Under the pieces are notes generated by a model that ran no database searches, was not told the origin of the DNA, and was given only the letters and a program-made list of their open reading frames with translations. Below are positions 1 to 32,344 of a DNA stretch of 32,344 nucleotides, one piece after another (the stretch's first letter is position 1; every line of letters begins with the position of its first letter). This DNA comes from Paludibacteraceae bacterium (lineage in GTDB: Bacteria > Bacteroidota > Bacteroidia > Bacteroidales > Paludibacteraceae), in the NCBI GenBank assembly GCA_024401455.1, contig JAKSLA010000034.1:1-32344 (forward strand), in the 5' to 3' direction. Position numbers and translations under genes: made by a program.

Positions 1-181
1 GGCCGAGAAAATAGGATTCCAAGGTTGTGGTAAGCAGACTTTTGCCGAAACGACGCGGACGGCTGAGGAAATAATATTTCCCCTCATCCACCAACTTAAA
101 GACAAGATCCGTTTTGTCCACATAGACATAACCTCCTGTTATTATCTCTTCAAATGTCTGTATCCCTATTGGAAATTTCAT
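1..181 (-). CDS. AAA-ATPase-like / PD-(D/E)XK family protein, N-terminal fragment (runs off window)
   Basis: The first 60 codons of a minus-strand gene whose remainder lies before base 1. The translation begins [13 protein letters not shown] and contains the segment YVDKT, followed about 20 residues later by [10 protein letters not shown]. This pairing, a YVDKT-like strand and then a degenerate Walker A of the form RRFGKS, is the signature of the AAA-ATPase-like proteins (DUF1703 group) that usually end in a PD-(D/E)XK nuclease-like domain. A complete relative lies at 19763-21346. Such proteins are often present in many copies in Bacteroidota, and their biological role is not established. The ATG at 179-181 is the only sensible start. 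A near-consensus -7 box, TATCTTTA, lies at 210-217 on the same strand. Family assignment is firm; the C-terminal half is not visible. Confidence 0.82.
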
Positions 182-320
182 AATCAAATGCTTATTGAAT
201 TATTGGTGGTAAAGATAGGAAAAATAATTGGGATGGCATAAAAAGCACTTGTCACAGCATAGATAGTAATGATTTTGTCTTTTTGTCCACCTTCACATGA
301 TTTTTGTACCCATAAAAGCA

Positions 321-731
321 TTATATCAAAATGCCGTTGCAATGATCCACTTCGTGTTGTATGATTTGTGCCGTCCAACCGGTGTATCTCTTGCGTTGAG
401 GTTTGAAATTGGCATCTAAAAATTCAACTTCAATCTCGTCGTACCGGATGGTCTTTTTGATGCCAGGCAGGGAGAGACATCCCTCCTCCGTTGGGTAAGG
501 CTTTGACTTCTTAGTGATTATGGGGTTGATGAACGCAACTTGTTTGTTGCCGATGCAGACAACGATGATGTTTTTCAATACACCAATCATATTGCCTGCC
601 ATGCCTACGCAACCGTCCAAATGGGCGCGCAACGTGTCAAGCAAGTCTTTCACCACTTGCCTATCCTCTTCGGTGGCAGGCTCCGACTTCTGAGCCAAAA
701 ACAAAGGGTCGTGCATTATCTCTCTTACCAT
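321..731 (-). CDS. short peptide deformylase-like protein with altered motif 1
   Basis: Encodes 136 residues, shorter than the usual 165-190 for housekeeping Def. Peptide deformylase removes the formyl group from the N-terminal Met of nascent proteins, using a metal held by one Cys and two His. Both metal motifs are present: EGCLS (Cys85) and HEVDH (His126, Glu127, His130). Motif 1, normally GxGxAAxQ, reads GMAGNMIG at residues 43-50, so the conserved Gln that stabilises the transition state is replaced by Met48. Short deformylases with this altered motif form a recognisable clade in Firmicutes and Bacteroidota. Metal binding looks intact, but activity may differ from the housekeeping enzyme, which is presumably encoded elsewhere. 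I therefore do not assign the symbol def. The gene is divergent from the gene at 972. Confidence 0.85.
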   Translation of the reverse strand: MVREIMHDPLFLAQKSEPATEEDRQVVKDLLDTLRAHLDGCVGMAGNMIGVLKNIIVVCIGNKQVAFINPIITKKSKPYPTEEGCLSLPGIKKTIRYDEIEVEFLDANFKPQRKRYTGWTAQIIQHEVDHCNGILI

Positions 732-787
732 ATCTGAATCATGTTTTTGTAATAAAAAAGCCTATAAAATCAAGGTGTTACTTTCTG

Positions 788-815
788 CAAAAGTAGTAGT
801 TTTTTCTTATTTTTG
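788..815. promoter_or_regulatory. divergent -7 boxes between the deformylase-like gene and the DUF4874 gene
   Basis: On the minus strand, TACTTTTG at 788-795 matches the Bacteroidota -7 box TAnnTTTG and faces the deformylase-like gene. On the plus strand, TATTTTTG at 808-815 matches the same box and faces the gene at 972. Twenty bases before it, TCTG (784-787) is a one-mismatch -33 element. The plus-strand box would give a leader of about 150 nt. Motif evidence only. Confidence 0.35.
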
Positions 816-827
816 GAACGGAAACCA

Positions 828-934
828 TAAAATCGGGGGATTCTATGAATCTGTCGATTCTATAAAAAATTCAGAAGCACGCAAACGATTTCAGCGAGTG
901 CTTAAATAAATGATAAACATTTAAAATCGGGGGA
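828..934 (+). repeat. direct repeats in the leader of the DUF4874 gene
   Basis: The 13-mer TAAAATCGGGGGA occurs twice, at 828-840 and 922-934, both on the plus strand between the putative promoter and the start codon at 972. Between them GATTCTAT also occurs twice (839-846 and 856-863, 17 bp apart start to start). Repeated words in a leader suggest protein binding sites, but no regulator is identifiable from this window. Confidence 0.4.
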
Positions 935-971
935 ATTTAGAAGTCCTCGAAAATAGTTTCTTAATAAAATT

Positions 972-2699
972 ATGGAGAGAAGAAAACTTAGCATTCTTGC
1001 ATTATCGTACATATTCACGGCCACGATGGCAGCGCCTGTTGTTCAGGATTTGGACTATGCTGACGCTTTGGAACAGATTGATAATCCGTATATTGGCTTT
1101 TATCGTCCAGTGGGCAAGCACTTCACGCCTGAGGGAAATGCTCCGTCTAATTCGTGGGGCAACCTGACGCATCTGCGTATGGACATCTCCGCCTTTTCTG
1201 ACAATGCCGTCCTTGCCGTCGATAAAGAGACGGGCGACACGACGTTTGGCGTCTCTCAGCCTTTGACACAAGATATGCTTGATGCTTTCGAGGCAATGCT
1301 TGACGGGGTTCGTTCGAGGGGCAAGAGTGCCGTAGTTCGTTTTGCCTATGACCCGTGGTATAACGGTGCAAAAAACTGTGATCCAGACCAAAGTCTAATC
1401 CTCACCCATTTGAAGCAGTTGGCGGAGGTCTATGCCCGTAATACGGATGTCATCACCTTTGTGGAATTGGGAATGTATGGCAGTTGGGGTGAGATGCATT
1501 CAAGTGTCAATGCTACGAACGAGAATATAGCGGAGGCTTTGCAGACATTGCTTGTTGCCACTCCTCCCGAGATAAAGATTGGCGTACGTCGTCCTGACAT
1601 TGTGGCTTGTTGGCTAAAGGTGAACGAAGGGAATAATTATTCGGGCTTCGACATTGATTCGGAGACGTTCAAGCAGGCTTTGGCCGAGAAGGGCGACACC
1701 CTTTTTCGGGTGGGAATGTATAATGATGGATATTTAGGATCCAGCAGTGATTTGGGAACGATAGGAATGGGAGCCTCCGGTCATCAGATGACGCGCGAAA
1801 TGATGGTGAAGTGGCTGGAGACCTATTCGCAGCATACGCCCTATGGCGGCGAATTGGTGGCTAATTACAATGGTGACCACCCTATCAATACACCTGCCTA
1901 TCTCTCGGAAGAGGGTTTTCGAACGCATACCTCCTATCTCAATTACGAATGGCATCAACCCACCATTCTGGCTTGGAAGGAGACCCTATTTCAAGGCAAC
2001 GACGCTGAGTATAACGGCTGCGATGGTTTTACCTATGTGGCCAACCATTTGGGGTATCGGTTCCTTTTGCGGGAAGCGCTTCTCCCCGACTCTGTTTCGC
2101 CTATGCAAGAGGTGCCTATACAGTTCTCCATTGAGAATGTCGGTTTTGCGAATTTGACAAAGGCGAAGCGTGTGACTTTCATCCTTTCTGACGGAAGTCG
2201 CCAGTATGAGATAGAGCCCAATGGGGTGATAGACCCTCGAAATTGGCTCTCTCGTGAAACGGAAGTCGTGCAGACTAACATTACCCTCCCAGATGATTTG
2301 GAGGCTGGAATTTACGAGTTGTACCTTCGCCTGTCAGAACTCGGTGATTTTACGACCGACCAAAACCTCTATTGCATCCAATTTGGAAATCCTTCGTCGC
2401 AATACGAGAAGCGGTGGGGCGCTAATTTGATAGGAAAATTGCAGGTGACGGAAGCCAATTCGGTAGAGTCGTCAGAGTTCGGATCTCATCGTTCGTTGTG
2501 CTATCTGGAGGGCGACGTACTGCATCTGTCCTTATGCAATAGCCTGACGATTTATGCTGCCGATGGGAAACAATTGCTTCATAGGAGTAATTTGACGGCG
2601 ACGGAAAATGTCGTTTCGTTGAGCGGCATTGATGATAAGGTTTTGATTCTCTCGATTCAAAAGGATGGAAGAACGCAGGTGGTACGTCTAATTCGATGA
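972..2699 (+). CDS. secreted DUF4874/DUF4832 protein with T9SS-like C-terminal tail
   Basis: Encodes 575 residues. Residues 1-20 form a signal peptide ending near ATMA/AP. Residues of about 30-200 match the DUF4874 pattern (IGFYRP, GVRSRGKSAVVRF, ELGMYGSWGEMHS), and about 210 to 480 match DUF4832 (GVRRPDIV, RVGMYNDGYLGSSSDLG, YLNYEWHQP, GYRFLLREA). The N-terminal part resembles a glycoside-hydrolase TIM barrel, and Glu165 and Glu174 are candidate acidic residues; no substrate is established for the family. The last 60 residues (SLCNSLTIYAADGKQLL ... LILSIQKDGRTQVVRLI) look like a type A sorting domain of the type IX secretion system, though the usual G-[IV]-Y-[FIL] core is degenerate. If so, the protein is secreted or surface-attached. 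It stands alone, with hairpins right after its stop. Domain call firm, sorting call moderate. Confidence 0.85.
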   Translation: MERRKLSILALSYIFTATMAAPVVQDLDYADALEQIDNPYIGFYRPVGKHFTPEGNAPSNSWGNLTHLRMDISAFSDNAVLAVDKETGDTTFGVSQPLTQDMLDAFEAMLDGVRSRGKSAVVRFAYDPWYNGAKNCDPDQSLILTHLKQLAEVYARNTDVITFVELGMYGSWGEMHSSVNATNENIAEALQTLLVATPPEIKIGVRRPDIVACWLKVNEGNNYSGFDIDSETFKQALAEKGDTLFRVGMYNDGYLGSSSDLGTIGMGASGHQMTREMMVKWLETYSQHTPYGGELVANYNGDHPINTPAYLSEEGFRTHTSYLNYEWHQPTILAWKETLFQGNDAEYNGCDGFTYVANHLGYRFLLREALLPDSVSPMQEVPIQFSIENVGFANLTKAKRVTFILSDGSRQYEIEPNGVIDPRNWLSRETEVVQTNITLPDDLEAGIYELYLRLSELGDFTTDQNLYCIQFGNPSSQYEKRWGANLIGKLQVTEANSVESSEFGSHRSLCYLEGDVLHLSLCNSLTIYAADGKQLLHRSNLTATENVVSLSGIDDKVLILSIQKDGRTQVVRLIR

Positions 2700-2711
2700 A
2701 ATTACTGATTT

Positions 2712-2779
2712 GGGCAGTGCCCGTTTTTCTTGGAGATCTCAAAATGTAAAGAAGGGGATCAAATGTGAACTTGATCCCC
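2712..2779 (+). terminator. tandem hairpins after the DUF4874 gene
   Basis: The first hairpin is GGGC-AGT-GCCC (2712-2722) followed by GTTTTTC, a short intrinsic-terminator form. The second has perfect 9-bp arms, GGGGATCAA (2754-2762) and TTGATCCCC (2771-2779), around an 8-nt loop. The second loop contains a GTG at 2765 that opens the next reading frame. A start inside a terminator loop is unlikely, which argues for the downstream ATG at 2819. Confidence 0.5.
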
Positions 2780-2818
2780 CTCCCCTTTGCCAATTCTTAT
2801 TATAAAAAATATAAAGGA

Positions 2819-3796
2819 ATGAATGGACAACAGATAGTAAGCTTAACAGAAGCTGATTTGCATAATATTGTAAAAAATGCAATATACAGAATGTTTAATC
2901 GTATACCTCTTGCCAATGGCATATATGAAATAACCGATGAAAGTAAATTAAAACGTTATTCTAAACAAATTTGGCGAATTTTACAAAATTCATACAATAC
3001 TCTTGGTGGTTTCAAAAGTTATAGTGATGCGGAAGAAATGAGTAATAGAATATCATTGGCTGTAATTGCCGTGAGTGATAGAAAAATTGTTGCTTGTGCT
3101 ATTTATCGTGATGATTTAGGTGGACAAAAACTAAATGGGTGTGGAACATTAAATGGAACAAGTGAGCAAAAAAGTTTGCTTCGTTCAATTATTAAAGAAG
3201 ACATTGAAAATTTTCAAAAATATCATTGGGTAGAAGTTAGTTATCCTTTAGAAAAATGGTTTAAAGAAATGAATGGAAATCCTATACCATCATCACTAGC
3301 ACATAAACTATTGCACAAGTCAAAAAGTAAAATTATTGAACTTGGTGATGGTGTTCATTATAAAAGAGCAATTGGCAATACTAACGAAATGGTTACCAAA
3401 GCAATATACGGATTTAAGGATGAAACTATATATAATAGAGTTGTCAATAACTTAGAAAATTATTGTAATTTTAATATTTATGATAAGTTTAAGGATTATG
3501 TAAATTCATTACCAAAAATAAATGAAGATATTGAATATATAGATAATCATCCGAATAAAGATGTGGCGTTGGCAATGGAAATAATCATACAAATAGGAAA
3601 TGTATGGGAAGATGGAATTAGAGAATTGACACCTTCAATGAAGGAATATCTTATCGCATCATTAACAATATTAAATCGTACAGATAAAAATAAACAAATA
3701 AATGCATTGATAAAAAATGGCAATTACTATTTAAATCATATGGAAGTATTAGAATGCCATAATTATGTTGATTATATTATTATTCCTGCATTATAG
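2819..3796 (+). CDS. A+T-rich gene, phage-like N-terminal tag, possible acetyltransferase-like fold; function unknown
   Basis: Encodes 325 residues from the ATG at 2819, which follows AAAGGA at a good distance. An upstream GTG at 2765 is rejected because it sits in a terminator loop. The N-terminus (SLTEADLHNIVKNAIYRM) resembles the LTExDLxxIVxxSV tag found at the start of many Bacteroidota phage proteins. The middle has strand-rich stretches such as LAVIAVSDRKIVACAIYRD, then SYPLEKWFKEMNGNPIPSSLA and GDGVHYKRAIG. The layout is compatible with a GNAT-type fold, but I see no clear acetyl-CoA loop. Codon use is strikingly A/T-rich compared with both neighbours, suggesting horizontal acquisition, perhaps from a phage. 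A gene-free stretch follows. Coding is near certain; the function is not recognised. Confidence 0.8.
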   Translation: MNGQQIVSLTEADLHNIVKNAIYRMFNRIPLANGIYEITDESKLKRYSKQIWRILQNSYNTLGGFKSYSDAEEMSNRISLAVIAVSDRKIVACAIYRDDLGGQKLNGCGTLNGTSEQKSLLRSIIKEDIENFQKYHWVEVSYPLEKWFKEMNGNPIPSSLAHKLLHKSKSKIIELGDGVHYKRAIGNTNEMVTKAIYGFKDETIYNRVVNNLENYCNFNIYDKFKDYVNSLPKINEDIEYIDNHPNKDVALAMEIIIQIGNVWEDGIRELTPSMKEYLIASLTILNRTDKNKQINALIKNGNYYLNHMEVLECHNYVDYIIIPAL

Positions 3797-3885
3797 ATTC
3801 ATAAAAATTATGATTTAACATATAAGGAATCATATAATTTTCTTTAGGGAACTATGTAGGGTTTGACACTACGGGACAAAAAAAG

Positions 3886-3922
3886 AACGCCAGCCGATTG
3901 GTATGAACCGTTGGCTGGCGTT
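3886..3922. terminator. bidirectional terminator-like hairpin
   Basis: Perfect 10-bp arms AACGCCAGCC (3886-3895) and GGCTGGCGTT (3913-3922) with a 17-nt loop that can pair further (GGT/ACC). An A-run (3878-3884) precedes it and GTTTTG follows, so it could stop transcription from the minus strand and, more weakly, the plus strand. It is the first such structure after the A+T-rich gene at 2819. Confidence 0.6.
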
Positions 3923-4082
3923 GTTTTGAATGTTATTGGACAAGTTCCACGTTATTGAGTCGTCTCGGATTAAACCATCTCTGATTTCATCAGACCACAT
4001 TTCGCCATGAGAACCGTCATATGGGGTACCATCCTAACCTACCACTATGTATTGGTCTTCATTTTGCATAATCCCCAAAACG

Positions 4083-4119
4083 AAAAGCGAACAGTCTAAA
4101 GATTTGGCGGTTCGCTTTT
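4083..4119 (+). terminator. intrinsic terminator hairpin
   Basis: Perfect 10-bp arms AAAAGCGAAC (4083-4092) and GTTCGCTTTT (4110-4119) with a 17-nt loop, running into a T-tract. It has the form of a rho-independent terminator reading on the plus strand, but no plus-strand gene ends just before it, which fits a lost gene. Confidence 0.6.
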
Positions 4120-4402
4120 TTCGATACTCAACCTTGGGTACTTTTGCGGATAATCAGATAATTTTATTGGGTTTATTGTATTATTGTCTTTGCTAACTTG
4201 ATTTGAAAATCCATTTGGTTTTTGGAAACCTCTATAATTTCTTGATTCAATCGTTATGACTTAGAGACCTTATTTTTCAGTCTAAGCAATTTTTGTTACG
4301 AATCACATACTTCGTTTTGGACCCCTTATTGGAAACGTAAATTGGAACTTTGCGTCTGGTTGTCAAACACATCTGCTCATTATTTTGGGGAATTTGTCAC
4401 CA

Positions 4403-4428
4403 TAGAGACGGTGTGCACACCGTCTCTA
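4403..4428. repeat. 26-bp perfect palindrome without spacer
   Basis: TAGAGACGGTGTG is followed directly by its reverse complement CACACCGTCTCTA. There is no loop, and no T-tract follows, so it is unlike the terminators around it. Short intergenic palindromes built on a TAGAGACG...CGTCTCTA frame recur in many Bacteroidota genomes as REP-like elements. Whether this one is repeated elsewhere in the genome cannot be seen here. Confidence 0.65.
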
Positions 4429-4443
4429 CATCCATACGCAAAC

Positions 4444-4473
4444 AAAAATCCCGTTCTTTCAAACGGGATTTTT
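4444..4473 (-). terminator. terminator of the small secreted-protein gene
   Basis: Perfect 12-bp arms AAAAATCCCGTT (4444-4455) and AACGGGATTTTT (4462-4473) around a 6-nt loop, 18 bp beyond the stop codon of the minus-strand gene at 4492. The T-run at the end of the stem makes it a classical intrinsic terminator, symmetric enough to work both ways. Confidence 0.8.
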
Positions 4474-4491
4474 GAGTTAGTATTAAAAAGA

Positions 4492-4947
4492 TTAATCGAA
4501 AATTCTTTTTGATTTCATCGTTGGATCTTCGTAAACTACTGAATAGCGAACGGCCCGATTCATGGAGAGAACCGAGAGTCGGAATTCGCCATTGTCATAC
4601 TGATATAGCTTGACATTTACCTTGTCGTAGTTTTGGTCGGCACATTCAAAGCTTACATATTTGTGATCCCTTTTGATTATCCATTTTTTAGGACGACCAA
4701 ATATTTTGTAATCTTGAGATTCGCGAGTTTCTAAATTTTCAACATATATGGACTCATTTCCAAGATCCAGAGTAATCTCTGACTTGTTGGCCCCCCAACT
4801 ACCCCAGGAGAACAAGCCATTTTTGTCCACGCCGGAAGTTCCTTCGGCGGACCGATAGGATTTGAAACGTACAACTTGGGCTTCCACTATAGTAGAGGAA
4901 ATCAACATTGCACCTAACAAAACCAATATGCGTACAATCTGCTTCAT
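4492..4947 (-). CDS. small secreted protein of unknown function
   Basis: Encodes 151 residues. A typical signal peptide covers residues 1-23 (hydrophobic core RILVLLGAMLISSTIVEA, cleavage before QVV). The mature part is predicted mostly strands: it begins VRFKSYRSAEGTSG, continues with SWGSWGANKSEITLDLGNESIYV, and ends VRYSVVYED. There is no lipobox Cys and no membrane segment, so it should be periplasmic or exported. I do not recognise a named domain; small secreted proteins built like this (a W-rich opening and a strand with LDLxNxxI) are common orphans in Bacteroidota. It has its own promoter-like boxes and a strong terminator, so it can be expressed alone, but it also lies in line downstream of the lytic transglycosylase gene. 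Coding is convincing, function unknown. Confidence 0.8.
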   Translation of the reverse strand: MKQIVRILVLLGAMLISSTIVEAQVVRFKSYRSAEGTSGVDKNGLFSWGSWGANKSEITLDLGNESIYVENLETRESQDYKIFGRPKKWIIKRDHKYVSFECADQNYDKVNVKLYQYDNGEFRLSVLSMNRAVRYSVVYEDPTMKSKRIFD

Positions 4948-4982
4948 ACTCCTATTTATTTATTCAATCGTTTAGTTCAGAA

Positions 4983-5035
4983 CAAAGATATTACATCCTT
5001 TTTGCAAAGATATAAGAATGTTTTTAATTGTCAAT
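4983..5035 (-). promoter_or_regulatory. promoter boxes of the small secreted-protein gene
   Basis: Two copies of the -7 box TATCTTTG occur on the minus strand at 4983-4990 and 5005-5012. The distal copy has ATTG (5032-5035) exactly 19 bp upstream, a one-mismatch -33 element that overlaps the stop codon of the lytic transglycosylase gene. The proximal copy lacks a recognisable -33. Confidence 0.5.
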
Positions 5036-6002
5036 AATCAATTACCCAATTCTTGTTGTGAACCTTGATATTTTTTGCGTCAATTTTCACTTCGTCTTTG
5101 CGTGTGATTTTGATTTCATACTGTTTCCGACTCTTGTTGGGAAGTTTGTTGCTTCTCAACCAAGGGTTCGCGTCTTTCAACAATTGGTATGAAGAACCGT
5201 TGGCTATGGCGAAATCCGTTAGATTGTCAATGGTTGTATCCACCTTAACCACCGTCTGCTTCGGAAGCGAATAGAGATCTGCCTTATGAAGATTGAAACC
5301 GAAGCGGCTTGGGTTCTCCATAATCATTTTTGCCAAAATGATGCGGAACACATATCTGTTCGTCTCTTCGCTGAAAAGCATGTCAAAATACGAATTGCAC
5401 TTTTGCGTTTCCATTTGTCTCAATACTCTTGCACGACCTGTATTGTATGAAGCTGCAGCCAACGACCAACTGTTGGTTAGTTCGTAAGTGCGGGTCAAGT
5501 AGCGGCAAGCCACCACGGTTGCCTTCTCCAAGTTGTAGCGTTCATCCACGTCGTCGTTCACTTCAAGCCCAGACTCTTTGCCCGTCTCTGGCAGGATTTG
5601 CCAAATGCCGGCGGCTTTGGCTGGTGATAGTGCGCGAGGGTCTAAGTTGCTCTCGATCAGGGCAAGATATTTGAAGTCGTCAGGAACACCCTCACGCTTC
5701 AATATAGGCTCGATAATCGGGAAGAGCTTGTTGGCCCTTTTTATCATCAAGAATACTTGCGAATGCCAATATGAAAAACTCAGCAGCTCTCTGTCGAAAC
5801 GCTCTTTCAAATAGTAGTTTGACAAGTCAATCTTCTCCCCGCAGAAAGAGGCTTGCGGCAATGTTGCTGGTGCATAATTCTGTTGAACCGCTCTTGGTTC
5901 ATATAGTGTGTTGTCTTCTCCCTCTTTGTTGTTTGACAGACAGTTAGACATGCAGATGGCCGTCATGATTCCGGCTGCTGCTAAAGACCATTTACTCCTC
6001 AT
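5031..6002 (-). CDS. lytic transglycosylase lipoprotein (SLT / MltD-like)
   Basis: Encodes 323 residues. The N-terminus is a lipoprotein signal ending MSN-Cys21, so the protein is likely anchored in a membrane facing the periplasm. Residues of about 95-230 are a soluble lytic transglycosylase domain: EGVPDDFKYLALIESNLDP carries the catalytic Glu117, then AAGIWQILPETG and AAASYNTG, all classical SLT motifs. These enzymes cleave the MurNAc-GlcNAc bond of peptidoglycan with formation of 1,6-anhydroMurNAc. MltD proteins usually end in several LysM repeats; here the tail of about 70 residues (VVKVDTTIDNLTDFAIANGSSYQLLKDANPWL) looks like a single degenerate LysM-like unit. It lies 95 bp after the universal stress gene and directly before the small secreted-protein gene. 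Confidence 0.92.
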   Translation of the reverse strand: MRSKWSLAAAGIMTAICMSNCLSNNKEGEDNTLYEPRAVQQNYAPATLPQASFCGEKIDLSNYYLKERFDRELLSFSYWHSQVFLMIKRANKLFPIIEPILKREGVPDDFKYLALIESNLDPRALSPAKAAGIWQILPETGKESGLEVNDDVDERYNLEKATVVACRYLTRTYELTNSWSLAAASYNTGRARVLRQMETQKCNSYFDMLFSEETNRYVFRIILAKMIMENPSRFGFNLHKADLYSLPKQTVVKVDTTIDNLTDFAIANGSSYQLLKDANPWLRSNKLPNKSRKQYEIKITRKDEVKIDAKNIKVHNKNWVIDY

Positions 6003-6038
6003 TAATCAGTTCATCAAAATAAATTCAACTAAATCAAC

Positions 6039-6062
6039 CGCTCTTTTCATCCGAGGAGAGCG
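6039..6062 (-). terminator. hairpin between the stress protein and transglycosylase genes
   Basis: Six-bp arms CGCTCT (6039-6044) and AGAGCG (6057-6062) with a 12-nt loop, 36 bp beyond the stop of the universal stress gene. No T-tract follows on the minus strand, so it may only slow transcription or be an mRNA stabilising stem. Confidence 0.3.
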
Positions 6063-6097
6063 CGCGGGAGCCGCTACGCTCGCCTATTCTTCCGTTG

Positions 6098-7204
6098 TTA
6101 GGCATGGAACACTAACATCGGTGTATTGCTGTGGAACACCATCTTTCTTGCTACGCTTGGGTTGAACAATCTTGTGATGATGTTGCGCTTATGCGTAGTT
6201 ATTGTGATGACGTCGATATCATTCTTTTTTATAAAGGAGTCGATAGACGTAAGCATATCCTCGCCTCTCAATATGTCATAGACGATTTCCTGGTTAGGAT
6301 AATACTTGGCAAAGTACTCCTTGATGCCGCTCAGTTTGATTTCAGACCATGCATCCTCCTTTTGTGCGAAGTGGATGAAATGGATTGTGAACTTGAACGG
6401 TTTCATCAGTTGCATCAACTTGTCAAATGCTACCAAATCCTTTTGGTCGAAGTTGGTGGCGTATGCGATTCTCTTGATGTCGGAGAATTTTTCCATCGAG
6501 GTGTCCTCCGGAATGGCGAAGACTGGAACTTGTGAGCGGTCGATGATCTCAGCCGTCACGCTTCCGATCAAGTCTTGGTCCTTCTTATGCTTCCCTCTTG
6601 TGCCCATGACGATCAACTTCGGATTGTGGCGCTTGGCATAGCGGGAAATCTCCTCTTCGGGAACTCCTTCACGAAGGACGAAACTGAACTCCACATTGGG
6701 CAAAGTGCCATTGGCAATCTTTGCCTTGATCTCCTCTTCGCATTTTTGAACATCTTGTTCTACTTTGTCCTTTTGGCTTTGGTCGTCTTCCGGACCACCG
6801 TCGTAATTGATTACGTCGCCAATTGGCATAGAACTGAACGAAGTGTTGTAGTAAGCATGTAGTAAAACGACTTCCGAGTTGGAGGTTGCCGCCAAGCGGA
6901 AAGCCATCTCATATGCCTTGGTTGAATAGACAGAGAAATCCACTGGGACAAGAATCGTCTTTTTGCGGTTCTCCTCCTCCAAAGCCTCAGAAACTGCTTC
7001 GTTTCTATCCATTGCTTCAATGACTCCCAAAGCTTTAGCCAAATCACACTCTCTAATTCTCACTCTCACCCCAGCTGAAACTACTGGAAGTATTTGGTTT
7101 ACATTCTGAATGTAAGCCTCAATCCCGTTGGCCTCCAAGAGCGACTTCAATATTTGAGCCTTCTCGTAGGTGTGGATCGCAACAGTTACTAAAGTATCTT
7201 CCAT
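6098..7204 (-). CDS. tandem universal stress protein with N-terminal DUF2007-like domain
   Basis: Encodes 368 residues from the ATG at 7204; a start nine codons upstream at 7231 is also possible. I chose 7204 because the first domain begins at once (MEDTLVTVAIHTYEKAQ). Residues 1-65 resemble the DUF2007 signal-transducing domain (ILKSLLEANGIEAYIQN, GVRVRIRECDLAKAL). Two Usp domains follow, at about 85-225 and 235-368. The first starts KTILVPVDFS and has the ATP-loop form VMGTRGKHKKDQDLIGSVT, matching Gx2Gx9G[ST]. The second has lost it (TTHKRNIITRLFNPSVARK), so only the first is likely to bind ATP. Usp proteins respond to starvation and other stress, and no partner is shown here. The gene is divergent from ispE. 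Confidence 0.88.
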   Translation of the reverse strand: MEDTLVTVAIHTYEKAQILKSLLEANGIEAYIQNVNQILPVVSAGVRVRIRECDLAKALGVIEAMDRNEAVSEALEEENRKKTILVPVDFSVYSTKAYEMAFRLAATSNSEVVLLHAYYNTSFSSMPIGDVINYDGGPEDDQSQKDKVEQDVQKCEEEIKAKIANGTLPNVEFSFVLREGVPEEEISRYAKRHNPKLIVMGTRGKHKKDQDLIGSVTAEIIDRSQVPVFAIPEDTSMEKFSDIKRIAYATNFDQKDLVAFDKLMQLMKPFKFTIHFIHFAQKEDAWSEIKLSGIKEYFAKYYPNQEIVYDILRGEDMLTSIDSFIKKNDIDVITITTHKRNIITRLFNPSVARKMVFHSNTPMLVFHA

Positions 7205-7380
7205 GGCTCTCTGTTTTTTATAATTCAACATAAATTTATGTAAATGTATAATAAAATCTTTGCTTGAAAAACAAAAAACGTAGTTTATTTATGAACATTG
7301 GTTCGTTTTTTTTTTAATAGAAGCCGTTGACCGTGTCCGTCTCTTTTTTGATTAACAAGGCGGTAATTTCTTGGCTTGAT

Positions 7381-7400
7381 ATTTAAATGGCCATTAAAAT
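7381..7400. promoter_or_regulatory. 20-bp near-perfect palindrome between divergent genes
   Basis: ATTTAAATGG followed by CCATTAAAAT is an inverted repeat with one mismatched pair (7385/7396) and no spacer. It lies in the roughly 325-bp region between the start of the stress gene and the start of ispE, about 100 bp before the ispE promoter box. The shape suits a dimeric regulator. I see nothing else definite in this intergenic region apart from the ispE -7 box. Confidence 0.35.
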
Positions 7401-7501
7401 CAATCGTTTAAGGGATTTTCAATCGTTTTTCTCTAAATGAAAAATTAGAAAATCGAGGAATTTATCGAAGGCTCTTTAATGAATAATTGAGAAAAATTCG
7501 C

Positions 7502-7509
7502 TATTTTTG
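7502..7509 (+). promoter_or_regulatory. -7 box of the ispE promoter
   Basis: TATTTTTG matches TAnnTTTG exactly. No clear TTTG is present 19-21 bp upstream. The box settles the gene start: a TTG at 7507 that opens the frame lies inside the box and cannot be translated from this promoter, leaving ATG 7522 or ATG 7531 with a very short leader. Confidence 0.55.
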
Positions 7510-7530
7510 TATAATCAATATATGTTGAAA

Positions 7531-8346
7531 ATGGTTACATTTCCGAATGCTAAAATAAATATCGGCTTGAATATCGTGGAGAAGCGAGCTGATGGTTATC
7601 ACAATCTTGAAACCGTATTCTACCCCATCCCTGTAAAAGATGCGTTGGAGTTCGTGCCTTCAAAAAAAGGTGAGACATCGTTTTGCCTCTCGGGCATAGA
7701 TGTGGGCGGTGATGCCGAATCCAATTTGGTTATGAAGGCGTTGCGTCTTCTGGAGAAGGATTTCGAAATTCCACCTTTGGAAATTCACATGGAGAAGGCC
7801 ATTCCGTTTGGTGCTGGCTTGGGTGGTGGATCGGCTGATGCGGCGTTCATGCTCAAGATGTTGAACCAAGCATTCCAACTTCATCTCTCCGATGAACAAT
7901 TGGAGGTTTATGCTGCGAAATTGGGTGCCGACTGCGCTTTCTTCATCAAGAACAAACCTGTCTTTGCAACGGGTATCGGTAATGTTTTCGAACCTATTGA
8001 TGTTTCACTCAAGGGGTATTTCTTGGTTTTGGTGAAACCGGATATTCATGTCTCCACCCCGATGGCCTACTCGCTTGTGAAGCCGCATGCTCCTGAATAT
8101 CCTATCAAAGAGTGGTTGAAGAGGCCTATTGAAGAGTGGAAGAAGAGAGTGTTGAATGATTTCGAATTGAGTGTTTTCACCAAATTCCCCGCTATCGGAG
8201 AAATTAAGGATGAACTTTATCGTCAAGGGGCTTTGTATGCCTCCATGTCGGGTTCTGGTTCGTCGGTATTCGGTCTCTTTGACAAGCAGGTAGATTTATC
8301 TTCGTTGTTCAAGGATTGTTACGTTTTCCAAAACTTCTTGGATTAA
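7531..8346 (+). CDS. ispE: 4-diphosphocytidyl-2-C-methyl-D-erythritol kinase
   Basis: Encodes 271 residues. IspE phosphorylates the 2-hydroxyl of CDP-methylerythritol with ATP, the fourth step of the non-mevalonate (MEP) route to isoprenoids in the cytosol. It belongs to the GHMP kinases: PNAKINIGL at the N-terminus gives the catalytic Lys8, IPFGAGLGGGSAD (residues 91-103) is the ATP loop, LGADCAFF supplies the catalytic Asp134, and SMSGSGSSVFGLF is motif 3. The length is normal. I chose ATG 7531 because the Bacteroidales enzymes begin M-[IV]-TFPNAKIN; ATG 7522 would add three residues. The TTG at 7507 is ruled out by the promoter box. The EFR1 gene follows after 30 bp and is probably co-transcribed. 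Confidence 0.96.
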   Translation: MVTFPNAKINIGLNIVEKRADGYHNLETVFYPIPVKDALEFVPSKKGETSFCLSGIDVGGDAESNLVMKALRLLEKDFEIPPLEIHMEKAIPFGAGLGGGSADAAFMLKMLNQAFQLHLSDEQLEVYAAKLGADCAFFIKNKPVFATGIGNVFEPIDVSLKGYFLVLVKPDIHVSTPMAYSLVKPHAPEYPIKEWLKRPIEEWKKRVLNDFELSVFTKFPAIGEIKDELYRQGALYASMSGSGSSVFGLFDKQVDLSSLFKDCYVFQNFLD

Positions 8347-8376
8347 AGGCTTTTGTGTCACGAATAAAATTGTTTT

Positions 8377-9153
8377 ATGATATTCTATTTCTCGGCTACA
8401 GGAAATTCTAAGTGGGTTGCCTCTCAGTTGGCAGACATATTGGGCGAAACGCTTGTGTCTATCAATGATGCGTTGAAAAATGGGCTGACAGACTGCCATT
8501 ATGAAATGTCGGATGATGAACGTATCGGTTTTGTATTCCCTGTTCATTCGTGGGGCGTGCCGAGTCTTGTGCTTCAATTCATCAAGAAAATGGAGATCAA
8601 AGGCTATGATGCCCATCAGATTTTCGCCGTATGTACATGTGGTGATGACGCAGGTTATACCAATTCCATCTTAAAGAATGCGTTGAAAAAGAGAGGTTTG
8701 GTTCTTAATCAGTGCTATACGGTTCAAATGCCGAACACTTATATTGTATTGCCTTTCTTCGACGTAGATAGCGAAGAGGTTGAAAACGACAAATTGGAAG
8801 AGGCTTCGCAACGAATCAAACGTATATCTCAGGAAATTGTAGAAGGAACGGGCAATAAGTTGCTCTATCACAAAGGCGCGCTACCCTTCTTGAAAACGCG
8901 CCTCATCTACCCTATTTTCAAAAAATGTACGAAGGGAAAAACTAAATTCCACGTTTCGGAGCGTTGTACTCGTTGTGGTCTCTGCAAGGAGATTTGCCCT
9001 ACTCTCAACATCAAAACTTCCAATGGTTTACCTCAATGGGGCGACCGTTGCGTGCAATGTTTGGCTTGCATCCATCATTGCCCGGTCAAAGCCATAGATT
9101 ACGGAAAGATAACGGTCAAGAAGGGACGTTATCATTTTAAAAAGAAAAAGTGA
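8377..9153 (+). CDS. EFR1-family flavodoxin/ferredoxin fusion
   Basis: Encodes 258 residues. The N-terminal flavodoxin-like domain has the FMN phosphate loop FSATGNS at residues 5-11 and continues to about residue 160. The C-terminus has two 4Fe-4S clusters: CxxCxxCxxxC at Cys197, 200, 203, 207 and again at Cys225, 228, 231, 235, each followed by Pro or a closely spaced CP. This arrangement defines the EFR1 family of predicted electron-transfer proteins, widespread in anaerobic Bacteroidota and Clostridia, with no assigned partner. The presence of two oxygen-sensitive clusters supports an anaerobic lifestyle. It follows ispE by 30 bp. IspG and IspH of the same pathway need low-potential electrons, so a link with ispE is conceivable, but that is my inference. 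Confidence 0.92.
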   Translation: MIFYFSATGNSKWVASQLADILGETLVSINDALKNGLTDCHYEMSDDERIGFVFPVHSWGVPSLVLQFIKKMEIKGYDAHQIFAVCTCGDDAGYTNSILKNALKKRGLVLNQCYTVQMPNTYIVLPFFDVDSEEVENDKLEEASQRIKRISQEIVEGTGNKLLYHKGALPFLKTRLIYPIFKKCTKGKTKFHVSERCTRCGLCKEICPTLNIKTSNGLPQWGDRCVQCLACIHHCPVKAIDYGKITVKKGRYHFKKKK

Positions 9154-9171
9154 GGATGGAAAATAAAAAGA

Positions 9172-9222
9172 AATGCTTCAAAATGTAATATCTGATTTTT
9201 TTAACCTACATTTTGAAGCATT
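9172..9222. terminator. long inverted repeat, first of two terminators between convergent genes
   Basis: Perfect 16-bp arms AATGCTTCAAAATGTA (9172-9187) and TACATTTTGAAGCATT (9207-9222) around a 19-nt loop containing a T-run. It starts 18 bp after the EFR1 stop codon. The stem is long for a simple terminator, and the low G+C content makes it moderately stable. Confidence 0.55.
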
Positions 9223-9233
9223 CGAGAAAAAAA

Positions 9234-9274
9234 AGCCGTTTCGGAGTTTTTTGTATTAAGAACTTGAAACGGCT
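9234..9274 (+). terminator. intrinsic terminator, bidirectional
   Basis: Nine-bp arms AGCCGTTTC (9234-9242) and GAAACGGCT (9266-9274), followed by CTTTTT on the plus strand and by a run of T on the minus strand (A-run 9227-9233). It can end both ispE-EFR1 transcription and transcription of the ADP-ribosylglycohydrolase gene. Confidence 0.75.
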
Positions 9275-9321
9275 CTTTTTATAGAATTTCTCAAATTCCC
9301 ATCTTTGTTTGTTGCAACATT

Positions 9322-10092
9322 CTATCCCACCACATCAAACTTCTTTACAAACGCATTGATGATGGTTTTCAGATCGTCGGAAGCGGTGTCGTAGGCGGCT
9401 TTCCAAAGTTTTTCGGGAACGCCCCAGCGTGCACCTGCCATTGCACCGGCTATGGCTCCGTTGGTGTCGGTGTCGCCTCCACAAAGGATGGTGTTTCTAA
9501 GTGTATCTGCGTAAGACGTGCCATAAACAACCTCTTGGATGCAAAGCGGTACTGTGTTTTGGCAAATGGAATTGAACTCGCTGAACGGCTTCTCGAATGT
9601 TTCCCATTCTGGATAATATTCGGTCATCAGTTTTTTGAATCCCTCCATGTCGTTTTTAAAGTGACGGAGAAACCAAACGGCATGAGCGGTGGCTTGGGCA
9701 CCTTTGATTCCTTCCGGATGATTATGAGTGCAAGCGGCAGACTTTTCTGCCTCGGCCAGCATCACATCCTCCTTCTCGAACGCCCATCCTACGGCACTGA
9801 CACGCATGGCAGATCCATTTCCGCATGAATTGTATGGCTTCGGGTGTTCGGATAAAATCCAATTGAAAAAGCCAGATCCGTAAGCACCCATAGGATATCG
9901 GTGCTTCCTACACAATTCTTGCAAAGCTTCTTCGTAAGGTATGCCTCGAAGTATGGCGTCTGCAATCGCTATCGTGCAGATGGAATCGTCCGTTATCTCC
10001 TTGCAGTTTTCCACTAAAGGGAAATTTGGGTCCCTTGTATTGTCAAATTCATAAATAGAACCGATGTAATCTCCTGTTAATGCTCCAATCAT
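9322..10092 (-). CDS. ADP-ribosylglycohydrolase family protein
   Basis: Encodes 256 residues, a single DraG/ARH-type domain. These enzymes use two Mg or Mn ions to remove ADP-ribose from protein side chains, DNA bases or small molecules. The metal motifs are visible: ITDDS with Asp35 and Asp36 (usually TDDT; Ser here is a conservative change) and GGDTDTNGAIAGA with Asp207 and Asp209. CGNGSAMR (90-97) and HNHPEG (123-128) are also family hallmarks. The start is at the first Met, directly before the conserved GALTGDYIGS. The gene follows the M48 peptidase gene after 40 bp on the same strand and is likely co-transcribed. No ADP-ribosyltransferase is visible in the window, so the substrate is open. 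Confidence 0.92.
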   Translation of the reverse strand: MIGALTGDYIGSIYEFDNTRDPNFPLVENCKEITDDSICTIAIADAILRGIPYEEALQELCRKHRYPMGAYGSGFFNWILSEHPKPYNSCGNGSAMRVSAVGWAFEKEDVMLAEAEKSAACTHNHPEGIKGAQATAHAVWFLRHFKNDMEGFKKLMTEYYPEWETFEKPFSEFNSICQNTVPLCIQEVVYGTSYADTLRNTILCGGDTDTNGAIAGAMAGARWGVPEKLWKAAYDTASDDLKTIINAFVKKFDVVG

Positions 10093-10132
10093 ACTATTTC
10101 TTTTCTGTTAGGATTAATAATAAAGATAGAGT

Positions 10133-11353
10133 TTAGCAAATGTCGTAGATGCTTGGGATGAACTTGGCTTGAATCTCGTTGGCGATGATCTGCGCTATTT
10201 GCAATTCGCTGAACTTTAACGCATTGCCTATCTCATAAACGAAGTCAATCTCCTTTTGGTCGATGCTGCTGTCTGACATCACGATGTCGATCACGTAGTT
10301 GAGCATAGACTCTTTTAGACTTGGGTCGAGTCGCTCAATGTTGATGATAGCCTCGTTGCATGTCTCCAATACATTCCCCTTGACAATTTCGTCGAGGTAT
10401 TTTTGAGGAAACATGGTATGGTAAGATAGATTGTCGATGATCTCTTCAATCTCCTCATCTGTGATGTTTTCGTTGGCACTGGCCGCCATAATTCCGGCCG
10501 ATGCGATGAAGTTGGCTATGTGTTTGCTGATTTCTCCACTGCCTATTCTCAACAGAATGGAGGTCAATTCGTCCATTCCTTTGTTAAGATCCTCTTTGTT
10601 GGTGGAATTGGCATAAAGGTTGAGCGCCTGCACACGTATAGGGTTGACAGGGTGCGATTCACGGCTGAGACCTTGTTCGCTCAAGAAATAGTCCAATCGT
10701 TTGCTATTGTCGGCTATCAGCGTGTCGATGCTCACATTCATCTTCACCAAGTCGAGTCCGGAACTCATTTTATAGAAAGCAGAGACGCATACGCCCAAAT
10801 CTTCGCAAGCCAAATAACCATAGCGGTCGGCCACCAATTCAGCCAATTGGCTGTGGAGAATGATTTTATAGTTGAGCGAGATCGGAATTTTGGAACCTCC
10901 AGGGAATACGAAACTGGTTAGTTTCATAAGCGAGGAATCCTTATTGATGAGGTGTCCGAGTTCGTGCCCGATGACGAACTTCAACTCTTCGGTTGTCATC
11001 AAGTTGAACAGCGCCGAATTGATGTTGACGATGCTTGGCTCTTTTTTGTTGTCGGAAGCGACAGAGAAGGCATTCACTTCGCTATTTCCCGTGATATAGA
11101 AATCAACCTTTTCTGTGACTCCCAGTTTCGTCTTTACCTCTTGACAAAGTTCATAGAAGTCGGGTAAAAGGTCTTTTTCCACCTTCATGCTTGAACCTTC
11201 CATAAGGTTGCGCCAATATAGGTCCTCCTCTGTTTGGCTGATTTTCTTCAAGATCTCTTTGACGATGGGACCTTGAATCGCATGGAAAATTTGCTCTCTT
11301 ATTTGTTTCTCCATCTCAATGGATGGGTCAAACTTATATATCTTTTTTGTCAT
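10133..11353 (-). CDS. M48-family zinc metallopeptidase with TerB-like C-terminal region
   Basis: Encodes 406 residues. Residues of about 70-250 are a peptidase M48 domain: the zinc motif IGHELGHLIN gives His130, Glu131 and His134, AELVADRYG gives the third ligand Glu172, and HPVNPIRVQAL is the usual M48 motif after it. Unlike HtpX or Ste24, no transmembrane helices flank the domain, so the protein should be soluble and cytosolic. From about residue 265 to the end the sequence is helical and acidic (NENITDEEIEEIIDNL, SDSSIDQKEIDFVYEIGNAL), resembling a tellurite-resistance TerB-like domain, which may bind metal or partners. The gene precedes the ADP-ribosylglycohydrolase gene by 40 bp. The peptidase call is firm; the TerB-like call rests on pattern only. 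Confidence 0.88.
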   Translation of the reverse strand: MTKKIYKFDPSIEMEKQIREQIFHAIQGPIVKEILKKISQTEEDLYWRNLMEGSSMKVEKDLLPDFYELCQEVKTKLGVTEKVDFYITGNSEVNAFSVASDNKKEPSIVNINSALFNLMTTEELKFVIGHELGHLINKDSSLMKLTSFVFPGGSKIPISLNYKIILHSQLAELVADRYGYLACEDLGVCVSAFYKMSSGLDLVKMNVSIDTLIADNSKRLDYFLSEQGLSRESHPVNPIRVQALNLYANSTNKEDLNKGMDELTSILLRIGSGEISKHIANFIASAGIMAASANENITDEEIEEIIDNLSYHTMFPQKYLDEIVKGNVLETCNEAIINIERLDPSLKESMLNYVIDIVMSDSSIDQKEIDFVYEIGNALKFSELQIAQIIANEIQAKFIPSIYDIC

Positions 11354-11490
11354 GGCATTATAGTTTAAGAATTGTCGTATAGATGAAGATAATAAAAAAT
11401 ATGCAAATTAGAACTTTTTGATGGAGTTTTTTGAAATTGTCCATTGAAGAATGTCATCCAAGCGGTATAAATGTACGAAATGGTAGAAAC

Positions 11491-11526
11491 AAAAAGGGAT
11501 TGCCGAGAAAACGACAATCCCTTTTT
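11491..11526 (-). terminator. terminator of the AsmA-like gene
   Basis: Perfect 12-bp arms AAAAAGGGATTG (11491-11502) and CAATCCCTTTTT (11515-11526) with a 12-nt loop, about 20 bp beyond the stop of the minus-strand gene at 11547. A/T runs on both sides make it a strong intrinsic terminator, and it insulates the downstream M48 gene. Confidence 0.85.
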
Positions 11527-11546
11527 TAGTTTTAACTTAACGGTTT

Positions 11547-14402
11547 TTATTTGCCTGCCTTGGCAGCCGCGTCTTGAACAATTTTGTCGGATGATTTTTG
11601 ACTGCTTGCTACCAAATCGTTGGCTTTCTTATCGGCTTCAGCGTTCAATTTGTCGGCTTGTTTTTGAGCCTCTTTTACCAATGCTTCGCCGGCTTTCTTT
11701 TTAGCCGCCTTCTCGATTGGGTTCTTGGCCGATTTCGTCATCTTGTCTGCTTGAGCCTCGGCGTCGGCAATGATCTTGGCACCAGCGGCTTTAGCGTCAG
11801 AACGAAGTTTGTCGGCTTGCTTTTGTGCTGTGGCCATCATCTTTGCTTGTGTTGCCTTTGCCTCTTCCAATGCCTTTTGAGCCGCCTGGTCAACCACCTT
11901 CTTCACCTCTTCTTTCACCATCTCCTTTGATTCTGACATGTCCAATGAAATCTTAGGGTCGGTAAATGTACCACCGATTTTCACGTTGGCTGTAGAGAGC
12001 AATTTGTTGGCGCCAGGGATTGTGATGGCAGCGGTGTAGTCCATTGTTTGATCCAACTTGGAAGAACCGGAAACATTCATCTTTATGCCGTTGGCAGAGG
12101 TTGAGAATGGTTCGGTGATGAGGCTACCGTCCTTGATGGCAAACTTTACCAAAAGGTCTTTCAACTTAGGTGTGCTCAAATCGTTGAGTTTGAGTTTTTC
12201 TGCCAATTGACCCAAAACCTTTACGTCTTTCATCTGAACCTCTTTGGTGTCAAATGTACCACCTCCAGAGATGGAGTTGAAGATTGGCATCATATCCTCG
12301 CCCAATGCAGAATTCAACTTGAGGTTCATGGAGAAGTTACCCAATGCGTTGGCAAGTGCTGGCGCGAATTGCTTGAAGGTCTCCACCTTGGTGAACACGT
12401 CAGAGATGACCATGTTGCTTACACCGAAATCCATGTCGAAGATAGGTTTCTTGACGTCGCGTACATCGTAACTACCAGTTATATTGAGAGTACCACCCAT
12501 TGTCTTGGTGGTGAGTTTGCTGATGTTGAGGATTTGATCCTTAACGGTTACGCTACCTTGTGCGTCTGCCAATTCAAACTTGTCATAGATGAGTTTCTTG
12601 AAATCTACATTCATGGCGAAGTTGATGTTTGCAGGGATCTCAATCACGGTCATTGAAGTCGTATCTGACGTCTGAACATTTGCCTCTTCTGTAGATTCAG
12701 ATGCGAAATCGTTCAAATTGAAGAAGTTGGACTTGACGGTGAGCCTACCACGCAATACCTCGTCTTTCATTACATAAGGAATGAAGTTCTCCAAACTACC
12801 ATGAGCGGAAATGTCGTTTTTACCCAATTTGACATTCAATGAAGCAAGGTCAACGTGAGAAGTGGAGAAGCCCAATTGTGCGGTTGAAATATTTACGTCA
12901 TAAGGCAAAGAGTTGGTCTTGACAATCATGTTGTTCAAGTTCAAATCTCCTTTCACGTCAAATTTCTCATACTCCTCTTTTTCAACGTACGAAAGACGAC
13001 CTTTGGCTGCAAGGTCAGCATTCAAGATACCGCTGAGGTCGATGCTGTCCAAAGGAACCACCTCTTTGATTTTTTGGAAGTCGATCATTCCCTTCATACC
13101 GAAGTCGAAGTCAGGGTCAGAGACAGGCTGCTTCAACAAAAGGTGCATTCCGAAAGGATTGCCTGCCATTACGAAGTTGAATGCAGGAATGTTTACCACG
13201 GTCAAATCAGCGATGCCACCAGGGTTGGAAGCCTCGACATTGATGTTGATGTTGTTTACAGAACTTGGCAAACTTGGGTACTTGAACATTGCGTCAGCGA
13301 CATTCAACTTAACATCGAATGAAGGCAATTGTTCGCCCTGCATACGGCCTTTGACAACGGCTTGAAGATCAACTTTTCCATCGGTCTTGATGTCCTTGAA
13401 ATCCTTTGCATAAATGGCAGGAATCAAAGATAGAATCTGCTTGAAGTCGATAGATGGAGTGTTCAAACGAATGTCGAGGTCTGTTGTCGTAGAATCAATC
13501 AACTGGACGAAACCGTCGAAGTTAGCCTCGATAGCGTTCAAGGCAATGTTGTTTTGCTTGAAAGTGAACTTGTTGGCATTCAAATCGGCGTCCAAGTCGA
13601 TGTCTGCCTTTACCTTTGCGTCGGCAAGGTAAGGAATCTTATTCATTGATAAAGAGAGGTGCTCCATACCGATTTTGGTCTTCAACTGAGCCAATACCTC
13701 TGAGAATGAACCTTCAAACGTAAAGTTGAAGTCGTTTAAGGATGCACCCATATTGGAAGCCTTGTCGTCATACTTCAAACCAGCGATTTTCAAGTCCATA
13801 TCGTTGATGTTGGCCAAAGAAGCGACACCCATTGATTCGTTTTGCGAGAAACTTCCTGAAAGAGACAAGTCCAAGTCATTGATGCCGGCCGTCATACCCG
13901 ACTGCATATCGTTGAACTGTACGTTCAAGTTTTCGACCGTCAGACGGTTCAAGGAGAGTGCAAACGGTGAAGATGCCGATGTGTCAGCCACTTCCTCTGC
14001 GGTAGAATCAGATGCTACAATGTCCCAGTTGGCTTTTCCGCTCTCCAAAATCTTGGCGTTGACGTCTGCGTTTGCCAAAGAGACTTTGTTGATCTCGTAA
14101 GTGTCTCCGAAAAGACTTTTAATGTTTACGACAACGGTCAAGTCTCCGACATTGGCCAATGTGTCGCCTTGGAACTCATCTCGGCCTACGACACCGAAAT
14201 TTTCAATGGTTACGGACGCATGAGGGAAATTCTTGAAGAAACTCAACGAGAAGTCTTCCATGTAAATGTCCGCTTTCAATTGTTTACTTGCCTCTTGAAG
14301 TGCTAAATCCTTTATTTTCCCGCTAAAAGCGAACGGAAGGATCAACAGCAAAAGCAAAAGGGCCAATAGGATTCCTCCTACAATTTTTAAAACCTTTTTC
14401 AT
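11547..14402 (-). CDS. AsmA-like envelope protein with Ala/Lys-rich C-terminal coiled coil
   Basis: Encodes 951 residues. A single N-terminal membrane helix (residues 4-26) is followed by a very long strand-rich periplasmic region with repeated patterns such as NVGDLTVVVNIKSLF, VSLANADVNAKI and NLDLSLSG, and near the end GMKGMIDFQKIKEVV, LNITGSYDV and SGGGTFDTKEVQMKD. These are hallmarks of AsmA-family proteins, relatives of bridge-like lipid-transfer proteins thought to carry phospholipid across the periplasm. The last 129 residues (from about 823) change abruptly to an Ala/Lys/Asp helix with recurring QKQADKL, unusual for the family. Start: the Met just before the helix. It has its own -7 box and a strong terminator, so it is monocistronic. 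Confidence 0.9.
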   Translation of the reverse strand: MKKVLKIVGGILLALLLLLLILPFAFSGKIKDLALQEASKQLKADIYMEDFSLSFFKNFPHASVTIENFGVVGRDEFQGDTLANVGDLTVVVNIKSLFGDTYEINKVSLANADVNAKILESGKANWDIVASDSTAEEVADTSASSPFALSLNRLTVENLNVQFNDMQSGMTAGINDLDLSLSGSFSQNESMGVASLANINDMDLKIAGLKYDDKASNMGASLNDFNFTFEGSFSEVLAQLKTKIGMEHLSLSMNKIPYLADAKVKADIDLDADLNANKFTFKQNNIALNAIEANFDGFVQLIDSTTTDLDIRLNTPSIDFKQILSLIPAIYAKDFKDIKTDGKVDLQAVVKGRMQGEQLPSFDVKLNVADAMFKYPSLPSSVNNININVEASNPGGIADLTVVNIPAFNFVMAGNPFGMHLLLKQPVSDPDFDFGMKGMIDFQKIKEVVPLDSIDLSGILNADLAAKGRLSYVEKEEYEKFDVKGDLNLNNMIVKTNSLPYDVNISTAQLGFSTSHVDLASLNVKLGKNDISAHGSLENFIPYVMKDEVLRGRLTVKSNFFNLNDFASESTEEANVQTSDTTSMTVIEIPANINFAMNVDFKKLIYDKFELADAQGSVTVKDQILNISKLTTKTMGGTLNITGSYDVRDVKKPIFDMDFGVSNMVISDVFTKVETFKQFAPALANALGNFSMNLKLNSALGEDMMPIFNSISGGGTFDTKEVQMKDVKVLGQLAEKLKLNDLSTPKLKDLLVKFAIKDGSLITEPFSTSANGIKMNVSGSSKLDQTMDYTAAITIPGANKLLSTANVKIGGTFTDPKISLDMSESKEMVKEEVKKVVDQAAQKALEEAKATQAKMMATAQKQADKLRSDAKAAGAKIIADAEAQADKMTKSAKNPIEKAAKKKAGEALVKEAQKQADKLNAEADKKANDLVASSQKSSDKIVQDAAAKAGK

Positions 14403-14487
14403 ATAAATAATAATAAATTGATATTCAGTTGAATATGTGCCATGAAAGTTTCTTTCCCTTGTTTAGTGTTAAAACTCTACAGAATTG

Positions 14488-14495
14488 CAAATTTA
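14488..14495 (-). promoter_or_regulatory. -7 box upstream of the AsmA-like gene
   Basis: TAAATTTG on the minus strand matches TAnnTTTG, 86 bp before the start codon. No TTTG is present at the expected -33 position. Confidence 0.35.
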
Positions 14496-14608
14496 AAACT
14501 TAAAATGATGATGGAGTAATGTTTAATGTTTAAAAAACTAAAATTGAAAAGTTAAATTAAGGACGAGATGTTTCTACTTTTATTTCTATGTTTTCTTGCC
14601 AAAATGAC

Positions 14609-14616
14609 TATTTTTG
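14609..14616 (+). promoter_or_regulatory. -7 box upstream of the beta-helix lipoprotein gene
   Basis: TATTTTTG matches TAnnTTTG and sits 45 bp before the ATG at 14661, a suitable distance for the promoter of the run of plus-strand genes that follows. No clean -33 TTTG is seen. Confidence 0.45.
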
Positions 14617-14660
14617 TAAAATGATTAAATTCGCATTTGGCAATAGTTCTGATTCGACTT

Positions 14661-16151
14661 ATGATTAAATTAAATAGCAAGATTTTCCTCTCCATTTTAT
14701 TGCTTCCACTCTTATTGTGGAATTGCAAGGATGAGGATTTCACTACCGATTCTTCGTATCGATTGAAACTCTCGGTGGATACACTCTCCTTCGATACCAT
14801 TTTTACGGAAACGCTTACCGCTACTCAGCGAATGATGGTGTATAACGAAACGAGCAAAGATATTCGTATCGAAAAAATACGTCTTGAATCGTCCGTTAAG
14901 TGCTTTCAAATCAATGTGAACGGTAGAAGTGGTGACGAGTTTACGAATGTGGAACTCCGCTCAAAGGATAGTATGTACATTTTTGTGCAGGCTAAGCTTG
15001 GTGAGTTGAACCAAAATGCACCAATGTATATTCTCGACTCGTTGGTTTTCCTCTATAATGGCAATAAGCAGGATGTGAAGTTGGTCACTTACGGACAGGA
15101 TGCCCACCGACTGAAAAGTTTCACCATTGAGAAAGATACATCTTGGACAAACGACAAGCCTTATTTGATTTTTGATACGCTCAAAATTGCTGAAGGGGCA
15201 ACCCTCACGATTGAAAAGGGAACAAGGCTCTACTTGCATAATGGTGCGCATATACAAATAAACGGCCGGTTGGAGGCGAACGGCGATTTTGCCCATGCCC
15301 CTATCCTATTCCGTGGTGATCGAACGGACTACATCTATGGCGACATCCAATACGATAGAATTGTAGGACAGTGGGACGGCATTTCCATTAGCAAGACGAG
15401 CAAGGGAAATGTTTTCAATGGTTGCATCATCCGCAGTTGCAACACGGCGATCCGAGTTGATTCGGCGGAGATAGATCCAGAGGTGAAGCGTGCCGTCATC
15501 TCTAACTCTTGGCTACACAATACAAAAAGCGTGGCTTTGAAAGCAACCAATGCCAACTTATACGCTTATAACACGATTATATCGAATGCGTTGAACGCGA
15601 ATGTACTTTTGCAAGGTGGTGAATATGTATTCAACCATTGCTCAATCGTCGGTGTTCCAAAGAATAGCCGTTATAATAGTTGTGTGGTGCTCGCCAACTT
15701 CGAGTTGTATTCGGCAACCGAGGAGTTGATTCCGTTGAATGAAGCCAACTTTACCAATTGTGTGATTTTCGGAACGTTTAGGGAGGAGTTGAAATTGAGT
15801 GGAGATAAGGAGAAGGGGGCGTTCAACTACGTCTTCCGTAATTGTTTGTTGCGTTCCGAGAAGAAAGAATTGGATGTGGCGTATGATTCGCTCCACGTCC
15901 AGACAGACAGCAACTTTGTCAATAATGTCTGGAATGAAGACCCTGATTTCGTCATGGTCGATTGGGACAATTACGAATTCGACTTCCGTCTGGACAATGC
16001 CTCTGCGGCAAAATCGAAAGCGGACAATACCCTATACCGCCAATTCCCAGAGTGTAAGAATGATATTGTGGGGATTGACCGCGTAAGCAAGGATTCGACG
16101 GATATCGGAGCCTTTGTTTGGGTGGAAATTAAAGAAGAACCTGAAGAATAA
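14661..16151 (+). CDS. lipoprotein with right-handed parallel beta-helix
   Basis: Encodes 496 residues from the ATG at 14661; an in-frame TTG at 14637 is less likely because the lipoprotein signal (MIKLNSKIFLSILLLPLLLW-N-Cys22) starts at the ATG. Residues 30-165 form a strand-rich domain (LSVDTLSFDTIFTE, then VYNETSKDIRIEKI). From about 180 on there are parallel beta-helix coils: IAEGATLTIEKGTRLYLHN, HIQINGRLEANGD, then FNGCIIRSCNTAIRV, ISNSWLHNT, LYAYNTIISN, FNHCSIVG and FTNCVIFG. The tail ends DIGAFVWVE. Similar lipoproteins are common in Bacteroidales, and their ligand, perhaps a polysaccharide, is unknown. Six bp separate it from the next gene, so the two form an operon. Confidence 0.88.
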   Translation: MIKLNSKIFLSILLLPLLLWNCKDEDFTTDSSYRLKLSVDTLSFDTIFTETLTATQRMMVYNETSKDIRIEKIRLESSVKCFQINVNGRSGDEFTNVELRSKDSMYIFVQAKLGELNQNAPMYILDSLVFLYNGNKQDVKLVTYGQDAHRLKSFTIEKDTSWTNDKPYLIFDTLKIAEGATLTIEKGTRLYLHNGAHIQINGRLEANGDFAHAPILFRGDRTDYIYGDIQYDRIVGQWDGISISKTSKGNVFNGCIIRSCNTAIRVDSAEIDPEVKRAVISNSWLHNTKSVALKATNANLYAYNTIISNALNANVLLQGGEYVFNHCSIVGVPKNSRYNSCVVLANFELYSATEELIPLNEANFTNCVIFGTFREELKLSGDKEKGAFNYVFRNCLLRSEKKELDVAYDSLHVQTDSNFVNNVWNEDPDFVMVDWDNYEFDFRLDNASAAKSKADNTLYRQFPECKNDIVGIDRVSKDSTDIGAFVWVEIKEEPEE

Positions 16152-16156
16152 TCGTT

Positions 16157-17182
16157 ATGAATAAGGTGTTTTCGTTTGCTCTTTTGCTTTGGTTGGGGTG
16201 TACCCAAGCGGGTTTTGCCGAGCGTGCTGACACTCTCCGAATTGTGAGTTACAACTTGGAGAATCTTTTTGATTGGAAGGACGACCCCACTACGAATGAT
16301 GATTCGTTCACCGAGATGGGCGACCATCAGTGGACCGAGAAGAAGTTCAGACGTAAACTTTCCAATATTTCCAAGGCAATAGTGGCGGCGGGCGGCTGGC
16401 ATACGCCTGTCGTTATCGGATTGTGTGAGGTGGAGAATGCTTATGTAGTGAGGCAGTTGGTTGATAGTACGGCGTTGCGCTATGCAAACTATAGTTTCGT
16501 CCATAAGGATTCGCCCGATCAGCGAGGGGTGGATGTGGCCATGTTGTATGACTCAAAACGCTTTCGACTGCTGGAGCAGCACTTCTACCGTGTCCGTTTG
16601 GAGGATCGTCCTACGCGAGATATCCTTTATGCAAAAGGAGTCTTGACGGGCACGCAAGATACGCTTCATCTGTTTGTCAACCACTGGCCTTCCCGCTATG
16701 GAGGCGAATTGGAGTCGGAGCCTAAGCGTGTCAAGGCAGCCAAAGTATTGAGAGGTGTGACGGACAGCCTTTTTGCTGTGAATCCGAATGCGAATGTCAT
16801 CATTATGGGCGATTTTAATGAATACACGTCCAACGAGAGCATTTCGAAGGTATTGGGGGCTCACAATAAGTGGGAGACGCCGAAAAAGGGCGAATTGTAT
16901 AACATGACGGCTCAATATGACGGATGCGAATCACGGGGTTCGCATAAGTTTGATGGTCGTTGGGGAATGTTGGACCAGTTCATCGTTTCGGGACATTTGC
17001 TCTCCAATAAGCGCGGCTTGCATACCTCGCTCAAGTGGGTGGACATCTGCAACGAGTCTTTCCTCTTGAAGGACGATAAGACTGGGAAAGCGCCCAAACG
17101 TGCATTTCTCGGAACTTTTTTCGCCAATGGTTATAGTGACCATTTGCCCATATATATTGATTTAGTAACAAACAAGAAATAA
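16157..17182 (+). CDS. secreted endonuclease/exonuclease/phosphatase family protein
   Basis: Encodes 341 residues. A signal peptide covers residues 1-21 (ALLLWLGCTQAGFA). The rest is one EEP domain with every active-site motif: SYNLENLF (Asn33), GLCEVEN (Glu91), FVNHWPSR (His176), IMGDFNEY (Asp219, Asn221) and SDHLPI (Asp328, His329). The superfamily hydrolyses phosphodiesters or phosphomonoesters with Mg; members include DNase I, exonuclease III and inositol phosphatases. The exported form suggests a role in extracellular or periplasmic DNA or phosphate scavenging, but the substrate cannot be read from sequence. Cys15 within the signal is not in a good lipobox. It starts 6 bp after the beta-helix lipoprotein gene and is followed 21 bp later by the pyridoxamine kinase gene. 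Confidence 0.92.
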   Translation: MNKVFSFALLLWLGCTQAGFAERADTLRIVSYNLENLFDWKDDPTTNDDSFTEMGDHQWTEKKFRRKLSNISKAIVAAGGWHTPVVIGLCEVENAYVVRQLVDSTALRYANYSFVHKDSPDQRGVDVAMLYDSKRFRLLEQHFYRVRLEDRPTRDILYAKGVLTGTQDTLHLFVNHWPSRYGGELESEPKRVKAAKVLRGVTDSLFAVNPNANVIIMGDFNEYTSNESISKVLGAHNKWETPKKGELYNMTAQYDGCESRGSHKFDGRWGMLDQFIVSGHLLSNKRGLHTSLKWVDICNESFLLKDDKTGKAPKRAFLGTFFANGYSDHLPIYIDLVTNKK

Positions 17183-17203
17183 GGCGCATAGCCTTTAAAT
17201 GAT

Positions 17204-18070
17204 ATGAATAAAGTTAAGAAAGTAGCCGCTATTCACGACCTTTCGGGGTGTGGACGAGTTTCGCTCAATGCAGTGATTCCCATCCTTTCGTCTATGGGAA
17301 TTCAGACCTACCCTCTTCCAACCGCCATCCTCTCTTCCCATACGCAATACGAAGAGTTCAGTTTCTTGGATTTGACGGATCAAATGCCGCTCTTTATGCA
17401 GCACTGGAAGAAATTGGGGATTGAGTTTGACGGCATCTATTCAGGCTATCTTGGCTCTCCGAAGCAGATTGCCATCGTGGAGGAGTTCATCTCTACGTTT
17501 AGAAACCCTAACCAGTTGGTAGTGGTGGATCCTGTCTTGGGCGACAATGGCTCGATTTATAAAGCGTTGGATCTCAATATGGTGGTGGAGATGCGAGAGT
17601 TGGTGAAAAGGGCTGATGTCATTACGCCTAACTTGACGGAGATGTGCTTGCTTCTTGATAAGCCGTTCAAGCCCTTCCTCTCGGTGGACGAACTGAAGTT
17701 GGATCTGATGAACCTTGCCGAAAAAGGGCCTGAGCATGTCATCGTAACCAGCATTCAGGATAAGGATGATTTGAAGAAGACTTTCGTTGTGGCCTACAGC
17801 AAGAAGACGAAGCGTTTTTGGAAGACGTGGACCAATTATCTCCCAGCCCACTATCCTGGTACGGGCGATACGTTCACCAGCATCATTACGGGGGCCTTGT
17901 TGCAAGGCGACAGCCTCCCTATTGCGTTGGACCGCGCTGTGCAATTCATCCAGATGGGAATGCGTGCCACATTTGGTTACGAACACGACAACCGTGAGGG
18001 AATCCTTTTGGAGCGTGTCTTGAAATCCTTGGACGCTCCAGTGCAGATTAATAGTTACGAACTGCTTTAG
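17204..18070 (+). CDS. pyridoxamine/pyridoxal kinase (PdxY/PdxK-like)
   Basis: Encodes 288 residues, a PfkB/ribokinase-fold kinase of the pyridoxal kinase branch. It would phosphorylate pyridoxal, pyridoxine or pyridoxamine at the 5' position with ATP, in cytosolic vitamin B6 salvage. Motifs: the N-terminal HDLSGCGRVSLNAVIPILS, YSGYLGS (substrate region), VVVDPVLGDNG, and the anion hole with the catalytic Asp222 in YPGTGDTFTS. Length is as expected. The start ATG at 17204 lies 21 bp after the preceding gene, so it may be read from the same transcript, although its function is unrelated to the exported proteins upstream. I avoid choosing between pdxK and pdxY. Confidence 0.92.
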   Translation: MNKVKKVAAIHDLSGCGRVSLNAVIPILSSMGIQTYPLPTAILSSHTQYEEFSFLDLTDQMPLFMQHWKKLGIEFDGIYSGYLGSPKQIAIVEEFISTFRNPNQLVVVDPVLGDNGSIYKALDLNMVVEMRELVKRADVITPNLTEMCLLLDKPFKPFLSVDELKLDLMNLAEKGPEHVIVTSIQDKDDLKKTFVVAYSKKTKRFWKTWTNYLPAHYPGTGDTFTSIITGALLQGDSLPIALDRAVQFIQMGMRATFGYEHDNREGILLERVLKSLDAPVQINSYELL

Positions 18071-18172
18071 GAGGCTAAATACTCCGATTTTTAATGTTTA
18101 ATATTGGGCGCACTCTGAACTCTTTTGCGTGCAAAGCATTTTTTCAGAAGCCCCCTTTTATGATTTGATATT

Positions 18173-19732
18173 ATGGTTTATAGCAATATACAATTGGTCG
18201 TTCTTCCACATCAAGCGGTTGTGGAGTCTGAATTGAAAAAGGTGGTGGGTGCGAAAATCAGAGTGATCCCCTCTCGCATCAATACGGTCAGGATTCTTCG
18301 CAAATCTATTGATGCCCGTTCCAAACAGGTGAAGGTGAACCTCTGTGTGGATGTCTATACGGACAAGAGCCAGCCGGAGGCTATTCAATACCCGTTCCAC
18401 TATCAAGACGTGAGCGGCAAGCCGGAGGTCATTGTCGTGGGGGCTGGTCCTGCCGGTTTGTTCGGTGCCTTGCGCCTCATTGAGTTTGGCCTCAAACCCG
18501 TTGTTTTTGAACGAGGCAAGGAGGTGGGCGAACGCAAGAAGGATATTGCCCAACTCAATCGGAACAATGGTCTAAACCCAGAGTCGAACTACTGTTTTGG
18601 CGAAGGGGGCGCCGGTACATTCTCTGACGGAAAACTCTTTACCCGAATCAAAAAGAAAAAAGACTGTACTCGTATATTGTTGAATTTCCATCAGCACGGC
18701 GCTCAAGACGAAATCTTGTTCGAATCGCATCCGCACATTGGTACGGACCGCTTGCCCGTTGTCATCAAAAACATGCGTGAGAGCATTTTGAAATATGGTG
18801 GTGAAGTTCATTTCGAGACGAAAGTGACGGAGATTTTGACCGAAGGCGACAGCGTAAAGGGCGTACGTCTGGCAGACGGTTCGGAGCGTCTTTCCAAGGC
18901 GATCATTTTGGCCACGGGTCACTCGGCAAGGGATGTCTATGAACATTTACAGGCCAAGGGCGTGACGTTGGAAGCCAAGGGATTTGCTATGGGTGTCCGT
19001 GTGGAACATCCACAGTCGTTGATAGATAAAATTCAATATCATAGTCCGCGAGGCGAGTTTTTGCCAGCGGCTGCCTACGCACTTGTCACCCAAGTGGAAG
19101 GACGTGGCGTTTACTCCTTCTGTATGTGCCCAGGTGGCTTCATTGTACCTGCTTCCACCAGCGAAGGGGAAACTGTAGTGAACGGAATGTCTCCTTCGCA
19201 CCGAAATTCAAAGTATGCGAATTCTGCCATCGTAGTGGAGATTCGTCCTGAAGATTTGACTGAATATCAAGAGTATGGTGTGATGGCAGGACTGAAGTTC
19301 CAACAGGCCTACGAGAAACTTTCGTTCGAAAATGGTGGTGGAAATGCGGTGGCTCCTGCCCAGCGTTTGCAAGACTTCATTCAAGGCAAGAAATCCAAAG
19401 ATTTACCGCAGACATCTTATGTTCCAGGCATCATCTCGTCCGAGATGAGTTCGTGGATGCCTAAGTTTATCGGCAAGCGGTTGCAGGCTGGATTCAAGGA
19501 TTTCGATCGAAAGATGCGTGGCTTTGTAACCAATGATGCCATCATCATCGGCGTGGAGTCCAGGACCTCCTCTCCTATTCGCATTCCAAGAGATGCGGAG
19601 ACTTTGCAGCATGTGACCATAAAGGGTTTGTATCCTTGTGGCGAGGGAGCCGGATATGCAGGCGGAATCACCTCTTCAGCCATGGACGGAGAGGCTTGTG
19701 CCGAAAAGATTTCCGAGTTTCTTTCTAAGTAA
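18173..19732 (+). CDS. FAD-dependent dehydrogenase of the COG2509 type
   Basis: Encodes 519 residues. Residues 1-80 form an N-terminal domain found in this family (VVLPHQAVVESELKKVV, then RILRKSIDARSKQVKVNL). The FAD-binding Rossmann loop VIVVGAGPAGLFGALR is at 86-101, with the acidic ribose-binding Glu113. GEGGAGTFSDGKLFTR and VILATGHSARDVYE-like (IILATGHSARDVY) segments and a C-terminal GLYPCGEGAGYAGGITSSAMDG identify the uncharacterised COG2509 dehydrogenases. The reaction is not known. The family is broadly conserved in bacteria. A 102-bp gap separates it from the kinase gene. It converges with the minus-strand gene at 19763, leaving only 30 bp in which I see no clear terminator. Confidence 0.9.
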   Translation: MVYSNIQLVVLPHQAVVESELKKVVGAKIRVIPSRINTVRILRKSIDARSKQVKVNLCVDVYTDKSQPEAIQYPFHYQDVSGKPEVIVVGAGPAGLFGALRLIEFGLKPVVFERGKEVGERKKDIAQLNRNNGLNPESNYCFGEGGAGTFSDGKLFTRIKKKKDCTRILLNFHQHGAQDEILFESHPHIGTDRLPVVIKNMRESILKYGGEVHFETKVTEILTEGDSVKGVRLADGSERLSKAIILATGHSARDVYEHLQAKGVTLEAKGFAMGVRVEHPQSLIDKIQYHSPRGEFLPAAAYALVTQVEGRGVYSFCMCPGGFIVPASTSEGETVVNGMSPSHRNSKYANSAIVVEIRPEDLTEYQEYGVMAGLKFQQAYEKLSFENGGGNAVAPAQRLQDFIQGKKSKDLPQTSYVPGIISSEMSSWMPKFIGKRLQAGFKDFDRKMRGFVTNDAIIIGVESRTSSPIRIPRDAETLQHVTIKGLYPCGEGAGYAGGITSSAMDGEACAEKISEFLSK

Positions 19733-19762
19733 TCCTAAATAATCAGGTCTTGCGAAGGTTTC

Positions 19763-21346
19763 TTACACCTTCTCGATTTTGCAAGTGTGTTCTTTTGTCT
19801 TTTCGTCGTAGTTGATGCCAACGAAGAGTACATCGCCCTTGTATTGGGTCAAGGCCTGACAATAGTTTTTGGCTTTTATCTGCTCAATGGCGCTTTCTGC
19901 ACTCTTATTGTGTTTCAGTTCAATTACCAGCGCAGGGATATTGGGCAAATAAGGAATCAGCACCAAGTCGGCATAGCCTTTGCCTGTCGGCAGTTCTTTC
20001 ACCAGTGTATAGCGCGTGTTGGCGTAGAAATAGGCCAAGCAAATGGCACTTTGGAAACAGTGCTCGTCGTTGTAGGTGAGCGGATTGGTCACCTCCGTAT
20101 GTGCGGCGTCTAACGCTTTTGCAACAGCATCTTCGTCGCCGTTTACAGTGGCGTCGAGCAATTTCTTTGATGCGTTGACGATGGTCATAAGTTGCTTATA
20201 GTCAGGGCTGAGTTTGACGGACTGAATCCACTGCTGGCGTACCTCCTCATTGGGTATTTTACAGGTTTTTGTATCCCATTCATAAGAGAGGTATCCCAAA
20301 TGAATCAGATAAGTAAACACATGGTCTTTGGATTTAAAGCAGTCCAGCGTATTTAAATATCCATATATGTCAACTTCAACAGAATTTCCTGCGATCATAC
20401 TGACGACATCCTGCCTAATACCCTCAAAGTCCATGAGTATATACTCTTGTAATGCTTCAAAAGAACCAGTGGCGGACCAATAACTATCCATTCGCTTACG
20501 GATAATTGCCGATACTACTGATTTTGGGTTGAACAAGCTGACTTTGTCACTGAGTTTATATCCATTGTACCATCGCTCAAACTCTTTGAAATCACAGCCA
20601 TACTGGTTGCAGAGTTGTTCGGTCTCCTCACGAGTGAAGCCGATGTGTGCGGCAAACCTATCCGCATCAGTCATCGTATATTCGTCAAACTCGTTCAATT
20701 TCGATTGTATTTTGTCTCTAACAATGGGGATGATGCCGGTAATATAAGCAAGGGCTATGGCCGGGCGGAGCGTGGTGTCCTTGAACAGGCCGTTTAAGAA
20801 ACTCAGATAGCTTTGGAAAAGTGAATCGGGAACTTGTTCACGCACCAATACATCGTACTCGTCGATGATGATGACGAATTTTTCGCTTGTTTTACCATAT
20901 ACCTTAAGTATGCATTTGTCTATTGTATCATCATTTTCCGATAGTCCAACAGAAGGGAATTGTTCCTTAAATTCTTTTGCAATGGCAGTGTCGATAGCAG
21001 AAACTAACTTGGCTTCTTCGTTTCTTTTTTTTGCATTCTGGTACCAACCGTTCAAATCCAACTTGATTACATTGAACTTGTTGAGGTACTTGTCGTAGTT
21101 GGGTGTCTGACCGAACTTCATTTTAGCGAATATTTCGCGGGTGTCACATCCCTTCGAGTAGTAGGCTGAAATCATGTTGCCCGCCATGCTCTTTCCGAAA
21201 CGGCGTGGGCGAGACATGCAGACAAAGTCGTGGTCTGTTTCAGCAATTTTGTTCAATTCTGCCAAAATCAACGATTTGTCCACATAAATTTCATTTCTTA
21301 GACTTTGTTTTAAAGCCTCTGCGTTCGGATTCAGATATAAGCCCAT
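19763..21346 (-). CDS. AAA-ATPase-like protein with C-terminal PD-(D/E)XK domain
   Basis: Encodes 527 residues. An N-terminal YVDKS strand is followed by the degenerate Walker A RPRRFGKS (46-53), then Walker B VIIIDEYD, then a helical middle with AYITGIIPI, GFTREETEQL and WYNGYKL. The C-terminus is a PD-(D/E)XK nuclease-like domain: GYADLVLIPY (Asp460) and VIELKHN (Glu476, Lys478), with ALVIELK typical of the family. This is the DUF1703 / AAA-ATPase-like group, abundant and multi-copy in Bacteroidota. Some authors suspect a mobile or defence role, but none is established. All three nuclease residues are present, so the domain may be active. A relative's N-terminus is at 1-181. It is monocistronic, with a -7 box at 21371-21378. 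Confidence 0.92.
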   Translation of the reverse strand: MGLYLNPNAEALKQSLRNEIYVDKSLILAELNKIAETDHDFVCMSRPRRFGKSMAGNMISAYYSKGCDTREIFAKMKFGQTPNYDKYLNKFNVIKLDLNGWYQNAKKRNEEAKLVSAIDTAIAKEFKEQFPSVGLSENDDTIDKCILKVYGKTSEKFVIIIDEYDVLVREQVPDSLFQSYLSFLNGLFKDTTLRPAIALAYITGIIPIVRDKIQSKLNEFDEYTMTDADRFAAHIGFTREETEQLCNQYGCDFKEFERWYNGYKLSDKVSLFNPKSVVSAIIRKRMDSYWSATGSFEALQEYILMDFEGIRQDVVSMIAGNSVEVDIYGYLNTLDCFKSKDHVFTYLIHLGYLSYEWDTKTCKIPNEEVRQQWIQSVKLSPDYKQLMTIVNASKKLLDATVNGDEDAVAKALDAAHTEVTNPLTYNDEHCFQSAICLAYFYANTRYTLVKELPTGKGYADLVLIPYLPNIPALVIELKHNKSAESAIEQIKAKNYCQALTQYKGDVLFVGINYDEKTKEHTCKIEKV

Positions 21347-21370
21347 ACTATAGCTATTTTAATTGCAACA

Positions 21371-21378
21371 CAAATATA
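21371..21378 (-). promoter_or_regulatory. -7 box of the AAA/PD-(D/E)XK gene
   Basis: TATATTTG on the minus strand matches TAnnTTTG 25 bp before the start codon. A TTTG occurs at 21404-21407, but 25 bp away, longer than the usual 19-21 bp spacing. Confidence 0.45.
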
Positions 21379-21420
21379 AACAGAATATTTGATAATATGT
21401 TGTCAAACTTGAAAACGCCA

Positions 21421-21455
21421 ATTAGAAGCCGTTTAAATTTTAAACAGCTTCTAAT
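21421..21455 (-). terminator. hairpin after the DUF4349 gene
   Basis: A nearly perfect inverted repeat: ATTAGAAGC and GTTTA on the left pair with TAAAC and GCTTCTAAT on the right, interrupted by one C-A mismatch. It lies just beyond the stop of the minus-strand gene at 21466. No T-tract follows, so termination is likely but not certain. Confidence 0.5.
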
Positions 21456-21465
21456 TATGGGAACA

Positions 21466-22308
21466 TTATTGCTTGTTCTTTCTTCTCTTTCTAATTAAGT
21501 AGAAAATGACGCCTAAAATGATGAGAATTGGCCAAATATAGAAGATGGCAATGATGATTGCCTCAATCAAATCGATGCTGCCGCTAAGGGCATCGGCAAG
21601 GCGAGATCCAAAAGAAGGTTCATATTTGCGGGCATCCGAATCCGCACTTGAATAATCAGAAATTCTCAACTCAATCTCTAATTTGCTATATGCCACCATT
21701 TTATCGATGATGAGCTTGGCTTGGGTGTGTCGGTCCAATTCTTCTTGAATGCCATCGATTTTAGTTTGTATTTCGATGATTTCCGATATTTTGTTGGCTC
21801 TTTTTAGCAACACTCTATATTGTTCCAGTGCGGCTTCTTTGCTTTTGATGGAAGATTGAATGTCTGAATAGTGTTCAGTCATATCCTTCACGGTAATCGT
21901 CTTATGAGTCATTTTCCCTCCAATGGAGTTCAACTCATCTAAGAATGCATAAAAGTTGCCGGCAGGAATCTTCGCCGTTGAACTGTAGTTCCATGAGTGT
22001 TGCGAATCTTCCGTTTTGTAACCATTATATTTGGCTATGAGCTTGTTCAATTTTTTCGATACTGAATCTACCGTAGCCTGAGTTACGTCGAATGTGACAT
22101 TTCCAGATGTGACCAACTTTCGGTCTGTTGGAAGGGCTGGCGCAGGAGGTGGTGGCGGTGGAACTTCTCCACTAGTTTGAGGCGCTTCTTCTTCGCACTC
22201 CACCATTGCTTCATCATCTGCCATTGTATATGCTTGATCGTGACTCTTTCCGCAAGCAGTAGTCAACAATATGATTGTTGTGATCAAAATGAATTTTAAG
22301 TGTTTCAT
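21466..22308 (-). CDS. DUF4349 lipoprotein
   Basis: Encodes 280 residues. A lipoprotein signal ends LTTA-Cys19. A proline run (GEVPPPPPPAPALP) follows as a spacer. The DUF4349 domain starts near residue 64 (KLVTSGNVTFDV) and runs with VSKKLNKLIAKYNGYKTEDS, TAKIPAGNFYAFLDEL and VKDMTEHYSDIQSSIKSKEA, then a coiled-coil stretch of about 145-210 (LEQYRVLLKRANKISEIIEIQTKIDGIQEELDR in part). A transmembrane helix (about 248-270) and the basic tail RKRRKNKQ complete it. The topology, with lipid at one end and a helix at the other, is standard for this family, whose role in the envelope is unknown. It follows the patatin gene after 41 bp, probably in one transcript. Confidence 0.9.
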   Translation of the reverse strand: MKHLKFILITTIILLTTACGKSHDQAYTMADDEAMVECEEEAPQTSGEVPPPPPPAPALPTDRKLVTSGNVTFDVTQATVDSVSKKLNKLIAKYNGYKTEDSQHSWNYSSTAKIPAGNFYAFLDELNSIGGKMTHKTITVKDMTEHYSDIQSSIKSKEAALEQYRVLLKRANKISEIIEIQTKIDGIQEELDRHTQAKLIIDKMVAYSKLEIELRISDYSSADSDARKYEPSFGSRLADALSGSIDLIEAIIIAIFYIWPILIILGVIFYLIRKRRKNKQ

Positions 22309-22349
22309 AATTATGAATTTAAAAGTATTACAATTTGTCTTCTTTGTTT

Positions 22350-23198
22350 TTAAATAGCATAGAATGCCTTAATCTCATCCATCTTTTGTTTGGCTGCTTC
22401 CCTACCCATGGCATAGACATGACGCATTTTCGTTTCGTTTTGTTCCGTCCTTCCGATGGGGAGTTCGTCTTCTGGATAGATGAGTAAGGTGTTGCCTAAC
22501 TGTTCCTGTTCGGAGATGTAATCCAATTCGCGGTTGTACATAATATGGCGCACCGCCATTGCTTCTGCCACTTTGGGCGTTTTGCGGAGCAGGAATTTTA
22601 GGATAGGCATAATCTTAGGCTGCGTCTTCTTGAAGCCTTTAGGCTGCGTTAAAACGACGATGTTGCGGTCGTAGCCTTGGCTTTGGAAATACTGTAAAGG
22701 GATGGAATCGGCCATGCCTCCGTCCAACAGGCGATAACCGCCTATGCAGACCGGTTTGGATAGGCAAGGCAAAGATGCCGAAGCACGCAACCATTCAATC
22801 TCTTCATATTCAAACTTCTCCAACCTTCGATAGACCGCCTTGCCCGTATCAACATCCGTGCAGACAATGTGAAAATCTATCGGACTGGCGGCAAAAGTCT
22901 CCTTGTCGAATACGTCCAACTCCTTGGGCATATAGTGGTAACTGAATGGACCGTTGACCAAATCGCCAGTCTGAATGAGCGATTTAAGCCCCATATAGCG
23001 AGGGTCGTCTTTGAACCGAATGTTGTATCTCAGTACGCGTCCCGGCTGGTTGGATTTGTAGTTGCAGCCAAACGTGGCTCCTGCAGAGACGCCAACAACG
23101 CCATCGGGCTGGATGCCGTTCTCCATCATCTCGTCCATGATTCCTGCCGTGAAAAGTCCGCGCATTCCACCTCCTTCTAAGACTAATCCTTTTTTCAT
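22350..23198 (-). CDS. patatin-like phospholipase
   Basis: Encodes 282 residues. Patatins are acyl hydrolases with a Ser-Asp dyad. The oxyanion loop GGGMRG is at residues 9-14, the nucleophile elbow GVSAG gives Ser38, and LLDGGMADSIP gives Asp159 in the DGG motif. No signal peptide or membrane segment is seen, so it likely acts in the cytosol or at the inner membrane face. The family here (with the opening KKGLVLEGGGMRGLFTAGI) matches the bacterial YjjU-type group, which probably hydrolyses phospholipids or acyl esters. It is the first gene of a probable two-gene transcript with the DUF4349 lipoprotein and has a textbook promoter 27 bp upstream. Confidence 0.93.
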   Translation of the reverse strand: MKKGLVLEGGGMRGLFTAGIMDEMMENGIQPDGVVGVSAGATFGCNYKSNQPGRVLRYNIRFKDDPRYMGLKSLIQTGDLVNGPFSYHYMPKELDVFDKETFAASPIDFHIVCTDVDTGKAVYRRLEKFEYEEIEWLRASASLPCLSKPVCIGGYRLLDGGMADSIPLQYFQSQGYDRNIVVLTQPKGFKKTQPKIMPILKFLLRKTPKVAEAMAVRHIMYNRELDYISEQEQLGNTLLIYPEDELPIGRTEQNETKMRHVYAMGREAAKQKMDEIKAFYAI

Positions 23199-23224
23199 GC
23201 TATATAGTTCGATTTTTGAATATG

Positions 23225-23255
23225 CAAATATAAAAAATCCACTAAAAGAAACAAA
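23225..23255 (-). promoter_or_regulatory. consensus Bacteroidota promoter of the patatin gene
   Basis: On the minus strand TTTG (23252-23255), exactly 19 bp, then TATATTTG (23225-23232), a perfect match to the Bacteroidota primary sigma pattern TTTG-N19-TAnnTTTG. Transcription should begin a few bases past the -7 box, leaving a leader of about 20 nt before the ATG at 23198. Confidence 0.8.
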
Positions 23256-23557
23256 ACATAAAACCTATGTCTCGAATGTGTAGGAAATAAGACTTGTATT
23301 TACCCAATTCTTTGTTCATAATCGGAATAGTGCGATGTTTGAAATATGGAGAGAAGGGTAGTTTGGCAATGGAGAGGCCATCAGCAGAGAAGGGCCCCCG
23401 ACCATTTGCCATAGAAAGAATCGAATCAAAGTCGAGTAAGAAATTGATATTTAATAGATAATATCTCCTTTAATGAAGTAGTTTGTCTTTATGCAATAGG
23501 GACAATTGACTTTGATGTGTATTCAAAAAACAATTTACAATGATAACGTTATTTATA
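23256..23557. other. intergenic stretch without recognisable gene
   Basis: About 300 bp between the patatin promoter and the stop of the AAA+ operon. I see no gene, strong hairpin or repeat; a G/C-rich spot (AAGGGCCCCC around 23391) stands out in A+T-rich sequence but forms no clear stem. The operon upstream has no evident intrinsic terminator here. Confidence 0.5.
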
Positions 23558-24982
23558 TCAGTCGTTTGTGGTTGTACAATTTTCTCTTGAAGTTTGAACC
23601 TCGGTGTTTGTTTTTGATTCAATAATCTCTTTTCGCATATTATCTACCTCTTCAAGTTTTGAATAAACATAATCCATAATCTCTTCCCTCTCTTCTTGTG
23701 TTTTGTCTTCAAGTAAAGATTGGATTCTACCTTTGGCCTCTTCTGTAGTTTTGGGTTTGAGTGCGTTGAGAATCTTTTCTTCTTTTTCGCGAGTCTCTTC
23801 TCTTTTTAAATTCTCCGACATTTCCTTTTGACGCCTGAATGCTGATTGGAAATCTTCAAAAGTGAAAATTGCAGATTCCCCACAATCATTTGCTTTTCGT
23901 TGAGCCATGTCGATGAAACAGTTTTTTATTTCACGACCAGACATGCCGTCTGCAATTTCGGACAATTCAGAAAGTTGGTCCTCTGTCAATGGAGCGTCAA
24001 TAGGCATTTTTGAAGGCGTTTTTTTCTTGATAATGTCTATTCGAGCTGCCTTGTTGGGCAATTCGAACTTAAGACTTTTAAGAATACGGCTCTTGAACGC
24101 AGGATCGAATGTGGTGACAAGATTGGTTGCCATAATCACTATTCCGTTATGTTGTTCGAGGTGTTTCAGAGTTTCACTTCTTAATGAGTTAATAGCTTGC
24201 TCTGCTCCATTAGATGCGTTATTCATACGTTTCCCCATAACAGAGTCTGCTTCATCAAAAAATAAAACGCAGTCCTCCTCCTTTGCCCGTTCGAACACCT
24301 TTTTCATGTTCTTAGGTGCATCTCCAACAAACTTTGATTCAATGTCACCATAGTTGGCTTCCATGATTTTTTTCCCAATGGAAGAGGCAAGAGCATGGGC
24401 AGCCATTGTTTTCCCTGTTCCTGGTGGACCGTAAAAATTGAGTACACACTTCGGTATTGGATCAACATCAAGAAAGCCCCAATCCTCGTAAATTAGTTTT
24501 TGGTATTTTACTGTGTTGATAGCCGCTTTCATTTCAGTTAGCAATTCTTCGGGAAGCACCATTTGCTCCAAAGTATAAATTGGGGCTTTTGCCAAGAATG
24601 GTGAGGTCTTTTCGTCGTAGTCAGTACTCTCTTCTGAGGATTTTGTTCCATCTAAAGGCTTGGATTTGGCTGAAAAGGAAATTTGCACTACCAAAAGTGC
24701 TTTGTTGTTTAAAATAGAGACCAAAATTTCCTTTTGTTCCTCCAAATACATAGAAGCCTCAGCTTGAAAGTCTCTGCTCCTATCAATGGAATAGGAGGCA
24801 TTACACACTAATGCGTAAACCTTGTCATTGATAGTCGGTTGGACAATTCTCATAGAAATGCCTAACTTTAGGTGCAAGAATCTTGGCTCGTTGGCAAGTT
24901 TTTGCATTTCAGCATCGAAATCTTCCTCGAACTTTGCAAAAAAATCTTGTGCCTCCTTAGAAATTGCTACTTCGTATTTCAT
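23558..24982 (-). CDS. AAA+ ATPase of the classical (Cdc48/Vps4-like) type, last gene of a five-gene operon
   Basis: Encodes 474 residues from ATG 24982. The frame is open to 25081, but that would overlap the preceding gene; 24982 starts 2 bp after its stop. Residues 1-105 are an unassigned alpha/beta domain, 106-135 a polar linker. Residues 136-410 form one classical AAA module: Walker A GPPGTGKT (185-192), Walker B VLFFDEAD (239-246), sensor-1 MATN (Asn287), a candidate Arg finger at Arg299 in AFKSRI, and a helical lid ending near FQSAFRRQKEMSE. The last 65 residues are charged helix. Such ATPases unfold or remodel proteins. No protease domain is fused, so it is a remodeller or works with a separate partner. 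The membrane-anchored small proteins encoded just upstream are the obvious candidates. Confidence 0.9.
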   Translation of the reverse strand: MKYEVAISKEAQDFFAKFEEDFDAEMQKLANEPRFLHLKLGISMRIVQPTINDKVYALVCNASYSIDRSRDFQAEASMYLEEQKEILVSILNNKALLVVQISFSAKSKPLDGTKSSEESTDYDEKTSPFLAKAPIYTLEQMVLPEELLTEMKAAINTVKYQKLIYEDWGFLDVDPIPKCVLNFYGPPGTGKTMAAHALASSIGKKIMEANYGDIESKFVGDAPKNMKKVFERAKEEDCVLFFDEADSVMGKRMNNASNGAEQAINSLRSETLKHLEQHNGIVIMATNLVTTFDPAFKSRILKSLKFELPNKAARIDIIKKKTPSKMPIDAPLTEDQLSELSEIADGMSGREIKNCFIDMAQRKANDCGESAIFTFEDFQSAFRRQKEMSENLKREETREKEEKILNALKPKTTEEAKGRIQSLLEDKTQEEREEIMDYVYSKLEEVDNMRKEIIESKTNTEVQTSRENCTTTND

Positions 24983-24984
24983 TC

Positions 24985-25296
24985 TTAACAATCTAAATAA
25001 ATTTCTTTTCCGACATAAACAGAATCGGGACATCTTTTTACTTCTACTGGCAATGTTCCCTTTTGTTCTTTTTTTGCCCAAAGACCCAAATCAAGATGAT
25101 AACTTCCTTTGGTAAATTCTTTTTTGGCAACTTTGAGCTTGTCTGCTTCTGGACATTGCTTTTTAGCATCTTTTTTTACTTTTTCTTCGTCCCACCCTGC
25201 TAATTTAATTAGAGTGAATGTGATAAGTGGCGAAACTGCAGCTCCTAACAAAGCAGCACCTATTAATGGCAATAATGGAATAATTAAAAATGTCAT
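24985..25296 (-). CDS. small membrane protein of the AAA+ operon, function unknown
   Basis: Encodes 103 residues. A long hydrophobic N-terminal segment (about residues 2-33; FLIIPLLPLIGAALLGAAV then SPLITFTLIKLAG) can form one long or two short membrane helices, followed by a soluble part of about 70 residues with three cysteines (48, 89, 103, the last being the C-terminal residue) and many lysines. No known family is recognised. The 67-bp gap before it is the only sizeable gap in the operon; its stop is 2 bp from the AAA+ start, implying translational coupling with the ATPase. Coding is supported by the exact fit between neighbours and by the membrane segment. Confidence 0.72.
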   Translation of the reverse strand: MTFLIIPLLPLIGAALLGAAVSPLITFTLIKLAGWDEEKVKKDAKKQCPEADKLKVAKKEFTKGSYHLDLGLWAKKEQKGTLPVEVKRCPDSVYVGKEIYLDC

Positions 25297-25363
25297 AACT
25301 TATGTAGGTTATAAATTAATTTAAATGAATTGTTTTATAATTAAAATTGATACAATATTGGTT

Positions 25364-25810
25364 TTAACTTAATGTAACAATTCCATTTTCAGACTTTTCA
25401 AACATCTTTTCTATTGTTTCTCCTAATGTTTGATATTCAATGAGTAGCATGTTCTCCACCATCTCGCTTTGTTCGTTGTAGGTGGCTAGTAGTAATACAT
25501 TTTCTGAATTCTCAATCGAAAGGTCTGGGGTGATTTTTGCTATGGCTGAAGCTTTTGCAATAAAAGGAGTGTCCTCCCCTTGTTTGATTTTACCCATTAG
25601 GCCTTTGAAATAAACGACAATGTCATTCATTTCGACTATTTCTTTCGAATCCTTGGGGATGGCATCGGTATCTATTCCACTGAAATCAATGTCATTCTCA
25701 CTTTTAGGAGCATTCTCACATTCTCCTTGCTTTTGTTTTTTCATCCATAATATTGCTAAGGCACTTGCAAGTGCTGTACCTATGGTAATCAGTATAATAT
25801 TTGCACCCAT
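25364..25810 (-). CDS. membrane-anchored small protein of the AAA+ operon, paralogue of the next gene upstream
   Basis: Encodes 148 residues. A single N-terminal membrane helix (about 4-23, ILITIGTALASALAILW) precedes MKKQKQ, suggesting the bulk is in the cytosol. After a polar acidic linker comes a C-terminal domain of about 75 residues: QGEDTPFIAK, then LLLATYNEQSEMVEN, and at the very end NGIVTLS. The protein encoded at 25816-26175 has QGRDTPFIAK, EATYNENTEEVEN and NGIVTLS in the same order, so the two are tandem paralogues with different N-termini. No known family is recognised. The start is 5 bp after the upstream stop. Confidence 0.75.
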   Translation of the reverse strand: MGANIILITIGTALASALAILWMKKQKQGECENAPKSENDIDFSGIDTDAIPKDSKEIVEMNDIVVYFKGLMGKIKQGEDTPFIAKASAIAKITPDLSIENSENVLLLATYNEQSEMVENMLLIEYQTLGETIEKMFEKSENGIVTLS

Positions 25811-25815
25811 GTTGA

Positions 25816-26175
25816 TTAACTTAATGTAACGATACCATTTTTTGAACGGCTCAAAGCATCCTCTGTTTGAGCATCAAGTTGACCTTCTACAACCACTATA
25901 TTTTCTACTTCTTCCGTGTTTTCATTGTAGGTGGCCTCAAAGATACCTGCATTAAAATTTGGAGCCTCATGAATCATTCTTTTCAATGTTTCATTCTTAG
26001 CAATGAATGGAGTGTCTCGGCCTTGTTGCAGTTTCCCTGAATTAACTAGTTTTTGGAAGTGGCCAACCACTTCTTTATAAAAACTGATGATAATCCTTGC
26101 TATTTTCTTAATGCTACTCCAAAATGAACGTGCTACGTTCTTTAGAAAATCCCAAATCCCATTTAAATATGCCAT
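25816..26175 (-). CDS. small protein of the AAA+ operon with amphipathic N-terminus, paralogous C-terminal domain
   Basis: Encodes 119 residues. The N-terminal 45 residues are a basic/aromatic amphipathic helix (WDFLKNVARSFWSSIKKIAR, then IIISFYKEVVGHF) that could lie on a membrane. Residues of about 50-119 form the domain shared with the 148-residue protein: GRDTPFIAK, ATYNENTEEVEN, and the identical last seven residues NGIVTLS. The two copies also share nearly identical DNA at their ends (TTACATTAAGTTAA), so the duplication may be recent or constrained. No named family is recognised. The start lies 2 bp after the stop of the preceding gene. Confidence 0.75.
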   Translation of the reverse strand: MAYLNGIWDFLKNVARSFWSSIKKIARIIISFYKEVVGHFQKLVNSGKLQQGRDTPFIAKNETLKRMIHEAPNFNAGIFEATYNENTEEVENIVVVEGQLDAQTEDALSRSKNGIVTLS

Positions 26176-26177
26176 GT

Positions 26178-26588
26178 CTATCTAATAATTATTAATTTGC
26201 CGAATTCTGTTGCTGTTGCTGTTGAGAACATCTCTTTTACATCTTTTTTTACTCCGTCTGAAACTTTAAGAATAACAAACGTGTTCTCTTTTTCATCTAC
26301 GAGTTCTTGGTCTTTTACTGATGCAAGATAGAAGATGTCAGTGTCACTTGTCCCCTTCTTGTAAATAACCGCCATACCATTGGCTCCTGTCGCTGCATTT
26401 TGTCGAATGAAGTCAAAAAGCATGTCCTTTGTCAATGTGTCGCTAATTTCTTCTTCAACAACATTGGGATTGGAGTCGGGAAAAAGTTTGTCTATCCCTT
26501 CTGAGAACTTGTCCCATTCTTTTTCAGCCATACTAATCCAATTTAAAATCTTTGGCCCCCAATCTAATACTTTTGGATTTATAACCAT
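26178..26588 (-). CDS. first gene of the AAA+ operon, small soluble protein, function unknown
   Basis: Encodes 136 residues. The N-terminus (residues 1-35; VLDWGPKILNWISMAEKEWD) is an amphipathic helix rich in Trp, with no signal peptide. After an acidic linker, residues of about 50-136 read as strand, strand, helix, strand (GMAVIYKK, DIFYLASVKD, TFVILKVSDGVKKDVKEMF, GKLIIIR). The order and the closing short strand resemble the C-terminal domain of the next two proteins, but sequence identity is low and homology is not proved. It is the promoter-proximal gene; I see no exact TAnnTTTG box upstream. An imperfect inverted repeat (AGACGT 26642-26647 / ACGTCT 26678-26683) lies in the presumed leader. 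Confidence 0.72.
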   Translation of the reverse strand: MVINPKVLDWGPKILNWISMAEKEWDKFSEGIDKLFPDSNPNVVEEEISDTLTKDMLFDFIRQNAATGANGMAVIYKKGTSDTDIFYLASVKDQELVDEKENTFVILKVSDGVKKDVKEMFSTATATEFGKLIIIR

Positions 26589-27188
26589 TTTAGTAGTTTT
26601 TTTTATCCACCTTCTCTCTTTGTGGAATTATAATAAATAACAGACGTGAGAGAATGATGTATTAATTTATACAACATACGTCTCTTGTGATTTTTTTTCA
26701 CACAACTACAAAAAAGAAGTGTTACCTTTTTTTGAAGAGTCATCCCGTTCCTTATGGCGAGGAAAGAATTTTTCCCGTTGGGGCTTTTTCAAACCTTATA
26801 GGCAATAAAAAAACATGGGATTGACCCGTTCTTGATTATCAAACTCGGGCTCGGCAAAGCCTATTCTGTAAAATCAAGACAACGAGAAAATCCCACGCAT
26901 AAGTATATAAATCCATCCGCGAAGCCATCCCTCATTAGGGATAGCTACACGGCGGATAATGATACATTATCCGTGACATTACCGTCACTTGCTTCTTGAC
27001 AGAATTACAAATTTTGCCGATTTGAGTTTGCAAAAAGCAAAGCGAGTAAACGCCTAAAATATGTCCGACAAATCCTTAATGGAGTGTTTCCGTTGTAGAA
27101 TATGTCTTTGGCAAATATAGCGGAATATTTATATTTGTCCAATAGTTGTACTGTGATTTTTTGAACAAATCAAAGTATCTAAAGCCTT
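26589..27188. other. 600-bp gene-free stretch with nested inverted repeats
   Basis: No convincing gene on either strand. It contains the presumed promoter and leader of the AAA+ operon at one end and, at 26816-26988, a chain of inverted repeats listed separately. The segment 27000-27188 shows nothing definite. A reading frame crossing it on the minus strand from 27591 is a shadow of the coiled-coil gene and has unlikely composition. Confidence 0.6.
26816..26988. ncRNA. candidate structured RNA or mobile-element remnant
   Basis: Four stem-loops follow one another. Stem A: TGGGATT (26816-26822) with AATCCCA (26889-26895), enclosing CTTGATT / AATCAAG and an inner GGCT / AGCC. Stem B: ATCCGC (26915-26920) with GCGGAT (26952-26957), enclosing AGC / GCT and ATCCC / GGGAT. 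Stem C: CGGATAATG-ATA-CATTATCCG (26953-26973), which shares bases with stem B and so would compete with it. Stem D: GTGAC-ATTACC-GTCAC (26973-26988). Layered helices with mutually exclusive partners suit a regulatory RNA; A/T-rich mobile-element DNA could also carry them. Strand and transcription are unknown, and I cannot match it to a named RNA family. Confidence 0.4.
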
Positions 27189-27443
27189 TCATCGGCTGTT
27201 CGCCTTCTCTCGGGCCATGGAGGCTTGAAGGGTGGCGATTTGCGACTTGAGGAGGGCAATGCGGCTGTCGTAAGTGGCCATTGCTGTGGCTAACATTTGG
27301 CGTTGAGAGGCTCGCATGTTGGCTGGCATGTTTTGAATTTGAGCTTGGCGGGTTGTCTTGTTCGCCCTCTTTTCTGCTTGAAGCATTGCCAGTTGGGCTT
27401 TCAACTGCGCAATCTGTGTTTTGTAAAAATCGGTTTGTGCCAT
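27189..27443 (-). CDS. small coiled-coil protein
   Basis: Encodes 84 residues from the ATG at 27443 (MAQTDFYKTQIAQLKAQ). The frame is open further upstream, but that part (MIRRNDIFLRN...) is not protein-like and overlaps A-rich spacer. The sequence is two predicted helices with regular hydrophobic spacing (QIAQLKAQLAMLQAEKRA and YDSRIALLKSQIATLQASMA) around a short linker with NMPANMRASQ, which suggests a helical hairpin or a dimeric coiled coil. No known family is recognised; Gln/Ala/Lys-rich composition makes similarity searches hard. It stands alone between the gene-free stretch and panB on the same strand. Coding is plausible rather than certain. Confidence 0.6.
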   Translation of the reverse strand: MAQTDFYKTQIAQLKAQLAMLQAEKRANKTTRQAQIQNMPANMRASQRQMLATAMATYDSRIALLKSQIATLQASMAREKANSR

Positions 27444-27610
27444 AGTCGTATCTTTTAATGGGGCGAATGTAGGATTTTTTTGCAAAAAAACATAGGAATG
27501 GAGAAAAATCGAAAGGAAGGTGTTTCTCAAGAAGATGTCGTTTCGTCGTATCATCTATGATGAAATGGGATGGCATAAAACTTGTAAGCATAAAAGATGT
27601 ATTCTATTGG

Positions 27611-27633
27611 CATCGAAAAAAGCTTTTTCGATG
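27611..27633. terminator. hairpin with A/T-rich perfect stem
   Basis: Perfect 10-bp arms CATCGAAAAA (27611-27620) and TTTTTCGATG (27624-27633) with loop AGC. It lies past the panB stop on the minus strand. No T-tract follows the stem on either side, so it may be a weak terminator or a protein-binding palindrome. Confidence 0.4.
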
Positions 27634-27688
27634 TTTATAAAGAAGAAAAATAGAATTAGTTATTAATTCTCTGGCAGGTCTATAACCA

Positions 27689-27722
27689 ACAACGCCACCA
27701 AGATTGCTCTTGATGGCGTTGT
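27689..27722 (-). terminator. hairpin after panB
   Basis: Nine-bp arms ACAACGCCA (27689-27697) and TGGCGTTGT (27714-27722). On the minus strand the interior adds AAGA / TCTT around GCAA, giving a GNRA-like tetraloop. It starts 25 bp beyond the panB stop. No T-tract follows, so it is probably a 3'-end stabilising or weakly terminating stem. Confidence 0.5.
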
Positions 27723-27747
27723 CCTATAAATCAGTTGTTTTGTTCAA

Positions 27748-28566
27748 TCAATACGACTCGTTTTCGTTCGGGAAATCGCCCGATTTGACGTCCGTGATGT
27801 AGGATTGCACGGCATTGGTGATTACCTCGTGCAAATCTGCGTAACGGCGAAGGAACTTGGGCGAGAAGCCCTTGTTGATGCCCAACATGTCGTGCATTAC
27901 CAATACTTGTCCGTCGCAGCCATTGCCCGCACCGATACCGATGGTCGGAATGGTGAGCGCCTTGGAAACCTCGGTGGCCAACTTGGCTGGAATCTTCTCC
28001 AACACGATGGCGTAGCACCCCGCCTTCTCCAACAATTTGGCGTCGTTGATGAGTTTTTGTGCCTCTGCGTCGTCTTTGGCTCTCAATGCGTAAGAACCGT
28101 ATTTGTTGATGGATTGTGGCATTAGACCCAAGTGACCCATGACTGGTACACCCGCGTCGATGATCTTCTTGATGGTTCCGATAAACTCTTCACCTCCTTC
28201 GATCTTTACAGAGTCTGCTCCCGACTCTTTCAGGATACGGATGGCAGAACGGACTCCTTCCGCCTCATCACATTGATAACTACCAAAAGGCATATCAACC
28301 ACTACGTGGGCACGCTTAACGCCTCTGACTACGCACTGCGCATGGTAGATGAGTTGGTCAAGTGTGACAGGAATGGTGGATGAAAAACCAGACATGACGT
28401 TGCCGGCAGAGTCTCCTACAAGGATGACGTCCATGCCTGCTTGGTCGATTATAGATGCCATGGAATAGTCGTATGCCGTAAGCATTGAGACTTTCTCTCC
28501 ATTAGCTTTCATAACTGCCAACGAATTGGCTGACACTTTCTTAATAGTTTCGTTATGTACTGACAT
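27748..28566 (-). CDS. panB: 3-methyl-2-oxobutanoate hydroxymethyltransferase
   Basis: Encodes 272 residues, the normal length. PanB transfers a hydroxymethyl group from 5,10-methylene-tetrahydrofolate to alpha-ketoisovalerate to give ketopantoate, the first committed step of pantothenate and coenzyme A synthesis. Recognisable segments: [10 protein letters not shown] (residues 28-37), [11 protein letters not shown] with metal ligand Asp52 and Ser53, [10 protein letters not shown] with Asp91, [20 protein letters not shown], the catalytic Glu190 in VLEKIP, and [19 protein letters not shown]. The enzyme acts in the cytosol as a decamer in known members. No other pan gene is adjacent, so it is expressed alone from the promoter box at 28614. 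Confidence 0.97.
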
Positions 28567-28582
28567 CTCTCTTTGTTTTTGG

Positions 28583-28621
28583 GGAAGATTACTCTTCCAT
28601 TGTTAACTTATTACAAATATA
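28583..28621 (-). promoter_or_regulatory. -7 box and leader stem of panB
   Basis: TATATTTG on the minus strand (28614-28621) matches TAnnTTTG; no -33 TTTG is seen at 19-21 bp. Between it and the start codon the leader has a small stem, GGAAGA (28583-28588) with TCTTCC (28593-28598), just upstream of the start region. Confidence 0.45.
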
Positions 28622-28685
28622 CCTTTTTTTTGAAAAGATGGGTCTCTTTTTGTGTGAATAAAGGTAAAAATGCCACGTTGTTCAA

Positions 28686-29459
28686 TTATGCCCAAGCGAA
28701 CTTGTCTGCGTCTTTGAAAGCAGGGAACTTTGATCGGAACCGATCCAGTCCCTCCTTGTTGAGTTCCACTAACTTGATGCCTTCCTCGTCCGGATTGAAA
28801 GCCAGTATGTTGCCTCCTTTGTAATCGTAAACCGCCGAATGTCCTACATGGGCAAATCCCATATTGTCTTCGCCTATGCGGTTGCAGCCGCAGACATAGG
28901 CTTCGTTTTCCACCGCTCTGGCTGGCAGAAGGGTGTCCCAGGATGAAATACGGGCGGTTGGCCAGTTGGCTACATAGATGAGGAGGTCGTATTCGTTTTC
29001 GCAGTTTCTTGCCCATACGGGGAAGCGCAAATCGTAGCAGATGAGCAGGCGGATGTTCCATCCGTTGTAGTGGATGGTGGCGTTGCTCTCGCCTGGCGAA
29101 TAGTTTTCCATCTCCTTGCCGATGGAGAAGAGGTGCTTCTTGTCGCGGAAGTAGAGGGCACCGTCGGGTGTGGCGAAGAAGCCACGGTTGTAGTATCGTC
29201 CCTCTTGTTGGGCGGCAAAACTACCGCAGATGGCGATGTTGTACTCTTTCGACAATCGTTGGATGGTCTGCATCGTAGGCCCGTTGTTCGACTCGGCGAT
29301 TGTCTGGGGCGTCATACTGAAGCCCGTGTTGAACATTTCGGGCAAGATGAGCAGTTCAGCCCCTTGGGCACTCCCCTTGCTCAATTCGCGTTCCACCTTC
29401 TGCAAGTTGGCCGACGAATCTTCCCACGCTATGTCGTACTGGAATAGTGCTACTTTCAT
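28686..29459 (-). CDS. carbon-nitrogen hydrolase, omega-amidase (YafV/Nit2-like)
   Basis: Encodes 257 residues of the nitrilase superfamily. The catalytic triad is visible: Glu41 in LILPEMFNTGF, Lys107 in RDKKHLF, and Cys141 in LLICYDLRFPVW. The N-terminal form MFNTGFSM and the C-terminal NRIGEDN and VYDYKGG are typical of the YafV/Nit2 branch, which hydrolyses alpha-ketoglutaramate and alpha-ketosuccinamate, repairing dead-end products of glutamine transamination. The cytosolic enzyme needs no cofactor. The start overlaps the upstream acyltransferase stop by one base (TAATG), so it is translated by coupling from that transcript. The functions appear unrelated. Confidence 0.93.
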   Translation of the reverse strand: MKVALFQYDIAWEDSSANLQKVERELSKGSAQGAELLILPEMFNTGFSMTPQTIAESNNGPTMQTIQRLSKEYNIAICGSFAAQQEGRYYNRGFFATPDGALYFRDKKHLFSIGKEMENYSPGESNATIHYNGWNIRLLICYDLRFPVWARNCENEYDLLIYVANWPTARISSWDTLLPARAVENEAYVCGCNRIGEDNMGFAHVGHSAVYDYKGGNILAFNPDEEGIKLVELNKEGLDRFRSKFPAFKDADKFAWA

Positions 29460-30016
29460 TATTCTACGTCTCCGATGGTGAATCCTTCCGGATGTTTTGC
29501 CGTGATGTTCTTGAAATAGAGTTTAATCTGGCGAATGTCCTCTTCTTCGTTCTCTGTCGGAATGAAGATTTTATCGATTCCCACCTCTTTCTTCTTATAG
29601 TCCATATAAGTCAAAAGGATAGGCACATTGGCCTTTTTGGCGATGTGGTAGAAGCCGAGTTTCCACTTGGCATTGGCCTTGCGAGTTCCTTCGGGCGTTA
29701 TGGCCACTTGGAAGCGTTCGCGTTGAGAGTATTGTTCCACTATTTGGTCAACCAAGGATGTCTTGCGACCACGATCTACGGGTATTCCCCCTATCCTATT
29801 GAGAATCAAACCGAATGGAAATCTAAACCACTCCTTCTTGATGAGGAACGATGGTCGCTTTCCGCCGATGGCGCAAAACATAATCTTCCCGAGAAAGAAG
29901 TCGAAGTTGCTTGTGTGGGGGGCCACGCAGAAGATGCATTTATTGGGGATTGTCACAGAAACCACCGCCTTCCAGCCGATGATTTTCAAAATGAGTTGAC
30001 ATATCTTTTGTTTCAT
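29459..30016 (-). CDS. PlsC-type 1-acyl-glycerol-3-phosphate acyltransferase family protein
   Basis: Encodes 185 residues, short for PlsC (about 240) but normal for the compact bacterial lineage. Catalytic motif I HxxxxD is APHTSNFD (His34, Asp39); motif II-like NRIGGIPVDRG and motif III ITPEGTRK (residues 106-113) bind the phosphate of the acyl acceptor. The reaction is acyl transfer to lysophosphatidate or a related acceptor at the inner membrane. Helical hydrophobic N-terminus (ICQLILKIIGWKAVVSV) could associate with the membrane. First gene of a two-gene transcript with the omega-amidase, preceded by a consensus promoter. Confidence 0.9.
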   Translation of the reverse strand: MKQKICQLILKIIGWKAVVSVTIPNKCIFCVAPHTSNFDFFLGKIMFCAIGGKRPSFLIKKEWFRFPFGLILNRIGGIPVDRGRKTSLVDQIVEQYSQRERFQVAITPEGTRKANAKWKLGFYHIAKKANVPILLTYMDYKKKEVGIDKIFIPTENEEEDIRQIKLYFKNITAKHPEGFTIGDVE

Positions 30017-30067
30017 AATTCATCAAATATTGCAAGGTTAACTTTAGTGTTTCCTTAAAATTTGATA

Positions 30068-30098
30068 CAAAATTAGGTTTTTATACGATAACGGCAAA
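30068..30098 (-). promoter_or_regulatory. consensus Bacteroidota promoter of the acyltransferase/omega-amidase operon
   Basis: On the minus strand TTTG (30095-30098), 19 bp, then TAATTTTG (30068-30075), a perfect match to TTTG-N19-TAnnTTTG. The start codon is 52 bp past the -7 box. Confidence 0.8.
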
Positions 30099-30123
30099 CA
30101 TTTTAGGGAATGGATATCTTGTC

Positions 30124-31422
30124 CTATTTAGCTTTTTTGTATTCAGAGGAGAGACTTTCGTCGTGTTTCTTCACGATATAGTAGAGCCATACATAGTTGA
30201 CGAGAATCATGACGGCATTGGCGAGGCAGTAGAGTCCGATGGCTACACGGAAATCATTGACGTAAATGCCGTAACAGAGGCTGGCCAATCTGGCAAGAAA
30301 ATGGATGACCTCCAAGCCCAGACCGACGCTTTGGCGAAGGAAAAGGTCGGTGAAATAGCAGATCGGAGCCACCAACAGCGACGTGGCAAGCCATGGCAAC
30401 ATCATTCTGACGAAGAGGCTCGTCTCCTCCCACCCTTCGCCCAAGATGAGATCGACCATTGTAGGTGTGAGGAAATAGATGAGCGTGAGGCTCGGAATGG
30501 CTATGGATATGGTGGTCACACTGAATTTTTTGAAGAAGGGAATTAGCCTTTCGCCTTGGTTGACGCTCTTGGCAGACTTTGGAAAAAAGACTTGATAGAG
30601 CGAGGTCGATAATATGTTTATTGGCCTGAAAGCCAAAGCAATGGCGAGGCTGAAAAAACCGAGGTCCTCTTTGTGGAAGAAGAACGGCAGGAGGAAGAAC
30701 GGCAAGTTGCTGCTCACAAACCCGACGAACGAACGTGGCAAGGTAAGCATCGGGAATTTGGCGTAACGGACGGCACACGCTTTGCATCGTTCCCAATCGA
30801 ATGAGAGCAGCGGCTTGATCTTTTGGGTCGAAGTAAGCAGGTTGTGGAGCATGGCCGTAGCCTGGCCGACGATGGAAGCAAGGGACATCCCCTCGAAGGG
30901 CAGACTGATGTAGCCGAAAAGAAGTTTGACAAAGGCCAGACTAGAGGCCTGCGTTGTCTGGTAGAGGGCTACCTTATTGAATTCGGTGATCTTTGTGTAC
31001 CAGGCGTTTAGCGCGTTCCATAGGGCGCAGATGAAGACATAGGGCGCCACAATGAGGAGGGTCTCTTCCATCGGGTTGAAATCCGAGTCGGCGAAGAGGT
31101 AGATGAACACCGTCGCGATGAGGATGAGGATGCTCAAAGCCGCTGTGGATAAGAAGCTTAGATGAAAGCAGGCGGCGGAGTCTTCCCTCTCCTTCGGGAG
31201 CATAATGGCGTTGTGGTATTCGGCATTGGCCAAAAGTGTAAGCACGCCACAGGTGCTGGTGAAGATGCCGAAGGTTCCGAAATCTTCGGATGTGTAGATG
31301 CGGGTGAGCAACGGATAGATCAGAAATCCGATGACTGTAGCCACGGAGTTGCCCGACAGCAAAGCCACCACGCTCTTGAACGACTTCCCGTTCTGATTGT
31401 TATCTGATTGATTATCCGCCAT
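30124..31422 (-). CDS. polysaccharide/lipid-linked oligosaccharide flippase (Wzx/MATE-like fold)
   Basis: Encodes 432 residues with about 12 hydrophobic helices. The opening SFKSVVALLSGNSVATVIGFLIYPLLTRIYTSEDFGTFG in parts (SGNSVATVIGF, LLTRIYTSEDFG) is the signature of the polysaccharide biosynthesis flippase family. Flippases move undecaprenyl-linked sugars across the inner membrane for O-antigen or capsule assembly. The second half contains RPINILSTSLYQVFFPK and the C-terminal pair of helices ending YYIVKKHD. No glycosyltransferases or polymerase surround it, so it is an isolated flippase gene. The leader of about 75 nt contains a perfect short palindrome TGAGGGATTCCCTCA (31448-31462). Confidence 0.92.
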   Translation of the reverse strand: MADNQSDNNQNGKSFKSVVALLSGNSVATVIGFLIYPLLTRIYTSEDFGTFGIFTSTCGVLTLLANAEYHNAIMLPKEREDSAACFHLSFLSTAALSILILIATVFIYLFADSDFNPMEETLLIVAPYVFICALWNALNAWYTKITEFNKVALYQTTQASSLAFVKLLFGYISLPFEGMSLASIVGQATAMLHNLLTSTQKIKPLLSFDWERCKACAVRYAKFPMLTLPRSFVGFVSSNLPFFLLPFFFHKEDLGFFSLAIALAFRPINILSTSLYQVFFPKSAKSVNQGERLIPFFKKFSVTTISIAIPSLTLIYFLTPTMVDLILGEGWEETSLFVRMMLPWLATSLLVAPICYFTDLFLRQSVGLGLEVIHFLARLASLCYGIYVNDFRVAIGLYCLANAVMILVNYVWLYYIVKKHDESLSSEYKKAK

Positions 31423-31447
31423 TTCCCGTTCTTTCTTTTTATGCGTG

Positions 31448-31506
31448 TGAGGGATTCCCTCAACGCTTTACAAACTTCGCTAAAAATATTGGGTTATGCA
31501 AAAATA
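31448..31506 (-). promoter_or_regulatory. -7 box and leader palindrome of the flippase gene
   Basis: TATTTTTG on the minus strand (31499-31506) matches TAnnTTTG; no -33 TTTG at standard spacing. Downstream in the leader is the perfect 7-bp inverted repeat TGAGGGA-T-TCCCTCA (31448-31462). Confidence 0.4.
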
Positions 31507-31651
31507 TAAGCGTGGAAACGAAATCTATTTCAGCCGTGTCAAATTCTTCTCTTCAGAGCCTCTTTGGGGAATAATATTCTTATTTTGCGTATCATTTTTC
31601 TGAGTTTAAGGATAGAAATAGGTGTTTTCGGCCGTAATTATCAGTCAAAAA

Positions 31652-31684
31652 AAAGTCGCCTAAAAGATTCTTTTAGACGACTTT
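31652..31684 (-). terminator. intrinsic terminator of tRNA-Gln
   Basis: Arms AAAGTCG + CTAAAAG (31652-31666) pair with CTTTTAG + CGACTTT (31670-31684) with one C-A mismatch and loop ATT, followed on the minus strand by a run of T. It starts 2 bp after the tRNA 3' end. Confidence 0.85.
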
Positions 31685-31686
31685 GT

Positions 31687-31756
31687 TGCCTCACAAGGAT
31701 TCGAACCCTGACAAGCAGTGCCAGAAACTGATGTGCTACCATTACACCATGAGGCA
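31687..31756 (-). tRNA. tRNA-Gln, anticodon CTG
   Basis: A 70-nt cloverleaf on the minus strand. The acceptor arms TGCCTCA and TGAGGCA pair fully. The D arm is GTGT / GCAC, the anticodon loop is TTCTGGC with anticodon CTG (reads CAG), and the T arm is CAGGG / CCTTG with loop TTCGAAT. The anticodon stem TCAGT / ACTGC has a T-C mismatch at its outer pair. The CCA end is not encoded. It has a perfect promoter upstream and a strong terminator downstream, so it is a single-gene transcript. Confidence 0.93.
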
Positions 31757-31784
31757 ATCAATCTTTCCTTTCGGAATTGCGGTG

Positions 31785-31815
31785 CAAATGTACGTCTTTT
31801 TTGTTAGAAAACAAA
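31785..31815 (-). promoter_or_regulatory. consensus Bacteroidota promoter of tRNA-Gln
   Basis: On the minus strand TTTG (31812-31815), 19 bp, then TACATTTG (31785-31792), an exact TTTG-N19-TAnnTTTG match. The tRNA 5' end is about 28 bp past the -7 box, leaving room for a short 5' leader to be removed by RNase P. Confidence 0.8.
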
Positions 31816-31918
31816 TATATGGGACGAAAAAGTGCGAAGTTTTCTGTAAAGACCTCCCCATGGGGCGTCTCATTGCTATAAGTTCTATATACGAACGCTT
31901 ACAGACGAGTGCGTTTGA

Positions 31919-32344
31919 TCAGTTGGTGAACTGGGCGATGAAATTCTGCACGACGTTAGGAATGGTGGCGATGGTGAATATCAATCCGAAGAATGCGCCT
32001 GAAATGTGAGCTTCGTGACCGATGTGGTCACTGTTTCTTTTTGCCATATACGATGAGTACAAAAGGTAAAGAATGGCAAAGATGTAGGCGCTGATTGGAA
32101 GGGCGAAGAATAGATAAAGCTTTGATAATGGACTGATTAGAATGTATGAGAAGACGATGGCGTTGACGGCTCCCGATGCGCCCACGGCTGTATAACCGGG
32201 GTTGTCCTTGTATTTGAGAAGCGCTCCGATGCACGAAGCCGGCAGTGCCAACAGATAAAGCAACGGGAAGAATATCCACCCTCTATAGTAGGAGAAAACC
32301 ATCTCCTGCGTCTGACCGAAACTATAGAGCACAAACATGTTCAA
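31919..32344 (-). CDS. rhomboid-family intramembrane serine protease, C-terminal part (5' end outside window)
   Basis: The frame is open to the window edge, so the visible 141 codons are the C-terminal part. The Ser/His dyad is visible: GASG in YTAVGASGAVNAIVFS (helix 4) and the His in HEAHISGAFFG (helix 6). Four to five hydrophobic helices are visible, among them the segments FFPLLYLLALPASCIGALL, IVFSYILISPL and GLIFTIATIPNVV. The N-terminal helices and the L1 loop lie beyond base 32344. Rhomboids cleave membrane proteins inside the bilayer. The first Met seen in this frame is probably internal. No neighbour on the left is in the same transcript because the tRNA unit follows. Confidence 0.9.
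   Translation of the reverse strand: MNMFVLYSFGQTQEMVFSYYRGWIFFPLLYLLALPASCIGALLKYKDNPGYTAVGASGAVNAIVFSYILISPLSKLYLFFALPISAYIFAILYLLYSSYMAKRNSDHIGHEAHISGAFFGLIFTIATIPNVVQNFIAQFTN

Follow-up and report, generated by a model that had tools for sequence, protein, structure and literature searches.

The five minus-strand genes at 23558..26588 of the window, which is the whole stretch of 32,344 nucleotides analysed from a Paludibacteraceae bacterium, are real and belong together. Our reading, held with a probability of about 0.45, is that they form an accessory, horizontally moving cassette in which ATP drives the remodelling of small proteins located at the inner membrane. The last gene encodes a classical AAA ATPase, and the small proteins encoded by the other four are probably membrane-associated. 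The cassette groups small proteins left blank by the libraries searched (Pfam, NCBIfam, PADLOC, and PHROGs), in which firm matches were obtained for the ATPase alone among the five proteins.

The ATPase and the small proteins

The ORF positions agreed with the initial annotation, in which the five genes were separated by gaps of 2, 5, 67, and 2 bp. Gene 5 (23558..24982, minus strand, 474 aa with an ATG start) was assigned from its ORF, Pfam match, motifs, and structure model, and the ORF list also contained a longer alternative, TTG-started and overlapping gene 4, of 507 aa. The protein matched Pfam AAA with an E-value of 7.1e-30. Its motifs consisted of Walker A at residues 185-192 (24407..24430, minus strand; located by sequence and alignment), Walker B with D243 and E244, sensor 1 with N287, and a later conserved arginine, R299. 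These residues were invariant in 23 aligned rows (window included), with T192 nearly so, and the AAA fold was also present. Gene 5 is therefore a classical AAA ATPase, as the intact motifs and the candidate arginine had initially indicated. The N-domain (residues 1-107; 24662..24982, minus strand; delimited by the structure model) was modelled as a confident fold, with pLDDT block means of 75-97 and strands at 38-47, 56-60, and 96-105, and its conservation was poor. Its best PDB sequence match (0.32) was not convincing, and hhalign gave probabilities below 1 against the C-terminal domains of the small proteins. The ATPase model was searched with VIA only, a search in which the N-domain was barely tested.

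The four small genes are all on the minus strand. Gene 1 (26178..26588, 136 aa) has a hydrophilic amphipathic N-terminus, gene 2 (25816..26175, 119 aa) strongly amphipathic N-terminal helices, gene 3 (25364..25810, 148 aa) a transmembrane-like N-terminal helix, and gene 4 (24985..25296, 103 aa) a hydrophobic N-terminus followed by a small C-terminal domain. The earlier description of one strongly hydrophobic helix, one long hydrophobic N-terminus, and two amphipathic ones thus held for the four proteins. The initial annotation had also treated them as mutually unrelated, which was not the case for genes 1-3, since their C-terminal domains were homologous to one another in hhalign profile-profile comparison (P 82-99.5) and each closes with a hydrophobic strand and one polar residue. 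Judged from their profiles, genes 1-3 are paralogues carrying varied N-termini on one small domain. Gene 4 gave hhalign probabilities of 0.1-7 against genes 1-3, and iterated HMMs recruited it, possibly through drift.

The AF2 model of gene 2 contained an alpha/beta domain (pLDDT 79.9), for which Foldseek and VIA gave no clear fold match. The C-terminal tail of gene 2 (25819..25833, minus strand) was the last strand of its own sheet, so the tail may be structural rather than a docking signal. The tail of gene 1 (26181..26195, minus strand) consists of four hydrophobic residues and one polar residue, and that of gene 3 (25367..25381, minus strand) is a hydrophobic strand with one polar residue. 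An earlier count of 96 profile matches, gene-4-type proteins included, showed 79-90% hydrophobic residues at each tail position. Tail statistics were computed on 16 or 17 cassettes, with L043 being the one omitted from the smaller set. In 17 cassettes the likeness of tails within a locus was also shown by an upstream control block and hence was not specific to the tail, and the tails of genes 2 and 4 showed no within-locus likeness.

The initial annotation had named two outcomes that would count against its reading, a match of all four small proteins to a named, characterised family and a gene order kept nowhere else, and neither was the case. For genes 1-4, no Pfam or NCBIfam model reached its cut-off, and PADLOC 2.0.0 gave no match at E <= 1. 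PDB sequence searches gave best values of 0.0076 for A6 and 0.028 for A4, neither convincing. Matches of the small proteins to a phage internal head protein (2.5e-4) and a capsid model (6.5e-4), both below cut-off, look like helix similarity, and weak matches to tape-measure proteins were set aside on the same grounds. Small paralogues of this kind could form a filament or surface structure with the ATPase as assembly chaperone, a role that ATPases have in gas vesicles and injection machines; we consider such a builder of polymers or organelles improbable here.

Conservation and insertion of the cassette

Five further genomes of the family had the same five genes in identical order, which makes 6 of 300 once the window's own genome is counted, and the cassette was found in none of 394 genomes sampled from the rest of the phylum, so it is hardly housekeeping. 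Shorter or reordered versions occurred in other phyla, isolates among them. Locus L025, a contig of 4.2 kb assigned to a Lachnospiraceae MAG, has an ATPase that groups with Prevotella-type rows; it may be mis-binned and was therefore not relied on for the spread across phyla. In genome G098 all five frames were conserved, with 53-71% amino-acid identity and dN of 0.22-0.40, the synonymous sites being saturated (dS 2.5-4.3 or not computable).

Small-gene neighbours accompanied 31 of 87 related ATPases. A branch of the ATPase tree separates 37 of the ATPases, 30 of them with such neighbours, from the other 50, of which 1 had them. Three of the 37 (L036, L038, and L062) had no recognised small partners nearby. 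The match on the other side, L088, is probably a chance amphipathic one. Left out of the profile database and the tree were L001-L017 and L023 (genome-match fragments) and L031 (same contig as L019), while 61 of 63 viral loci were omitted from the tree and L104 and L105 retained. Unrelated genomes thus share the gene order, which is linked to a single side of the tree, and this conservation supports the proposal that the ATPase has small hydrophobic or amphipathic partners of its own. An accidental neighbourhood is contradicted by the same observations, and its probability is practically nil.

The cassette lies within a stretch of about 4.5 kb (23281..27746, with approximate borders at the ends of BLAST homology) that was missing from three other genomes of the genus, in which a patatin-like gene and panB were directly adjacent. 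One copy of the cassette adjoins phage-like genes. Its rarity, its insertion between otherwise adjacent genes, and the phage-like neighbours of one copy are in line with the accessory module proposed initially, and the cassette is apparently mobile. The inserted stretch also contains a non-coding repeat of about 255 bp (26807..27061) in its gene-free part, with a single further copy (76%) elsewhere in the genome. At the gathering threshold, Rfam gave no match in 23000-28000, which includes the part noted earlier as structured and gene-free.

When the ATPase was used to search phage and plasmid records, only relatives below 60% identity were found, none of which reached 80% query coverage. A viral scan with relatives of gene 2 gave 390 pattern matches, of which none was confirmed, and a Lactobacillus plasmid region, one of two plasmid regions inspected, held no such cassette. 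At the level of titles and abstract openings, with subscription papers and preprints outside the scope, no description of the cassette was found in the literature.

The distribution bears on a role in envelope quality control, in which the small proteins would serve the ATPase as adaptors for the extraction of misfolded membrane proteins, as p97 works with its adaptors. The classical AAA core, for which no protease match was obtained, and the several partners of adaptor size are consistent with this role, but the presence in 6/300 and 0/394 genomes and the position inside an inserted stretch argue against it, and we regard it as quite unlikely.

Proposed function

In the remodelling cassette that we favour, genes 1-3 would encode one small domain in three forms, each with its own mode of membrane attachment (amphipathic, strongly amphipathic, or transmembrane), and gene 4 would encode a fourth, hydrophobic partner. 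The small proteins may assemble on the membrane and recruit a hexamer of the ATPase, either through its own N-domain or through their C-terminal strand, and upon damage or invasion the ATPase would pull on or disassemble these assemblies. We infer membrane binding, the hexamer, the assembly, a contact through either the tail or the N-domain, and the remodelling itself. The cassette is probably an accessory protective module; the weakest part of the reading is its purpose, which might be protection against phage or envelope damage.

Protection could also come from a toxin held in check, whereby a trigger would cause at least one of the small proteins to depolarise the membrane, and until infection the ATPase would keep such proteins apart or extract them, as an abortive-infection device. 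This is compatible with the transmembrane-like or amphipathic N-termini, with a rare, inserted cassette of which one copy lies by phage-like genes, and with a defence ATPase, IetA, as the nearest PADLOC model of gene 5. However, three paralogues and a fourth hydrophobic protein kept together in distant lineages exceed what a toxin would require, conservation in genes 1-3 falls on the C-terminal domain rather than on the membrane segment, and PADLOC matches were scattered among 137 flanking proteins (no control set). The flanking scan covered 137 of 186 ORFs, the omitted ones being 37 from four actinobacterial loci (all of their ORFs) and 12 from L035, L041, and L043. On balance the toxin is unlikely.

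If the remodelling reading holds, the cassette would be a small portable membrane-remodelling system present across several phyla, its three paralogues, differing mainly in membrane contact, would provide a built-in internal comparison, and classical AAA ATPases and dynamin-like GTPases would be linked in bacteria.

Comparison with known systems

The best match of the ATPase in the defence libraries was IetA of ietAS (PADLOC PDLC02196; NCBIfam NF042959; 1.3e-34), but gene 5 scored 102.1 bits against the NF042959 equivalog cut-off of 510. The known partner of IetA, IetS, is a serine protease. None of the four small genes matched a protease family above cut-off; the sole peptidase row, gene 2 with beta-aspartyl-peptidase, scored 12.5 bits where the cut-off is 567. 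Unlike PAN and the 26S proteasome ATPases, p97, and NVL, the cassette has no proteasome partner and gene 5 has a single AAA core; its N-domain, barely tested, was not matched.

A sister operon, L090, encodes a related ATPase followed by a protein whose start looks amphipathic by eye, and then proteins of 517 and 223 aa that match ZorA (1.5e-11) and ZorB (8.6e-22), but this ATPase lies on the other side of the tree and no small-protein genes of the present family were found there. Dynamin-like GTPases of the LeoA/LeoBC type are neighbours in some loci: a LeoA-like gene (7.8e-14) begins 1 bp after an ATPase of the cassette side in L030, and dynamin-like genes identified by motif lay within about 6.5 kb in 2 of 31 cassette loci examined (L019 and L041). 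The window's genome carries a related dynamin-like trio on a different contig, but none beside the cassette itself.

The folds of Snf7 and PspA are helical (a hairpin), and MIT is a helical bundle. The gene 2 model is alpha/beta, unlike the Snf7/PspA hairpin, and genes 1-4 had no such Pfam match at E <= 1; unlike Vps4, gene 5 had no Pfam MIT match, and its N-domain was modelled as alpha/beta rather than as a helical MIT. Set beside Vps4/ESCRT-III and bacterial PspA/Snf7 proteins with AAA partners, as covered in PMC11237479, the cassette might, as a doubtful but tenable proposal, be a counterpart of ESCRT-III/Vps4 by logic and not by descent: small membrane-bound alpha/beta proteins of an unnamed family, used three or four at a time and each with its own anchor, their C-terminal strand gripped by a dedicated classical AAA ATPase, joined in some lineages by a pair of dynamin-like GTPases, and moving between phyla as a membrane-remodelling module for defence or repair.

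The inserted cassette and its non-coding surroundings

The source draft genome is 3.27 Mb, and the window is one complete contig of it. The five minus-strand genes described in the initial annotation (23558..26588, with gaps of 2, 5, 67 and 2 bp) were borne out by the reading of the ORFs. Genes 1-4 of this cassette encode proteins of 136, 119, 148 and 103 residues, and the last gene encodes a classical AAA ATPase. Comparison of the window with genome G098 showed purifying selection on all five genes, with amino-acid identities of 53-71%, dN of 0.22-0.40, third codon positions that were 55-62% different, and saturated synonymous sites.

Alignment with related genomes indicated that the stretch carrying the cassette is an insertion. 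The patatin-like gene and panB were adjacent in the three other genus members compared, their matches lying 211 to 269 bp apart, and were separated by 4.55 kb in the window. Homology to one genome (G036) ended near 23280 and restarted near 27757, and homology to another (G062) restarted near 27747. The inserted stretch consisted of the five cassette genes, one 121-residue ORF (27189-27554), and non-coding DNA. The latter included a repeat at 26807-27061. A single copy of it, 76% identical, lay on another contig of the same genome (G000:C93, L186 1854-2111), a search of the other three genus members found none, and Rfam gave no match at the gathering threshold; the repeat may be mobile or regulatory. 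An inverted repeat at 27689-27722, with 15-bp arms (93%) and a 4-nt loop, lay between panB and the cassette genes; it was terminator-like in look and was absent from the output of the terminator scan.

Conservation of the gene set

With the gene 2 protein as query, matches came from 6 of 300 family genomes, own included. Each of the other five carried all five genes in identical order, and this order also recurred outside the family, so that the conservation which the initial annotation had proposed to look for was found. The cassette is rare in the phylum, since profile searches did not find it in any of 394 other genomes. A profile search of genome contigs with the ATPase alignment gave at least 471 relatives, of which the best 80 were kept. 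Iterated profiles run over the ORFs of 148 loci identified small-protein genes in 31 of them, the far members resting on iteration, in which drift is possible. The order gene 1-2-3-4-ATPase was present in 15 loci (the window, L018-L022, L024-L029, L033, L039, and L043). Other arrangements were also found. The isolate Metabacillus mangrovi (L032) had the order 4-1-2-3-ATPase, with gene 4 assigned by eye; a Spirochaetales MAG (L037) had 4-ATPase-1-2-3, and a Desulfovibrio MAG (L035) had three gene-4-like ORFs followed by the ATPase, 1, and 2. Shorter versions, in which the small genes numbered two or three, came from isolates of Paractinoplanes, Streptomyces (two), and Yinghuangia (L046, L054, L066, L079) and from a Synergistaceae MAG (L044). 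Judged by the sources of the loci, the spread among phyla is represented in Bacteroidota, Bacillota, and Actinomycetota by isolates, and elsewhere by MAGs.

In a midpoint-rooted FastTree tree of 87 ATPases, 31 had small-protein genes in the same orientation and no more than 4.5 kb away, and were labelled as cassettes. One side of a branch with support of 91 held 30 labelled ATPases and 7 without the genes, and the other side held a single, doubtful match among 50. Because the root is the midpoint, the status of the cassette side as a clade depends on rooting. The label needed 8 changes on the tree versus a shuffle mean of about 25.5. The tree agrees with the cassette as a conserved set. Among the seven ATPases without the genes, three were at a contig edge (L030, L042, L049), one (L040) was preceded by three small, unscored ORFs whose starts were hydrophobic, and in three (L036, L038, L062) no small-protein genes were recognised nearby.

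Neighbours of cassettes and related ATPases

Dynamin-like GTPase genes were found near several relatives. The cassette-side ATPase of L030, whose upstream side is off the contig, was followed by two such genes, the first after 1 bp and the second reaching the contig end. In L019/L031 they lay downstream of the cassette, at distances from about 0.8 kb upwards, and in a Fibrobacter locus from the opposite side of the tree (L052) two preceded the ATPase. The window's own genome carried three consecutive dynamin-like genes on another contig (L187, G000:C64, 6873-12845), two consecutive ones being related to the L030 pair (30% over 755 and 43% over 433 residues). In a set of 137 proteins flanking 18 loci, the Pfam family with the most members (5) was Dynamin_N. 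For comparison, a search of 21 genomes, own included, gave 1-12 PF00350 matches (E <= 0.001) in 20 of them, and strong matches (best E below 1e-10) occurred in only 4 of the 21. The association is regarded as a lead from gene neighbourhoods.

PADLOC families in the flanks were scattered, with no family in more than 3 of the 137 proteins. Four extended cassettes (L022, L048, L051, L064) had two large proteins upstream, the first in L051 being assigned from the ORF list; the downstream protein of L022 showed a motif that was zincin-like by eye, its counterparts in the other three looked alike, also by eye, and L048 additionally encoded a radical SAM protein (3.9e-10). One cassette (L104) was located in a viral contig beside phage-recombination-like genes and a serine recombinase (by eye). 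A small extra gene (72-95 aa; one family by eye) directly preceded gene 1 in L024 (7279-7497), L028 (186-404), and L029 (7119-7406). DUF1232-like small proteins, found by motif search, adjoined the cassettes of L025 (243-527) and L026 (5696-6088), and Pfam DUF1232 was present in 2 of the 137 flanking proteins. In the isolate record L029, an in-frame stop split the ATPase frame (8914-10155) within the N-domain into ORFs 8914-9123 and 9139-10155.

Other operon types were observed in the wider ATPase family. Downstream of the other-side ATPases of L045, L052, L090, and L091 were a protein of 414-430 aa whose start looked amphipathic and another of 457-713 aa. The latter is encoded in L090 by a 517-aa gene that matched ZorA (1.5e-11); the next gene, of 223 aa, matched ZorB (8.6e-22), and this operon is a possible Zorya-like system with an AAA ATPase. 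The ATPases of L053, L065, L070, L055, and L189 (Synechococcus elongatus PCC 11801 plasmid p11801_2) were also preceded by small proteins, two or three per locus, and several of these had a hydrophobic or amphipathic start; those of the first four loci were unmatched by the cassette profiles.

Proposed working and known systems

The proteins of genes 1-3 are paralogues. Since they differ mainly in predicted membrane contact and are accompanied by one ATPase, an assembly on the inner membrane is suggested, which the ATPase would build or take apart. Several AAA machines use C-terminal motifs as handles. The C-terminal tail of the paralogues, a hydrophobic strand with one polar residue, might be such a handle for the ATPase, or merely the final strand of the fold. 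We infer, with a probability of roughly 0.45, that the cassette is a membrane-remodelling system. Given its rarity, its insertion, and its spread between lineages, a protective accessory role appears more likely than a housekeeping one.

A literature search, with preprints and subscription journals outside its scope, found no published description of the cassette. Identification as ietAS was rejected. The cassette was also kept out of the Vps4 class, because its small proteins do not match Snf7/PspA and the N-domain of its ATPase is not MIT-like; its mode of action, however, may resemble that of Vps4, with partners bound to the membrane.
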